DNA from: Cyanobacterium sp. HL-69
Lineage (GTDB): Bacteria > Cyanobacteriota > Cyanobacteriia > Cyanobacteriales > Cyanobacteriaceae
NCBI GenBank assembly: GCA_002813895.1
Contig: CP024912.1
Span: 1,054,001 to 1,118,000 of the forward strand
DNA: 64,000 nucleotides
Direction of reading: 5' to 3'
The position numbers and the translations under genes were made by a program. The notes under the pieces are model-generated. The model ran no database searches, was not told where the DNA came from, and was given only the letters and a program-made list of their open reading frames with translations. Shown piece by piece: positions 1-64,000 of the stretch. Each line of letters begins with the position of its first letter. The stretch's first letter is position 1.

Positions 1-977
1 GACTCCATTACCAACTGTTGTAGATAACGGCTAAACAACAATAAACTATCCTTGTAGGGTAAGATTACCATGTCTTTCTCCCCTTTACCATTCCCTGCAT
101 AATACCAACCAAGGGCAAGGAGGGCCGCAGGATTCTTTTTCACATCAGGGATGCGGGTAGCCATATCCATTTCCCTCGCCCCGTCTAGCATGGCTTGAAT
201 ATCTATGCCTTCAAGGGCAGCAGGTAATAATCCTACGGCGGATAATTCTGAGGTACGCCCCCCTACCCAATCAAACATGGCGAAACAATTAAGCCATTTT
301 TCTTCTTGAACAACTTTATATAGTTTACTGCTATCATCCATCATGGTAATGGCTACGGCATAGTCAGGGAAATTTAAGTCCTTATTTTCATAGGCTTTTT
401 TGGCTTCCAACATTCCGTTACGGGTTTCGGGAGTGCCTCCTGATTTACTAATTACTAGCACAAGGGTAGTTTTTAGCTTGTCTCCGATTTGGGCTAAGGT
501 GCGATCGATTCCTGCGGGATCTGTGTTATCAATGAAATGAATCTTTAAAGGAGGATGGGTGTCTGTCAGGGCAGAAGATACAAATTGAGGACCTAAAGCT
601 GAACCTCCAATACCAATAGATAGTAAATCAGTAAATTTTTCTCCGTTAGGGGTGGTAATCTTGCCTGAGTGAATATCTGTGGTAAATGCTTTTATTTTTG
701 CTAAACTATCGTTAATTTCTTTTTTGATTTCTTGATTAGGTGCTATGTCTGCATTGCGTAACCAATAATGCCCTACCATTCTTTTTTCGTCGGGATTGGC
801 GATCGCCCCTTGTTCTAATTTTTCTACCGCATCAAAGGCATCAACAAATTTGGGTTGCAGATTGTTGTAAAAATCATCATCAAAACCCATGCGACTTATA
901 TCAACATAAAGCTCTAAACCTTCATGATAATAAAGCCAGTCTTGATAACGTTGCCACAATTGTAAATTATCCATCAT
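1..977 (-). CDS. pgi: Glucose-6-phosphate isomerase, C-terminus beyond window
   Basis: This gene encodes the enzyme that interconverts glucose-6-phosphate and fructose-6-phosphate in glycolysis, gluconeogenesis and the oxidative pentose phosphate pathway. I translated about 325 codons by hand; they read [14 protein letters not shown] and contain the family motifs [12 protein letters not shown] (phosphosugar binding) and [12 protein letters not shown]. The family is about 530 residues, so roughly the last 200 lie beyond base 1. Two adjacent ATGs (977 and 974) can serve as the start, preceded only by a weak AAAAG. The protein is cytoplasmic. I see no frameshift in the visible part. Confidence 0.93.
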
Positions 978-1104
978 CTTTTATTTAATCTGATTCTGTC
1001 CATATTATGATCGACAATCAATAAAAAACAACCCCGTTGTGGATTTCTATGTATCGAGAATTGATTGTTATTAATTTACGACCATACCAACCCTTAATCA
1101 CAGC

Positions 1105-1260
1105 CTAATTAAACTTAGCTTTTGCCCGTTGATAAACTTCTACCGTAATAGTTGCTTCTCCGTTTTCTTGGGCAAACTTTTCAATTTTTTTCCTCGCTGC
1201 AGGGCGCACAAAAAAAGGTATTTCTTTCAACTTTGCTTCAGCTTCTGAGGTCCATTCCAT
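1105..1260 (-). CDS. PCP_red-domain small protein (51 aa)
   Basis: This short gene reads [18 protein letters not shown], then [16 protein letters not shown], and ends at a TAG. The pattern (acidic helix, IPFFVR, R-K-K-IE-FA) matches the PCP_red domain, the small module at the C-terminus of ChlB of light-independent protochlorophyllide reductase. Cyanobacteria also encode it as a stand-alone protein. It has no cysteine and no catalytic subunit nearby, so a role as a small partner or regulatory protein in chlorophyll metabolism is inference. It lies downstream of nothing obviously co-transcribed; pgi is in the same direction 128 bp further on. Confidence 0.8.
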
Positions 1261-1667
1261 AAGATTTCTTTTTATTACTGATTACTTTTGTAAGGCAATT
1301 GTACCTTGAAAAATATACAACATGAAAGTTATGGTTGTTACTTTTTTCTGTTTTACTTGTAAAACTATTATTTAATTGTAGTAATTTTAAATGATTTATC
1401 AAAAAATAATCTTCCACAATGGAAATGTAATAGATTCATTTTATTTATTTAAAAATAGACCTATTTTTTTATTACTGTTTATTTTTTTATGAAACTGATG
1501 CACATACTTTTACAATACATATTACGTAGTATTTGTACTAACCTCGCACTTTTATTGTATTACATCAAAGTTATTTTATAATTTTTTCCTAAAATGTATT
1601 GACTATTACAACAAAACCAATAAATATCTTTTAATATGTAGCTAAATCTTAAGAAAATATTAAAAGT
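1261..1667. other. AT-rich intergenic region without a gene
   Basis: These 407 bases are very AT-rich, with homopolymeric A and T runs. They separate the leftward PCP_red gene from the rightward pentapeptide gene, so both promoters should lie here. I found no convincing ORF, RNA gene or strong hairpin. Confidence 0.6.
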
Positions 1668-2534
1668 ATGAATACTCCAACAAGTCTAATCCTTTCTAAC
1701 AGTATCTTTGAATGGAATCAATGGAGAAAAGAAAATCCCGATGTTATCCCAAATTTAAGCGGAGTTGATCTAACAAAACAAGATTTAAGGAATATTAATT
1801 TGAGTTCGACAATTTTATTACGAGCAAATTTAACTGGTGTTAATTTGAGTAATGCTAATTGTCGTAATGCTAATTTTGAAGGGGCAAATTTAACAGAAGC
1901 AATTGTTGATGATAGTAATTTTAGTAAGGCTAATATGGCTGGTATAAATTTAGCAAAAAGTCATATTAATAATACAGATTTTAGCGGTGTGGATTTAAGC
2001 CATAGTAATCTCACGAAGGCTGAGTTGATAGAATGTTATTTGATTAAGGCAAATTTAAAATTAGCGATTTTGCAGGAAACTAACTTAAATAACTCTTATC
2101 TCACTCAGGCTAATTTAATGGATGCAAAGTTAGTCCAGAGTAATTTAACTAATGTAGATTTAAGTAATGCTAATGTTGTGGGTGCAAATTTTGCAAAAGC
2201 AGATTTAACGGGAGTAACTATTGAGGATTGGATGATTGATAGAACAACAAAACTTGATCAAGTTTATTGTAATTATTTTTATTGTCAATCAAGACAGAAA
2301 ATAATTAACGATAACGGTAACTTGGTTAATTTTGAAGTCTTAATCAGTAAGGTAAATCAAGAGAATGTAATACAAGTAGAGAATAATGTACCTGATTATA
2401 GGTATACCCCCGCCCTACTTAATAAAAACATTCCTTATAACCAGAAAAATAATAAGCAGTTTAACCCAAAAAAAGAATATCTTGACTCATCTATTCAAAG
2501 ACTACAAAGTAGATGGAAAAATCATCAAAATTAG
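1668..2534 (+). CDS. Pentapeptide-repeat protein
   Basis: This is a 288-aa protein. From about residue 30 to 185 it consists of tandem pentapeptide repeats of the A(N/D)Lxx type (for example LSNANCRNANF, LTEAIVDDSNF). Such repeats fold into a right-handed quadrilateral beta-helix. The last 100 residues are non-repetitive, polar and Asn/Gln/Lys-rich. There is no signal peptide or membrane segment. Pentapeptide proteins are abundant in cyanobacteria and mostly of unknown function; a few mimic DNA and bind gyrase. The sequence does not show which applies here. It stands alone between an AT-rich leader and the convergent TrkA-like gene. Confidence 0.85.
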   Translation: MNTPTSLILSNSIFEWNQWRKENPDVIPNLSGVDLTKQDLRNINLSSTILLRANLTGVNLSNANCRNANFEGANLTEAIVDDSNFSKANMAGINLAKSHINNTDFSGVDLSHSNLTKAELIECYLIKANLKLAILQETNLNNSYLTQANLMDAKLVQSNLTNVDLSNANVVGANFAKADLTGVTIEDWMIDRTTKLDQVYCNYFYCQSRQKIINDNGNLVNFEVLISKVNQENVIQVENNVPDYRYTPALLNKNIPYNQKNNKQFNPKKEYLDSSIQRLQSRWKNHQN

Positions 2535-2618
2535 TCTTTTGCTTAAACAATGAATAATCTTACACAAGGGATTTTTACCCCTTATTTTTTCTTGTATTTT
2601 TGTCACAAAAGACGAATA

Positions 2619-3296
2619 TTAAGCACACATTGAGATAAAGTCAATTACTTTTCTGACTAAGTCTGGTTTTGTTACCGCAAGGATAGTTGATCCTTTTTCA
2701 AGAATAGTATTACCATTCGGTATCATTAAATCTTCGTGGGGATGAGCTTGATAACCGATAATGAGAGTACCTGCTGGAAAACGAGGGTCCTGCGCTAGTT
2801 CGGCAAGACTACGACCTACAATATAACACTGATCTGGAATAGAAAGTTTTACAACCTCTACTTGTCCTTGTTCAAAATGCATCATGGCATCTACTTGAGG
2901 ATATTCGATCGCATTTATCATTCGATTAATAGCCAATTGGGTGGTGCTAATGATATGGGTAGCACCTGCTAAAAGGTAAGGCTCATAAAAATCACTATCA
3001 TTCATCCTCACTACAATTTGGGGTACTCCATAATGTTTAGAGAGAGTTACCATGGCTAAATTTAAGGCATCTTCCCGCAGGGCAGCAATGACAGAAGTTG
3101 CTTTACTGATACCTGCTTCCATTAGTAGGGTGGTATTTACGGCACTACCTTCAAAAGCCATTACCCCAATTTTTTCTCTGGCATATTGACAAGCAAGAGG
3201 ATCAGCGTCTATAACTGCTACAGTATGATTTATGGCTAGTAGGGCTTTTGCCAATTCTAAGCCCGTCATTCCTGCACCACCAATTAAAATGTACAT
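2619..3296 (-). CDS. TrkA/KtrA-type K+ uptake regulatory subunit
   Basis: This 225-aa cytoplasmic RCK protein has an N-terminal Rossmann fold (residues 1-120) with a GGAGMTGLELA dinucleotide-binding loop and an acidic residue ending beta-2 (VIDAD). A TrkA-C domain follows (about 140-222; SIPDQCYIVGRSLAEL). Such proteins bind NAD(H), ATP or ADP and gate TrkH/KtrB K+ (or Na+-coupled) channels. No channel subunit is adjacent. The start is preceded by an AGGAAATA stretch on the minus strand. The symbol is left open because KtrA and TrkA cannot be separated from sequence alone. Confidence 0.85.
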   Translation of the reverse strand: MYILIGGAGMTGLELAKALLAINHTVAVIDADPLACQYAREKIGVMAFEGSAVNTTLLMEAGISKATSVIAALREDALNLAMVTLSKHYGVPQIVVRMNDSDFYEPYLLAGATHIISTTQLAINRMINAIEYPQVDAMMHFEQGQVEVVKLSIPDQCYIVGRSLAELAQDPRFPAGTLIIGYQAHPHEDLMIPNGNTILEKGSTILAVTKPDLVRKVIDFISMCA

Positions 3297-3405
3297 TATT
3301 TCCTCTTTTTCTCGACACTGTCAGTTATGATAGCTTATGTTTTTACCGTAAATGAGAGAATATTATTGGTGAGTTTAAAAATTGTTGAGTTAAGTTAAAC
3401 GTAAT

Positions 3406-3825
3406 ATGCCTGTACCAGCAGAATATCAACGAGCTTCTGACCAATTTTACGACTATCTTGTGGATGCACGGGATACGGCAGGTTTTTGGAGTACCCATGT
3501 AACATATACTATGACTCAGGGGGTTTTTCAAGTATTTCGTCGTCGGCTTTCCACGAAAGATGCGATCGCATTTGCCAATATTTTACCCATTTGTCTAAGG
3601 GCTTTATTTGTGAGTGATTGGGATGTCGATGAGGAAAAGAAGCTATTTACCAGTCTTGAGGAAATGACAGAGGAAGTAAAGTTGCTGCGAAAAGATCATA
3701 ATTTTTCTACGGAAACAGCAATTAAAGATGTTGCCAAAGCATTGAGAAGACAGGTAGATGAGGAAGCCTTTGATAATTTACTAGCACAATTACCTGAAGG
3801 GGCGATGGAATTTTGGCAATCATGA
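3406..3825 (+). CDS. DUF2267 domain protein
   Basis: This 139-aa soluble, mostly helical protein fits DUF2267. It has an ALRRQVDEEAFDNLLAQLPEG C-terminal signature and an internally duplicated helical pattern, with F/L-rich LSTKDAIAFANILP in the first half and VAKALRRQVDEEAF in the second. Its function is unknown; the family often occurs with stress or small-envelope genes. It is divergent from the TrkA-like gene with about 110 bp between them, so a shared regulatory region is possible. No signal peptide is seen. Confidence 0.75.
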   Translation: MPVPAEYQRASDQFYDYLVDARDTAGFWSTHVTYTMTQGVFQVFRRRLSTKDAIAFANILPICLRALFVSDWDVDEEKKLFTSLEEMTEEVKLLRKDHNFSTETAIKDVAKALRRQVDEEAFDNLLAQLPEGAMEFWQS

Positions 3826-3948
3826 TTGAGACAGGAGGAGCTAAATAAGAAGCTGGAAGTATTGAGGGTGAGGGTTATGGATGATTGAAAATAGATAACC
3901 TACCTTCTACCTCTTGCCCCCCTCACTAAAAAACTTTTTTATTAATCC

Positions 3949-5376
3949 CTATCTAGAGACTAAAACCTTACCTTTTCTAGCAGTTTTTTCCCGTAGGGCA
4001 ACCAAAAGAGAATCGACGTTAACTTTAGCATCCCCAAAGAGCATTTTAGTATTTTCTTTATAGAATAAAGGATTATCTACCCCCGCATAACCTGTGGCTA
4101 AACTCCGTTTCATGACTACGCAATTTTGAGCTTTCCATACTTCTAAGACGGGCATACCTGAGATCGCACTTTGAGGGTCTTCTAATGCGCTAGGATTAAC
4201 AGTATCATTAGCCCCAATCACTAACACCAAATCAGTTTCAGGGAAATCCTCATTAATTTCATCCATTTCCAAAACGATGTCATAGGATACATTCGCCTCC
4301 GCTAATAATACATTCATATGCCCCGGTAAACGTCCTGCCACGGGATGAATACCAAAACGCACATTTACCTTACGACTTTTAAGAATTTTAGTAATTTCCG
4401 AAACCCCATGCTGGGCTTGGGCTACTGCCATGCCATAACCAGGGGTAATAATTACGCTTTTGGCTTCTACTAACATATCTGCCACCTCATCGATGTTAGT
4501 TGCCACCGCTTCTCCTACCTCTTGTTTTTCCCCAGAGGCAGTTTTTTTGTTACCTTCCCCAAAACCACCCAGAATCACACTGATAAACGAACGATTCATG
4601 GCTTTACACATAATGAAACTAAGGATGGCACCACTACTACCTACCAAAGCCCCTGTGATAATTAATAAGTCATTATTGAGCATAAAACCTGCGGCGGCGG
4701 CGGCCCATCCAGAATAACTGTTGAGCATGGAAATAACTACGGGCATATCAGCGCCCCCAATTCCTGCCACAAGATGAATACCCAATAAACAAGCAATCCC
4801 TGTCATGATGAGGAGGGGTTGTAATCCTGTTTCGGTATTCAGGAAATTATAACCAAGGTAAATCGTAGCCCCTAACATACCCAAATTGAGAAAGTGTCGG
4901 GCTGGTAACATGAGAGGTTTTGAGCTAATGATAGCGCGTAATTTTCCAAAGGCGATAATTGAGCCTGTGAAGGTGACGGCACCGATAAATACCCCTACAT
5001 AAATTTCGATTTGATGGATAAATTCTTCGGCAGGGAGTAACCCTGTTTCTGGTTGTAGATAGTTACCCACTCCCACTAATACGGCAGCTAAACCCACAAA
5101 ACTATGGAGGATAGCTACTAATTCGGGCATGGATGTCATGGCTACCCGTGAGGCAAGGATTGCACCAATAATGACGGCGGGGATAATCGCCCCTATTAAT
5201 AAGCTATAGTTGCCTACTTGAGAACTAAATGCGGTGGCTATAAATGCGATCGCCATTCCTGCGATGCCATATATATTAGCTTTTCTAGCGGTTTCTTGTT
5301 GGGATAATCCTGCTAGGCTGAGGATAAATAAGGCGCTGGCGCCAATATAGGCGACGGTGATTAAATTGGAGTTCAT
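3949..5376 (-). CDS. pntB: NAD(P) transhydrogenase subunit beta
   Basis: This is the beta subunit of the proton-translocating transhydrogenase, which transfers hydride between NADH and NADP+ in the thylakoid or plasma membrane. The N-terminal 280 residues are a run of membrane helices. The C-terminal NADP(H)-binding domain carries the hallmark [13 protein letters not shown] and [13 protein letters not shown] motifs. I chose the ATG at 5376 ([12 protein letters not shown]; 475 aa), because the longer frame to 5451 reads through a TTGATAAT-type repeat array. In the same direction, pntA ends 445 bp upstream; a four-helix-bundle gene on the opposite strand sits in the gap. Confidence 0.95.
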
Positions 5377-5380
5377 ATTG

Positions 5381-5415
5381 TTAATAATTGATAATTGATA
5401 GTTGATAATGATTGA
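5381..5415. repeat. TTGATAAT-type short tandem array, left copy
   Basis: Units of the form ATAATTG/ATAGTTG repeat four to five times just upstream of pntB. A related array in inverted orientation lies at 5805-5836, so the two bracket the four-helix-bundle gene. Confidence 0.75.
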
Positions 5416-5430
5416 TTTCAGATTACAACC

Positions 5431-5784
5431 ATGAAAAGTAATGCAATTCAAGAAAAGTCATTTAAGTTTGCGATTAGAGCCGTAAATTTTTATAAATATC
5501 TCACTTTGGAAAAAAAAGAGTATGTTTTATCAAAGCAAGTATTGAGAAGCGGTACTGCTATTGGTGCATTAGTTAGAGAAGCTCAACAAGGGGAAAGTAG
5601 GGCTGATTTTATTCATAAAATGGCGATCGCACTGAAAGAAGCTAAAGAAACTGAATATTGGATTCTTTTACTTAATGAAACCGACTATATGGACAAAATA
5701 GCATTTAATTCCATGTTTAAAGATATAGAAGAATTAATTAAACTACTTACAAGTATTATTAATACTGCAAAAAAGAATAGATAA
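5431..5784 (+). CDS. Four-helix-bundle (23S rRNA IVS-type) protein
   Basis: This 117-aa protein matches the IVP/bAvd-like four-helix-bundle family. Key blocks are [36 protein letters not shown], then [16 protein letters not shown] and LLNETDY. The family was first found encoded in intervening sequences of 23S rRNA genes; relatives act as accessory proteins of diversity-generating retroelements, and many copies sit alone in cyanobacterial genomes. Here there is no rRNA or reverse transcriptase. The gene lies antisense between pntA and pntB, bracketed by inverted TTGATAAT-type arrays, which suggests it moved in as a cassette (inference). Its own function is unknown. Confidence 0.88.
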
Positions 5785-5804
5785 CAAGTAACAAAAAATG
5801 AAAC

Positions 5805-5836
5805 TAATTATCCATTATCAATTATCCATTATCAGT
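5805..5836. repeat. TTGATAAT-type array overlapping the end of pntA
   Basis: The array reads TAATTATCCATTATCAATTA and continues with further ATTATC units. The pntA stop codon (5822-5824) and its last codons (Thr-Asp-Asn-Gly) are encoded inside it, so the array has supplied the C-terminal tail of PntA. Confidence 0.75.
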
Positions 5837-7417
5837 TCTTCTAAACATTTTGAGCATTCTTTGAGTTACTAAAAATCCCCCACAGATATTAATCGTACCC
5901 ACCAAAATTGCGATCGCCCCTAGAATAGTAGTAGGGGAAGAAATATCTCCAGAAATCTGTAACATACCACCAATGATAATGATGCCACTAATGGCATTTG
6001 TAACACTCATCAAAGGAGTATGCAAAGCAGGGGCAACATTCCAAATCACCTGCCAACCAACAAAACAAGCCAAAATAAACACCGTGAAATGGGATAGGAA
6101 AGACGTTGGCGCCCCGATACCAATACCCACTAAAGCCAAGATTGCTAAAATCGCCCATAACAAACCACCTTTACCAGACTTACTTGTTTTATCTTCTGAG
6201 GTGACAATTTTTGCCTCAGATTTAACTGGAGTGGCAGGGGAAGGTTGAGCAATTTTGGGTGGTGGAAAAGTAACATCCCCTTGATGGGCAACTAACGCAC
6301 CTCGAATTACTTCATCCTCAAGGTTGACGGTAAATTTATCATTGCCCCCCATATCCTTAAGCAGATGCCATAAATTAGTACCATACAACTGACTAGATTG
6401 ACTCGCCATGCGACTGGGTAAATCCGTTAAACCGACAATGGTTACCCCATGATATTGATAGATTTCATTAGGTTTTGTCACCTCACAATTTCCCCCCTGC
6501 CCGGCTGCCAAATCCACAATTACCGAACCTTGGCGCATGGTTTTCACCATTTCCTCGGTAATCAACTTGGGAGCAGGTTTTCCCGGGATAAGGGCAGTGG
6601 TGATAATTATATCTACTTCCTCCGCTTGTTCAGCAAATAAAGCCATTTCGGCATCAATAAATTCTTTGCTCATGGTTTTGGCATAACCCCCTTCCCCAGA
6701 GCCATCTTCCGCAAATTCTAATTCTAAAAATTCACCCCCAAGGCTCTCGATTTGCTCTTTTACCACTAAACGAGTATCAAAAGCCCTAACTATCGCCCCA
6801 AGGCTTTTGGCAGCCCCAATGGCGGCTAATCCTGCTACCCCTGCCCCAATTACCAAGACTTTGGCGGGGGGGACTTTTCCTGCGGCGGTAATTTGCCCAG
6901 TGAAAAATCTACCAAAATTGTTAGCGGCTTCGATGACGGCACGATAACCAGCGATGTTTGCCATACTAGAAAGAGCGTCTAATTTTTGAGCCCTACTAAT
7001 ACGAGGCACTGCATCCATGGCGAATACCGTGGCTTTTTTTTCGGCTAGTTGTGCCAATAAGTCAGGATTTTGAGCCGGATATATAAAGCTGATAAGGGTT
7101 TTATCTTCTGTTAATAATTCTATTTCTTCTGGTTCGGGAGGACGTACTTTGAGAATTATGTTTCCTTCTTGCCACAATTTTTCTCTATTTTCAACTATTT
7201 TACATCCTGCGGAGGTATAAAGGCGATCGTCAAAATTTGCTCTTTCCCCTGCCCCTGTTTCTACTAACACTTCAAAACCGAGTTTTTGCAATTTTTGGAC
7301 GGTGTCGGGGGTGGCAGAAACTCGACATTCATTCGGATAAATTTCTCTGAGAATTGCTATTTTTAAAGATGTTTTTTTCGCATCAACTTCTTGATCATCT
7401 ATTAATGTTGCTGTCAT
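5822..7417 (-). CDS. pntA: NAD(P) transhydrogenase subunit alpha (fused alpha1-alpha2)
   Basis: The alpha subunit binds NAD(H). Residues 1-390 form the soluble domain, with the NAD-binding loop [14 protein letters not shown] and the [11 protein letters not shown] segment. After a Pro/Lys/Ser-rich linker, about 100 C-terminal residues form four membrane helices with the conserved [16 protein letters not shown] block. Both parts are in one frame (531 aa), as in E. coli, not split into PntAA/PntAB. The start is the ATG at 7417, because GGGAG lies six bases upstream; an in-frame TTG at 7429 is rejected. Together with pntB it makes the complete enzyme, although the two are no longer adjacent. Confidence 0.95.
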
Positions 7418-7592
7418 GTTTGCTCCCAAATAAGTCGTTAATTTGCATCTTATGGCAGTTTTTTGATTTTGGGGGCGAATTTAAACTTATCTTAGGAATC
7501 GAGGGTGATTAGGTTAAGTTTTTTGAAGTTTTATTATTAAAGTCTGATTGGTAAAATGGAAACATAAAATCATACCCTATAAATAAAACGAT

Positions 7593-7829
7593 ATGACTTT
7601 ATACCAACTATTAGAAAGTCAAAAAATTATACATTCAGATCCTGAAATCATGAGTGGTACAACAGTTTTTATTGGTACTCGTGTACCTTTGCAAACATTA
7701 TTTGACTATATGCAAGAGGAGGGGGAATTAATAGAATTCCTAGATGATTTTCCATACTTAAAAACTCAAACCATGAAAGTTTTGGAATGTATCACTAGGT
7801 TAATGATTGAAAAAGAACTTTGTTTTTAA
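7593..7829 (+). CDS. DUF433 antitoxin of a VapBC-like pair
   Basis: This 78-aa protein shows the DUF433 signature SDPEIMSGTTVFIGTRVPLQ (normally the start of a winged-helix DNA-binding fold) and ends in an amphipathic helix. In bacteria DUF433 genes typically precede a DUF5615 PIN-like RNase gene, and the pair is a predicted type II toxin-antitoxin module. That is the arrangement here: its stop codon overlaps the next ATG in a TAATG. The antitoxin looks intact although the toxin is interrupted. Confidence 0.85.
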   Translation: MTLYQLLESQKIIHSDPEIMSGTTVFIGTRVPLQTLFDYMQEEGELIEFLDDFPYLKTQTMKVLECITRLMIEKELCF

Positions 7830-8030
7830 TGATTATACAATTGGACGAAAATCTTTTAAGTAAAAAATTAAAGCATCTATTTCTGAATCAAGGTTATGAA
7901 GTTTATAACGTCAATGATATGGGATGGCGTGGCTTAAAAGATAAGGAGATCATTGATTTAGCAGAAAATCACCCTTTCGATGTTTTTATCACCGCTGATA
8001 AAAATTTACCGTATCAGCAAAATTTAAGTA

Positions 8031-8980
8031 TAGTCACTTTACTTAAGTATGAACCAATCAAGGGTAAAATAATGGATGAAGTAATTATTTTTATATTTAA
8101 GTATAATGCCCCATGATATAGAATTAAGACAAAAAGTAATTGACTATGTAGAAAATAGAGGTAACGTAACAAAAGCATCGAGAATATTTGGAATATCAAG
8201 AGCATCAATATATAGATGGTTGAATAGAAAAGATTTAAGACCAACAGTGGTCAAAACTCGTCAAAGAAAATTAGATAAATCAGCACTATATGAAGATGTA
8301 GTGAAAAATCCAGATGATAAATTAATAGATAGAGCGAAAAAATTTGGAGTAACAATGTCAGCAATATCTCATGCATTCAAAAAAATGAACATAACAAGAA
8401 AAAAAAACAGTTACGTTATAGAGAAAGAAATAGAAAACAAAGAATAGAATACTTACAAAAATTAAGAGAATTAGTCAAAAAATACGGAAGTAAGAGTATG
8501 GTATTTATTGATGAGTCAGGATTTGAGGAAATAAGTACTTGCATTTATGGGTGGTCAAAAAAAGGAAAAAAAATTTATGATGAGAAACAAGGAAAACGAG
8601 GAAAAAGAGAAAATTTAGTAGCAGGAAGAAGAAAGAAAGAAAAAGATTTTATTGCTCCAATGATCTTTACAGGAAGTTTAAATGCAGAAAGTGTTGAATC
8701 ATGGCTAAAAATGTATTTATTACCATCACTAAAACAATTTTCAATACTAATAATGGATAATGCACCAATGCACCGAAAAAATATGATAAAAGAATTAGTA
8801 GAAGAAGCAGGTCATCTAGTAATGTTTTTACCAACTTATTCACCAGATTTAAATGATATTGAACACGATTTTAGTGCTTTAAAAAGAGCAAAAATGTATA
8901 GCGATAGTACAATAACTTTAGATGAAATAATTTATAATTATTGTACTAGCTAAATGTCTCAGTCTTATTTTGATTGACTA
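8031..8980 (+). mobile_element. IS630-family insertion sequence (950 bp), complete
   Basis: The ends read TAGTCAC... and ...TGACTA, imperfect terminal inverted repeats with TATAGTCA identical at both sides once the flanking TA is included, and scattered matches for another 17 bases. TA is duplicated at 8029-8030 and 8981-8982, the classic IS630/Tc1 target. The single transposase is encoded in two frames joined at a run of nine A's. The interrupted host gene is a DUF5615 toxin. The sequence appears capable of movement. Confidence 0.9.
8106..8953 (+). CDS. IS630-family transposase, two frames (predicted -1 frameshift)
   Basis: Frame A (8106-8447, 113 aa) is the N-terminal helix-turn-helix part: KASRIFGISRASIYRWLNRK. 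Frame B (overlapping in sense, ATG at 8498, stop at 8953) is the catalytic DDE part: VFIDESGF, ILIMDNAPMHR, and YSPDLNDIEHDF. At 8399-8407 there are nine A's; reading -1 there gives ...RKKKQLRYRERNRKQRIEYL... continuous with frame B, as in other IS630 elements. All three acidic catalytic residues are present, so the enzyme looks intact if the ribosome slips. Confidence 0.9.
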
Positions 8981-9170
8981 TAATAGCTCTTTGAAAGTGA
9001 TTGTTTTAAACACAGGTAGCACTAACCCTAACTATATATTACCTCTAATACAAAAAGTTAGTGGATTAATTAATGATCTTCCTTTGGAAGTAGTTTTGAT
9101 TGATGATACAGGAAATATAACTAAATTTTAATTTCAGTAGGGGGAAAAGTACCTCACAATAAAATACTAT

Positions 9171-10046
9171 TTACGATTTGACTGAACCTGCTAACAAACC
9201 TCTAACAAAGTATTTTTGTAGGGCAAAGAATACCAGTAAAGGAATAATCATACTGATAAATGCCCCAGCGGTGAGAATGTGCCAATCTTGACCACGAGAA
9301 CCTATCATATTGCTTAGTTGAATGGTAACGGGGGCGACATCAGGAGTACCTCCTAGATAGACAAGGGCGACTAATAAATCATTCCATACCCAGAGAAATT
9401 GGAATACGGCAAAAGAAGCGATCGCAGGGGTTGAAAGGGGTACAATAATCTTGGTAAAGATTTTAAGATGGGATGCACCATCTACTGCCGCCGCTTCGAT
9501 TAAATCTTTGGGTAATGCTCCAATATAGTTGCGTAAAAGATAAATACCCAAGGGCATTCCATAGGCTGTGTGGGCTAACCATACCCCTAGGAATGAGCCT
9601 GAAATTCCCAACACTCGATAGCCGTTAAGAATAGGAATTAGAGTCATTTGTAAGGGTACAACCAACAGGGCAACCACGATGATAAATAGTAATTGTCGCC
9701 CAGGAAATTTCATCCAGGCAAAGGCGTAGGCGGCAAAACAGGCGATCGCAATGGGGATGATAGTAGCAGGGATAGAGATAGTTAAACTATTTAAAAAAGC
9801 GTCTCCCATACCCTCGGCGGTTAATACGGTGATATAGTTACCCAAATGATATTGAGTAAAATCGAAGGGATGTTGGAATACTGTCCACCAACCAGTCCTC
9901 AATAGGTCATCTTGATAGCGAAAAGAGCTAATTAATAAACCAATACTAGGTAATGTCCAAATGAGGGAAATTATTACAAGGGTAATATGAACGGGAGTTT
10001 TTTCCCAAAATTTTTGCATTTTACTTTTTTTCTTTCTTCTTTTCAT
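9171..10046 (-). CDS. ggtD: Sugar ABC transporter permease, GgtD/MalG type
   Basis: This 291-aa inner-membrane permease has six predicted helices and the cytoplasmic EAA loop EAAAVDGASHLKIFTKI that docks on the ATPase. It is the last gene of a leftward cluster ordered ATPase, binding protein, permease, permease. The composition and protein types match the ggt glucosylglycerol/sucrose/trehalose transporter of cyanobacteria, which recovers compatible solutes leaking from the cell. The symbol rests on this similarity and context; other alpha-glucosides are possible substrates. It lies 98 bp after ggtC, with repeat arrays in the gap. Confidence 0.75.
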   Translation of the reverse strand: MKRRKKKSKMQKFWEKTPVHITLVIISLIWTLPSIGLLISSFRYQDDLLRTGWWTVFQHPFDFTQYHLGNYITVLTAEGMGDAFLNSLTISIPATIIPIAIACFAAYAFAWMKFPGRQLLFIIVVALLVVPLQMTLIPILNGYRVLGISGSFLGVWLAHTAYGMPLGIYLLRNYIGALPKDLIEAAAVDGASHLKIFTKIIVPLSTPAIASFAVFQFLWVWNDLLVALVYLGGTPDVAPVTIQLSNMIGSRGQDWHILTAGAFISMIIPLLVFFALQKYFVRGLLAGSVKS

Positions 10047-10071
10047 AATAGCTAATATTTAGGTGTTCTTA

Positions 10072-10139
10072 GGGAAGGCAATAGGGAATAGGCAATGGGC
10101 AATGGTGTTTCATTATCAATTATCAATTATCAATTTTCT
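10072..10139. repeat. Composite heptamer and TTGATAAT-type arrays
   Basis: Between the two permease genes a GGCAATAGGGAATAGGCAAT-type array (to about 10105) is followed by ATTATCAATTATCAATTATC units. Both array types recur elsewhere in the window, here side by side inside an operon. Confidence 0.7.
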
Positions 10140-10144
10140 ATTAA

Positions 10145-11116
10145 TTACCTGAGCCTTTCTTGTTCTTTAAATCGTTTAATATTCGTTACCATCACGGGAA
10201 TAATGGCGAGTAAAAGGATAACGGCGATCGCACTGCCAACCCCTATATTTCGATAGTTATAGGTTTCCTTGATCATCCGACTAGCGATTACCTCCGTGCC
10301 TTGGTTGCCCCCGGTCATCACAAAAACGATGTCGAACACCTTCAGAACCAAAATCACCACCGTAGTAGCCACCACCGTAATAGTAGAACTAATCATTGGT
10401 ACAGTTATTTTCCAAAAAATCTGCCACTCATTAGCCCCATCCATACGGGCAGCTTCGATGACATCATTGGGAATACCTTTCACTGCCGCCGATAAGATTA
10501 CTAAGGCAAACCCCGTTTGTAACCAAATCATAATGGCAATCAGGGCAAAATTATTAACACTTTGTTCCACTAGCCACCCCACAGGCTCAAATCCTAGGGA
10601 GGTAATGATGGCATTCAATAAACCAATTTGAGGCTCATCAGCAGGACGATAGGCATAGATAAAACGCCAAATCACACTCGCACCCACAAAGGAAATTGCC
10701 ATGGGTAAAAAGATTAAAGCCTTAGTCCATTTTTCATACTTGACTTTGTCCATTAATACCGCCAACACCAAGCCTAAACCAACACTAACCCCTGTTACCA
10801 ATACCAACCAAAGAATATTATTGCGAAAGGCAATTAACATTGTTCTATCAGTAAAGGAAAAGATGTAGTTATCTAAGAAGACGAAATTTTCTGACCTTCT
10901 ATCGAAAAAACTGAGGTAAAGAGTGTTGATGGTCGGTATAACTAAAAAACCTCCCAATACGAAAATAGCAGGGGCTAAATAGACCCATGGCAGTACGGGC
11001 GGTCGCCACTTTTGCGGTAGTAAATTGACCGCATAATTAAGGGCATAGAATATGGCAATAACCCCCCCACAACCGAGGAGGATTGCAACAATAACAGTGA
11101 ATAATCGTTGTAACAT
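10145..11116 (-). CDS. ggtC: Sugar ABC transporter permease, GgtC/MalF type
   Basis: This 323-aa permease partners GgtD. It has a hydrophobic N-terminal helix, a core of six helices, and the EAA loop EAARMDGANEWQIFWKI near residue 225. The long extra N-terminal segment with MalF-like architecture and the downstream MalG-like gene make a heterodimeric channel. The gene is separated from ggtB by 416 bp containing two palindromic repeats, so the two may be partly uncoupled in transcription. Confidence 0.75.
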   Translation of the reverse strand: MLQRLFTVIVAILLGCGGVIAIFYALNYAVNLLPQKWRPPVLPWVYLAPAIFVLGGFLVIPTINTLYLSFFDRRSENFVFLDNYIFSFTDRTMLIAFRNNILWLVLVTGVSVGLGLVLAVLMDKVKYEKWTKALIFLPMAISFVGASVIWRFIYAYRPADEPQIGLLNAIITSLGFEPVGWLVEQSVNNFALIAIMIWLQTGFALVILSAAVKGIPNDVIEAARMDGANEWQIFWKITVPMISSTITVVATTVVILVLKVFDIVFVMTGGNQGTEVIASRMIKETYNYRNIGVGSAIAVILLLAIIPVMVTNIKRFKEQERLR

Positions 11117-11532
11117 AGGTAGTTAAAATGAATAAAATTTTTAGTAAAGGTTGGGAATAGGGAATTTATGGTGTCAGAATATGATCCCCCCTAACCCCCC
11201 TTAATAAGGGGGGAAAAGTATATAAAAAGCTCTAACTATGACATAGAAATAATTTATAAAAGTAATTAAACCAATTTAGATTTACTGTAACCATAAGACT
11301 TTTTATAATGTAAATGCGATTGTTTACAAGAGAAACTTTTAATAATTAAAATTGCATTATTTTCTTTTTGTAAAATTACTAATTTTATTGCTTAACCTGA
11401 GTTGGGATTAGTCTTTTTTGATTAAGGAGGGTAACAATTGACAATTATGATCTCTTGCCTCTTGCCTTTGGATCCGAAACTGAGATTACTTACTAAATTT
11501 CTCCCCCCTTATTAAGGGGGGCAGGGGGGGAT
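11117..11532. other. Intergenic region between ggtC and ggtB with palindromic repeats
   Basis: These 416 bases contain no ORF. They hold two copies of the G/C-run palindrome (11183-11216 and 11498-11533) and a short CTCTTGCCTCTTGCCT array near 11449-11468. Separate transcription of ggtC from here is possible. Confidence 0.65.
11183..11216 (+). repeat. GATCCCCC palindromic repeat, copy 1
   Basis: Starts GATCCCCCCTAACCCCCC, then TTAATAA, then six G's and AAA. The C6-TTAATAA-G6 core forms a perfect stem. Four further copies are at 11498, 12837, 17533 and 19911. Confidence 0.8.
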
Positions 11533-11533
11533 C
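11498..11533 (-). repeat. GATCCCCC palindromic repeat, copy 2
   Basis: Same element in reverse orientation (C6-TTATTAA-G6, then CA and GGGGGGGATC). It abuts the ggtB stop codon at 11533-11535. Confidence 0.8.
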
Positions 11534-12807
11534 TAAATCTCTGGAAAACTATTCTCGATGTAGTCCAACACCTCCTCTAAATCAGCACCGCCGAGATAGT
11601 CCACCATACCAGTCCAAAAAGTACCAGTACCCACCGCCCCCGGCATCATGTCAGAACCATCAAAACGCACCACATCAGCAGATTGCAAAATCTCCGCCAC
11701 CTGACGGGTAAGCTCATCAGGATAGACATCCAAGCTCACCTCTTGATGAGGACTAATAAAACCCCCTAAACTCGCCCACACCTCATGGGGAACTTTAGAT
11801 GCTAAATATTCCATCAACTGCCTAGCTTCGGGGGTATCATTGAACATGGCAAAAGCATCCCCTGCTACAAGAATGGGTTGCCCCTGTTCGGGATTAATGG
11901 GGGGTAAAGGAAAGATTGCCACGTCTTCCCCTAATGTCACATCACTAGGGAAAAAGGAAGCGATAAAGTTTGCCTGACGGTGAAGATAACAACGGGGTGG
12001 GTCTTCAAACATAGGGTTAACGGAATCACCAAAGGGGGTACTTAATACCCCAACTCTACCCCCTCTCACATACTCATCATGGAGGGCTATTTCGCTGAAT
12101 TTTTCAAAGGCTTCTTTTACCCTAGCATCATTAAATGGTATTTCGTTATCTACCCATTGATCATACTTTTCGGCACCGATACTGCGTAATAAAATGTCTT
12201 CTACCCAATCAGTGCCAACCCAGCCTGTAGCATCACCGCTTTCAATACCTAAACACCATGGTCTTTTTCCCTCGGCAACAATTTGATCGGAGAGGGCGAT
12301 CATTTCATCCCATGTTTCGGGGATGGAGTAACCATGTTCGGCGAAACTAGCGGGGGGATACCATACCAAACTTTTCACCGAAGCACGATACCACAAACCA
12401 TATACATTACCATCAACTTCCCCCAAACTCACCCAATCTTCCCCATAGGCTTCGATTAAATTATCTAAGGACATGAAAGTTTGAAGGGGTATCAATTCTC
12501 CTTCTCTGGCAAAGTCCCTCATTAAACCGGGTTGGGGAAACATGGCTATATCAGGGGGATTACCACCATCTACACGGATGGGAAGGAGGGTTGCAAAGGC
12601 ATCGGTACCTTCATAGACTACGTTAATACCTGTTTCCTGCTCAAAGGGTTCGAGGGCTTTTTGTAGTCGTTCTTGTTGTTCACCGATGATTACTCCCATT
12701 AGTCGTACCTCTGGGGGTCGATCATCTCCGTTGATTGTACAGGCAACGGTTAGGCAGATTAAACTTAGAAAAATGATTATTTTCTGAGTTATTTTCGAGA
12801 TTTTCAT
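11533..12807 (-). CDS. ggtB: Sugar-binding lipoprotein of ABC transporter, GgtB type
   Basis: This 424-aa extracytoplasmic solute-binding protein starts with a lipoprotein signal peptide ending in the lipobox LTVAC (Cys23), so it should be anchored to the periplasmic face of the plasma membrane. The body follows family-1 carbohydrate-binding proteins: FEQETGINVVYEGTD, the WYRASVKSLVWYPP hinge region, and W-rich ligand positions such as GWVGTDWVEDILL. The late GTGTFWTGMVDYL segment is typical of alpha-glucoside-binding homologs. Together with the ATPase and two permeases it forms a ggt-type importer; the exact ligand is inferred. Confidence 0.78.
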   Translation of the reverse strand: MKISKITQKIIIFLSLICLTVACTINGDDRPPEVRLMGVIIGEQQERLQKALEPFEQETGINVVYEGTDAFATLLPIRVDGGNPPDIAMFPQPGLMRDFAREGELIPLQTFMSLDNLIEAYGEDWVSLGEVDGNVYGLWYRASVKSLVWYPPASFAEHGYSIPETWDEMIALSDQIVAEGKRPWCLGIESGDATGWVGTDWVEDILLRSIGAEKYDQWVDNEIPFNDARVKEAFEKFSEIALHDEYVRGGRVGVLSTPFGDSVNPMFEDPPRCYLHRQANFIASFFPSDVTLGEDVAIFPLPPINPEQGQPILVAGDAFAMFNDTPEARQLMEYLASKVPHEVWASLGGFISPHQEVSLDVYPDELTRQVAEILQSADVVRFDGSDMMPGAVGTGTFWTGMVDYLGGADLEEVLDYIENSFPEI

Positions 12808-12836
12808 AACATTTTTTTGTCATTGTATAGTGTTTA

Positions 12837-12872
12837 GATCCCCCCTAGCCCCCCCTTAATAAGGGGGGAAAT
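12837..12872 (+). repeat. GATCCCCC palindromic repeat, copy 3
   Basis: GATCCCCCCTAG, then a C7 run, TTAATAA and six G's, between ggtA and ggtB and in the same orientation as copy 1. Copies 1 to 3 bracket ggtB. Confidence 0.8.
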
Positions 12873-12962
12873 TAGTTTAGAGTTTTTATAAAATAATTTT
12901 TGAAAGAATATATTACGGATTGTGTAATATCGACTGTTCTCCGTTCCCCATTCCCCGTTCCC

Positions 12963-14069
12963 TCAAAGGGTAATATTAACCTCAGTTTCGATGTCAAATA
13001 AATGAATATGAGTCATATCAAAAGTGAGATTAACTTTGTCTCCTGCTTTTAGGAGCGATCGCGGATCAACCCTTGCCACAAATTCTTCACCGCCTATGGT
13101 ATTGACATAGAGAATAATTTCATTACCCATCATTTCCCTTAGTGTAACCTCAGCTTGGACGGGAATGGGCATAATGTCGGCCACTTCATATTGAGGATCG
13201 TGGATACTTTCGGGACGAATTCCAAAAATATATTCTTTTTGGGGAAACTGCTCATATTTTGCCGTTAAAGACTCGGGAATAGGCAGGAAAAAATCTTCAT
13301 TTTCTAAAAATAATTGAGCCTCTTTTCTAATCAAATTTACCCTAAAAAAATTCATTGCTGGACTACCAATAAATCCAGCGACAAATACATTTTGAGGATG
13401 ATTATAAAGATTTTCTGGGCTATCAATTTGTTGAAGAATACCATGATTCATCACCGCAATTCTCGTTCCCATGGTCATGGCTTCCACCTGATCGTGGGTT
13501 ACATAAACAAAGGTTGTTTGCAGTTTTGCATGGAGTTTACAGATTTCTGTCCTTGCTTGAACTCTCAATTTTGCGTCAAGGTTCGATAGGGGTTCATCCA
13601 TTAAAAATACCGATGGCTCACGGACGATGGCCCTTCCCACTGCTACCCTCTGCCTTTGTCCGCCAGAAAGCTCTTTGGGCTTACGTTCTAGCAAATGGGC
13701 AATCCCTAATTGATCGGCGGCCGTTTCTACCCTTCTTTGAATGGCGCTTTTACTTTTTCCCTGCAGTTGCAGACTAAAAGCCATGTTTTCATATACACTC
13801 AGGTGAGGATAGAGGGCGTAGGATTGAAACACCATGGCGATGTTACGCTCTTTTGGTGGTAATTTGTTTACGATGCGATCGTCTAAATATAGATGACCTG
13901 ATGTAATGGTTTCTAACCCTGCCAAAAGGCGCAGGGATGTTGTTTTCCCACACCCAGAAGGACCCACAAAGACCAAAAATTCACCGTCATCGATGCTTAA
14001 ATTTAAGTTTTTAACCGCAGTAAAATCATCAAATTGTTTACTGACATTTTCAAAAGTTATACTGGCCAT
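12963..14069 (-). CDS. ggtA: Sugar ABC transporter ATPase, GgtA/MalK/UgpC type
   Basis: This 368-aa cytoplasmic ATPase energises sugar import. Visible motifs: Walker A GPSGCGKTT (about 37-45), Q-loop AMVFQSYALYPHL, signature LSGGQRQRVA, Walker B VFLMDEPLSNLD, and the switch His in VTHDQVEAMTMG. The last 130 residues are a MalK-type regulatory OB domain (IFGIRPESI). MalK-type ATPases can serve several importers. In some cyanobacteria the ggt ATPase is encoded elsewhere; here it is the first gene of the cluster, upstream of ggtB by 155 bp. Confidence 0.85.
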   Translation of the reverse strand: MASITFENVSKQFDDFTAVKNLNLSIDDGEFLVFVGPSGCGKTTSLRLLAGLETITSGHLYLDDRIVNKLPPKERNIAMVFQSYALYPHLSVYENMAFSLQLQGKSKSAIQRRVETAADQLGIAHLLERKPKELSGGQRQRVAVGRAIVREPSVFLMDEPLSNLDAKLRVQARTEICKLHAKLQTTFVYVTHDQVEAMTMGTRIAVMNHGILQQIDSPENLYNHPQNVFVAGFIGSPAMNFFRVNLIRKEAQLFLENEDFFLPIPESLTAKYEQFPQKEYIFGIRPESIHDPQYEVADIMPIPVQAEVTLREMMGNEIILYVNTIGGEEFVARVDPRSLLKAGDKVNLTFDMTHIHLFDIETEVNITL

Positions 14070-14176
14070 TTTGATTGTAGATTACTACTTGCTATTTCTA
14101 CCATAGCTTGATTTTCTATTCTATGCAAATGTTTAATTAATCCGTAATATCTTTTTTTTCTCGTTTTAGTTAATGG

Positions 14177-15181
14177 TTAAACTACTAAAAAGCTGTTGAA
14201 TAAATAACCCACTAAAATGATTCCGAGGGTAGTTATACCAATAAAAATACCTAATAATTTTGGGCGTAAAACTTTCCTTAAAATAATCATTTGAGGTAAG
14301 GAAAGCGCTGTTACTGCCATGGTAAAAGCCAACACTGTACCAATGGGCATCCCTTTATCCACTAACACGGAAGCGATGGGTAACACCCCTGCCACGTTGG
14401 TATAAAGAGGTACACCGAATATCACCGCCAAAAGTACCGCAAAAGGATTATTTTCCCCAATCCATTGGCTAATAAATTCTGTGGGTAAATAACCGTGAAT
14501 GGCTGCTCCAATGCCAATACCCACCACTACATACAGCCACACTGATTTAATGATTTCACTAGCTTGAAACCAACCTATTTTGGTGCGATCGCCCCAGGTC
14601 ATGTTACTATCATTATCATGGCTCACATCATCCATAGAATCATCATTTTCATGGGACTTTTGTAAATCCCAAATGAAAGATTCTACCCATTTTTCCAACT
14701 TCAAAGCACCGATAATATAACCAGCAATAATAGCTAAAGTAATTCCAAAAATTACATAAACTAAAGTTACCCTTAAACCAAATAATGCCAACAACAAGAA
14801 TACCGCCACCGCATCCACCATGGGAGCAGAAATTAGATAAGAAAAAGTAATGCCCAAAGGAATTCCAGCCTTTAAAAAACCGATAAACAAAGGCACCGCA
14901 GAACAGGAACAAAAAGGAGTAACAGCCCCCAACATCGCCGCCAAAATGTTACCACTTAACTTTCTTTTTCCTTCTAAATATTCCCTAACTTTTTCTGCTT
15001 CTAAAAAACTTTGTAAAGTACCAACTACAAAGCTAATTACTAATAATAAAGTTAATACTTTAGGAACATCATAAAAGAAAAAATGAAGGCTAGAACCAAG
15101 GGGAGAATCAACAGACAAACCAAATAATTTAGTAACTATTTGAGTTGATAACCAATCAAAAGGATAAAATAAATCAAACAT
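14177..15181 (-). CDS. ArsP-type permease (COG0701)
   Basis: This 334-aa membrane protein has eight or more helices and two matching halves. The first half carries the metal-thiol motif TPFCSCSAVPLF (Cys91 and Cys93); the second half has the parallel VPLYTNVAGVLPI. A polar, Asp/His-rich cytoplasmic loop (about 178-198, HENDDSMDDVSHDNDSN) lies between. Characterised ArsP members export trivalent organoarsenicals, and relatives of this permease family are found with thioredoxin-like proteins and metal regulators, as here. Substrate unproven. It follows the thioredoxin gene by 187 bp across a terminator, so it may be partly uncoupled. Confidence 0.82.
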   Translation of the reverse strand: MFDLFYPFDWLSTQIVTKLFGLSVDSPLGSSLHFFFYDVPKVLTLLLVISFVVGTLQSFLEAEKVREYLEGKRKLSGNILAAMLGAVTPFCSCSAVPLFIGFLKAGIPLGITFSYLISAPMVDAVAVFLLLALFGLRVTLVYVIFGITLAIIAGYIIGALKLEKWVESFIWDLQKSHENDDSMDDVSHDNDSNMTWGDRTKIGWFQASEIIKSVWLYVVVGIGIGAAIHGYLPTEFISQWIGENNPFAVLLAVIFGVPLYTNVAGVLPIASVLVDKGMPIGTVLAFTMAVTALSLPQMIILRKVLRPKLLGIFIGITTLGIILVGYLFNSFLVV

Positions 15182-15257
15182 TTAAAATTCTCTTTTTATA
15201 TTTTAATAGTTATTAAATATATTGTTTTTTATAACAGATTTAACAAAATAAAAGCTA

Positions 15258-15271
15258 TACAGTTAACTGTA
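15258..15271. promoter_or_regulatory. Perfect 14-bp palindrome upstream of ArsP gene
   Basis: TACAGTTAACTGTA is a perfect palindrome 77 bp upstream of the permease start and could be an operator for a dimeric regulator. No partner is identified. Confidence 0.35.
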
Positions 15272-15297
15272 GCAATTTGCTTTTAAAAAAAAATTAG

Positions 15298-15319
15298 ATA
15301 GGGGCTTAAAATCCCCTAT
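15298..15319 (-). terminator. Rho-independent terminator after thioredoxin-like gene
   Basis: On the minus strand ATAGGGG and CCCCTAT form a 7-bp stem around ATTTTAAG, followed by CTAATTTTTTTTT. It lies between the thioredoxin-like gene and the permease gene, so it could reduce read-through. Confidence 0.7.
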
Positions 15320-15368
15320 TATTCATTAGATAAGATCAATTAGTTAAGACTAAATAAGCAAAAATAAT

Positions 15369-15602
15369 TTATAAAAATTTCTCCACCTCCTGCGCACTCA
15401 ATACCTTACCTTTACTAACAATTTTTCCATTAACAGCCAAAGCAGGAGTCGTTATCACTCCGTGGGTAGCAATCTCAACACTATCTGTGATGTGGCAAAT
15501 TTCTGCCTCAAGGTTTAATTTATTAATGGCTGTTTTAACATTGGCTTCTAATTGGTGACATTTTTTGCAACCAGTACCAAGTATTTCTAATTTTAAAGAC
15601 AT
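15369..15602 (-). CDS. Small thioredoxin-like redox-active disulfide protein
   Basis: A 77-aa minimal thioredoxin fold with the redox motif GCKKC (Cys12, Cys15) after the first beta strand and the cis-proline block TTPALAVNG. Proteins of this type (redox-active disulfide protein 2 family) commonly accompany COG0701 permeases. A role in delivering reducing equivalents or handling a thiol-bound metal(loid) for the permease is inferred from context. It starts 12 bp after the phosphatase-like gene ends and has GGAG just upstream. Confidence 0.85.
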   Translation of the reverse strand: MSLKLEILGTGCKKCHQLEANVKTAINKLNLEAEICHITDSVEIATHGVITTPALAVNGKIVSKGKVLSAQEVEKFL

Positions 15603-15614
15603 AGTTTTTTCTCC

Positions 15615-16031
15615 TTATTTTTGAAAGTAATTATGGGCAAAATCCATAATGATTTGTTTTTTGGGTAAGTCTAATTTTGCAAACTCTTCCAAATATTTTT
15701 CCTCTGTCCAATTCTCTTTATTTGCTAAAGTTAAAAGAGTAAAAACTCCTGCCCTTAATCCTGATGCACAACGAATATAACTAGGTTGAGGTAAATTATC
15801 TAATTTTTCCATAAAAAAATTAAGGGTATCTTGATTTAAGGTTTGAGGGGTAACGGGGATATTTGCATGATGAAAGCCAATGTCGGTGATTGTTTGACTA
15901 TCTAATTGATTTCCTTCCCCCGATGAGCATAAATCAATGACGGTGTTATACCCCTGCTGTTTTACTTCTTGTAGTTGTTCAGTTTCTGTAATCGAACCAA
16001 TAGCAAGGTTTTCAGTAATTTTATTGAACAT
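15615..16031 (-). CDS. DUF442-type protein-tyrosine-phosphatase-like protein
   Basis: This 138-aa protein fits the DUF442 family (the beta-lactamase-hydrolase-like N-domain). The start is NKITENLAIGSITETEQLQE, and the P-loop is IRCASGLRAG with a catalytic-type Cys and Arg. Members are associated with sulfide or metal-stress clusters. It is the first gene after a MerR-type promoter and probably forms an operon with the thioredoxin-like gene. The substrate is unknown. Confidence 0.78.
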   Translation of the reverse strand: MFNKITENLAIGSITETEQLQEVKQQGYNTVIDLCSSGEGNQLDSQTITDIGFHHANIPVTPQTLNQDTLNFFMEKLDNLPQPSYIRCASGLRAGVFTLLTLANKENWTEEKYLEEFAKLDLPKKQIIMDFAHNYFQK

Positions 16032-16072
16032 ATTTTCCTAAGTTTGACTTATATTTTGCTTTAACTATCTTT

Positions 16073-16104
16073 AGCTTAAAGTCTATACCTAGGTATAATG
16101 TCAA
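16073..16104 (-). promoter_or_regulatory. MerR-type promoter with dyad in a long spacer
   Basis: On the minus strand a -35 TTGACA (16104-16099) is followed by a 20-bp spacer containing the dyad TATACCTAGGTATA and a weak -10 TAAGCT (16078-16073). The over-long spacer with a central palindrome is the signature of MerR-family activated promoters such as PzntA. It directs transcription into the phosphatase/thioredoxin genes and lies just downstream of a MerR-family gene. Confidence 0.75.
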
Positions 16105-16110
16105 GGGGTA

Positions 16111-16132
16111 ATTAATTGATAATTGATAATTG
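16111..16132. repeat. TTGATAAT-type short array
   Basis: ATTAATTGATAATTGATAAT followed by TG, between the MerR-type promoter and the end of the MerR gene; same family as the arrays near pntA and pntB. Confidence 0.65.
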
Positions 16133-16133
16133 T

Positions 16134-16523
16134 TTACAGGACTTCACACTGATGATTAGGGTTAGTGGTATCAATTTTGGTTTGGCATTCCTGTAATAAG
16201 GGGATTAATTCTTGTTTGATGGACTCTAATTGATTAATCTTTTTGTTAATTGTGTCTATTTTCTGTTTTAAATGATTATATACTGCTTGGCAGGTGAGCG
16301 ATCGCCCTTGTTTTAGTTCTAATAATTGTTTAATTTCTTCTAAGGTTAAACCAAGGGATTTTACTTTAAGAATAAACTTTAATATTTCTATATCTTCGGA
16401 GTGGAAAACACGATAACCTGATTGATTTCTTTGTAAACTAGGTATTAAACCAATACGCTCATAATAGTAAATAGTTTGACTATTAATATTTAATTGTTTA
16501 CAAACTTCTCCTACTAGAAGCAT
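16134..16523 (-). CDS. MerR-family metal-type transcriptional regulator
   Basis: This 129-aa regulator has an N-terminal winged HTH (VGEVCKQLNINSQTIYYYER and GYRVFHSEDIEILKFI), a dimerisation coiled coil (about 78-112), and cysteines at C81-type position (LTCQAV), in the LQECQT segment and near the C-terminus (HQCEVL). These are positions used for metal(loid) binding in ZntR/CadR-like proteins. It precedes the phosphatase/thioredoxin genes in the same direction, and the MerR-type promoter between them is its likely target. The inducing ion is unknown; arsenic, zinc or another thiophilic metal are candidates. Confidence 0.85.
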   Translation of the reverse strand: MLLVGEVCKQLNINSQTIYYYERIGLIPSLQRNQSGYRVFHSEDIEILKFILKVKSLGLTLEEIKQLLELKQGRSLTCQAVYNHLKQKIDTINKKINQLESIKQELIPLLQECQTKIDTTNPNHQCEVL

Positions 16524-16639
16524 ATTTTTTATCTTGTAGTAAAATAATATATTTATTTTTTATATAATTAAGATTATTTTTTATGAAATAAAAAACAAAA
16601 TTTGTACAATTTATTCTCCACAAAAAGCCACATTAGCAA

Positions 16640-17422
16640 CTACCTTGATAATATATCATCAATCAAATCAATAGTTAAACATTTTTTATCTAATTGAGGA
16701 ATTAAAGACGATATTTCATCTTGATATTGAATAACATTACAAGGATTTTTTTCATCTCCTAAACTATTCAAAACTACCATGGCAGAGTCAAAATTTTCAT
16801 CTTTGGTATAGTCATTAATAGTAATAATTGCTTTTATATTTGCTTTGGTGGCTGCTACTAAGCCTTGGTTAGTATCTTCGATGGTTACACATTCATGGGG
16901 AGAAAGATTTAGTTTTTTGAGGGCTAATTGGTATATATCGGGGGCGGGTTTTTTGTTTTCTACCATATCCCCTGCCGCAATTACTTCTATCCACGAAATC
17001 ATTTTTGGATCACAGGTACCATCTAATAAGGCTTTTACGTTTTTAACTGCTGAGGTAGAGGCGATCGCAAGGCGCACATTTTTTTCATGGGCTTCCGTCA
17101 TCAATCTTGCGACTCCCGTACGCAATTTAATGGTTTTATCTTGCACTAATTGGGCGTAATATTGATTCTTTATTTTATGAACATTTAAGACAAATTCATC
17201 GAGAGAAGCAGGTAATTTAAAATCCTGTTGATAATTATTTACATAGTAGGTAAAACGTTCTTTTCCTCCTCCAATTTTGAGTAATTTGCCATAAAAATCT
17301 ACATCCCATTGCCAAGGCAAATTAAGTTCATCAAAGGCAAGATTAAATGCTACTCTATGACCATCTCTTTCGGTTTCGGCAACGGTGCCATCGACATCGA
17401 ATATAAGTGCTTTAAGCTTCAT
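16640..17422 (-). CDS. HAD-superfamily hydrolase, CbbY-like
   Basis: About 260 aa with HAD motifs: nucleophile block LIFDVDGTVAETE, motif II ASTSAVKN, and motif III-IV KPAPDIYQLAL and VTIEDTNQGLVAA. A helical cap lies between. This layout matches CbbY-type sugar-phosphate phosphatases, which remove misfire products of Rubisco such as xylulose-1,5-bisphosphate; the substrate here is inferred. I place the start at 17422 (MKLKALIFDV) because AAGAAA precedes it; an alternative ATG is four codons upstream at 17434. Confidence 0.8.
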   Translation of the reverse strand: MKLKALIFDVDGTVAETERDGHRVAFNLAFDELNLPWQWDVDFYGKLLKIGGGKERFTYYVNNYQQDFKLPASLDEFVLNVHKIKNQYYAQLVQDKTIKLRTGVARLMTEAHEKNVRLAIASTSAVKNVKALLDGTCDPKMISWIEVIAAGDMVENKKPAPDIYQLALKKLNLSPHECVTIEDTNQGLVAATKANIKAIITINDYTKDENFDSAMVVLNSLGDEKNPCNVIQYQDEISSLIPQLDKKCLTIDLIDDILSR

Positions 17423-17532
17423 TTTTTCTTGCATTGGTAAATTTAACTATGATTTTTAGTTTAGTTAGGAAATAGGAAATGGACAATAGTGAAAATATTC
17501 TTAGGAGGTTCAATGATTGAAAATTAAGTTAA

Positions 17533-17567
17533 ACTTCCCCCTTATTAAGGGGAGTTAGGGGGGATCA
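17533..17567 (-). repeat. GATCCCCC palindromic repeat, copy 4
   Basis: CCCCC-TTATTAA-GGGG core followed by AGTTAGGGGGGATC. It lies a few bases beyond the glyS stop codon, in the same orientation relative to the upstream gene as copy 2. Confidence 0.78.
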
Positions 17568-17572
17568 TATAA

Positions 17573-19705
17573 TTATTTAACGATCGCGCCGAAATCAGCT
17601 AAAATACGACTGTGGTTGCGTAATAAACCTAAAAGATTGAGACGATTTTCTTTAACACTCTCATCTTCTGCCATTACCAAAACACTGTTATCCCCATCAA
17701 AAAAGTTACTGATAGTAGGAGCAATTTCCACTAAAGCATTGGTTAACAAATGATAATCACTATTAGCTTTTGCTTTTTGGGAAATAGGTAATAATTTTTC
17801 AAGAGCTTTATATAATTCTTCCTCGGAATTAGACTCAAATAATATGGAATTAACTACATTTTCGGGAACTAATTCTGTAGTATTTAAACCTCCTTTTTTA
17901 GACAACTTTGTAGAACGATTTACAGTTTCGTAAATATTGCCCAAAGTACCATTATTCCTAATTTCTTGTAAAAATAAAGCGCGATTACGTACATCTAAAA
18001 CACTGCTTAAAGCCCTTTGTTTATATTCTTCGTCCCCTTCTCCCAAAACTGCATTAACTAAATCATAGTCAATATTTAACTCATCTTGGAGTAAAGTTTG
18101 AATCCGTTGTAAGAAAAAGTCGGTGACAGTTTGTAGAGGAGATTCTTGATTATGTCCTGCTAAGAAATCGTTACAGGCTTGTTCTATTAATTGAGTTAAA
18201 TTAATGGGTAAATTACCGTGCCATGCAATATTAATAATACCATTTGCTGATCTTCTGAGGGCAAATGGATCACTAGAGCCCGATGGTATCATACCCAATC
18301 CAATTATACTAACAATGGTGTCGAGGCGATCGCTAATACCCACTACTTGACCATTGAGGGTATGGGGCATAATATCATCAGCATTACGGGGTAAATAATG
18401 TTCAAAAATTCCCTTGGCTACCGCCGCCGACTCTCCACTGACGAGCGCATATTTTTCCCCCATCACCCCTTGCAATTCGGGAAACTCATATACCATCTGG
18501 GTAACTAAATCGGCTTTACAAAGAGAAGCAGTGCTTTCAATTTCCGCTTTTTGAATCTCATCGAGGTTTAATTGTTCGCTAATTTGTTGGCTAATGGCAA
18601 GGATGCGGTTAACCTTGTCATACATGGTGCCTAAATCTTCTTGGAAAGTTACGTTTTCAAGTTGGGGTAAATAAGTTTCTAAATGCTCATCACAATCAGC
18701 TTGGTAGAAAAATTGAGCATCGGCAAGTCTTGCCCTAATTACTTTGGCGTTACCTGTGGCGATGATGTCAGACTTTTGGGGATCTCCATTACCGATGGTG
18801 ATAAAGTAGGGTAATAATGCTCCTTTTTCATCTTTGATGGGGAAGTAACGTTGGTGTGTCACCATGACGGTGGTGATTACTTCGGGGGGAAGTTGCAAAA
18901 ATTCCGCCTCAAAACTACCTAGAATGGCGGTGGGATATTCCACAAGGTTAGTTACCTCGGCGAGTAAGTCGGGATAAATTTCTGCTTTACCTCCTACTTT
19001 TTGGGCAATTTCTTGGATTTGTTTTTTGATAGATTCATGTCTTTCATTGACATCTACTTGTACAAAGGCTTTTTCTAAAGATGTTTTATAGTCTTTGGCA
19101 TTCTCTATGGTTATTTCTTCGGGATGTAAAATTCTGTGTCCAGTAGAAAAGCGATCGCCCTTCATGGTTGTGTTACCGTTAGGTAATTGGAGGGGTAATA
19201 TATCCTTATCCCAAAGTGCCACTAAATGACGAATGGGGCGAGGAAAACGCAAATCCCCATCAGCCCAACGCATAAATCTTCTTCCCTCTAATCCCGTTAT
19301 CCACTGAGGGATTAATTGTTGTAATATTTCTGGAGTATTTTGACCAACAAACTTTTTATTAACAAAGATAAAGTCTCCTTTGGGGGTAGTTTTTACCTCC
19401 ACCTCATCCATACTTACCCCTTGTTTGCGGGTAAAACCTTCTAGGGCTTTGGTGGGTTGCCCATCCTTGTAGGCGGCACTAACAGGGGGACCTTTTATTT
19501 CTTCTTCTCTGTCGGGTTGTTTATCGGCGATGCCCTCTATTAGTACGGCTAAACGTCTAGGAGTGCCATATATATTGATTTTTTCGGGTTGTAGATATTC
19601 TGATTTTAAATGATTTTTTATTTTTTCTTGCCACTGTGAGATCGCGCTATCCACAAAACTAGCGGGTAATTCTTCTGTTCCAATTTCTAAGAGAAAATCA
19701 GGCAT
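17573..19705 (-). CDS. glyS: Glycine-tRNA ligase beta subunit
   Basis: This 710-aa protein is the beta subunit of the bacterial alpha2-beta2 glycyl-tRNA synthetase. It starts with the diagnostic [20 protein letters not shown] and ends in the DALR-like anticodon-binding region ([24 protein letters not shown]). HD-like residues ([24 protein letters not shown]-type block) match the family. The alpha subunit (glyQ) is not in the window, as is usual in cyanobacteria. Translation is cytoplasmic. Confidence 0.97.
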
Positions 19706-20005
19706 CTTATAACAATTTACTCATAATATTATCGATTATCTAATTATATAGGGAATGGGGAATGAGCCATAGGGAATGAAGAATGAGTGATAGATAATGG
19801 GTAATAGGTAATTAATTATTAATTAAATATATTATTTGATGAGGGTTTTAAATTTCTACAATAAATGATATAGCGTTTTTTATAATTATGAGATACATTT
19901 ATGATTTTCAAGTCCCCCTTATCAAGGGGGATTTAGGGGGATCATTTTGTATCCCGTAACCATGATAATTGCTATATATAGATTAACCAACACCATATTT
20001 TAAGT
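19706..20005. other. Intergenic region with repeats between HNH cassette and glyS
   Basis: These 300 bases hold a decayed GGGAATG-type array (about 19748-19830) and palindromic repeat copy 5. No ORF or RNA gene was recognised. It separates the end of the cassette from the glyS start. Confidence 0.65.
19911..19945 (-). repeat. GATCCCCC palindromic repeat, copy 5
   Basis: AGTCCCCCTTATCAAGGGGG followed by ATTTAGGGGGATCAT. This copy has a shorter core stem. It lies 61 bp beyond the stop of the HNH-like gene. Confidence 0.78.
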
Positions 20006-20494
20006 TTATAAATATTTACTTTTAATATCCTGTAACCTATTAGATAACATCTCCAATCTTTGCACCCCCTCATGCAAAAAATCATCACCTTTTTTTTGGT
20101 TATTTTCTCGGTTCATGGGCTTCCAATTGGTACAATCAAAAGTTAATGCAGGAAACCATTTTTTCGGTAATTGATGATCAATTGTCATGTCTGTATGCTT
20201 ATATTTCCAGTGTTTATAGGTGGGGTATTCTATATCACTAATTTCCAGATAACCACAGGCATATAAAGAATACAATACCGAAGCCCTGCCATAGTCAGTG
20301 CCACTATTATTATCATCATCAATAAAATTATCTAAATCTTGCTTTCTAGCAAAACTCATTTGATGAATTTTATAACGTTTTTGCTTTTGCCCTTTAAAGT
20401 TTAAGCCATATTCCACGAATTCAAAGTCAAAACAAAATAATTCCGATAATTCCTGCAATATTACTTCGTAACTTTCATACAAATCAATAAGCAT
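20006..20494 (-). CDS. Putative HNH-like endonuclease
   Basis: This 162-aa protein is not a close match to a family I know, but the C-terminal half has an HNH-like layout: TIDHQLPKKW (Asp106-His107), then CTNWKPMNRENNQKKGD (Asn123, Asn131/132, Lys-Lys-Gly-Asp). That spacing and the final KKGD resemble the beta-beta-alpha-metal fold, without the zinc cysteines. The N-terminal half is acidic and tyrosine-rich. It is the last gene of a three-gene leftward cassette, 21 bp after the 105-aa gene. A role in DNA or RNA cleavage, possibly in defence or conflict, is inference. Confidence 0.6.
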   Translation of the reverse strand: MLIDLYESYEVILQELSELFCFDFEFVEYGLNFKGQKQKRYKIHQMSFARKQDLDNFIDDDNNSGTDYGRASVLYSLYACGYLEISDIEYPTYKHWKYKHTDMTIDHQLPKKWFPALTFDCTNWKPMNRENNQKKGDDFLHEGVQRLEMLSNRLQDIKSKYL

Positions 20495-20515
20495 AGGTTT
20501 TCAGATAAATATTAT

Positions 20516-20833
20516 TTATTGATACTTCATTTTTAAAGCACTAATTACTTTTTTTCCTGATTTTAAGACTTCTATCAAATCATCACCTTCATTTGCTTTT
20601 TCATAATTTTCTTCAGCTTTTTGAATAGCAAAATCAACAAAGTCAATGGGTTTATTTACCATGTTGACTTGTAATAATTTCCAAGATTTAATAACATTTT
20701 CCCAACCCACATTATGATAACCTTTTTCTCTTACTATTTTTTGTTCAGATTTTTGAAGGTTATTAAAATGCTCGGAGTTTCTTTTTTGAGCTTGTCTATA
20801 GTTTAAATTATCGAAGCTATTTTGTTTTTTCAT
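20516..20833 (-). CDS. Hypothetical cassette protein, 105 aa
   Basis: I do not recognise this family. The protein is basic at its N-terminus (FDNLNYRQAQKRNSEHFNNL), has a GYHNVGWENVIKSW segment in the middle, and ends in a charged helix (KSGKKVISALKMKYQ). No signal peptide or membrane segment is visible. Its ATG overlaps the stop of the upstream gene by four bases (ATGA), which argues for translational coupling and a shared function with the flanking genes. Confidence 0.6.
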   Translation of the reverse strand: MKKQNSFDNLNYRQAQKRNSEHFNNLQKSEQKIVREKGYHNVGWENVIKSWKLLQVNMVNKPIDFVDFAIQKAEENYEKANEGDDLIEVLKSGKKVISALKMKYQ

Positions 20834-21294
20834 GCAATATCTTTGTTTCTTGAATCTCCGTATTTTTTTCTATATGCTTCCGCAATTTTGAGAGCATCAT
20901 CAACAACTTTTTCAGCTTTTTCTAAATCTTCTTTTACTGTTTCTGTGGATACTGCACCAATTTCTTTGAGAAGGGTATCATCTTCCTTTTTAACCTTTCC
21001 AAAAATATTTTTAAATTGTAAGACAATCTCACTTTTTGACCAATCAGTCATATTTTTAGTAATAGATTTAACCTTTGCCCTTAGCCCAAAGTTATCATTA
21101 TTGAGTTTTTTATTTATATCTGCTCTCTCATTTCTTTCTGCTAAAATTCTTAGTAAACTTTCCCTAGAAATAATAAATTGATCATTTTCTAAAAAGTTTT
21201 TAAGCTCTTGTTTTTTGAGATTTTTTAAATTAATTAATCGAAGTTCATTATGTCTTTCAAGAATCTGAGCCTCTAATTCTTCTCTTTTAATCAT
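20830..21294 (-). CDS. Hypothetical cassette protein, 154 aa, coiled coil
   Basis: I do not recognise this family. It is almost entirely charged helix: residues 1-50 (REELEAQILERHNELRLI) and 110-145 (VKEDLEKAEKVVDDALKIAEA) look like coiled coils, flanking a more mixed middle (SITKNMTDWSKSEIV). It has no cysteine and no membrane segment. It is the first gene of the three-gene cassette and overlaps the next gene by four bases. A structural or inhibitor role for the HNH-like protein is possible but unproven. Confidence 0.6.
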   Translation of the reverse strand: MIKREELEAQILERHNELRLINLKNLKKQELKNFLENDQFIISRESLLRILAERNERADINKKLNNDNFGLRAKVKSITKNMTDWSKSEIVLQFKNIFGKVKKEDDTLLKEIGAVSTETVKEDLEKAEKVVDDALKIAEAYRKKYGDSRNKDIA

Positions 21295-21428
21295 TTTTCT
21301 CGTGAATCAACTTGATTTAATATTTTACTAAATTTTCACTAAATTAATAAACTATGCTGATATTTTGACAGCAAACTTTACTAATCAATATAGTTTCATA
21401 TATATTTATTCTTCCCAAAAAATAAAAA

Positions 21429-21459
21429 ATCCCCTCACCTTTAAGTAAAGAGAGAGGGA
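21429..21459 (-). terminator. Terminator after ndk
   Basis: On the minus strand CCCTC...CTTT-ACTT-AAAG...GAGGG forms an interrupted stem followed by ATTTTTTATTTTTT. It lies 11 bp beyond the ndk stop codon. Confidence 0.6.
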
Positions 21460-21469
21460 AAATGATATA

Positions 21470-21919
21470 TTATTCAGAAAGCCAAGGTTTCATGGTGTTT
21501 TGCCAAGAGCAAAGTTCTTCTTCTTTAAACCAAAGGCTGATTTCTCTTTGGGCAGTTTCAATGGCATCTGAGCCATGGATGAGGTTTCTACCGATATTAA
21601 CGCCATAATCTCCTCTAATGGTACCTGGTTCAGCACTTAAAGGATCAGTGGCACCGATAATTTTACGGGCAGAAGCCACTACTCCTTCTCCTTCCCATAC
21701 CATGGCAACCACGGGGGAAGAAATGATAAATTCGACTAAACTACCAAAGAAGGGGCGCTCTTTATGGACATCGTAATGTTTTTCGGCTAATTCTTGAGAT
21801 ACGGCCATTAGTTTTAAGCCAACCAGGGTAAATCCTTTATTTTCTAAACGTTTGATTACTTCTCCTACGAGGTTGCGTTGTACTCCGTCGGGTTTAATCA
21901 TTAAAAAAGTGCGTTCCAT
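21470..21919 (-). CDS. ndk: Nucleoside diphosphate kinase
   Basis: This 149-aa enzyme transfers the gamma-phosphate between nucleoside triphosphates and diphosphates and balances dNTP/NTP pools. It shows the family start [20 protein letters not shown], the [12 protein letters not shown] block and the active-site [16 protein letters not shown] with the phosphorylated histidine. Length and all motifs are normal. A GGAG ribosome site precedes the ATG. Monocistronic by layout. Confidence 0.97.
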
Positions 21920-21994
21920 GGTATTCTCCTAACAATAATTTATTTTTATTTCCCTAAAAAAGATTACCTTAGATGTTGCACCTTTTCACAAGTT

Positions 21995-22492
21995 TTACGG
22001 ATTATTTTGCTCGGGGTGTGTAGTCCATTGACCGTTGCTGTAAGGATTTTTGACAAGGTTAGAATTATAGTAGCGTAAATCCTCGGTTACTTCCTTATCT
22101 ATCCATGGGGGTAAGGAGATGGTTTGATTTTCTGAGGTTAGTTCTACTTCTGCTAATAGTAAGCCTTGATTATCACCAAAAAATTCGTCTATTTCCCAGA
22201 TTAGTTCTTCGATTTTGATTTTATAACGTTTTTTTTGTATTAAAGGGCGATCGCACATAATTTGTAACATTTCCTGGGCATCAACCAAGGGAATAGGGTA
22301 TTCAAACTCAGGGCGAGTCATTCCTTTTGTTTTACCCTTGAGGGTAAGAAAACCAAGATTACCAGCAATGCGCACCCTCACGGTGCTACCATTTTGGGTA
22401 TAAATATAACCCTGTTGATAAACCACCCCATCATCAGGGGGTTGCCAAAGCTCTTTATTAACTAAAAACTTCCGTTCAATTTCCATAGACAT
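21995..22492 (-). CDS. CYTH-domain protein (triphosphate tunnel metalloenzyme)
   Basis: This 165-aa protein carries the CYTH hallmark EIERKFLV at its start, followed by alternating charged strands typical of the triphosphate tunnel: STVRVRIAGN, FLTLKGKTKGMTRPEFEYPI, and WEIDEFFGDNQGLLLAEVEL. Bacterial relatives hydrolyse tripolyphosphate or nucleoside triphosphates, and a few are class IV adenylate cyclases; tripolyphosphatase is more likely. I start at 22492 since AAGGA precedes that ATG; an upstream GTG and a downstream ATG at 22486 are alternatives. Confidence 0.87.
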   Translation of the reverse strand: MSMEIERKFLVNKELWQPPDDGVVYQQGYIYTQNGSTVRVRIAGNLGFLTLKGKTKGMTRPEFEYPIPLVDAQEMLQIMCDRPLIQKKRYKIKIEELIWEIDEFFGDNQGLLLAEVELTSENQTISLPPWIDKEVTEDLRYYNSNLVKNPYSNGQWTTHPEQNNP

Positions 22493-22528
22493 AATTTTTC
22501 CTTGCACATTATACTTATTTTAAGTTAA

Positions 22529-22534
22529 TATAAT
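22529..22534 (+). promoter_or_regulatory. -10 element for tRNA-Cys
   Basis: TATAAT lies 15 bp before the tRNA 5' end. No clear -35 at standard spacing is visible. Confidence 0.5.
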
Positions 22535-22549
22535 GAATGGCTAAAAAAT

Positions 22550-22621
22550 GGCGGCATAGCCAAGTGGTAAGGCAAGGGTCTGCAAAACCTTCATCCCCCA
22601 GTTCGAATCTGGGTGCCGCCT
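22550..22621 (+). tRNA. trnC: tRNA-Cys (GCA)
   Basis: The acceptor arms GGCGGCA and TGCCGCC pair fully, the anticodon loop CTGCAAA gives GCA, the T arm is CCCAG-TTCGAAT-CTGGG, and the discriminator is T. The 3' CCA is not encoded. Confidence 0.95.
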
Positions 22622-22864
22622 TAATAAGTTTTTAAAATTAGTTGAAAATTAAACTCTATCATGGGGGATATTCCTACCTCTGTTGATGGGGTTTTTTATT
22701 AATAATCAATTATGATTAAATATATTCATTTCAAAAGTAAATTCAAGCATAAATCCTTTTCGATAAGATAGGAAAAATAATTCACTAAAATAGATAAAGA
22801 AAAAAAACTAAAGAATCAAAGGATAATTGCCTTCATCTTCTTAGCCTTTCACAAACTTTTATAT

Positions 22865-25273
22865 ATGAAAACTTTACAGTCTATTAGCCAGACTTTGAAA
22901 AGATGGCAACAAACTTATAATAATCAAAGCCATCAGGAGTACCCCCAACAATCATACTCTGATACCGATCAAAATATGGGTACTAAGCCAAAATGGTTCA
23001 AATTTATCTGTAAAGTTCACCCCCCCGTCATGATTCTCCTTTCCGTCACTACCATTACAGGAGTAATCAGTTATCGTTATTATAATCAGCCAGAATTAGC
23101 CGCAGGTACCATTGCCCCTAATACCATCATCGCACCCGAAGATGGCTCTTTTATAGACTATCAAACCACAGAAGAACTTCGCCGCAATACAAGAAATGGT
23201 TTATTACCCACCCTCAAACAAGATTCAAGCAGTACAGATGCCATTAAAGGTGTCATTAGGGAGAGACTAGAAAAAATCCAACAGGCAAGGGAGATTTTAT
23301 TAGCAAATCCTGAGATTGATAGTGGTATTCTTTCCTTAGAAATTCAACAGTATTTAAGGGCAACCAATGAAACACAGTGGCGCAATATTGTTGAAAACAC
23401 AGATAATTTGGCTACTTTATCAGAGGCAAATTCTTTGTTTGGACAAGCCATAGAGCAGTTAATCGCTTATCAACAAGGGGTTGATGAAGGACAGTTTGAT
23501 AATTTAATTAACCAAATAGCTATCCACAGAAGTAATTATCAGGTTGCCCAAAGTTTACTGACGGATTTTTCGGAGATAACAGATACTAATAAACGTGAAT
23601 TTCTCGATTTGAGTGAGCAACAATGGAGGGAAGTTCGAGATTTAGTCAATAGAGTTACTAATCGTATTCTTACCCAAGGAATTCCCATCGGTTTGCCCGA
23701 GGCTATACGCATTGAAGCGGTACAAACTCATTTATCTAATCGTAGTCTTTCCCCATCCCTAGAAGAGGCATTGGTAAGTTTGATTAGCTCTAATTTGCGT
23801 ACTAATTTAATTACCGATGAGGAAGCCACAAGGGTTAGGGCGGAAAGGGCAGCAGAAGAAATTGAGACCATTGTTGTAACTATTCAAGCCAATGAAACCA
23901 TTGTTAATGAGGGACAACAAATTACCCAAGCTGATTTTGTTTTATTAGACAATTTCGGGCTGAGTCGCCGTAGTGTTAATTGGGGAGGAGTGTTGACATC
24001 TGGGGCTTTGACAGGGGGGGCTTTGGTGGTATTTATGGCGATCGCCACTAAGCGCACCCAAAGAAGATTAAGAAGAAGAGACCAATTTTTATGGTGGTTA
24101 CTAAGCATATCTGTCCCCGTAATCAGTTTATTTGATGTGGGGTACAACTCCTTACCCGCCGTAGGCTTCTTGATGAGCAGTTTTTATGGCCCCGTGGTGG
24201 CCGTTGCCCATGTCAGTCTCACCGCTGGATTAACCCTATTTCAAACAGGCACTTTGGGATGGCAATATCTAGCCTCCTCCTACGCTTCCTCTATCTTAGC
24301 CGCCATCATCGCCTCCCGTTTACGCTCTCGGGAAGAATTAGCCTTTTTGGGGGGTGGGGTAGGTTTCACCCAAGGGACTGTGTATTTTGTCGTTACCGTC
24401 GCCTCCAATGCCGCCATCGGTAGTCTTTGGTATGCCATCATACCAGGAACCCTTTGGCATGGTGCTGTGGGCTTAACCTATGGAGTAATTGCCCTTGGTA
24501 TTTCCCCTTACCTAGAGAGATTTTTCGATCTTATTACCCCCATTCGTCTTGCGGAATTATCTAACCCCAATCGCCCCCTTTTAAAACGATTGGCTACCGA
24601 AGCCCCTGGCACTTTCCAACATACGATGTTTGTATCATCCCTTGCGGAGGCGGCGGCACGGAAATTGAATTGTAATGTGGAGTTAGTAAGGGCTGGTACT
24701 TTATATCATGATATTGGCAAAATGCACGATCCCCTCGGATTTATTGAGAATCAGATGGGTGGCAAAAATAAACATGATCAAATAAATGATCCTTGGGAAA
24801 GTGCTGACATTATCAAAAAACACGTTAGCGAAGGGATTTTGATGGCAAAAAGACATGGTTTACCCCAAGCCATTCGTAACTTTATCCCCGAACATCAAGG
24901 CACTTTATTAATCTCCTATTTCTATTACCAAGCCAAAACCCAAGCCGAAGACAATCCAGACATCGCTATTGACGAGACTAATTTTCGTTATGATGGCCCT
25001 ATTCCTCAATCCCGTGAGACGGGTATTGTAATGTTAGCAGATGGTTGTGAGGCGGCATTGCGATCGCTCAATGATGCGACTCCAGAACAAGCAATGGCAA
25101 TGGTTAACAAGATTTTTAAAGCTCGTTGGCGAGATCATCAATTGGATGATTGTGGTTTGCGTTATGATGAGTTACCCATCATTGCGGAGGTGTTTATTAA
25201 TGTGTGGCAACAGTTTAACCATAAACGTATTGTTTATCCCAAGGGTGCTTTGGAAATGAAAACTTCAAAGTAG
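22865..25273 (+). CDS. 7TM-HD family cyclic-di-AMP phosphodiesterase-like protein
   Basis: This 802-aa protein has the PgpH/YqfF layout: a cytoplasmic N-terminus, one membrane helix (about 53-72), a long extracytoplasmic 7TMR-HDED domain (about 90-350), seven membrane helices (about 370-560) and a C-terminal HD domain. The metal site is seen in LYHDIGKMHDP, with PGTFQHTMFVSSLAEAAA before it and VMLADGCEAALRSL after it. PgpH proteins degrade c-di-AMP, which controls K+ and osmotic balance, a fit with the ggt and TrkA-type genes in the window. Not tied to an operon. Confidence 0.9.
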   Translation: MKTLQSISQTLKRWQQTYNNQSHQEYPQQSYSDTDQNMGTKPKWFKFICKVHPPVMILLSVTTITGVISYRYYNQPELAAGTIAPNTIIAPEDGSFIDYQTTEELRRNTRNGLLPTLKQDSSSTDAIKGVIRERLEKIQQAREILLANPEIDSGILSLEIQQYLRATNETQWRNIVENTDNLATLSEANSLFGQAIEQLIAYQQGVDEGQFDNLINQIAIHRSNYQVAQSLLTDFSEITDTNKREFLDLSEQQWREVRDLVNRVTNRILTQGIPIGLPEAIRIEAVQTHLSNRSLSPSLEEALVSLISSNLRTNLITDEEATRVRAERAAEEIETIVVTIQANETIVNEGQQITQADFVLLDNFGLSRRSVNWGGVLTSGALTGGALVVFMAIATKRTQRRLRRRDQFLWWLLSISVPVISLFDVGYNSLPAVGFLMSSFYGPVVAVAHVSLTAGLTLFQTGTLGWQYLASSYASSILAAIIASRLRSREELAFLGGGVGFTQGTVYFVVTVASNAAIGSLWYAIIPGTLWHGAVGLTYGVIALGISPYLERFFDLITPIRLAELSNPNRPLLKRLATEAPGTFQHTMFVSSLAEAAARKLNCNVELVRAGTLYHDIGKMHDPLGFIENQMGGKNKHDQINDPWESADIIKKHVSEGILMAKRHGLPQAIRNFIPEHQGTLLISYFYYQAKTQAEDNPDIAIDETNFRYDGPIPQSRETGIVMLADGCEAALRSLNDATPEQAMAMVNKIFKARWRDHQLDDCGLRYDELPIIAEVFINVWQQFNHKRIVYPKGALEMKTSK

Positions 25274-25347
25274 ATGAAATAAAGCTATTTGCAATTCATA
25301 AAAAATTACTATGAGGAGAAAACTATTGAAATATAGGACTTTTAACC

Positions 25348-25379
25348 ATTCCCTATTGCCCATTGCCTATTCCCTACCT
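25348..25379. repeat. TTGCCCA/TTCCCTA heptamer array
   Basis: CATTCCCTATTGCCCATTGC then CTATTCCCTACC: degenerate 7-bp units in the leader of coaE. Confidence 0.7.
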
Positions 25380-25408
25380 CAACCAAAGCACTTTTTTGGC
25401 AAATTCTA

Positions 25409-27268
<1,860 letters not shown>

Positions 27269-27397
27269 TTATTTATATACCTTCTCGATGACCTTGTCTA
27301 TTATTAAATAAAACTAACTTTTACGATAGTCAGTTAGGTAAAAATTATCTAACTTAGTCTTAATGTAATTCATATATTTGATCGTGATGAACAAAAT

Positions 27398-28753
27398 TTA
27401 TTTTGTTGTTAACTCCAATAAGGTATCTACAAAGGTAGGGTAAGAGATAGAAGCGGCTTCGGCTCGATGGATGGTGGTTTGTCCTTTTGCCATCAAAGCG
27501 GCGATCGCCAAGCTCATAGCGATACGATGATCGGTAAAACTATCTACGTCGGCACCATTGAGGGGGTTTCCCCCTGTGATTTCTAAACCGTCAGGAAATT
27601 CAGTAATTTTTGCCCCCATCTTGCCTAATTCTAACGCCATTACCGCAAGGCGATCGCTCTCTTTTACCCTCAATTCCTCTGCATCTTTAATTTTTGTCGT
27701 TCCTTCTGCAAAACAGGCCGCCACGGCTAAAATAGGTACTTCATCAATGAGACGGGGAATTATAGCTCCCTCGATGGTACAACCCTTTAACTGACTAGAC
27801 TTCACCCGTAAATCTGCCACGGGTTCCCCCGCTGCTTCCCTTTGGTTTTCTAGGGTAATATCCGCCCCCATCATCTGTAAAGCCTCCAAGATGCCCACAC
27901 GGGTAGGGTTTACCCCCACATTTTCGATCAATAAATCTGAATTAGGTGCGATCGCCCCTGCCACCAACCAAAAGGCCGCCGAGCTTATATCCCCCGGTAC
28001 GATTACCTTTTGCCCCATAAGGGGGGTTTTACCTTCAATGGTAACGCTGTTAGTATCTGGATCGATGTCCAATTTTGCCCCAAAAGCCCGTAACATCCTT
28101 TCGCTATGATCCCGTGATAGAGCAGGTTCGGTAACGGTTGTTTTCCCTTCACTCATCAACCCTGCCAACAAAATACAGGATTTTACTTGTGCGCTGGCAA
28201 TGGGGGAATGGTAATGGATGGGTTTTAAATTTTGTCCGATTACCGCTAGGGGGGCGTTTTGATTATCTTTTCTACCGTAGATTAATGCTCCCATCTGTTG
28301 TAAAGGTTTTACTACCCGAGACATAGGGCGAGAGCGTAAAGAGTTATCCCCTGTGACGGTGAAAAATTTGCCTGGTTGAGATGCCAATAAACCTAACATT
28401 AGGCGCATGGTAGTGCCTGAATTACCTGCATCCAAGATGTCTATGGGTTCTTGTAATCCTTTATCGCCAATGCCTTCGACGATTACTTTTTCTGTGTTTA
28501 AATCTGATATGGTTGCCCCCATGGCCTGAAAACATTTTGCCGTACTACGGGGATCTTCCCCTAACAATAACCCTTCGATGGTAGTTTGTCCAGAGGCGAT
28601 CGCCCCTAACATCAAAGCACGGTGGGAAATGGACTTATCCCCCGGGATAGAAATATTACCCCTCAAACCATCACTATTATGCTCAATTACCAATTGGTCT
28701 TCTTGGGGGGTTTTAATCAGTTTAATCACAGTAAAATCAACATCTCCGAACAT
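27398..28753 (-). CDS. aroA: 3-phosphoshikimate 1-carboxyvinyltransferase (EPSP synthase)
   Basis: This enzyme of the shikimate pathway joins PEP and shikimate-3-phosphate. The 451-aa protein contains the [20 protein letters not shown] block, [16 protein letters not shown] (substrate-binding loop), [19 protein letters not shown] and [10 protein letters not shown]. It has a short N-terminal extension ([19 protein letters not shown]) compared with E. coli, so an internal start cannot be excluded. With tyrA at 46 kb it makes two aromatic amino acid genes in the window, though not linked. Confidence 0.96.
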
Positions 28754-28800
28754 TAACTAAGATTCAAATTTTACCAGAATCGGTGAGCTATGGCTTAGGA

Positions 28801-28826
28801 ATTATCCATTATTAACTATCCACTCT
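28801..28826. repeat. Degenerate TTGATAAT-type array
   Basis: ATTATCCATTATTAACTATC followed by CACTCT, in the gap between divergent aroA and gnd. Confidence 0.5.
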
Positions 28827-28924
28827 TAATTCCGTGAAAACTAATTTTAACAATATCTTCGGAAACAAAACCAAAATATCAAGCTAACCTAAAAGTGTAA
28901 TAAGTACAAAACATAAACATTTTT

Positions 28925-30346
28925 ATGACTAAAAGAACCTTTGGAGTCATTGGACTAGCTGTAATGGGCGAAAACCTAGCTCTTAACGTAGAAAGTAGGG
29001 GCTTTCCTATCGCCGTTTATAACCGTAGCCCTGACAAAACAGAAAACTTTATGGCCACTAGGGCAAAAGATAAAGACGTAAAAGCGGCCTATTCCTTAGA
29101 AGAATTCGTAAAAACCCTCAAACGTCCTCGCAAAATCTTGGTAATGGTAAAAGCAGGAGGCCCCGTAGATGCCGTCATTCAACAGCTAAAACCCCTCCTC
29201 GAAGAAGGAGATATGATTATTGATGGTGGTAACTCCCTCTATGAAGACACCGAAAGACGTACCAAAGAATTAGAAGCCACAGGGTTAGGCTTTATGGGTA
29301 TGGGTGTAAGTGGTGGTGAAGAAGGCGCCCTTAATGGCCCTTCTCTCATGCCTGGGGGTACCGAATCCGCCTATCAAGATTTAGAGCCTATCCTTACCAA
29401 AATTGCTGCCCAAGTGGATGATGGCCCTTGTGTTACTTATATTGGGCCTGGAGGCGCTGGGCATTATGTGAAAATGGTACATAATGGCATCGAATATGGC
29501 GATATGCAGTTGATTGCTGAAGCCTATGATTTACTTAAAAATGGCTTAGGTTTGAGGAATGAAAGACTCCATGAAGTATTTAGTGAATGGAATAAAACCG
29601 AGGAATTAGATTCTTTCTTGATTGATATTACCGCCAATATTTTCCCGAAAAAAGATCCCGAAACTGGCAAACATCTCATTGATTTAATCATGGATGCAGC
29701 GGGGCAAAAGGGTACGGGGCGCTGGACTGTGGTAAGCTCTTTGGAGTTGGCTGTACCTATTCCCACCATCTATGCAGCGGTCAATGCTAGGGTAATTTCA
29801 GGTTTTAAAGATGAACGAGTCAAAGCCTCTCAAGAATTGAAAGGAGTTACTTCTGAGTTTACAGGGGATGTAGAGAGTTTTATTCCCAAGGTTAGGGATG
29901 CTCTGTATTGTTCCAAAATGTGTTCCTATGCCCAGGGTATGGCTTTGATTGCTAAGGCTTCCGAGGAATTTGGTTTTAATATTAATTTGCCCGAAGTTGC
30001 CCGAATTTGGAAGGGTGGTTGTATCATCAAGGCTGGATTTTTAGGTAAAATTAATAAGGCTTTTTCTGATAACCCTGATTTACCTAATTTACTCCTTGCC
30101 CCTGAGTTTAAACATAGTATGTTAGACCGTCAACAGGCATGGCGAGATGTGTTGATGATGGCTACTTCCATGGGTATTCCAGCCCCTGCGTTTAATGCTT
30201 CCCTCGATTATTTTGATAGTTATCGCAGTGAAAGATTACCTCAGAATTTGACCCAAGCCCAAAGGGATTATTTTGGAGCCCATACCTACGAGCGCACCGA
30301 TAAACCCCGTGGAGAATTTTTCCACACAGAATGGATGGATGGTTAA
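28925..30346 (+). CDS. gnd: 6-phosphogluconate dehydrogenase (decarboxylating)
   Basis: This 473-aa enzyme oxidises 6-phosphogluconate to ribulose-5-phosphate, yielding NADPH for dark metabolism. It shows the NADP-binding GVIGLAVMGENLALNVESRG, DGGNSLYEDTERR, the catalytic region GGAGHYVKMVHNGIEYGDMQ, and the helical domain KGTGRWTV with C-terminal HTEWMDG. The length is normal. It is divergent from aroA. Together with pgi it covers two steps of the oxidative pentose phosphate/glycolytic branch. Confidence 0.98.
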   Translation: MTKRTFGVIGLAVMGENLALNVESRGFPIAVYNRSPDKTENFMATRAKDKDVKAAYSLEEFVKTLKRPRKILVMVKAGGPVDAVIQQLKPLLEEGDMIIDGGNSLYEDTERRTKELEATGLGFMGMGVSGGEEGALNGPSLMPGGTESAYQDLEPILTKIAAQVDDGPCVTYIGPGGAGHYVKMVHNGIEYGDMQLIAEAYDLLKNGLGLRNERLHEVFSEWNKTEELDSFLIDITANIFPKKDPETGKHLIDLIMDAAGQKGTGRWTVVSSLELAVPIPTIYAAVNARVISGFKDERVKASQELKGVTSEFTGDVESFIPKVRDALYCSKMCSYAQGMALIAKASEEFGFNINLPEVARIWKGGCIIKAGFLGKINKAFSDNPDLPNLLLAPEFKHSMLDRQQAWRDVLMMATSMGIPAPAFNASLDYFDSYRSERLPQNLTQAQRDYFGAHTYERTDKPRGEFFHTEWMDG

Positions 30347-30350
30347 TATA

Positions 30351-30378
30351 TAGGGTGTTGGGTATTAGGTGTTAGGTT
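30351..30378. repeat. GGTGTTGGGTATTAGGT-type short array
   Basis: GGTGTTGGGTATTAGGTGTT and AGGTTGAGG: heptamer-like repeats just after gnd. Confidence 0.5.
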
Positions 30379-30475
30379 GAGGTTTTTTTGATTTAAAAGT
30401 TTAACTATGTTATTAATTTAGTAGTATTTTTATTCAAGATTTACCTTCAATGGGAAAAATATTTTTTATTTTTCC

Positions 30476-30504
30476 TTGAACTATCTATGACAGTTCGTTA
30501 TAAT
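30476..30504 (+). promoter_or_regulatory. Sigma-70-type promoter of CAU tRNA
   Basis: TTGAAC (30476-30481), a 17-bp spacer and a perfect TATAAT (30499-30504), ending 20 bp before the tRNA 5' end. Confidence 0.75.
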
Positions 30505-30524
30505 AGTTAACCGTTATAAGATAA

Positions 30525-30598
30525 GGCTCGGTAGCTCAGTAGGTTAGAGCAGGGGACTCATAAGCCCAAGGTCGGCAGTTCAAATCTGCCTCGAGCCA
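30525..30598 (+). tRNA. tRNA with CAU anticodon (probably elongator Met)
   Basis: Acceptor GGCTCGG pairs with TCGAGCC (one G-U), the D arm is GCTC...GAGC, the anticodon loop is CTCATAA giving CAU, the T arm is GGCAG-TTCAAAT-CTGCC, and the discriminator is A. The acceptor pair at position 1-72 excludes the initiator. The anticodon stem is weak: only three central G-C pairs close cleanly. Met-elongator and Ile2 (CAU with lysidine) cannot be separated with certainty. Confidence 0.85.
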
Positions 30599-30800
30599 TC
30601 CTCAAGGGGTCATTTAATCCCATTCTCAGGGTTGGTTAATTCTCTTTAAAAGACAATAAATCAATAGATTGACTGTTATTTGTTTTCAAATTGTTATCAG
30701 TCAATCCTCAACGATTTTATAGGTGTTTCAAAATAGGGCGTTGCTGATTTTAGGTATGAAAAAGACTAAAAGTACATCTTGCTAAGGGACAAAAAGGTAT

Positions 30801-31487
30801 TAGAGTTGTTGCGAAATAGTAGGGGATAGCTTTAATGTTGAATATTAAATAAAGTTAATGGGATCTTTCTTAACAGGTGGGTGTTAACTGTAATATCTTT
30901 TTTTCTGGGCTTACTACCGCTAGATTTTTACGGGTGTGTCTTTTCTTTTTTCCTGAGTAATTTTCTCTTTGTTTTTCCTTGTCTTGTAGTCGATTAATCG
31001 GTCTTTCCACCCCGTCAATCATCACTCTTTCCACATCTGAAAAATATTCCCTGAACCCTTGAATTATGCTAATTTTCCTTTTTGGCAATACCTTTTTTTC
31101 ACTTAATGTTTTTTCTAAAACCTCTTGTAGTTTATGACTCCATCAATAGGCTTGACTTCGGTCACAATCAAAGAGAATAGCGGCTAAATCAAATGTTGGA
31201 TAACATTTTAAATAAAATAGAATATAGAAAAGTTTCTGTTCAATTGTTTTGAGATGAGATTTTCGACCCCCGCCAAAGCGTTTTTGACGAGGAGAGTCAC
31301 TTTTTTGTGATAGTGAAAGATAAACCGACTCAAAACTGACTAATAAATCATCAAATGCCTTGCGATTCAATCCTGTGGTAGCTCTGAGGAGTCGATCTTG
31401 ATTAAGTATTTTGTCAATATTTAACATTTTACTTCTTTCTACTTAGTCAGTTTTCTCTATTATCTCCTACTTCACAACAACTCTATT
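30801..31487 (-). mobile_element. Decayed IS5-type element
   Basis: About 690 bp bounded by imperfect inverted repeats: TAGAGTTGTTGCGAAATAGT at the left and, reading inward from the right end, TAGAGTTGTTGTGAAGTAGG. Inside is a transposase reading leftward with one nonsense codon and a missing 3' half. The element is therefore inactive unless served in trans. A further IS-like end (GGGCGTTGCTGATTTTAGGT) lies outside at about 30737-30756. Confidence 0.75.
30870..31427 (-). pseudogene. Broken IS5-type transposase
   Basis: The first 94 codons (31427-31146) encode LNIDKILNQDRLLRATTGLN ... KLFYILFYLKCYPTFDLAA ... CDRSQAY, followed by an in-frame TGA (probably from a TGG). The same frame continues with WSHKLQEVLEKTL and MIDGVERPINRLQDKEKQRE, the first catalytic Asp, then SGKKKRHTRKNLAVVS. 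It ends at 30870 where the rest of the DDE domain (second Asp and the Glu) should follow. One stop and a 3' deletion make this a relic. Confidence 0.85.
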
Positions 31488-31870
31488 AACAATCCCAAAG
31501 AGGCAATACCAACACTGGCTAATAAACTAAAAGGCTTACAAATTTTATTTTTGTAGGGGGATAGAAATATCGGCGTTGTTTTGATTTACTTTCATTGCGT
31601 GTAATATATTGGAGTACAAGTTTACAAACTGACCATACCCGTAAAGTAGCAAAGTACAACTACAATTTGTCAACATTTCAGTATAAAGAAACACTACTCC
31701 ACCTTCACAACAATTTGACCGCTCGTATAATAATTTTCCTGAGAAACCTGTGACATTTTGTAAATTTTTTGTTAACAATGGTAAATAGCAGTTCAAAAAA
31801 AAAGGGATTTATTTGTAAAAACCATTAAGATATATCCTTGAATCATGCTATATTAAGAAAAGTTAATGGT

Positions 31871-31893
31871 GTACTGGCTATATTGCTCAGTAC
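31871..31893 (+). promoter_or_regulatory. psbD leader hairpin 1
   Basis: GTACTG pairs with CAGTAC around an 11-base loop, about 70 bp before the psbD start. With the second hairpin it could act on mRNA stability or translation. Confidence 0.45.
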
Positions 31894-31902
31894 GGAATCA
31901 GT

Positions 31903-31924
31903 TTTCTCTCATAAAACAGAGAAA
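31903..31924 (+). promoter_or_regulatory. psbD leader hairpin 2
   Basis: TTTCTCT pairs with AGAGAAA around an 8-base loop, 40 bp before the start codon, a position suited to a translation-linked element. Confidence 0.45.
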
Positions 31925-31964
31925 GCATAAAAGTAAAACTTAAAAAGTTAAGAAAAGAAACATT

Positions 31965-33023
31965 ATGACTATCGCAGTCGGACGCGCGCCAGCGCAAAGA
32001 GGCTGGTTCGAGGCCCTCGACGACTGGCTCAAAAGAGACAGATTCGTATTCGTAGGCTGGTCTGGAATCCTTCTTTTTCCTTGTGCCTATATGGCATTGG
32101 GTGGTTGGTTAACAGGCACTACTTTTGTAACCTCTTGGTACACTCACGGTTTAGCTAGTTCCTATTTAGAAGGTGCTAACTTCCTAACCGTTGCTGTATC
32201 TAGTCCTGCTGATGCTTTTGGTCATTCCATATTATTTTTGTGGGGGCCTGAAGCTCAGGGCGATTTTACCCGCTGGTGTCAAATCGGTGGTTTATGGTCT
32301 TTCGTAGCACTACACGGAGCCTTTGGTTTAATTGGCTTCATGCTACGTCAGTTTGAAATTGCTCGTCTTGTGGGTATTCGTCCTTACAATGCGATCGCCT
32401 TTTCTGGCCCTATTGCCGTATTTGTCAGCGTATTTTTAATGTATCCTCTAGGACAGTCTAGCTGGTTCTTTGCCCCTTCCTTCGGAGTAGCAGGAATCTT
32501 TCGCTTTATCTTGTTCCTACAAGGATTCCATAACTGGACTCTTAACCCATTCCACATGATGGGTGTAGCTGGTATTCTTGGGGGTGCGCTACTATGTGCC
32601 ATTCACGGTGCAACCGTAGAAAATACCCTATTCCAAGACGGTGAACAAGCAAACACCTTCCGTGCATTTGAACCTACCCAGGCAGAAGAAACCTACTCCA
32701 TGGTTACTGCTAACCGTTATTGGTCTCAAATCTTCGGTATTGCTTTCTCCAACAAACGTTGGTTACACTTCTTCATGTTGTTTGTACCCGTAACAGGCTT
32801 GTGGATGAGTTCTATTGGTATCGTCGGTTTAGCATTTAACCTTCGTGCTTATGACTTCGTATCTCAAGAGTTAAGAGCAGCAGAAGATCCAGAATTTGAA
32901 ACATTTTATACCAAAAACATCCTATTAAACGAAGGGTTGCGCGCATGGATGGCGCCCCAAGATCAACCCCATCAAAAATTTGAATTTCCTGAGGAGGTAC
33001 TTCCCCGTGGTAACGCTCTCTAA
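31965..33023 (+). CDS. psbD: Photosystem II D2 protein
   Basis: This 352-aa protein is the D2 core subunit of photosystem II, which binds the pheophytin, QA and part of P680 in thylakoid membranes. The start [20 protein letters not shown] and the end VLPRGNAL are diagnostic, as are the five helices and the QA/iron-site block [17 protein letters not shown]. All length and motifs are normal. The 3' end overlaps the psbC GTG start by 17 bp, so the two are co-transcribed and translationally coupled. Confidence 0.99.
32991..32998 (+). promoter_or_regulatory. Strong Shine-Dalgarno for psbC inside psbD
   Basis: GAGGAGGT lies eight bases before the GTG at 33007. This fixes the psbC start and rejects the in-frame TTG at 32980. 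Confidence 0.85.
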
Positions 33024-34386
33024 TAGCTCCATAGGCGGTCGTGACCTACAATCTACTGGATTTGCTTGGTGGTCTGGTAATGCTAGACTTATCAACCTAT
33101 CTGGAAAATTGTTAGGTGCTCACGTAGCCCACGCTGGTCTCATTGTATTTTGGGCCGGTGCTATGACTTTATTTGAAACGGCACACTTCATTCCTGAAAA
33201 ACCAATGTATGAACAAGGTTTAATCCTTCTTCCTCACATTGCGACTTTAGGTTGGGGTGTCGGTGCTGGTGGTGAAATCACCGATACATTTCCTTTCTTC
33301 GTAGCTGGTGTATTACACATCATCTCTTCCGCCGTATTAGGTTTAGGTGGACTCTACCACGCTTTACGTGGTCCTGAAACCTTAGAAGAATACTCTAGCT
33401 TCTTTGGCTACGACTGGAAAGATAAAAACCAAATGACCAACATCATTGGCTATCACCTAATCCTTTTAGGTTTGGGTGCATTCTTACTCGTATTCAAAGC
33501 CATGTTCTTTGGTGGTGTATATGACACTTGGGCCCCTGGTGGTGGAGATGTTCGTATTATCACCAATCCTACCTTGGATCCTGGAACCATTTTTGGTTAC
33601 TTGCTCAAAGCCCCCTTCGGTGGTGAAGGTTGGATCATGAGTGTGAACAACATGGAAGACATCATCGGTGGTCACATCTGGGTAGGTTTCATCTGTATCG
33701 GCGGTGGTATTTGGCACATCCTAACCAAGCCTTTTGGTTGGGCTCGTCGCGCCCTCGTTTGGTCTGGTGAAGCTTATTTGGCTTACAGCTTAGGTGCTTT
33801 ATCCTTAATGGGATTCATCGCATCCGTTATGGTATGGTACAACAACACCGCTTATCCTAGCGAATTCTATGGTCCTACTGGTGCAGAAGCATCTCAGGCT
33901 CAAGCATTAACTTATTTAATCCGTGACCAACGCTTAGGTGCAAACGTGGGCTCTGCTCAAGGTCCTACTGGTCTAGGTAAATACTTGATGCGTTCTCCTA
34001 CTGGTGAAATTATCTTCGGTGGTGAAACCATGCGTTTCTGGGACTTCCGTGGTCCTTGGTTAGAGCCTCTTCGTGGTCCTAACGGTTTAGATTTAGACAA
34101 AATCAGAAATGATATTCAACCTTGGCAGGTCCGTCGTGCGGCCGAATACATGACCCATGCGCCTTTAGGTTCTCTAAACTCCGTTGGTGGTGTAATCACT
34201 GACGTTAACTCTTTCAACTATGTATCTCCCCGTGCATGGTTAGCAACTTCTCACTTTGTATTAGCTTTCTTCTTCTTAATCGGTCACTTGTGGCACGCAG
34301 GACGTTCTCGTGCGGCTGCTGGTGGTTTCGAGAAAGGTATTGATCGTAAGAATGAGCCTACCTTATCCATGCCTGATCTTGACTAA
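33007..34386 (+). CDS. psbC: Photosystem II CP43 chlorophyll-binding protein
   Basis: This 459-aa protein is the CP43 inner antenna of photosystem II; its lumenal loop also ligates the manganese cluster. The GTG start gives [20 protein letters not shown], and cyanobacterial PsbC starts here by a GTG. It has six helices, the [20 protein letters not shown] lumenal loop with the conserved Arg and Glu, and a conserved terminus MPDLD. It forms an operon with psbD and is followed by a strong terminator. Confidence 0.98.
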
Positions 34387-34414
34387 TATCTTTAGTCTGG
34401 TCTAGGACATAGTT

Positions 34415-34447
34415 AAAAAGGGTGCTGTAATACAGCACCCTTTTTTT
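34415..34447 (+). terminator. Rho-independent terminator after psbC
   Basis: GGGTGCTGTA and TACAGCACCC form a 10-bp perfect stem around one A, followed by seven T's and preceded by five A's. Confidence 0.92.
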
Positions 34448-34461
34448 GTTTTATTATGATA

Positions 34462-34535
34462 CGGGACTGGGCGGAATCGAACCACCGGCCCAGTGCTTAG
34501 GAGGCACTTGCTCTATCCTACTGAGCTACAGCCCC
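34462..34535 (-). tRNA. trnR: tRNA-Arg (CCU)
   Basis: On the minus strand the acceptor GGGGCTG pairs with CAGTCCC, the D arm is GCTC...GAGC, the anticodon loop CTCCTAA gives CCU, and the T arm is GGTTCGATTCC; the discriminator is G. No CCA is encoded. Confidence 0.93.
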
Positions 34536-34704
34536 AACTCTTAACATATTTTAACATAATATAAACCTGAAATCTATACCGCTATCCATTTCACACTCAT
34601 TTATTGTGTTTTTTCCTGCAACCAAAGCTCTTTTTCATTACGCCTTGCACATTACTTTTATAATAGGAGGGGTAAAAAAATAAAGGGAAACCATAGAAAT
34701 ATAA

Positions 34705-35187
34705 ATGATTAGAATTGGTAACGGCTATGATTTACATCGTTTAGTAGAGGGAAGAAAATTAATTCTTGGGGGAGTAAAAATTGAGCATTCTGTAGGACTT
34801 TTGGGCCATAGTGATGCGGACGTTTTAACCCATTCTATTATGGATGCTTTGTTGGGGGCTTTGAGTTTGGGTGATATTGGTCATTATTTTCCTCCTACTG
34901 ATCCTCAGTGGGCTGGGGCAGATAGTATTAAGTTGTTGAAGGAAGTTTATAAGTTAGTAGGCGATCGGGGATGGTATGTGGTTAATATGGATAATGTTAT
35001 TGTGGCGGAACGTCCTAAGTTAAAGCCCCATTTACCTGCTATGATTGACAGTTTAGCACGGGCTATGGACATTAACCCTGACCAAATTAGTATTAAGGCA
35101 ACCACTAATGAGAAGTTGGACGCCATTGGTAGGGAGGAAGCTATATGTGCTTATACGGTTGTTTTATTAGAGTCTGTTAATGATTAA
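34705..35187 (+). CDS. ispF: 2-C-methyl-D-erythritol 2,4-cyclodiphosphate synthase
   Basis: This 160-aa enzyme of the MEP isoprenoid pathway cyclises CDP-methylerythritol phosphate. It has the metal-binding [11 protein letters not shown] start, [20 protein letters not shown] (Asp and His ligands), and [15 protein letters not shown]. With dxs at 50 kb it gives two MEP-pathway genes in the window. Its last eight bases overlap the ruvA start (ATGATTAA), so the two are coupled. Confidence 0.98.
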
Positions 35188-35824
35188 TTATCTTCGGGGT
35201 GATGTAGTTTATATCCTCAGAACCCATAATAAGCGCATTATGTTGGTGTTGGAGCTTAATAATATTGGTTATGAAATTCAAATTTTTTCCCGATTTGCTC
35301 GGGAGATTGAGGAGAATGAGAATAAGAGGTTACAGGTTTTTACTCATTTGCAGATTCGGGATGATCAACAAATTTTGTATGGTTTTATGTCGGCGGCGCA
35401 ACGGGATTTATTTCGCCAGTTGATTGGGGTTTCTGGTATTGGGGTTCAAAGCGCGATCGCCCTTATTGATACTTTAGGTTTAGAAGATTTGGTTCAAGCC
35501 ATCGTTACGGGAAATGTCCGTATGTTATCCAAAACTCCGGGGGTAGGACAAAAAACAGCGGAAAGAATCGCCCTTGAGTTGAAAACAAAACTTTCTCAGT
35601 GGCGCATTGAAGCGGGAATTAACGTCAATCAAGAAAGGGTTTCTCCTCCTTCTGACATTTTGGCAGATTTAGAAATGACTCTCCTTGCCCTGGGTTATAC
35701 CAAGGATGAAATTCAACAGGCAATCTCCGTCATTAGTCAGGATACCATTTTGCTTAAAAACCCCATGGTTGAGGAATGGATTAGAAGTGCGATCGCCTAT
35801 TTATCCGCAGATATTAGTAATTAG
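35180..35824 (+). CDS. ruvA: Holliday junction helicase subunit RuvA
   Basis: This 214-aa protein binds four-way junctions and loads RuvB for branch migration. It has an N-terminal OB domain ([14 protein letters not shown]), two helix-hairpin-helix motifs ([17 protein letters not shown] and [20 protein letters not shown]) and a C-terminal RuvB-contact domain ([18 protein letters not shown]). It overlaps ispF by 8 bp; ruvB is not in the window, as usual in cyanobacteria. Confidence 0.96.
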
Positions 35825-35872
35825 GGGCTACTAACAAAGTGGAATTAATTGAGAGGGTAGGACATCGGAAAA

Positions 35873-37447
35873 CTATTCTCCGACAGTGTGCCAAGCGAGG
35901 GCATAATCTTGGCTTGGTTGGTTAACCTGATTTTTGAAATGTACTTTAATTTGATATTGATCAGTTTTGGGAATGGGGCAGAAGATATGTTCTACACTGT
36001 CAACTTGGCTAACAGAGGAACAAATTACCTGATCATTTTCTGATACCAAATATAAATTTAAATCATTTAACCCCTTATCTATAAACACTTCTCCCATATC
36101 GTATATTTGATTATTGTTATAATCTCTCAATTGTACAAGGCGATTCCATGTGAGGGTTATAGCCACAAAACTCCCTGCCCTCAAAGGTTTTTCGAGATTA
36201 TAATGATGATGATGGTTTACCTTTATGGAACTATAGCTCCAACCCATGGCGGGTACTGATTCTTCAGGCTTCCATTGCCCCGCTATTAATTGTTGATAAG
36301 CCCGATAAACGTTTAAATGCCCTGTACCCATTTCCATACTCATGGGAATAGCTGGATTTTGGTAGGCACTGGTTTGTAACCATGTTTGATTCTTTTGAGT
36401 TAAAACGGTGCGAGACATTCCCAAAAAATCACCGTTGCCATAGTCCTCTATCTTATCGGCGGAGTTGAGCAAAATTGCTTTCATCACTTCTTGGCGACGA
36501 TAATCTAAGCTCCAATTATCAAAATTTCGGCCATAAATGCGATCGCCTCCTTCCTGTAAAAGTGCGATCGCCCCTGTGATATGAGGGGCGGCAAAACTCG
36601 TCCCCTGAATGTTTTGTAATTGACCTTCAATGTTGTAGGCTTGAATATTATTCCCCGGCGCCAGTAAAGAAACCCCTCTCCTACCTCCCACATTAACTTC
36701 TCTCTTTATCAATTCGCTCCCCATCTCATCACTACTAGATACACTGAGATTAGCAAAATCAACTTTACGAAAAACCCCATCTAATTTCATGGTGTAAGCT
36801 GTAGTAATACCATTGTAATGATCTGTGGGAATAGGGATGCCCCCTTTGCCCTGATTTCCTGCCACCACATATAAAACATTATGAACCCTTGCAGACCAAT
36901 CCAAACATTGGGTAAATAATGCGTTACCATCTAATTGGGGTAATGGGCGATCGTCTCTCAATAACGACTCTCCAAAGCTTAAATTAATAGCTCTAACATC
37001 ATGATTATTTTGCAAAGCAATATGTTGAGTTGTTAAACATTCCTCTGGTTGTGCATTTCTTCGTACAAAACCAATAGCCCCAGAATAAAGATGGGCAGAC
37101 GGTGCCACCCCAGAAAAAGCCTTTTCGTTACCCACCATAATAGATGCCACCATGGCCGCATGATCATCAATGTATTGATTAGGCATCGCAACCATATTAC
37201 GATAAAACAAACGAACAAGGGGTAAATTACGGTGAAAAGGGGGTAATTTATCAAGTCCAAATTGCATGGGGCGTCCAATTTCTACCTGCCCGATAGCGAT
37301 TTTTCTTCCCCTCAAGTCGTAGGGTGGTTGATGAAGTCTTGTAGCGTTAATACCTACCTCTGATAAGGATTGATGTAATGCCCTAACAGGAAAACAAAAC
37401 AAAGGGGGAACAATTCCCCATATCAAGGCTATCAGGATTCGCTTCAT
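35873..37447 (-). CDS. Secreted subtilisin-like (S8) serine peptidase
   Basis: This 524-aa protein starts with a signal peptide (MKRILIALIWGIVPPLFCFP) and has an S8 catalytic domain (about 48-320). Seen: the His block DDHAAMVASIMVG, the oxyanion Asn in LYVVAGNQGKG, and the Ser block GTSFAAPHITGAIALL. The Asp position instead reads IAIGQVEIGRP, with Glu where Asp-Thr/Ser-Gly normally sits. The C-terminal 150 residues resemble a jelly-roll P-like domain. Likely periplasmic or exported. The Glu may be a family feature of cyanobacteria or a sign of altered activity. Confidence 0.82.
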   Translation of the reverse strand: MKRILIALIWGIVPPLFCFPVRALHQSLSEVGINATRLHQPPYDLRGRKIAIGQVEIGRPMQFGLDKLPPFHRNLPLVRLFYRNMVAMPNQYIDDHAAMVASIMVGNEKAFSGVAPSAHLYSGAIGFVRRNAQPEECLTTQHIALQNNHDVRAINLSFGESLLRDDRPLPQLDGNALFTQCLDWSARVHNVLYVVAGNQGKGGIPIPTDHYNGITTAYTMKLDGVFRKVDFANLSVSSSDEMGSELIKREVNVGGRRGVSLLAPGNNIQAYNIEGQLQNIQGTSFAAPHITGAIALLQEGGDRIYGRNFDNWSLDYRRQEVMKAILLNSADKIEDYGNGDFLGMSRTVLTQKNQTWLQTSAYQNPAIPMSMEMGTGHLNVYRAYQQLIAGQWKPEESVPAMGWSYSSIKVNHHHHYNLEKPLRAGSFVAITLTWNRLVQLRDYNNNQIYDMGEVFIDKGLNDLNLYLVSENDQVICSSVSQVDSVEHIFCPIPKTDQYQIKVHFKNQVNQPSQDYALAWHTVGE

Positions 37448-37575
37448 TAAGTTTTTAAAGGGTTAATAAGAAAAATTTGACAAAATACATTCCATCAAAG
37501 ATTGATTGTAATGGTTATTTTTAAGAATGTCTATACTATCAGAGCGACTAAGAAAATAAAGAATAAATATTATTA

Positions 37576-37598
37576 CAGGGACGCGTATTACGTCCCTG
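37576..37598 (-). terminator. Hairpin after clpP, probable terminator
   Basis: CAGGGACG and CGTCCCTG form an 8-bp stem around CGTATTA, about 30 bp beyond the clpP stop. The T-tract on the minus strand is poor (TAATAATATTTATT), so a processing or mRNA-stabilising role is equally likely. Confidence 0.5.
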
Positions 37599-37628
37599 AC
37601 TTTATACTAAAAAAAGCAATTTTATAAA

Positions 37629-38216
37629 TTACGCTTGTTTGGGTACACGGGTAACAACTCTATCAATGAGTCCATAATTTACTGCTTCCTCGGCGGACAT
37701 GAAGAAGTCTCTTTCGGTATCTTCTTCCATTTTTTCGAGGGGCTGTCCTGTATGGTTAGCCATATAATGGTTAAGTTGTTTTTTTAGATATAAAATCTCT
37801 TTGGCTTGAATTTCAATGTCCGTAGCCTGTCCTTGAGCGCCCCCTAGGGGTTGGTGAATCATGATACGAGAATTGGGCAAACTCATTCTTTTTCCTTTTG
37901 CCCCTGCACTGAGGAGAAAAGCCCCCATACTGGCGGCTAAACCCACACAGATGGTACATACATCGGGCTTAACTTGGTTCATGGTATCAAAAATACCTAA
38001 TCCTGCGGATACTGAGCCACCAGGGGAATTAATATATAGATAGATGTCTTTTTCTGGATCTTCTGCTTCTAATAGTAGTAGTTGTGCAACGAGGGAGTTT
38101 GCTAGTTCGTCGGTTACTTGTTGTCCTAAAAATACGATTCTTTCTCTCAATAGACGAGAATAAATATCAAAGGCGCGTTCTCCTCTACCGGAGGTTTCTA
38201 TTACGGTTGGTACCAT
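37629..38216 (-). CDS. clpP: ATP-dependent Clp protease proteolytic subunit
   Basis: This 195-aa serine peptidase subunit forms the proteolytic barrel of Clp. It has the family start [21 protein letters not shown], the catalytic Ser in [15 protein letters not shown], and the His in [13 protein letters not shown] start at 38216 because that ATG begins the conserved region; 21 extra codons to 38279 are not family-like. Cyanobacteria have several clpP paralogs; which one this is cannot be told. Confidence 0.95.
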
Positions 38217-38277
38217 GGAGTTTTCTTTTTTGTTTTTGTGTATTCTTGTTATTTCTGATTGTGACACAGATGTTAGC

Positions 38278-38309
38278 AATTGATAATTGGCAATGGATAA
38301 TTGATAATG
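38278..38309. repeat. Mixed TTGATAAT/GGCAATGG array
   Basis: AATTGATAATTGGCAATGGA then TAATTGATAATG: units of both dispersed array families, between clpP and panC-cmk. Confidence 0.65.
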
Positions 38310-38313
38310 AAAA

Positions 38314-39828
38314 TTAGGGAGAAATGAGTTGTTTTATTTGTTCGGTTACTTCGGGAATGGTAAGGTTATCGGTATTAATGACGATCGCATCGGGCGCTTG
38401 TTGTAAGGGGGCTAGTTCACGGGTACTATCTAATAAATCCCTTTGGGCGATGTCTTTTTCTAGTTGTGGAAGATCGATATTTTTTTCCCCCTGTTGTTGG
38501 AGATCGTGCGATCGCCTGATCGCCCTCGCCCTCACCGAAGCGGTGAGAAATATTTTTAAATCCGCATGGGGAAATACATTTGTTCCGATGTCTCTTCCTT
38601 CCGCAACGATGCCCCCCTGTTGTCCATAGGCTTGTTGCAGTTTCACTAATTTATCTCTCACGGCTTTTTGGGAGGCAATTTGAGAGACATTTTTCGTCAC
38701 GGCAGGGGTACGGATGGCGGTAGTAACGTCCTGCTGATTAACTTTTACCACAACAGGTAGTTTTAAATCATCATGGGGAAATAACTCTATGTTTGCTTTT
38801 GCCACCTCAAGGGCGATCGCCTCTGTGTCCTCCAGGGCTATTTTCTTGTCCATTATCAGCCATGTAATGGCACGATACATGGCCCCCGTGTCGAGGTACA
38901 ATAAGCCCAACTCTTGGGCTATTTTTCGGCTAATGGTGGACTTTCCAGCCCCCGCAGGACCATCAATGGCAATAATAGGTTTTTTTACTTTTAACATTAA
39001 ATTATCAATTAAACGGGTAGTACCACAATAAGCGGCGATCGCCATTAATCCTTTGTCCTCAATAGTTTCCAAAGGCTCAAGATTAACAGGATCAACAATT
39101 TCCAAATATTGTACCTTGATTGTCGGAACTTGTTCCAACTCCCTCATCGCCTTACTAATTAACCCCTTAACTTGTCTTTCCCCCGCCAAAAAAGCCACAT
39201 TAGCAGTCTTTAAACTGCCATATAACACCTTCGCTTTATCCTTTTCTTTAGGAGTTAAATATTGATTTCTTGAACTCATGGCCAACCCCGAATCCTCCCT
39301 AATGATAGGGCAAGATTCTATTTTTACAGGGATAAATAAATCATTAACCATACGCCGAATTATCGCCACTTGTTGCGCATCCTTTCGCCCAAAAAATGCC
39401 ACATCAGGCTGCACCAAATTAATTAACTTAGTGACAATGGTAGCTACTCCCTGAAAATGTCCCTCTCTATATCTCCCACACAATCTCGACATCATGAACA
39501 CAGGAGGATTAACAAAAGTGGTATTTCTTTCTAGGGTTTTCATATCCACTTCAGAAGGAATAAATAAAACATCAACCCCCAAATAGCGACATATTTGCTC
39601 ATCTTTTGCCAACTGTCGAGGATACTTATCTAAATCTTCATTTACCCCAAACTGCAAAGGATTGACAAAAATACTTACCACCACAAAATCAGTAGATAGT
39701 CTTGCCCGTTTAATCAAACTTTCATGACCATTATGTAATGCTCCCATGGTTGGCACAAAGCCGACTTTTTTTTGATTAACCGCCGCTAATATTTTTCTTA
39801 ATTCTGGTATATCACAAACTATATACAT
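38314..39828 (-). CDS. panC/cmk: Bifunctional pantothenate synthetase/cytidylate kinase
   Basis: This 504-aa protein is a fusion characteristic of cyanobacteria. Residues 1-280 are PanC, joining pantoate and beta-alanine ([39 protein letters not shown]). Residues 285-504 are a cytidylate kinase ([39 protein letters not shown]). The N-terminal half feeds CoA synthesis, where coaE (25 kb) acts later. The two activities in one chain are well known in the phylum. Confidence 0.97.
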
Positions 39829-40003
39829 GAAATATATTTTTTATTATTAAAACTGTAGCTTAAGTAAGTAGGCATAATTAAATCTATTTAGGCAAGGGGT
39901 TTAAAACTCTTGTTCATAAGAGTCTTAATAAATGTTTTTCTTTATAAGAAACTCCATTAATTCACAAAATTTAGCTAATATTTTAATCACTCTTATGATA
40001 TGG

Positions 40004-40918
40004 TCAAGGGCGATCGCCCTTAAGGATACTTTTTGCTTTATTTTTTAATCCCTGCCAATAATCTTTTTTCCGAGTTTCCACAGAAACAGGTGTTTCTTCC
40101 CCTAAATAACGATAGTGTTTCCATAACTCATAATATGGGCCTCCAGACTTTAAAGGAACCCCCGCCCAGTGAACATATTTCAAGGGTTTTTCCCCGTCAT
40201 AGAGTATCTTATCTTTCTGCTCAAAATGAGGAGAACCAGCCCAATTTCCAGGCTCATTATCACTTAGTTTAACCAAATTCAACCTTTTTTTAGTGCTTTT
40301 TAAAATTAAGTAATTTAAAATAGGTTGGTCTGTAGTTTTTTGAGAAAAATCAAAATATTCTCGGTGATTAGAACATTCTGTCAGTAGTTCATACAACTTA
40401 TCTTCCGTAAAAATTCCTTTTTTAGAAGCCCAAAAGCCACTATTAAATACATCTTCTAATTGTTGAGATGAAAAGATATTCTTTTCGAGTACTGTAGAGG
40501 AAAATATATCATCTAATTTTCTACCTTTAAAATGATAGTCACAGTTTAAAAAATCATACTCTTGTAAATACTTTAAATTATCAATAATTTTTTCAAAAAC
40601 AATAATATCAGTATCAATATATAAAAATTCATCTAAAGGACCAAACCACTGCACAAGTTTACGCATCTTATTTGGCAATGCCAGAAAATCTCGATCAAAA
40701 ATATTGGCAATTTTGTCAGTAAAGTTATTGATAAAATCTAAATCTGGAAATAATTTAACTCCATGTTTTTCTGATAAGCATTTAGCTACTTCTTGGTAAT
40801 TATCATCAAAAGGAATCAAAAAAATATTAGTTTCTTCGTCATATAATCTAATACTATTAAGTAAAGCTATACTATTATCAATTACCTTGTCGTTAGCTAC
40901 AATATAAATTCCTTTCAT
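40004..40918 (-). CDS. Glycosyltransferase-like protein (Npun_R2821/R2823 family)
   Basis: This 304-aa soluble protein has a GT-A type nucleotide-sugar-binding start (MKGIYIVANDKVIDNSIALLN), a DxD-like EFLYIDTDIIVFEKI, and the GTA-fold block KYVHWAGVPLKSGGPYYELW near its end. These fit the cyanobacterial Npun_R2821/R2823 family. A role in cell-surface polysaccharide or glycolipid synthesis is plausible, but no sugar or acceptor can be named. It stands alone. Confidence 0.78.
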   Translation of the reverse strand: MKGIYIVANDKVIDNSIALLNSIRLYDEETNIFLIPFDDNYQEVAKCLSEKHGVKLFPDLDFINNFTDKIANIFDRDFLALPNKMRKLVQWFGPLDEFLYIDTDIIVFEKIIDNLKYLQEYDFLNCDYHFKGRKLDDIFSSTVLEKNIFSSQQLEDVFNSGFWASKKGIFTEDKLYELLTECSNHREYFDFSQKTTDQPILNYLILKSTKKRLNLVKLSDNEPGNWAGSPHFEQKDKILYDGEKPLKYVHWAGVPLKSGGPYYELWKHYRYLGEETPVSVETRKKDYWQGLKNKAKSILKGDRP

Positions 40919-40982
40919 ATAAACCTACACAAATTATTAGAATACTTAATAATGGATTAATTCTATTATTAATTTTCCCATG

Positions 40983-41012
40983 AAAAAAAGACCCCAGTAA
41001 TTAGCTGAGGTA
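40983..41012 (-). terminator. Terminator after small membrane-protein operon
   Basis: On the minus strand CCTCAG-CTAATTA-CTGGGG (5-6 bp stem with one mismatch) is followed by TCTTTTTTT. Confidence 0.7.
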
Positions 41013-41017
41013 GATTT

Positions 41018-41200
41018 TTACTTATTTTTATTCTTCAATAGAAAATATAAAACTAAGCATATTTGGACGGGTAAAAGCACAATATAAGACTTAATAAAAG
41101 GATAGGAAATATCTAAACTAGAAAAAAATATTAGATAACTACCGCCACTAATAAAAAGAAAAAGTTTTGCGCTAATGTTATTAATTTTTAAACTTTTCAT
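41018..41200 (-). CDS. Small membrane protein (60 aa)
   Basis: This has two hydrophobic segments (LFLFISGGSYLIFFSSL and YIVLLPVQICLVLYFLL) and a basic terminus (KNKNK). It starts three bases after the TM2 gene's stop and is followed by a terminator, so it belongs to that operon. I do not recognise the family. Confidence 0.6.
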   Translation of the reverse strand: MKSLKINNISAKLFLFISGGSYLIFFSSLDISYPFIKSYIVLLPVQICLVLYFLLKNKNK

Positions 41201-41203
41201 GAA

Positions 41204-41470
41204 TTAAAACCAAGGTTGTTTACCGTTGAGGTACATGTTATAAAATTCTTTGTCAGTCTTCATTAAATAAATTACCCCCTCCACAATGCCGATAATTCCT
41301 GTTATGGCAGCACCAAAACCACAGGTAAGAACACTGACTAAGAGTAGGATTATTCCCTCTTGATTATAGCCAAGGATAAATTTGTGTATTCCAAAAGAAC
41401 CAAGCAGAATACCACAAATACCTGCTGCCATTTTTTTACTTTGAGCTTCTGAAGCATTAAATTCAGTCAT
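41204..41470 (-). CDS. TM2 domain-containing protein
   Basis: This 88-aa protein has the TM2 signature: KKMAAGICGILLGSFGIHKF, then YNQEGIILLLVSVLTCGFGA and IIGIVEGVIYLM. Two membrane helices are joined by a short polar loop. TM2 function in bacteria is not established. It lies between the DUF2752 gene and a 60-aa membrane gene. Confidence 0.88.
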   Translation of the reverse strand: MTEFNASEAQSKKMAAGICGILLGSFGIHKFILGYNQEGIILLLVSVLTCGFGAAITGIIGIVEGVIYLMKTDKEFYNMYLNGKQPWF

Positions 41471-41498
41471 TTTTTTGATTCCTAATACTGATGAGATT

Positions 41499-41984
41499 CT
41501 AGTATGATTTGTAAAGAAGATTTGCTAGAGGAGATGAAAAAAAACTTTCTGTTAATTCTCCTGTACTGTAAAGAAAGATAAGTTTACTCAAATAATAAAC
41601 CAAAATTAAAGACAAAATCAAGTATTGTAACTTTTTATTTTGTACTAATTTTATATACTGTGCTTTAATTTGTTTTTTTCTTAAAATTTCTAATAGTAAG
41701 TGAACTGAAGAAATAATAAAAATAATAAATAATAAAGGTCCAAATAAATGATAATAGAATGATTCACCAATCCTACCGTGAGCCATGGCTAAAAAAGATC
41801 TTGTCAATCCACATCCGGGGCAAGGAATACCTGTAAAGGCTAAAATAATACAAGAAAACGGAGATTGTTGTTCTGTAACTTTGAGGAAATATGAGGCAAT
41901 AATAGGAGAACTTAATATTAAGATACTGAGAGATCGCCCATAAAGACCATACTTAGAAATTGGAATTGTAGTAAAACGAAACAT
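41499..41984 (-). CDS. DUF2752 membrane protein
   Basis: This 161-aa protein has three to four helices and the DUF2752 motif TGIPCPGCGLTRSFLAMAHG. Its function is unknown; the CPxCG motif suggests metal or redox binding. It heads a three-gene set of small membrane proteins with the TM2 gene (28 bp gap). Confidence 0.85.
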   Translation of the reverse strand: MFRFTTIPISKYGLYGRSLSILILSSPIIASYFLKVTEQQSPFSCIILAFTGIPCPGCGLTRSFLAMAHGRIGESFYYHLFGPLLFIIFIISSVHLLLEILRKKQIKAQYIKLVQNKKLQYLILSLILVYYLSKLIFLYSTGELTESFFSSPLANLLYKSY

Positions 41985-42427
41985 TAAAATTAATTGAAAA
42001 TTATTTACGGCATTTATATTTTAAGTTCTAGGCAACATTTTAACGACTCAATGATTAAGTAATGATTAAAAATTAATAAAAGATTTTACCCCATCAAAGT
42101 AACAACAATTTATTACTTAAAAGCTCAATAATACCTGAAGCCGTGAACACAAGATCTCTTTTTGCATATTCTAAAGATTTTGAGAGGTACTGAATTAGGA
42201 TATAGCTTAGGATGGAAAAAGTGTTAGAGAAAACGAATTTATTTTAAATCAATAGGAAATCTGAACATCTTTAAATAAATATTAGATAGTTGATTCATGA
42301 TTGAATCGAACACGTAAGTATTTCTAGTCATAATGAACCTTTAACATGTTTTCTTTGTCTGTAGGGGTGATGCTACTAAAGATAATAAAGAAATTGTTGG
42401 TAGCAGTGTTGTAAGTAAAAATTGAGA
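41985..42427. other. Intergenic region without recognised features
   Basis: These 443 AT-rich bases separate divergent genes. I see no ORF, RNA gene or strong hairpin. Confidence 0.6.
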
Positions 42428-43024
42428 ATGTATAAACTAAATATCAATAACAAAGGAAAAATGGCGATCGCCCTTGTGTCTTTAACAGGATTAGCCTTCG
42501 TCAGTAACAATGCTGTATCTCAGCATTTAGCCAGAGTTTTCGATAATGTAGCAATTTCCTCCGCTCAAGCCCAGACATCCCCATCTCCTACACCCCAAGA
42601 ACAACCTGATATTGTTCCTCTCGATCTACTTTTGCAACAATCTGGAGCGAATAGTATTGTAATTGAAGATAATAGAGCTGTTGGTGTCTTTGATGATGGC
42701 AGAGAAATTCCCCTTGCTGATGGCACTTATAGAGGTGAAGGAATCATGTTCACCGTAGAAAATATGACCGTCACCAGTTGTGAAGGTTGCGAAGAAGAAG
42801 GACAATCCTTATCTGCTGAGTATTGTGTGGGCGGTAGTTGTGACAACCAAACAGAAACAGAGGTAAGACCTCAAGGAGATATTTTTAGTCCCACTTCACC
42901 CACTCAAAGCCCCACTAACTCTGCTCCTGTACCTCCTGCCAGTGAGCAACAGAGTCCTATGGATGAACCAGGAATTTCTCCCTCTGTAGAACCTATTAAC
43001 CCTAACCCTAGCAATCCTTATTAA
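42428..43024 (+). CDS. Exported protein of unknown function, Pro-rich C-terminus
   Basis: This 198-aa protein has an N-terminal signal region (KGKMAIALVSLTGLAFVS then ISSAQA, a likely cleavage site). The middle has paired cysteines (TSCEGCEEEG; YCVGGSCDN). The C-terminal 60 residues are Pro/Ser-rich and likely unfolded. No family recognised. The ATG at 42428 is used because the upstream frame begins with TTG. Followed by a terminator at 43080. Likely periplasmic or outer-membrane associated. Confidence 0.7.
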   Translation: MYKLNINNKGKMAIALVSLTGLAFVSNNAVSQHLARVFDNVAISSAQAQTSPSPTPQEQPDIVPLDLLLQQSGANSIVIEDNRAVGVFDDGREIPLADGTYRGEGIMFTVENMTVTSCEGCEEEGQSLSAEYCVGGSCDNQTETEVRPQGDIFSPTSPTQSPTNSAPVPPASEQQSPMDEPGISPSVEPINPNPSNPY

Positions 43025-43079
43025 GGAGATCATAAAAAGTTGTTAGCTTAATCAAATTCTATTCTTTACTTTAAAAACT

Positions 43080-43108
43080 AGCTCCCTACATTATGGGGAG
43101 CTTTTTTA
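43080..43108 (+). terminator. Rho-independent terminator
   Basis: AGCTCCC pairs with GGGAGCT around a 9-base loop, followed by TTTTTTATT, downstream of the Pro-rich exported protein gene. Confidence 0.82.
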
Positions 43109-43212
43109 TTAGAATAATTTATTCTGCTAACATTTCTTCCTCTTGACAAATCAGGTGATTATTAAATAACATGGGCGAAAAATACTTTTTATAAAAATTA
43201 AAATTTTCTGTG

Positions 43213-43599
43213 ATGAATGCTAATCAAATTTTCAAAACATTAGTTCTCTCAACTCCCCTTGTTATTGCATCTATTTTCGTAAGTTTTGGGGAGTCTAGCT
43301 CCTCTGTTAAAGCTCAAGAAATCAGATTTAGGAGTAGTGTCGAAAGAAGTGTATTCACCACGCAGGAAAATGCTCCAGTAGAATATCCCAATTTAGAGAA
43401 AAACGAATTTGGAGACTACATCATGAATTTTACCGATGAAGAAAGCGATGAAGCGGTAAGGTTATTTGGTTGTGATTGTGTTTCTTCTATCAATGCTGTT
43501 AGGAAAATGAGAGGTATGACGACCACCGCCGAAGGCACTCCCCTAAATCCTGATACTAGAATTGCCGCTTGTCCTCATCGACAATTTTTTGGAGTTTAA
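43213..43599 (+). CDS. Exported cysteine-containing protein of unknown function
   Basis: This 128-aa protein starts with a signal region (QIFKTLVLSTPLVIASIFVS then SVKAQE, a likely cleavage). The mature part has LFGCDCVSSINAVRKMRG and ends with AACPHRQFFGV, so three or more cysteines could form disulfides in the periplasm. I start at the ATG at 43213; the frame also has a GTG one codon upstream. Unrecognised family. Confidence 0.65.
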   Translation: MNANQIFKTLVLSTPLVIASIFVSFGESSSSVKAQEIRFRSSVERSVFTTQENAPVEYPNLEKNEFGDYIMNFTDEESDEAVRLFGCDCVSSINAVRKMRGMTTTAEGTPLNPDTRIAACPHRQFFGV

Positions 43600-43782
43600 T
43601 GGTTGGTTTTAAAGGGAAATTTTATTTAGGCTTGGTAAAATGGTATCCAGTGCCTTTTTTTATTTTAATCAAGGGTTAACAGATAGGGGAGAAGTCCCAG
43701 CATTGTGATACCCTAGAAGGTGTGACGAAATAATAAAACCATTATCAAATTCACCTAGAAAGCAACGACTGCCCCAGAGAAT

Positions 43783-44964
43783 ATGTCTAACCCAATACCT
43801 TTTCGAGAGTTTACGGCTTTAAAACAAGCGGGATTTTTTGAAAATTTAAAACAGCCTCGTTTCAGCGGCCAACTATTATTAACCGGAACTCGTAATAAAT
43901 GGGTATTTTATCTCTATTTAGGTCGTATTGTCTATGCCACGGGGGGACATCATCCCAATAGAAGATGGCGCCGTAATTTGGTGGCAAATCTACCCCATAT
44001 TCCTTCTCACATGGGAGCTATTCAAAATGACATTAATCAGTTACAGTTGGATGAGCAGAATAATTGTTGGGAGTATGAGCTTTTATGCTTTTGGGTAGAT
44101 CAACAAAGGATTACCTTAGAACAGGCGGCGAAAATGATTCGTCAAAATATTATTGAGGTTTTATTTGATGTCACCCAAGCGATGCAGGTTACTTGTGAGC
44201 TAAAACCCGATCGCACTTTACCCTTTTCATCTCGTTTGGTGTTAATAGATGCTGAACAGGTTATCACAGAGGCTCAGAAGGCGTGGCACGCATGGCAGTC
44301 CGCCAAAATTGCCGATCGCTCCCCAGACATGGCCCCTGTTATCACCCAACCCCAAGAGTTGGAGCAACAAACCAATCCCCAGGTATATCAAACCCTCACT
44401 CAATTATTAGATGGACAACAAACTTTGCGGGATTTGTCCGTACGTATGAAACGGGATGTTTTGACGGTGACTCGCTCTTTGTTACCCTACGTACAAAGGG
44501 GTTTGGTCAGACTCATCGAAATTGGAGATATTCCAGCCCCTTCTCTGCCTATCCAAAATGATGGAGATGATGATTTATCCGCCAACAGCAACATTACCAT
44601 TGCTTGTGTGGATGACAGTCCTTTGATTTGTCAAACCATGGAAAAAATTATCACGGGGGCTGGTTATTCCTTTATCGGTATCAATGATGCCCTAAGGGCG
44701 ATCGCCATTTTACTAGCCAAAAAACCAGACCTCATATTTTTAGACTTGATAATGCCCAACGCTAACGGCTACGAAATCTGTAGTCAACTAAGAAAATTAA
44801 CCTTCTTCAAACATACCCCTATCGTAATTTTGACAGGAAATGATGGCTTAGTAGATAGAGTGAGGGCGAAAATGGTCGGCTCATCAGATTTTATCGGTAA
44901 ACCCGTAGATAGAGCCTTAGTATTAGAAACTATTAAAAAACATCTAAAAATCGGGGTATCCTAA
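43783..44964 (+). CDS. PATAN-domain response regulator, PixG/PatA-like
   Basis: This 393-aa protein has an N-terminal PATAN-type domain (PIPFREFTALKQAGFFENL then GQLLLTGTRNKWVFYLYLGR) and a C-terminal receiver domain (IACVDDSPLICQTMEKII, phospho-Asp in PDLIFLDLIMPNANG, Lys in IGKPVD). PixG/TaxP1 proteins act in type IV pili-driven phototaxis in unicellular cyanobacteria. The next two genes are a CheY-like and a CheW-like protein, matching pixG-pixH-pixI. The MCP (pixJ) and CheA (pixL) genes are absent here. Confidence 0.85.
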   Translation: MSNPIPFREFTALKQAGFFENLKQPRFSGQLLLTGTRNKWVFYLYLGRIVYATGGHHPNRRWRRNLVANLPHIPSHMGAIQNDINQLQLDEQNNCWEYELLCFWVDQQRITLEQAAKMIRQNIIEVLFDVTQAMQVTCELKPDRTLPFSSRLVLIDAEQVITEAQKAWHAWQSAKIADRSPDMAPVITQPQELEQQTNPQVYQTLTQLLDGQQTLRDLSVRMKRDVLTVTRSLLPYVQRGLVRLIEIGDIPAPSLPIQNDGDDDLSANSNITIACVDDSPLICQTMEKIITGAGYSFIGINDALRAIAILLAKKPDLIFLDLIMPNANGYEICSQLRKLTFFKHTPIVILTGNDGLVDRVRAKMVGSSDFIGKPVDRALVLETIKKHLKIGVS

Positions 44965-45067
44965 GAGAGAGATAGTAATTAGACTATGGAAAAGGAAAAG
45001 ATTGCTATATCATTGTTATGGTTTGAAGATAAATATTATGATTAATTTATAGAGGTTAATAAGCAAT

Positions 45068-45430
45068 ATGGCAAATGTATTAATAGTTGATGACTCGTCC
45101 ACCGAGAGAAAGATATTAGTAAGTTATTTACAAGAAATTGGCGTTTCTATTACCACCGCAGAAAGTGGAGAAGAAGCCCTCACTAAAATCTCTCAAATTA
45201 ACCCAGACTTAATCATACTTGATGTGGTTTTACCAGGTAAGAGTGGCTTTGAAATTTGTAGGGAAATAAAATCTAACGATAACACCAACAAAATCCCCAT
45301 TATTATTTGTTCCACGAAAGGTAGTGAAATGGATAAGTTTTGGGGTATGAAACAGGGGGCAGATGCCTATTTACCCAAACCTGTAAATAAAGACGAATTA
45401 TTTAGCACTGTAAAAAAATTGACGGCATAA
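45068..45430 (+). CDS. CheY-like response regulator, PixH/PilH-like
   Basis: This 120-aa stand-alone receiver has DDSSTERKILVSYLQE, the phospho-Asp in PDLIILDVVLPGKSG, and the Thr/Ser and Lys positions in IIICSTKGSE and AYLPKPVN. It sits between pixG- and pixI-like genes and likely acts in pilus-based motility or phototaxis signalling. Gap to the previous gene 103 bp. Confidence 0.88.
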   Translation: MANVLIVDDSSTERKILVSYLQEIGVSITTAESGEEALTKISQINPDLIILDVVLPGKSGFEICREIKSNDNTNKIPIIICSTKGSEMDKFWGMKQGADAYLPKPVNKDELFSTVKKLTA

Positions 45431-45488
45431 AATATTTTTTTGAGGGAATATGGTGAGAAATTAATTCTCAGCTACCCTCTATATAATT

Positions 45489-46040
45489 ATGGAATCAACC
45501 ATGGACAATCAATCAAACCTATCCTTTTCTATTAATAAAGACACTACCTCCTCTCAAGCGTCCCAATTTTTAAGATTTGTATTACTACCCGACACTAACT
45601 TGATGGTTAGTTTGTCACAAATTGCTGCCGTACTCAAAATTCCCTTTGGAAAAATTGTTCCCGTGCCTGATATGCCTAGTTGGGTGATGGGGGTATATAA
45701 CTGGCGGGGGGAAATCGTCTGGATGATTGACTTAGGGCAATTATTGGGGTTTACCCCTTGGTATGAGCAATCGGTGACGGCTTCTAATCATAAAGCGGTG
45801 GTAATTCACCCTAGTAACCAAAACCTGAAAACTTTAAGCACAGGGGAGTTAGTGGGTTTGGTGGTAAGTGATGTTCAAGATATTGAAATGTGCCATACTG
45901 ATAACTTACATTCTCCCCCAGCTTCTGCTATCACCCCAGAATTAGCTCCTTTTTTACGGGGATATTGGATTAAGGATAACGGTGAAATTATCGTCACGGT
46001 GGATGGAGATTCTATTTTTGCGGCTATGCCTAGGGAGTAA
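45489..46040 (+). CDS. CheW-like coupling protein, PixI/TaxW-like
   Basis: This 183-aa protein has the CheW fold blocks LRFVLLPDTNLMVSLSQIAA, MPSWVMGVYNWRGEIVWMID and GLVVSDVQDIEM. It would couple receptors to a CheA-type kinase encoded elsewhere. An alternative start is four codons downstream (MDNQSN). Its TAA is followed immediately by the tyrA ATG, so the phototaxis cluster runs into an amino-acid gene. Confidence 0.85.
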   Translation: MESTMDNQSNLSFSINKDTTSSQASQFLRFVLLPDTNLMVSLSQIAAVLKIPFGKIVPVPDMPSWVMGVYNWRGEIVWMIDLGQLLGFTPWYEQSVTASNHKAVVIHPSNQNLKTLSTGELVGLVVSDVQDIEMCHTDNLHSPPASAITPELAPFLRGYWIKDNGEIIVTVDGDSIFAAMPRE

Positions 46041-46886
46041 ATGAGGGTAGGAATCATCGGTTTAGGTTTGATTGGTGGCTCTTTGGGGCTAGATTTGACG
46101 GCGAAAGGGTACGAGGTGATAGGAGTCTCAAGAAACCCTGAAACCTGCTCCAAGGCTCTGAGAAAGGGGGTAGCCAGTACATCGGGAGTAGATTTTAGTT
46201 TGCTCAAAGGTTGTGATATGGTAGTCATTGCCACCCCCATAGAGTATATTCTTCCCACCCTTAAAAATTTAGTTCCTTATTTGTCGCCCCATACGGTGGT
46301 AACGGATGTAGGCTCGGTAAAGGAGTCTATTGTGGCTTCTGCTCAAGAAATATGGTCAAATTTTGTCGGTAGTCATCCCATGGCGGGTACTGCTAATAGT
46401 GGCATTGATGCGGTGGAAAAGGATTTGTTTAAAGATGCGCCCTGTGTTATTACTCCTAATGATAATACCAGTGTAAGGGCGATCGCCCTTGTGGAAAAAA
46501 TGTGGCTCTCGGTGGGATGCAAAATATTAACCACAACTCCCACCATTCACGATCAAGCGGTGGCTTGGATTTCCCATCTACCTGTGATAATCAGTGCCAA
46601 TTTGATTTACAGTTGTCTAGGAGAAAAAGACGAAAAAGTAAGAATATTTGCCGAAAAAATAGCTAGTTCAGGTTTTAGAGATACCAGCCGAGTAGGAGGA
46701 GGAAACCCAGAATTAGGCTTAATGATGGCAAAAAATAATCAAAAAAATGTCCTTAATAGTCTTAAAGAATATCAAAACAAATTAGATACTATTATTAATA
46801 ATATAGAATCTAATAACTGGTCAGAAATTGAACAATTGTTAAAGACTACTCAGACGAAAAGAAATGATTTTTTGATTGATAACTAA
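46041..46886 (+). CDS. tyrA: Prephenate/arogenate dehydrogenase
   Basis: This 281-aa enzyme makes tyrosine. It shows the Rossmann motif MRVGIIGLGLIGGSLGLD, the SHPMAGTANSGID catalytic block and DQAVAWISHLPVI. Cyanobacterial members generally use arogenate and NADP+. The 5' end directly abuts the CheW-like gene's stop (0 bp spacing), with SD-like AGGGAG within the last codons of that gene. Confidence 0.95.
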   Translation: MRVGIIGLGLIGGSLGLDLTAKGYEVIGVSRNPETCSKALRKGVASTSGVDFSLLKGCDMVVIATPIEYILPTLKNLVPYLSPHTVVTDVGSVKESIVASAQEIWSNFVGSHPMAGTANSGIDAVEKDLFKDAPCVITPNDNTSVRAIALVEKMWLSVGCKILTTTPTIHDQAVAWISHLPVIISANLIYSCLGEKDEKVRIFAEKIASSGFRDTSRVGGGNPELGLMMAKNNQKNVLNSLKEYQNKLDTIINNIESNNWSEIEQLLKTTQTKRNDFLIDN

Positions 46887-47042
46887 TACTTAACCTCAGT
46901 TCGAGATAATAGTTGTAAGTATTATTAGGTTTAAAGTGACTGGTTGTAGGTTTAGAATACAACAAGCCTTTATTAGGCTATCAAGGAACTAAATACCAGA
47001 TACCTGTCACCTTTACAAGACTATAAATTTTATCCTGAACTA

Positions 47043-47890
47043 GGGCGTGTCATCAAATAGAAGAGAATAACAGATAAAATAAGGATGATAGTAATTGTGA
47101 CAAAAGTGAGGATATGGTAGAGATGCGCAGGTATGGTTTGAGAGACGATCAATGGGAAAAAATTAAAGATTTATTACCGGGTCGATTTGGTACAGTGGGA
47201 GTCACCGCCAAAGATAATCGACTTTTTGTCGAAGCGGTATTGTACAGGTATCGAGCTGGTATTCCTTGGCGAGATTTACCTAGTCGATTTGGTGATTTTC
47301 GAGTGGTTCATACTCGTTTTAGTCGTTGGAATAAAAAAGGTGTCTGGGAAAAGGTTTTTCAAATTTTGGCAGGAGATAGTGACGATGAATATGCCATGAT
47401 TGATTCAACCATAGTAAGAGCACACCAGCATAGTGCTGGTGCAAAAGGGGGGATAAAAACGAGGAAGCAATAGGTCGAAGTAAAGGAGGTTTAAGTACAA
47501 AAATTCATACTACGGTTGACGCATTAGGTAATCCTACAGGTTTTTTCCTCACCGGAGGACAAAAATGTGATTTGGACGGTGCAGATGTTTTACTAAAAGA
47601 AATAAAGGCAGATATTTTGTTAGGGGACAAAGGTTATGATGCGGATGAAAGAGTTCTGGAAAAGCTAAAGAAGCAGGATAAAATAGCGGTTATTCCACCA
47701 AAAAGAAATAGAAAAGAACAACGAGAATATGATAAGTATTTATATCAAGCAAGACATTTGATTGAGAACTTTTTTGCCCGATTAAAACAATATAGAGCCA
47801 TAGCCACTAGGTATGATAAACGAAAAATAAATTTTCTTGGTGCTATTTATCTAGCCGCAGTCGTTATATGGCTTAATTGATGACACGCCC
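47043..47890 (+). mobile_element. IS5-family element copy 1 (848 bp)
   Basis: Perfect short inverted ends GGGCGTGTCATCAA and TTGATGACACGCCC. TA is duplicated (47041-47042 and 47891-47892), and the empty site reads CTAG. It encodes a two-frame transposase. It is base-for-base like the copy at 55199-56046 as far as I compared. It lies between tyrA and an oligopeptide-type permease. Confidence 0.92.
47114..47880 (+). CDS. IS5-family (IS427-type) transposase, two frames, copy 1
   Basis: Frame A (47114-47473) has RYGLRDDQWEKIKDLLPG, YRAGIPWRDLPSRFG and the first catalytic Asp in AMIDSTIVRAHQH. Frame B (ATG at 47572, but joined upstream by frameshift) has EAIGRSKGGLSTKIH, LLGDKGYDADERV and LIENFFARLKQYRAI, with the second Asp and the Glu. 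The slippery AAAAGGGGGG lies at 47443-47452; a -1 shift links AKGG to DKNEEAIGRSKGG. All three DDE residues are present. Confidence 0.9.
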
Positions 47891-47908
47891 TAGAGTTACT
47901 CACATTCA

Positions 47909-49027
47909 TTATGATTTATTAATACTACGAGGATCAAGGGCATCCCGTAAACCATCCCCAAGGAGATTAAAAGATAAAACCGTCAAAATAATTAACACCG
48001 CAGGGGGAATAATTAACCATGGTTGTAAGACGATGATAGAGGCATTAGACGCAAGGGAAAGTAAGTTACCCCAGCTGGGATCTGGTTGTTGAATCCCTAA
48101 GCCAATGAGGCTTAATACCGACTCCGCAACGATAAAGCTAGGAATGGATAGGGTGGCAGAGATGACGATGTAGGTGGCAGTTTGGGGCAGTATATGACGA
48201 ATGATAATATAAAATGGACCCGCCCCGATCGCCTTTGCTGATTGCACAAATTCCTGCTCTTTAATAGATAATACCTGACCCCTGATTACCCTTGCTAAAC
48301 CAGACCATCCGATAAAAGAAGTAATCAAAACAATTAATAAAAACCGTTGCGCACTACTCAGGCTTGGGGGTAATACCGCCGCGAGAGCAACTAATAAGTA
48401 GATACCTGGTATGGTCATCAAAACCTCTACCAATCGCATCAAAACACTGTCTATCCAGCCACCAAAATAACCCGCAATACCCCCAACAAACATCCCTAAA
48501 GGGAAAGAAATAGCAATACCAATTAAGCCAATAAAGAGGCTTATTCTACCCCCAAAAAGGATACGACTGAATTGATCTCTTCCTTGTTCATCGGTGCCTA
48601 AAATATTAATTTTACCTTCTCCAATTGTCCCAAATAAACGACGGGTAAAGGTAAATCCTCCAAAAATTTCTCTTTCTTCAAAAGTAGGAGGAAGGGGCAA
48701 TTTTATTTGTAAAAATTGATAGGGTGTACCCTTGATAAAAAAGCGAATGGGTGATGGGTTTTCCCAATCTACTTCTAAGAGGCGATCGCCAGTATTCAAA
48801 TCCGTAGGGCCTTGGGTAGTAGGATAAACGTGGGGTGCAACTAATTCCCCTTGCTGATTGCGTAAATAAATTTTGGTGGGAGGTAATAAAGAGCCATCAT
48901 TTTGCGATGTATAGGGACTATAGGGAGCAATAAAATCTGCAAAAATAACTGCTACATAGAAGATTATTAAAACAACTGCCCCAATTTTTGCCAAAGGATT
49001 CTTTTTAAGTTTACGCCACCAATTCAT
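47909..49027 (-). CDS. Oligopeptide-type ABC transporter permease (DppC/OppC-like)
   Basis: This 372-aa membrane protein has an N-terminal helix, a large periplasmic insertion (about 40-150, including DFIAPYSPYTSQNDG), five further helices and the EAA-type loop FVQSAKAIGAGPFYIIIRHILP. The C-terminus LGDGLRDALDPR is typical of OppC. Binding protein, partner permease and ATPase genes are not in the window, so the substrate is unknown. An IS5 element lies just downstream of its stop, on the opposite strand. Confidence 0.88.
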   Translation of the reverse strand: MNWWRKLKKNPLAKIGAVVLIIFYVAVIFADFIAPYSPYTSQNDGSLLPPTKIYLRNQQGELVAPHVYPTTQGPTDLNTGDRLLEVDWENPSPIRFFIKGTPYQFLQIKLPLPPTFEEREIFGGFTFTRRLFGTIGEGKINILGTDEQGRDQFSRILFGGRISLFIGLIGIAISFPLGMFVGGIAGYFGGWIDSVLMRLVEVLMTIPGIYLLVALAAVLPPSLSSAQRFLLIVLITSFIGWSGLARVIRGQVLSIKEQEFVQSAKAIGAGPFYIIIRHILPQTATYIVISATLSIPSFIVAESVLSLIGLGIQQPDPSWGNLLSLASNASIIVLQPWLIIPPAVLIILTVLSFNLLGDGLRDALDPRSINKS

Positions 49028-49306
49028 ATTTTTTTGTATTATTAAATATTTGTAATTATAAGTTTTTTTACTGTTATGCTGGATAATATTTTTATGTTTT
49101 AGGAGTTTTTTAATAAAGCAAGAAAAATATTCTTATATATCGTAAAAACTAATTATTTTAAACAAAAGCAAACATAAAGTTTTTTAGAGCTATGGGTATA
49201 TTTAATCATAAAAATAAAAATCTTAACAATAATTTTTGCTAAATTGACTCAAAAGTGTTTTATCCTATGGACATAAAAAACATGATAACAAATAGAAAAA
49301 ATACCC

Positions 49307-49777
49307 ATGACAACAAATAATAAAAAAGGCGCCCTAGGAAAGTTTGTGGCAGATTTTCGTACATTTATCATACGAGGAAATGTCATTGATTTAGCCGTGG
49401 CCGTGGTTATCGGTGCAGCCTTTGGACGTATTGTTAATTCTTTGGTGGAAGATGTTATTACCCCCCTAATTCTCAATCCTGCCATTCAAGCGGCAGGGGT
49501 AGATAGACTAGAAGAATTAAGTTATGGTGCGGTGAGATATGGACTATTTATTTCTGCGGTGATTAACTTCTTAGTCATTGCTTTTTGTTTATTTCTATTA
49601 ATTCGCTCTTTTGAATCTCTAAAAAGAAAATTGGAACGGAAACAACAAATTGCAGAAGCGGAAGCAGAGGCAGTGGCAGAAGAAGAAATTAACGCTGAAA
49701 TTGTAGCTCAAGAAAATCTCATTAAAGCTATTGAGAAATTAACAGACACCATGAATCAAAAAATAAATAATGGGTAA
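49307..49777 (+). CDS. mscL: Large-conductance mechanosensitive channel
   Basis: This 156-aa protein opens under membrane tension to release solutes on hypo-osmotic shock, complementing compatible-solute transport by ggt. It has two helices (FIIRGNVIDLAVAVVIGAAF and FISAVINFLVIAFCLFLLIR), with the conserved GNVIDLAVAV. The C-terminal 55 residues are an extended charged coiled coil rich in Ala/Glu. It is divergent from the permease gene. Confidence 0.95.
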   Translation: MTTNNKKGALGKFVADFRTFIIRGNVIDLAVAVVIGAAFGRIVNSLVEDVITPLILNPAIQAAGVDRLEELSYGAVRYGLFISAVINFLVIAFCLFLLIRSFESLKRKLERKQQIAEAEAEAVAEEEINAEIVAQENLIKAIEKLTDTMNQKINNG

Positions 49778-49882
49778 TATTTTTGTTTTATGGAAATGAG
49801 CAAAGTAAATTAAAGTTTATCTGGTTTGCTTTACTTTAAATGTTGTGGTGGGTATTAATTATCACCCACCATCTAAAACTAA

Positions 49883-51802
49883 CTATTTATTGACAGCCAT
49901 TTCGGGTTTATCACTAAAAAAAGTATCTAAAACTCTTTCAGCAATTTGAGGACTGGTTAAACCTAAATCCGCAAAAGACTGTGCTGGGGTGGCATGATCT
50001 ACTAAAATATCAGGTACACCGATACGCTTAACAGGTACATTAATATTATGTTCCATTAATGCTTCGAGTACCGCAGAGCCAAAACCGCCCATTATACAAC
50101 CTTCTTCGAGGGTGACTACCTTACCAATCTTTTCGGCTAAAGGTATGATTAATTCAGTGTCAAGGGGTTTAACAAAACGGGCATTAATTACCGTTGCTTC
50201 TACTCCATGCTCACTTAAAATTTCAGCAGTTTGCATGGCGTTATTAACCATTGAACCATAACCGAGCAACAAAACATCATCCCCATGACGTAAAATTTCC
50301 CCTTTGCCGATGGGAATTTCTTCCCAACCTTCTTCGGCTAGAGGTACACCTAAACCATTACCACGGGGGTAACGCATGGCGATCGCACTTTCCTTGTATT
50401 TAATACCAGTAACAGTCATTCTCTGTAACTCCGCCTCATCCTTGGGTGCCATAATCACCAAATTAGGAATACAACGGAGATAAGCAATATCATACATTCC
50501 TTGGTGAGTAGGACCATCAGCCCCCACAATTCCAGCCCTGTCTAAACAGAAAAACACAGGAATTTTTTGGATACAAACATCATGGATAATCTGATCATAA
50601 GCCCTTTGGAGGAAAGTAGAATAAATTACCGCCACAGGAGTCATGTTTTCACAAGCTAAACCAGCGGCCAAGGTGACGGCGTGTTGTTCCGCAATACCCA
50701 CATCGATATACTGTTTAGGTAACTTCTGCTGTAACTTATCCAAACCCGTACCCGTAGCCATGGCTGCGGTAATACCAATAATTTTAGGATCATTTTCTGC
50801 CAAGGTGGTGAGGGTGTGGGCAAAAACCTTAGAATAACTAGGAGGCTTGGGTTTATTAGAAGGAATAGGCTTACCTGTGGTAAGATTAAAAGGACTTTGG
50901 GCATGATAACCCACTTGGTCTTTTTCTGCCATAGAATAACCTTTACCCTTGACAGTGACAACGTGGACAAACACAGGGCCTTTTACCTTATGGGCTTTAT
51001 GGAAAGTATTGAGCAACTCTGTAATATTATGACCATCCACAGGACCAAAATAGGTAAACCCTAATTCCTCAATTACCGCCCCTACCTTGGGCATAGCAAG
51101 GCGTTTCATGGCTTCCTTTAGGTTTTTCATTTCAGGAGAAAGATTTTCACCATCGCCAAAGAATGGGAAATGTTTAAATTGCTCCTCAATATTACCAGTT
51201 AAAAATTGAATGGGATCTGATAAACGTACCTTGTTAAGATAACGAGAAATAGCCCCCACATTGGGAGAAATCGACATCTCATTATCATTCAACACCACCA
51301 TTAAATTAGTGTTGGGTAAATGTCCAGCATGGTTAATGGCTTCTAGTGCCATCCCCCCTGTCAAAGCACCATCACCGATGATGGATACAACTTTAAAATT
51401 TTCCCCTTTAGCATCCCTCGCCAAAGCCATTCCTAACCCTGCGGAGATACTCGTGGATGCGTGTCCAGCACCGAAATGATCAAATTTGTTCTCCGAACGT
51501 TTTAGATACCCTGCAATGCCATTTTTTTGACGGAGGGTATGAAAATCATGGTAGCGTCCTGTTAACATTTTGTGGGGGTAGGCTTGGTGTCCTACATCCC
51601 AGATTACTTTATCTTGTTCTAAATCTAGGCTATTGTAAAGAGCGATGGTAAGTTCTACAACTCCAAGTCCAGGGCCTAAATGTCCTCCTGTAGCGGCAAT
51701 GGTTTCTAAATGCTTCTCTCGTATTTGTTGGGCAATATCTTCTAATTGACGTATGGATAAACCATGTAATTGATTTGGGTGAGTAAGTTCGCTTATATGC
51801 AT
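49883..51802 (-). CDS. dxs: 1-deoxy-D-xylulose-5-phosphate synthase
   Basis: This 639-aa thiamine-diphosphate enzyme joins pyruvate and glyceraldehyde-3-phosphate, the entry of the MEP pathway. It shows [18 protein letters not shown], the TPP site [19 protein letters not shown] and [12 protein letters not shown], and in the transketolase-like half [17 protein letters not shown] and AMRYPRGNG. Length and order are normal. With ispF it represents two steps of isoprenoid synthesis, for carotenoids, phytol and quinones. Confidence 0.98.
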
Positions 51803-52057
51803 TATATTTTGATTCCCCTATTTTTTCTATCTGCCTTTACTATCTCAGATTAATAGTCCTTTTCTTTATTTTGTCTTAATTTTTGTAATTCTGCTTAAAA
51901 ATAGACGATTAACAATGTAGTAGAACTTACTCATTTACAAAGAAAGAGTAATATGCATTCTTGATTGGTTGACAATGATATTAGTTTTTGACCATAGTTG
52001 AAAAGTTTTAGATGAGCAATCATGAATTTATCAGTGAAGCTCATCTTTTTTGTACTA

Positions 52058-53776
52058 TTAGTTATCCGTCATCATCAAACGCTTGGTTTCGGACATCCCC
52101 GCAAGAGCCAAGATTTTCGTCATTTTCAAGTTAAAACCAATAATGGTGACTATTTGAAGGCTTAGAGAAATGGCGATCGCACTTAAACTTTGAGCGGTAT
52201 TAAGGGTAATAGGTAAAGGACTAAGGTTAGCCAAAATTCCTTGCAAAAGTAAAGGATTATCGAGATTTTGATTCGATACATTAAAAAGCAAAAGTCCAAA
52301 TAATGGAGATATATTCAGCACCACCACTGTAAGACTTGTTATTAATCCTCTTTTTGCAGTTTTTAATGTCATTAGTAATTGGGCAACAGAAACATAGATT
52401 AGGATAGAAAAAGCTCCTAACATTAACCCAAATATCAACTCCATTACATTTCCATTGGATAAGAAAAACAAAGAGGGTATGATATACAGATTAACTAATA
52501 ATAAGTTAAGGGCGATCGCCAATACAGCAGGACTTTTTTCACTAAAAGCCAAATCTCTCCATAAAACCCTATTTTCACGGGAATTTTCATGACGAAATCT
52601 TGCCCAATCTGTCAAACTCTGACGAGAAGGAGTCAACCCAGCAATCAACAACAAAAATAAAATCAAGTTCAAAACCTGTATAACCTGAATAGTTACCGGA
52701 AAATCCCTGTATCCATCCAAACTCTGTAAAGCAAAACCCAAATTAGTAACAATAAAACAAAAAGAAAGAGCATAACTCTGAGACTTCGTAATCACCGTTG
52801 CCAAAGGATTAGCAAAACGACGTTTCAAACCCTGATATAACCAAAAAGTCCATATTCCATAGTTCAATAAAATTAAAAATCCCCCAGAAAAACCATTTTC
52901 CCACCAACCTTGTCCATACCAACTTACATTAGTAAGAGCATCCGCCGATAAATATCCCAAAGTAGTTTGAGATAGAAAAGTAGAATCCACAAGGTAAGCC
53001 AAAAATGTACCAGGATAAAACAACAAAAACCAATCAAGAGAAGTTTCCGTATAAGCTGGAGCATTAGACTCCAAAGTAACTCCCATTACAGAAAATAAGA
53101 AAAAGAAAATGAAAATAGCACCTAAAGGCGCTTGAAAATTTCCCCATCCTTCCGTCACCAAACTAAAAACTAAACTAGCACCATAAAAAAATAAACAACT
53201 AGCTCCCAAAATCAGATAAAACATTATCATCAAAGGAAAACTAACATTAGCAGATAAACCCGACCAAATATGTAAAGGAACAGCTAGAATACCAAATAAA
53301 TATAAAAGGATAGGTACACCCAAAATTTTCCCGAGAAAAATATCACTTGCTGACTGAGGACTAAGACGAATAAAATTAAAAGTACCCTTTCTCTCCTCCT
53401 TGGTTAAATCAGCAATTAACATATAACTGCCACCCAACAAAAGAATAAAAATACCCATAATACTCATGGTGACAAACATATCTAGCCACCATACTTCCTT
53501 AATAGTCTGGATATTGCCCAACATATCTGCAATGCACAGTTGAGATCCCCTAGAATAAGTATCATAACCTTCCCCTGTACAATAGCGGTTATAAACCCCT
53601 TCATGGAAAGGTAAAAGCCCTTCAAAATAAATAAATAATAATATCTGTCCCACAATAGACAAAGCAGACACAACCATTACATTACGTAACTGTAATCTGC
53701 CTTTTATTTCCCTAAATAACTGGGGATTAAACTCCCCAACACGGTTGATTAAGCGGGGGTACACTTGAGCAAACAT
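52058..53776 (-). CDS. ABC-2-type transporter permease-like membrane protein
   Basis: This 572-aa protein has about twelve hydrophobic helices and starts with FNPQLFREIKGRLQLRNVM, a pattern of ABC-2-type export permeases in which a cytoplasmic helix precedes the first membrane helix. The block LIADLTKEERKGTFNFIRLS is conserved in such proteins (S/T, K/E-rich). No ATPase gene is adjacent. A small two-helix gene lies 213 bp upstream in the same direction. Confidence 0.75.
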   Translation of the reverse strand: MFAQVYPRLINRVGEFNPQLFREIKGRLQLRNVMVVSALSIVGQILLFIYFEGLLPFHEGVYNRYCTGEGYDTYSRGSQLCIADMLGNIQTIKEVWWLDMFVTMSIMGIFILLLGGSYMLIADLTKEERKGTFNFIRLSPQSASDIFLGKILGVPILLYLFGILAVPLHIWSGLSANVSFPLMIMFYLILGASCLFFYGASLVFSLVTEGWGNFQAPLGAIFIFFFLFSVMGVTLESNAPAYTETSLDWFLLFYPGTFLAYLVDSTFLSQTTLGYLSADALTNVSWYGQGWWENGFSGGFLILLNYGIWTFWLYQGLKRRFANPLATVITKSQSYALSFCFIVTNLGFALQSLDGYRDFPVTIQVIQVLNLILFLLLIAGLTPSRQSLTDWARFRHENSRENRVLWRDLAFSEKSPAVLAIALNLLLVNLYIIPSLFFLSNGNVMELIFGLMLGAFSILIYVSVAQLLMTLKTAKRGLITSLTVVVLNISPLFGLLLFNVSNQNLDNPLLLQGILANLSPLPITLNTAQSLSAIAISLSLQIVTIIGFNLKMTKILALAGMSETKRLMMTDN

Positions 53777-53989
53777 ATCAACTCATCTCCTCATTGATTG
53801 ATTATCAACAAAATTGATTATTTTATCTGATGTTAGTCTAGCAGTCTCAGTGGCTAGTTTGTTGTTTGTTGTTAACTATTTGTTATCCGAAAACATGAAG
53901 AGATAACGATAACTTAAGTTTTAAAAAGAATATAAAAGGTTTTAACCCAAACCAAAAGTGTAAAAGAAAACGTCTATATAATTTCTTCT

Positions 53990-54190
53990 TTAGCTTAAAG
54001 TCACTGGTTGACTTAGATAAGTAATGCAGTTATTAGCAAGGAAATAAACCACTAACATAGCAGCAGCCGATAGTGCCACGAGACTACCCGCCAACATAAG
54101 AGAAAATTCCCGTTCGTTGAATGCTTGTTGCATCAAATGTAGTGACCATGCCACCAATGCAACGTCAAAAATGAGAATAGGTATTAACAT
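53990..54190 (-). CDS. Small two-helix membrane protein (66 aa)
   Basis: This has two hydrophobic stretches (LIPILIFDVALVAWSLHLM and LSAAAMLVVYFLANN) with a charged FNEREFS loop. It has a good TTAAGGAATGTTAAT leader on the minus strand. I do not recognise its family; the tidy composition and ribosome-binding site make it more likely real than a chance ORF. Confidence 0.6.
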   Translation of the reverse strand: MLIPILIFDVALVAWSLHLMQQAFNEREFSLMLAGSLVALSAAAMLVVYFLANNCITYLSQPVTLS

Positions 54191-54280
54191 TCCTTAATAA
54201 TGTAATGTTTTATATATTCTAATACATTTTTTTGAGAAATATTAATTTTCGTTAAGTTTCTTAAGTATATTTTAACATTA

Positions 54281-54376
54281 GCCCGGAAGTTCATCCGAGC
54301 CGTTAATAACCGCAAAAGCCTTTATTCTATTGATTTAGAAGGGGATCAAATATTCCTCCCCGAAAGTGTGTCCTAG
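54281..54376 (+). pseudogene. Possible C-terminal gene remnant
   Basis: An open frame of 31 codons ending in TAG reads ARKFIRAVNNRKSLYSIDL, then EGDQIFLPESVS. It has protein-like composition and no start codon nearby. Family not recognised. This could be chance. Confidence 0.25.
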
Positions 54377-54493
54377 CTGCTGCTAGATACAAAAAGAGGA
54401 GATAAATTCTGTTTTATAAACTCCATCTATTTGCCATAAAGAAGGGTTGAATTTGATTCAACCCATTACACTCATTTCCTTAAACAAAAAAAA

Positions 54494-55057
54494 TTAACGA
54501 CGACGACCTTCAAAAGGAGTTTGTACAAAGCCGATTTCGTATAACTGTTGATAAGATTTTTGTCCTAACTCACTGGTGGGATTTTGAGAGCGGATAATCT
54601 GAATTAATAAAGGTACAGATAATTCAGGTTTATTTTGAGCTCGATGAACTAAAGCCAACTGATAAGTAGCTTCATCTCTCAAACTTGCAGTACGTAAAGC
54701 CCCAGATCTTTGGGAACTGGTAATATCATTATCAATACCAGAAAAGCTATCAGCTAATTGTACATAAAAATTAGATAACTGATTAAAAACTCTACGGGCT
54801 TGTTGTAAATTGGTTTCGGCAAGATCATAATTACCTTGATTAATAGCTTGTTCAGCTTCTCTCATCAACCTTTCTCCCCCCTCAAGACTCAAAAGAGTAT
54901 TTGTCTGACTGATAGGAGCGATAATGTTATCTCCGCCCTCGGTTTCTGCCTCTAAATTATTCTGAGCAAAAACGGCATTAGAAGATGTCAACCAAAAGGC
55001 AGAACAAGCTAAGATAAAGAATTTACAAGCCTTTGTAGTTAAGGATTTTTTAGACAT
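54494..55057 (-). CDS. Exported TPR-like protein of unknown function
   Basis: This 187-aa protein starts with a signal peptide (ACKFFILACSAFWLTSSN then AVFAQ). The mature part holds TPR-like helix pairs: RLMREAEQAINQGNYDLAETN and LRDEATYQLALVHRAQ; the C-terminus is GFVQTPFEGRRR. Such small periplasmic TPR-like proteins are common in cyanobacteria. An IS5 copy lies upstream. Confidence 0.7.
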   Translation of the reverse strand: MSKKSLTTKACKFFILACSAFWLTSSNAVFAQNNLEAETEGGDNIIAPISQTNTLLSLEGGERLMREAEQAINQGNYDLAETNLQQARRVFNQLSNFYVQLADSFSGIDNDITSSQRSGALRTASLRDEATYQLALVHRAQNKPELSVPLLIQIIRSQNPTSELGQKSYQQLYEIGFVQTPFEGRRR

Positions 55058-55198
55058 AAAGGTAACTATAAACTGAGTTTTAGATAATTTTACAAATAGA
55101 ACTTAAATTGTAAAGTATCTTAGCACTTTCTTCTCCTTATGGTGCCTTCCCATCAGAATATCAAAGTGTTGAATTACCTAGCACAATTTATTAACCTA

Positions 55199-56046
55199 GG
55201 GCGTGTCATCAAATAGAAGAGAATAACAGATAAAATAAGGATGATAGTAATTGTGACAAAAGTGAGGATATGGTAGAGATGCGCAGGTATGGTTTGAGAG
55301 ACGATCAATGGGAAAAAATTAAAGATTTATTACCGGGTCGATTTGGTACAGTGGGAGTCACCGCCAAAGATAATCGACTTTTTGTCGAAGCGGTATTGTA
55401 CAGGTATCGAGCTGGTATTCCTTGGCGAGATTTACCTAGTCGATTTGGTGATTTTCGAGTGGTTCATACTCGTTTTAGTCGTTGGAATAAAAAAGGTGTC
55501 TGGGAAAAGGTTTTTCAAATTTTGGCAGGAGATAGTGACGATGAATATGCCATGATTGATTCAACCATAGTAAGAGCACACCAGCATAGTGCTGGTGCAA
55601 AAGGGGGGATAAAAACGAGGAAGCAATAGGTCGAAGTAAAGGAGGTTTAAGTACAAAAATTCATACTACGGTTGACGCATTAGGTAATCCTACAGGTTTT
55701 TTCCTCACCGGAGGACAAAAATGTGATTTGGACGGTGCAGATGTTTTACTAAAAGAAATAAAGGCAGATATTTTGTTAGGGGACAAAGGTTATGATGCGG
55801 ATGAAAGAGTTCTGGAAAAGCTAAAGAAGCAGGATAAAATAGCGGTTATTCCACCAAAAAGAAATAGAAAAGAACAACGAGAATATGATAAGTATTTATA
55901 TCAAGCAAGACATTTGATTGAGAACTTTTTTGCCCGATTAAAACAATATAGAGCCATAGCCACTAGGTATGATAAACGAAAAATAAATTTTCTTGGTGCT
56001 ATTTATCTAGCCGCAGTCGTTATATGGCTTAATTGATGACACGCCC
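55199..56046 (+). mobile_element. IS5-family element copy 2 (848 bp)
   Basis: Same ends GGGCGTGTCATCAA / TTGATGACACGCCC and same length as copy 1, in the same orientation. TA duplication at 55197-55198 and 56047-56048; the empty site reads CCTAGG, containing CTAG. It sits between the TPR-like gene and a MITE-like repeat. Confidence 0.92.
55270..56036 (+). CDS. IS5-family (IS427-type) transposase, two frames, copy 2
   Basis: Identical to the copy at 47114-47880, with ATG at 55270, frame A to 55629 and frame B to 56036. The slippery AAAAGGGGGG lies at 55599-55608. Two complete copies mean either could be active. Confidence 0.9.
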
Positions 56047-56160
56047 TAGGTTTTCTTGATGATTATTTGTCATGGAAGAGCAGAAGACTTTTGAATAAGT
56101 TTATTTGTATTAATATACTACTGAAAATCTCTGGGAATCAGCTCTATGTTTATTTTTGTT

Positions 56161-56314
56161 AATATCAAGTTCGCTTGATCGCTTATAAATCAGGAATATC
56201 AATATCTTAGTTCAATAAATTGAACTAACTACCATTAGCCGTGTAATTCATTACACGGTGGGGCAACTGCAAAGATACAATTCATTTATAACGAATTTTC
56301 CGAACTTGATATAA
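56161..56314. mobile_element. MITE-like element with inverted ends
   Basis: Ends are ATATCAAGTTCG (56163-56174) and its exact complement CGAACTTGATAT (56301-56312). Beyond these, TTATAAAT matches again at the same distance inside, so the inverted ends are about 29 bp imperfect. It has no ORF, is about 150 bp long and contains a hairpin CCGTGTAAT-TCATTACACGG. TA flanks are possible. It looks like a non-autonomous element; a source IS is not in the window. Confidence 0.65.
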
Positions 56315-56324
56315 CAAGGGGCTT

Positions 56325-56367
56325 AAGCCTCTTGCCTATTGCCCATTGCCCGTTGCCCATTCCCTAT
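56325..56367. repeat. TTGCCCA heptamer array
   Basis: CTCTTGCCTATTGCCCATTG then CCCGTTGCCCATTCCCTATC: the longest array of this family in the window, just beyond the CorC-like gene's stop. Confidence 0.75.
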
Positions 56368-57732
56368 CTACTCCTTAATGGTAATTTTAATTTTATTAAT
56401 CCGAGGGCCATCCATATCAGCAATGGTAAAAATAAGATTATCAAAACCATATATTTCCTCGATGGAAGGAATTTTTTGCCACTGATAAATTAAAAATCCC
56501 CCTAAAGTTGTATATTCTTCCGTGAGAGGTAAATTAAAATCGAGTAAATCATTCAATTCTTCAAGGTTGATTTGGGCTGAAACCAAGAAATTTTGCTCAT
56601 CTATGACAGTTACTTCTGACTCTTCATTGGTGGTACTTTTTTCTTCATGGCCCAAAATTTCGTTGATTAAATTTTGCATAGACACTAATCCAGCGGTGCC
56701 TCCATATTCATCTACGATAATGACCATTTTTAACCGTGATTTTTGCATCACGTTGAGTAATTCACTCAGGGGAGTAAATTCTGATAAAAATTTGACGGGG
56801 CGAATTAAGTCTTTTATGGATTGTCCTAATTTACTTTCTGATAGCTTGGGATGTGGATTTTCTGCTGACTCTTCTCCATTTTTTCCCAAGAAAGAAACAC
56901 AGTCTTTTAGGTTGATAATACCCCGAATGTCGTCTAAAGATTCTCCAATGACAGGATAACGGGAATGTCCTGTTTTGGCTACTTCTTCGATTAAATCTTG
57001 ATAGGTAGAATCGAAGGATAAATAATCAATATTTACTCGGGGTGTCATGATTTCTAAGGCTTCCACATCCCCAAATTCAAACACATTACTGAGTAACTCC
57101 CTTTCGTCGGCTTCTAACCCTGATGACTCTCTTTCTGTGCGGATGATAAGTTGTAATTCTTCAGGGGTAACTTGTTTATACCATCCTTGCCCTGTATATT
57201 CTGCCCCAAATAAACGCAATATAAATTTGGTGGATTGGTTGAGAATATCGATAAAGGGTTTAAAGATGGTGCCGATTACTCGAATGGGGGGGGCAAGAAG
57301 TCGGGCTAAATTTTCGGCATAGAGAAGGGAAAATGATTTTGGGCATAATTCTCCTAATACTATTTGTAGATATACTAACAGCACGAAGGAAAGGGGAATA
57401 GATACAGAATGGATTAATATTTCGCTGACATTGGGGGGTAGGGGTAAAGCGATGATGACTGACTGTAAGATTTGTGCCATGGTACTTTCCCCAATCCAAC
57501 CGAGGGCAAGACTAGAAAGGGTTATCCCTAGTTGGGTGGTAGAAAGAAGTCTGTCTAAACTTTTTTGTAAAGATTGGACAGTTTGGGAGGGTATATCTCC
57601 TTCTAATACTAGATGGTTAATGCGCGATCGCCTCACGGAAACTATGGCAAATTCCCCCGTAACAAAAAAAGCGTTAATGGCAATCAGGGAAAATATGGCG
57701 AGTAGTCTAAATCCTATGTCGGGCAAACTCAT
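56368..57732 (-). CDS. CNNM/CorC-HlyC family transporter-associated protein
   Basis: This 454-aa protein has an N-terminal DUF21 (CNNM) domain of four helices (residues 5-195), with a Pro-x-x-rich LILGELCPKSFSLLYAE block, two CBS domains (about 215-345; MTPRVNIDYLSFD and IVDEYGGTAGLVSMQNL) and a C-terminal CorC_HlyC domain (TTLGGFLIYQWQ). Members are linked to divalent-cation (Mg2+/Co2+) transport and efflux. Stand-alone by context; the substrate ion is inferred. Confidence 0.9.
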   Translation of the reverse strand: MSLPDIGFRLLAIFSLIAINAFFVTGEFAIVSVRRSRINHLVLEGDIPSQTVQSLQKSLDRLLSTTQLGITLSSLALGWIGESTMAQILQSVIIALPLPPNVSEILIHSVSIPLSFVLLVYLQIVLGELCPKSFSLLYAENLARLLAPPIRVIGTIFKPFIDILNQSTKFILRLFGAEYTGQGWYKQVTPEELQLIIRTERESSGLEADERELLSNVFEFGDVEALEIMTPRVNIDYLSFDSTYQDLIEEVAKTGHSRYPVIGESLDDIRGIINLKDCVSFLGKNGEESAENPHPKLSESKLGQSIKDLIRPVKFLSEFTPLSELLNVMQKSRLKMVIIVDEYGGTAGLVSMQNLINEILGHEEKSTTNEESEVTVIDEQNFLVSAQINLEELNDLLDFNLPLTEEYTTLGGFLIYQWQKIPSIEEIYGFDNLIFTIADMDGPRINKIKITIKE

Positions 57733-58061
57733 TTAGTAATGAATAGTAATTAATTTTATTAGTGTTATTTTCGGTTTCAACTCAAAGTTTTTTTTCTTGG
57801 AGTGCCTCTTGATGTGGGATACAAGTTAGGTTTGAGATACGGTATCATAGATACAAATCAACAATCAACCGTTAGGGGCTTGGATTTTCCTAAGTCCCTA
57901 TACTCATGGTTATTCCACAGTAGAACTATTTTACCTGAAACCCACCCTATATTTTCCTCAAGGTAATTAGGTAATTAGTAGTAATTGGTTTCCCATTCAA
58001 AAAATTAGTTACACAGAAGACAAGGCAAATCCAAATTTTATTATCAATCATCTATTAACTA
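57733..58061. other. Intergenic region between CorC-like gene and uvrA
   Basis: These 329 bases hold the divergent promoters. Small repeats (TAATTAGGTAATTAGTAGTA near 57965) and a weak stem are present; no gene recognised. Confidence 0.55.
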
Positions 58062-60845
58062 ATGATTCGTATTCGTGGCGCAAGACAACATAACCTCAAA
58101 AATATCGATTTAGAACTACCCCGCAATCAGTTAATCGTCTTTACGGGGGTATCGGGTAGCGGAAAATCCTCCCTTGCTTTTGATACCATCTTTGCGGAGG
58201 GGCAAAGGCGTTATGTGGAGTCGTTGAGTGCCTATGCCCGACAATTTTTAGGGCAACTAGATAAACCCGATGTAGATAGCATTGAGGGGTTATCCCCTGC
58301 TATTTCTATTGATCAAAAATCCACCTCCCATAATCCTCGCTCAACGGTAGGCACGGTTACAGAAATTTACGACTATTTGCGATTACTTTATGGTAGGGCA
58401 GGAGAACCCCATTGTCCTATTTGTGGTCAATCCATCGCACCCCAAACCATCGATGAAATGTGCGATCGCATTTTAGCTTTACCTGAAAAAAGTAAACTAC
58501 ATTTACTTGCCCCTGTGGTACGAGGGAAAAAGGGTAACCACCATCAACTACTTTCTAGTTTAAGCTCTCAAGGATTTGTGAGGGTAAAAATAAACGGAGA
58601 AATCAGGGAATTAGGGGATAATATTGAGCTAAAATCCCAGAAAAAACATGATATAAGTGTACTGGTCGATCGCCTCGTGGTCAAGGGCAACATTCAAGAA
58701 AGGTTAGCCGACTCCCTAGCCACCTGTTTAAAAATTGCCGAAGGGGTAGCCATGGTGGAAATTGTGGGTAAAGAGGAAGAAACTATCATTTTCTCAGAAA
58801 ATTTTGCTTGTCCAACCCATGGCGCAGTAATGGAGGAGTTATCACCCCGTTTATTCTCTTTCAATTCTCCCTATGGTGCCTGTGGACATTGTCATGGTTT
58901 GGGTAGTCTAAAGCAGTTTTCCCCTGATTTGATTGTACCAGATCCTGATGCCATGGTTCTAAGGGCGATCGCCCCTTGGGCAGACAAAGAAAACCCTTAT
59001 TACACATCTCTCCTCGAATATGTCGCCACAGAATACGGCTTTAAACTAAGCGATAAATGGCATACCCTCACTGAAAAACAACAACATATCATCCTGCACG
59101 GAGACAAAGAAATTCAACAAATCCAGTACGGTTACTATCGGGGCGTAATTCCCATGCTCGAAAAAACCTATCAAGAAAGTAACTCCGAAGTAATTAAACA
59201 AAAACTCGAACAGTACATCGAACATCAAACCTGTGAAGTGTGCCACGGTAAAAGACTAAAGCCCGAGGCGCTCGCTGTTAAACTAGGACAATACAACATC
59301 CACGACTTAACCAGCGTCTCCATCGGAGAATGCCTAAATCGAGTAAATAACATCAACCTCACCCCCAAACAAGCCCAGATAGGAGAATTAGCCCTCAAAG
59401 AAATCAAAGCAAGACTAGAATTTTTACTAAATGTCGGCTTAGACTATCTTACCCTAGACCGTACCGCCATGACCCTTTCAGGGGGAGAAGCCCAACGCAT
59501 TCGCCTTGCCACCCAAATCGGCTCAGGATTAACAGGGGTATTATACGTATTAGACGAGCCAAGTATCGGTTTACATCAACGAGATAACGATCGCCTCTTA
59601 GAAACCCTCAGAAAATTACGAGATCTCGACAATACTTTAATCATTGTAGAGCATGACGAAGACACAATCAAGAGTGCGGACTATATAGTTGACATTGGCC
59701 CCAAGGCAGGAGTCCACGGCGGGGAAATTGTCTATCAAGGGAACTACAAAAACTTCCTCAAATCAAAAGAATCCCTCACCAGCGCCTACCTATCAGGGAG
59801 AAAAAAAATTGACATCCCCGAAACCAGAAGGGAAGGAAACGGCAACTTTTTAACCCTCAAAAACTGTCACCGTAACAACCTCAGAAATATAGATGTCCAA
59901 ATTCCTCTCGGAAAATTCGTCAGTATCACAGGGGTTTCAGGCTCAGGAAAATCCACCCTCATCAATGAATTACTCTATCCAGCCCTCAAACATCACCTCC
60001 AACGTAACACCCCCTTCCCCAAACAACTAGACAGCCTAGAAGGCATAGAAGCCGTTGATAAAGTCATTGTAATCGATCAATCCCCCATCGGACGCACTCC
60101 CCGCTCCAATCCCGCCACCTATACAGGGGTATTTGATGTAATTAGGGAAATGTTTGCCCAAACCACCGAAGCCAAGGCAAGGGGTTACAAAGCAGGGCGT
60201 TTTTCCTTCAATGTCAAAGGAGGCAGATGCGAAGCCTGTGGAGGGCAGGGGGTAAACGTCATCTCCATGAATTTTTTACCTGATGTATATGTACAGTGTG
60301 ATATATGCAAAGGGGCAAGGTATAACAGGGAAACTTTGCAAGTGAAATATAAGGGTTATTCCATCGCCGATGTGTTAGATATGACGGTAGAAGAAGCCCT
60401 GAAGGTATTTGAAAATATCCCCCGTGCCGTAAATCGTTTACAAACCCTCGTGGATGTGGGTTTAACCTATGTCAAACTAGGACAATCAGCGCCTACTCTG
60501 TCGGGGGGAGAAGCCCAACGGGTAAAACTTGCCACAGAATTATCTCGCCGTGCCACGGGCAAAACGGTATATTTAATTGATGAACCTACCACGGGATTGT
60601 CTTTTTATGATGTTCACCATCTTCTAAATGTGTTGCAAAAATTAGCAGATAAGGGCAACTCCATCATCGTCATTGAGCATAATTTGGATGTGATAAGGTG
60701 CGCTGATTGGATTATTGATTTAGGTTTGGAAGGGGGAAACAAGGGCGGAGAATTAGTTGCCATCGGCACTCCTGAAGATATTGCCAAATCAAAAAAGTCT
60801 CATTTAGCTAAGTATCTGAAAAATATTACAAAATGCGAAAGATAA
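58062..60845 (+). CDS. uvrA: Excinuclease ABC subunit A
   Basis: This 927-aa protein recognises UV and bulky DNA lesions in nucleotide excision repair. It has two ABC ATPase cores: Walker A FTGVSGSGKSSLAFDT and TGVSGSGKSTLINELL, signatures LSGGEAQRIRLATQIG and LSGGEAQRVKLATELS, and Walker B-type VLDEPSIGLHQRD and LIDEPTTGLSFYD. Zinc fingers are seen as CPICGQ, CEVCHG and CEACGGQG...CDICKG. Length is close to the usual 940. Start MIRIRGARQHNLKNIDLE is diagnostic. Confidence 0.98.
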   Translation: MIRIRGARQHNLKNIDLELPRNQLIVFTGVSGSGKSSLAFDTIFAEGQRRYVESLSAYARQFLGQLDKPDVDSIEGLSPAISIDQKSTSHNPRSTVGTVTEIYDYLRLLYGRAGEPHCPICGQSIAPQTIDEMCDRILALPEKSKLHLLAPVVRGKKGNHHQLLSSLSSQGFVRVKINGEIRELGDNIELKSQKKHDISVLVDRLVVKGNIQERLADSLATCLKIAEGVAMVEIVGKEEETIIFSENFACPTHGAVMEELSPRLFSFNSPYGACGHCHGLGSLKQFSPDLIVPDPDAMVLRAIAPWADKENPYYTSLLEYVATEYGFKLSDKWHTLTEKQQHIILHGDKEIQQIQYGYYRGVIPMLEKTYQESNSEVIKQKLEQYIEHQTCEVCHGKRLKPEALAVKLGQYNIHDLTSVSIGECLNRVNNINLTPKQAQIGELALKEIKARLEFLLNVGLDYLTLDRTAMTLSGGEAQRIRLATQIGSGLTGVLYVLDEPSIGLHQRDNDRLLETLRKLRDLDNTLIIVEHDEDTIKSADYIVDIGPKAGVHGGEIVYQGNYKNFLKSKESLTSAYLSGRKKIDIPETRREGNGNFLTLKNCHRNNLRNIDVQIPLGKFVSITGVSGSGKSTLINELLYPALKHHLQRNTPFPKQLDSLEGIEAVDKVIVIDQSPIGRTPRSNPATYTGVFDVIREMFAQTTEAKARGYKAGRFSFNVKGGRCEACGGQGVNVISMNFLPDVYVQCDICKGARYNRETLQVKYKGYSIADVLDMTVEEALKVFENIPRAVNRLQTLVDVGLTYVKLGQSAPTLSGGEAQRVKLATELSRRATGKTVYLIDEPTTGLSFYDVHHLLNVLQKLADKGNSIIVIEHNLDVIRCADWIIDLGLEGGNKGGELVAIGTPEDIAKSKKSHLAKYLKNITKCER

Positions 60846-60955
60846 AATGAATAGTCAAAAAAAATTTCAAGGTACATTCTTCCCAAAAACACGCGAATAG
60901 AATGAAAGTACAAGTAAAATAGTTTAAGCAGGATTAAGATAAAATCGAAAAACTA

Positions 60956-63900
60956 ATGAATGTCGAGGAATCAGGCCGCAATAAGAATTTGCAAAATATA
61001 GGGCAACACAATTTAGATCAGTTTTTTTCCTTGGCGTTAGATTTATTATGTGTAACGGATTTAGAGGGTTATTTTTTACAACTAAATCCTTCTTGGGAAG
61101 AAATCTTCGGCTACTCTATAGAAGAGTTACAGGGATGTAACTTTGCTGATTTTGTTCACCCCGATGATTTAGAAGGTAGTCTCGCTGTTTTTAGAAAACT
61201 TCAAAGCCAAGAATCTATTAACTATTTTGAAAATAGATGTCGTCATAAAAATGGCACATATATTTATCTGGAATGGAAAGCTCAAATCCATGGGGGCTTA
61301 ATTTATGGTTTGGCAAGGGATGTTACAGAAAGAAAACAGAGAGAAGAAAAGGTACAAAGAGAAAAACAATTTTCTAACTCAGTTATTACCAATCTTCCTG
61401 ATGGTTTTATGGTGTTATCTCCTGAAGGGAAAACTTTGGAAGTAAACCGTGCTTTTTGTGAGATGACGGGATTTAGTCGGGATGAGTTGATGGGTAAATA
61501 TCCTCCTTTTGTTTATTGGAAGGATGAAGAGGTTAATTTTTATGAAAGTATTTTTTGTAATACTATTTCTAGCATAAATAATAAAAATATTGAAATAGAT
61601 TTTAAACATAAAAATGGTCATTATTTTCCTGTTTTAGCTAGTAACTATACTATTAATGATAATGAAGGTAATGTTATATTTTTGTGCGCTACTATCAAGA
61701 ATATAAGTCTTCTTAAAAAGACTGAATTTGATCTTAATTTAACTAAAGAATTTTTAGAACAAACTAGCCGTTTGGCAAGGGTTGGTGGTTGGGAAGTTAA
61801 TTTAGAAGAAGATACTGTGCAATGGACTGATATGACGAAGATTATCCATGAATTGCCTTTAGATTTCCAACCTACTTTGGATGATGCTATTAATTTTTAT
61901 CGAGAAGGGGAAAGTCGAAATACTGTCACAAAGGCGGTGGAGGGAGCTATTATGAATGGTACGTCTTCTTCCTTTGAGGTGCAGCTAGTAACGGCAACGG
62001 GGAAAGACATTTGGGTAAAGGCGATCATTGAATCGGATTTCCAAGATGGAAAATGTCGTCGTCTTTATGGTTCTTTTCAGGATATTGATGAAGATAAGAA
62101 AAATCAAATTGCTCTGGCAAAAAAAACAAAGGAATTTGATCAGTTAGTGTCTTTTATACCTATGGGTATTTTCAAATTGACACAAGATTTTAGATTTAGT
62201 TATGTTAGTTCTGTATGGAGTAATTTAAATGGTTTGAAAGCGGAGGATGTGTTGAAAAATCCTCAATTAGCCATTGATAAAATTCATCCTGATGATCGAG
62301 ATTTATTCATGACTAAGAACTATGAAGCGGGGATTTGTCGCTCTCCTTTTGACCAAATAGTCCGATTTATTGGTGATGGTGAGGTGCGCTGGATGCAGAT
62401 AAAATCTCAACCTCAACAGGATGAGCATGGAAACTGGTTTTGGTTTGGTACCCAAACTGATGTTACTGAAAATCAAATCGCCCAACAAGAGTTATTAACA
62501 ACAAAACAACAGCTACAGAGTATTTTGGGTTCTCTTAATGAGGTGGTATGGTCAGTTACTTATCCTAAACAAGAAACACTATATGTTACTCCCTCTGTAG
62601 AGGAATTATATGGCATTTCTATGGAGGAATGGATTAAAGATAGTTCCCTTTGGCAAAGGGTAATTCATCCAGATGATCAATATCAAATTCCCATTATTCT
62701 GGAAAATTTGGAAACACAAGGGTATCATAATACCGAATTCCGAGTTGTTACCGCCACAGGGCAAGTTAAATGGGTTTCTAACAAGGTGAAGTATATTCGG
62801 GATGATGAAGGGGAAATTGTTAGAATAGATGGTATTACTGCGGATATTACTGAGAATCAATTGACAAAAATTGCTTTGGCAGAGAGTGAGAATCAGATCA
62901 AAAATCTCATTGCTAATCTTTCAGGAGTGGCTTATCAGTGTCTCAATGATAATAGTTATACAACTTTATTTATTAGCGATGAAATTAAACGATTAACGGG
63001 TTATCAACCTCAAGATTTTATAGATAACCGCATTAATTTGTATGACATAATCCATCCTAAATATAGAAAAAAAGTTTGCGAGAAGGTCAATAAAGCTGTC
63101 TTAAGCAAAACCAGTTACGAGGTAGAATATGCTATGGTAACTACTGATAATAGCGTAGTATGGGTTTCTGACAAGGGTAGGGGGGTTTATAATCAACGGG
63201 AAGAACTCCTTTATTTAGAGGGGGTTATATTTGATATTACTCGTCAAAAATTAACTAAAAATAAAATTCAAAAAGCTAATAAAAATTTACAACTAAAGGA
63301 AAAAATGCTCTCGGCTATTTCCTTGGCTACAAAGGAGTTGTTGGTTAACGATGATGTACAAAGTGCGATCGCCCTTACCCTTAAAATTCTATGCGATGCC
63401 CTTGGCACAGATCAAGCGTATTACTTTACCGTAGAAAAGGGAGAACATGAACCTATCTGTAATCATCAATATGAATATTATGCCGACGGAAGACCCATGG
63501 TCATAAAAAATCCCCAATTAATTAATATTCCCATCTCCATGTATCCCCTAGCAGGAGAAGTACTATTGGCTGGGAAACCCTTTCAAACATTCACCGATGA
63601 CATAGAAGATAATTTAGTTTTTAAATCGTTAATAGAAGAACAGAATATAAAATCTTTTATCTATATCCCTATATTCTATCAAGGACAACTCGTCGGTATT
63701 ATTGGGTTTGATGATTGTCAGAAAAGAAGAAAATGGACAGAAGGGGAAACTGCTTTGTTACAGAGTTTTGCCGATAGTATTGCCAGTGCGATGGAAAGAA
63801 AAAGTCTTGAAGAAAATTTGAACCTGGCAAAACAACAAGCGGAATTGGCAAATCGGGCAAAGTCAGAATTTTTAGCGAATATGAGCCATGAAATTCGTAC

Positions 63901-64000
63901 TCCCCTAAATGGTGTCATTGGTTTTTCTGAATTGCTGTTAGAAACTAATCTCGATAATACTCAAAAAAAATATCTCAACCTAGTAAATCAATCTGGTAAT
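60956..64000 (+). CDS. Multi-PAS/GAF sensor histidine kinase, 3' end beyond window
   Basis: The open frame runs 1015 codons to the window edge. It reads [20 protein letters not shown], then a series of six or so PAS/PAC modules ([50 protein letters not shown] and others, each followed by W-rich and D(V/I)TE linkers), a GAF domain (about 790-945) and a HisKA H-box, [20 protein letters not shown]. The ATPase and any receiver domains lie beyond 64000. It is soluble, as no membrane helix is seen. The H-box wording is typical of hybrid kinases. The signal is unknown. Confidence 0.92.

Follow-up and report, generated by a model that had tools for sequence, protein, structure and literature searches.

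The described systems nearest to the locus analysed here are those of two HNH proteins, the effector PtuB of Septu and retron Ec78, and the PADLOC candidate PDC-M01B. PtuB is a small HNH protein encoded with a partner gene, an arrangement that recalls gene C below. In one survey (PMC11811056) many of the PDC-M01 detections coincided with Septu, and another article (PMC13096335) reports that Septu acts via tRNA cleavage.

We have analysed a cassette of three genes in a 64,000-nucleotide stretch of the genome of Cyanobacterium sp. HL-69 (this whole stretch, at its full length, is called the window). The genes are designated A, B and C in the order of the operon. The chances appear about even that they make up an undescribed accessory HNH nuclease operon of cyanobacteria, in which A and B are obligatory partners and whose role would most likely be defence. 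No description of an A-B-C cassette was found in the open-access literature searched.

Organization of the cassette

The features are as follows, in window coordinates.

20006 to 20494, minus strand: gene C, 162 aa, predicted zinc-less HNH-type nuclease (open reading frame, alignments, hhalign, Pfam HNH relatives)
20516 to 20833, minus strand: gene B, 105 aa, small and all-helical (open reading frame, 27-row alignment, AlphaFold2)
20830 to 21294, minus strand: gene A, 154 aa, charged, helical/coiled-coil-like, first in the operon (open reading frame)
19771 to 21451, no strand: approximate limits of the cassette, with about 68 bp instead in the sister genome G004 (blastn of the window against the G004 locus L098)
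21430 to 21453, minus strand: terminator-like hairpin after ndk (consensus match only)

Genes A, B and C run leftward through positions 20006 to 21294, exactly as a sequence-only reading of the window had laid them out: three minus-strand genes of 154, 105 and 162 aa, with an overlap of 4 bp between A and B and a gap of 21 bp between B and C. They lie between the terminator region of ndk, upstream, and the leader of glyS, which is reached downstream past an AT-rich spacer. Since the terminator-like hairpin (a match to the consensus) follows ndk, the trio is probably a transcription unit separate from this gene. The GC content of the trio is 28.8%, vs. 37.9% over the window as a whole and 38.9% within glyS. 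The dN/dS values between the window and the congener G003 are low (0.08 for A, 0.17 for B and 0.19 for C), so that all three are selected as proteins, under purifying selection. The dN of the trio in this same comparison is four to five times that of ndk.

A palindromic repeat on the 3' side of the cassette, already remarked upon in the sequence-only reading, is real (CCCCCTTATCAAGGGGGATTTAGGGGGATC, about 19911 to 19943) but not specific to the cassette, because ten copies of it are dispersed in the genome, some of them on two small contigs. We have therefore rejected it as a part of the cassette, to which it is unrelated. Elsewhere in the window (about 8106 to 8953, equivalent to 2107 to 2954 of L012) there is an apparent transposase in two reading frames.

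Gene C, a predicted HNH-type nuclease

The last gene had been described as HNH-like, and its identification as an HNH-type nuclease is now well supported by comparison with its relatives. Three branches of C have been distinguished among 53 trios: branch I, with the zinc-less C of the window type (10 trios), branch II, in which C has CP-C-x-x-M and CW-CN (26 trios), and branch III, in which C has CP-I/V-C (17 trios). Branches II and III contain recognisable zinc-type HNH domains; the C of branch III scores above the Pfam HNH cut-off (30.3 vs. 21.4 bits) and that of branch II just below it. In the window branch the zinc cysteines have been lost and the residues D-H, N, N and K kept. The C profiles of branches I and II align over the HNH core with an hhalign E value of 4.4e-8 and a probability of 95% (aligned stretch MTIDHQLP...FDCTNW...N--K-DD).

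The core of the window C reads T-x-D106-H107...F-D-x-x-N123...N132-x-x-K135-x-D137. In an alignment of 23 C proteins there is no variation at H107, N123 or N132 and almost none at D106; these residues of the signature first proposed have held, but N131, offered along with them, is not conserved. The pattern DH...N...NxxK is found in 50 of the 53 C proteins, two of the exceptions having R in place of K and the third Y in place of D106. The latter is the C of G008 (L010, 9021 to 9506), in which the catalytic D106 is replaced and the remaining trio is intact.

Residues 99 to 146 (approximately) of the window C match HNH endonucleases of PHROGs and PDC-M01B of PADLOC (best 2e-5). This protein has no match in Pfam, and profile similarity to known HNH domains was seen only via its relatives. 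Its AlphaFold2 model has a pLDDT below 50 over residues 89 to 119 and 135 to 143 and gave no useful fold match; since it is too unreliable around the HNH core to show a beta-beta-alpha-metal fold, the nuclease assignment is one made from sequence.

Genes A and B

Gene A, first described as a charged coiled-coil protein, is indeed charged and helical or coiled-coil-like. A central S-E-I motif is conserved in it (8-row alignment), and the Walker A motif was found in none of 53 A proteins. Between branches I and II the alignment of the A proteins is weak and limited to the SEI motif (probability 15%), so that their homology is suggested by position, not proven. Gene B carries the motif LNYRxxQxRNxxxF...GYxNxGWxxVxxSWxIL (27-row alignment), and alignments of eight trios show strong conservation in B and in the C-terminal half of C. 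The AlphaFold2 model of B is a confident one (mean pLDDT 85.8) and has five helices. No PDB or viral structure matched this predicted fold at E <= 0.001, and the B family has no credible sequence match in Pfam or PDB.

None of the three proteins of the window has a confident match in Pfam, NCBIfam or PDB, and neither A nor B of the window matches PADLOC, in which the A and B proteins of the other branches gave only spurious helical matches. Weak resemblances of A and B to families such as DivIVA, EF-hand and centrosomin were put down to helical noise and rejected. A search of Rfam for an RNA component gave no match. The sequence-only reading had assigned none of the three genes to a known family. 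For A and B this holds in the libraries searched; C has the HNH core.

The trio as a unit

Searching with the window C retrieved the trio from seven other cyanobacterial loci (four GTDB contigs, G003, G008 and G140), always in the order A-B-C; the three matches of the window C within the class were all trios. This recurrence marks the three reading frames as genuine genes. A first profile of B, run over 293 genomes of the order, detected relatives in 55; a broader one, run over 390 genomes of the Cyanobacteriia, did so in 77 (about 20%). At 53 of the 62 distinct B loci, B is located between an upstream A and an HNH gene C, with constant order and strand and with median intergenic gaps of 9 and 10 bp. 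A gene in the A position precedes B at 56 of the 62 loci, the upstream gene being accepted as A in this survey by its position and not by a shared profile. The neighbours of B are nearly always a helical or coiled-coil gene on one side and an HNH gene on the other.

Profiles of the branch-II A and C proteins were run against 215 genomes, where the intact matches, 15 for C and 14 for A, were all at trio loci bearing B. The two other matches to C contain stop codons (G521 and G009) and the one other match to A is a fragment in G521 adjoining the decayed C. Because intact branch-II A and C were found only at B-bearing loci, gain and loss seem to affect the trio as a whole, and by these counts the three genes travel together. 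The pairwise distance matrices of the three proteins show correlations of 0.89 to 0.91 overall and of 0.52 to 0.91 within single branches, which are partly expected from the common descent of any adjacent genes.

Several loci depart from this pattern. The decayed branch-II remnants, with stops inside C, are at G521:C1:1698491-1698920 (with the A fragment adjoining) and G009:C60:62328-62681. Two related genomes have an orphan B, without A or C (L018/L078 and L020/L081), one near apparent rRNA genes and the other near a CobW-like GTPase. At L036 (1713 to 2603) gene A is apparently split over two frames and is whole in close relatives. Diverged versions, possibly a fourth branch, are present at L088 (4135 to 5367), L089 (6471 to 7709) and L086 (4775 to 6025); they have a short A, a B that is small or undetected, and a C of about 195 to 217 aa with CPVC and CNxxK. 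The public record of the contig L003 names Candidatus Gracilibacteria; this label is probably wrong, since GTDB places the contig in a cyanobacterial phylum set.

Genomic setting and mobility

The trio had been proposed to be an accessory insertion between glyS and ndk, and the sister genome G004 has an ndk-glyS interval without it. At the DNA level ndk is 96% and the start of glyS 94% identical between this genome and the window; in G004 the two genes are adjacent and about 68 bp replace window positions 19771 to 21451. Since the trio of G003 also adjoins ndk, loss in G004 and gain in the window genome are equally likely. The one junction examined (window vs. G004) showed neither terminal repeats nor target duplications.

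Most chromosomal copies stand alone between housekeeping genes, and most insertion sites differ between species. The trio is found at ndk/gyrA in G003, at alaS/chlD in G008, beside gatA in G140, at rnz in L001, at a khpB-like gene in L002 and L004 and at a Dps-like gene in L003 (flanking gene names were read from translations). Closely related trios beside cysK indicate that in at least one genus the trio has been passed on vertically. Trios are also present on five cyanobacterial plasmids, one of them typed as conjugative and one carrying the trio beside a type I restriction system, and G008 has a branch I trio on the chromosome and a branch II trio on a plasmid.

Outside cyanobacteria, the search for relatives covered plasmids, viral contigs and phages. 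Neither the phages nor the viral contigs yielded a substantial relative covering C, and we have rejected an origin as prophage or phage cargo. As for company with known defence genes, no clear enrichment was seen: 102 genes flanking trios showed no excess over 101 control genes, a small sample, in PADLOC matches at E <= 1e-15 among the 25 families listed.

Possible function

A defence nuclease, one of the roles raised in the sequence-only reading, is the most likely identity because the operon is obligate, mobile, patchy in occurrence and fast-diverging and has two dedicated partners; defence is thus probably its role. C would be the HNH nuclease effector. A and B would be made in step with C and would most likely assemble with it, either keeping it inactive as long as no trigger arrives or bringing it to its target. 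That target could be invading nucleic acid (phage or plasmid), cut directly, or alternatively host nucleic acid such as tRNA, cut in an abortive response. We infer the formation of a complex, the control of C by its two partners, the substrate and the role in defence; informative homologues of A and B being absent, the jobs proposed for them derive from their association with C. Defence is favoured by the closest named HNH cores, which are those of the defence effectors PtuB and PDC-M01B, and disfavoured by the lack of island enrichment, by the copies among housekeeping genes and by the G008 trio with D106Y. A more specific version, to which we would give somewhat less than an even chance, is that of an ATPase-free family of three-component immune nucleases with at least three branches, one of them zinc-less, in which A and B would sense invasion and switch on the HNH effector.

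It is unlikely, in our opinion, that the trio is a selfish cassette in which C, a free-standing homing-type HNH endonuclease, would spread the three genes from one intergenic site to another by cutting empty alleles and A and B would help in targeting or repair. The solitary intergenic position of the cassette and the empty orthologous site in G004 speak for such an element, and in a few species a flanking gene is common to trios that are diverged from each other or belong to different branches (PatZ-like in L001/L094, cobM in L021/L090 and cofG-like in L067/L131), possibly by cassette exchange at one site. However, this sharing amounts to four to five pairs, where a small control would lead one to expect about 1.3, the sites mostly differ between species and the junction with G004 bears no terminal repeats or target duplications. 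There are, moreover, two additional obligate genes, which homing endonucleases are not known to have.

The tight operon with its translational overlap, the plasmid copies and the B genes found without A and C (L018, L020) could also suggest a toxin/antitoxin or addiction module, with a toxic nuclease C neutralised by A and/or B and stabilising plasmids or genomic regions. We regard this as improbable, given that the obligate genes are three and not two, that the only orphan partner is B, in two related genomes, and that the trio has been kept on chromosomes in the long term under purifying selection. Slightly less probable again is a facultative complex for DNA repair, recombination or uptake, which would fit the absence of defence-island enrichment (102 vs. 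101 genes), the chromosomal placement amid housekeeping genes and the vertical keeping in at least one genus (beside cysK), but not the patchy occurrence (about 20%) with absence from sister genomes, the plasmid copies, the co-occurrence of branches within a single genome, the low GC or the fast divergence.

The trio and its relatives are present in about one fifth of the sampled cyanobacterial genomes, and only C has a known domain in the libraries searched. A defensive role would make it a widespread immune system, with a compact HNH effector controlled without an ATPase, in hosts whose blooms and contribution to ocean production are shaped by phages. If not defensive, it would be an uncharacterised nuclease complex or mobile cassette, made testable by its natural empty sites and plasmid copies.

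Comparison with known systems

The HNH core of the branch-II and branch-III C proteins resembles those of PtuB (Septu and retron Ec78) and PDC-M01B, the models of which matched at 3e-7 to 2e-10. The window C matches PDC-M01B at 2e-5, and PtuB (8ee7) was the sole PDB lead of the C family profile, with an E value of 0.023. The likeness does not run full length and is confined to the core, about 45 to 75 residues, and the zinc cysteines are absent from the window-branch C. The trio has no counterpart of the PtuA-like ATPase of Septu (53 of 53 A proteins are without Walker A), nor has Septu counterparts of A and B. With no ATPase and a similarity limited to the HNH core, the trio is not Septu, and we have rejected this identity. 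Among the anti-phage systems of PADLOC 2.0.0, no system model had all its components matched by the trio. Compared with the Pfam HNH family (PF01844), the C of branch III is above the cut-off and that of branch I has D-H, N, N and K, the window C itself being undetected. The cassette has in common with the free-standing phage HNH/homing endonucleases (PHROG HNH) the HNH core and the intergenic position, and differs from them by its two obligatory extra genes.
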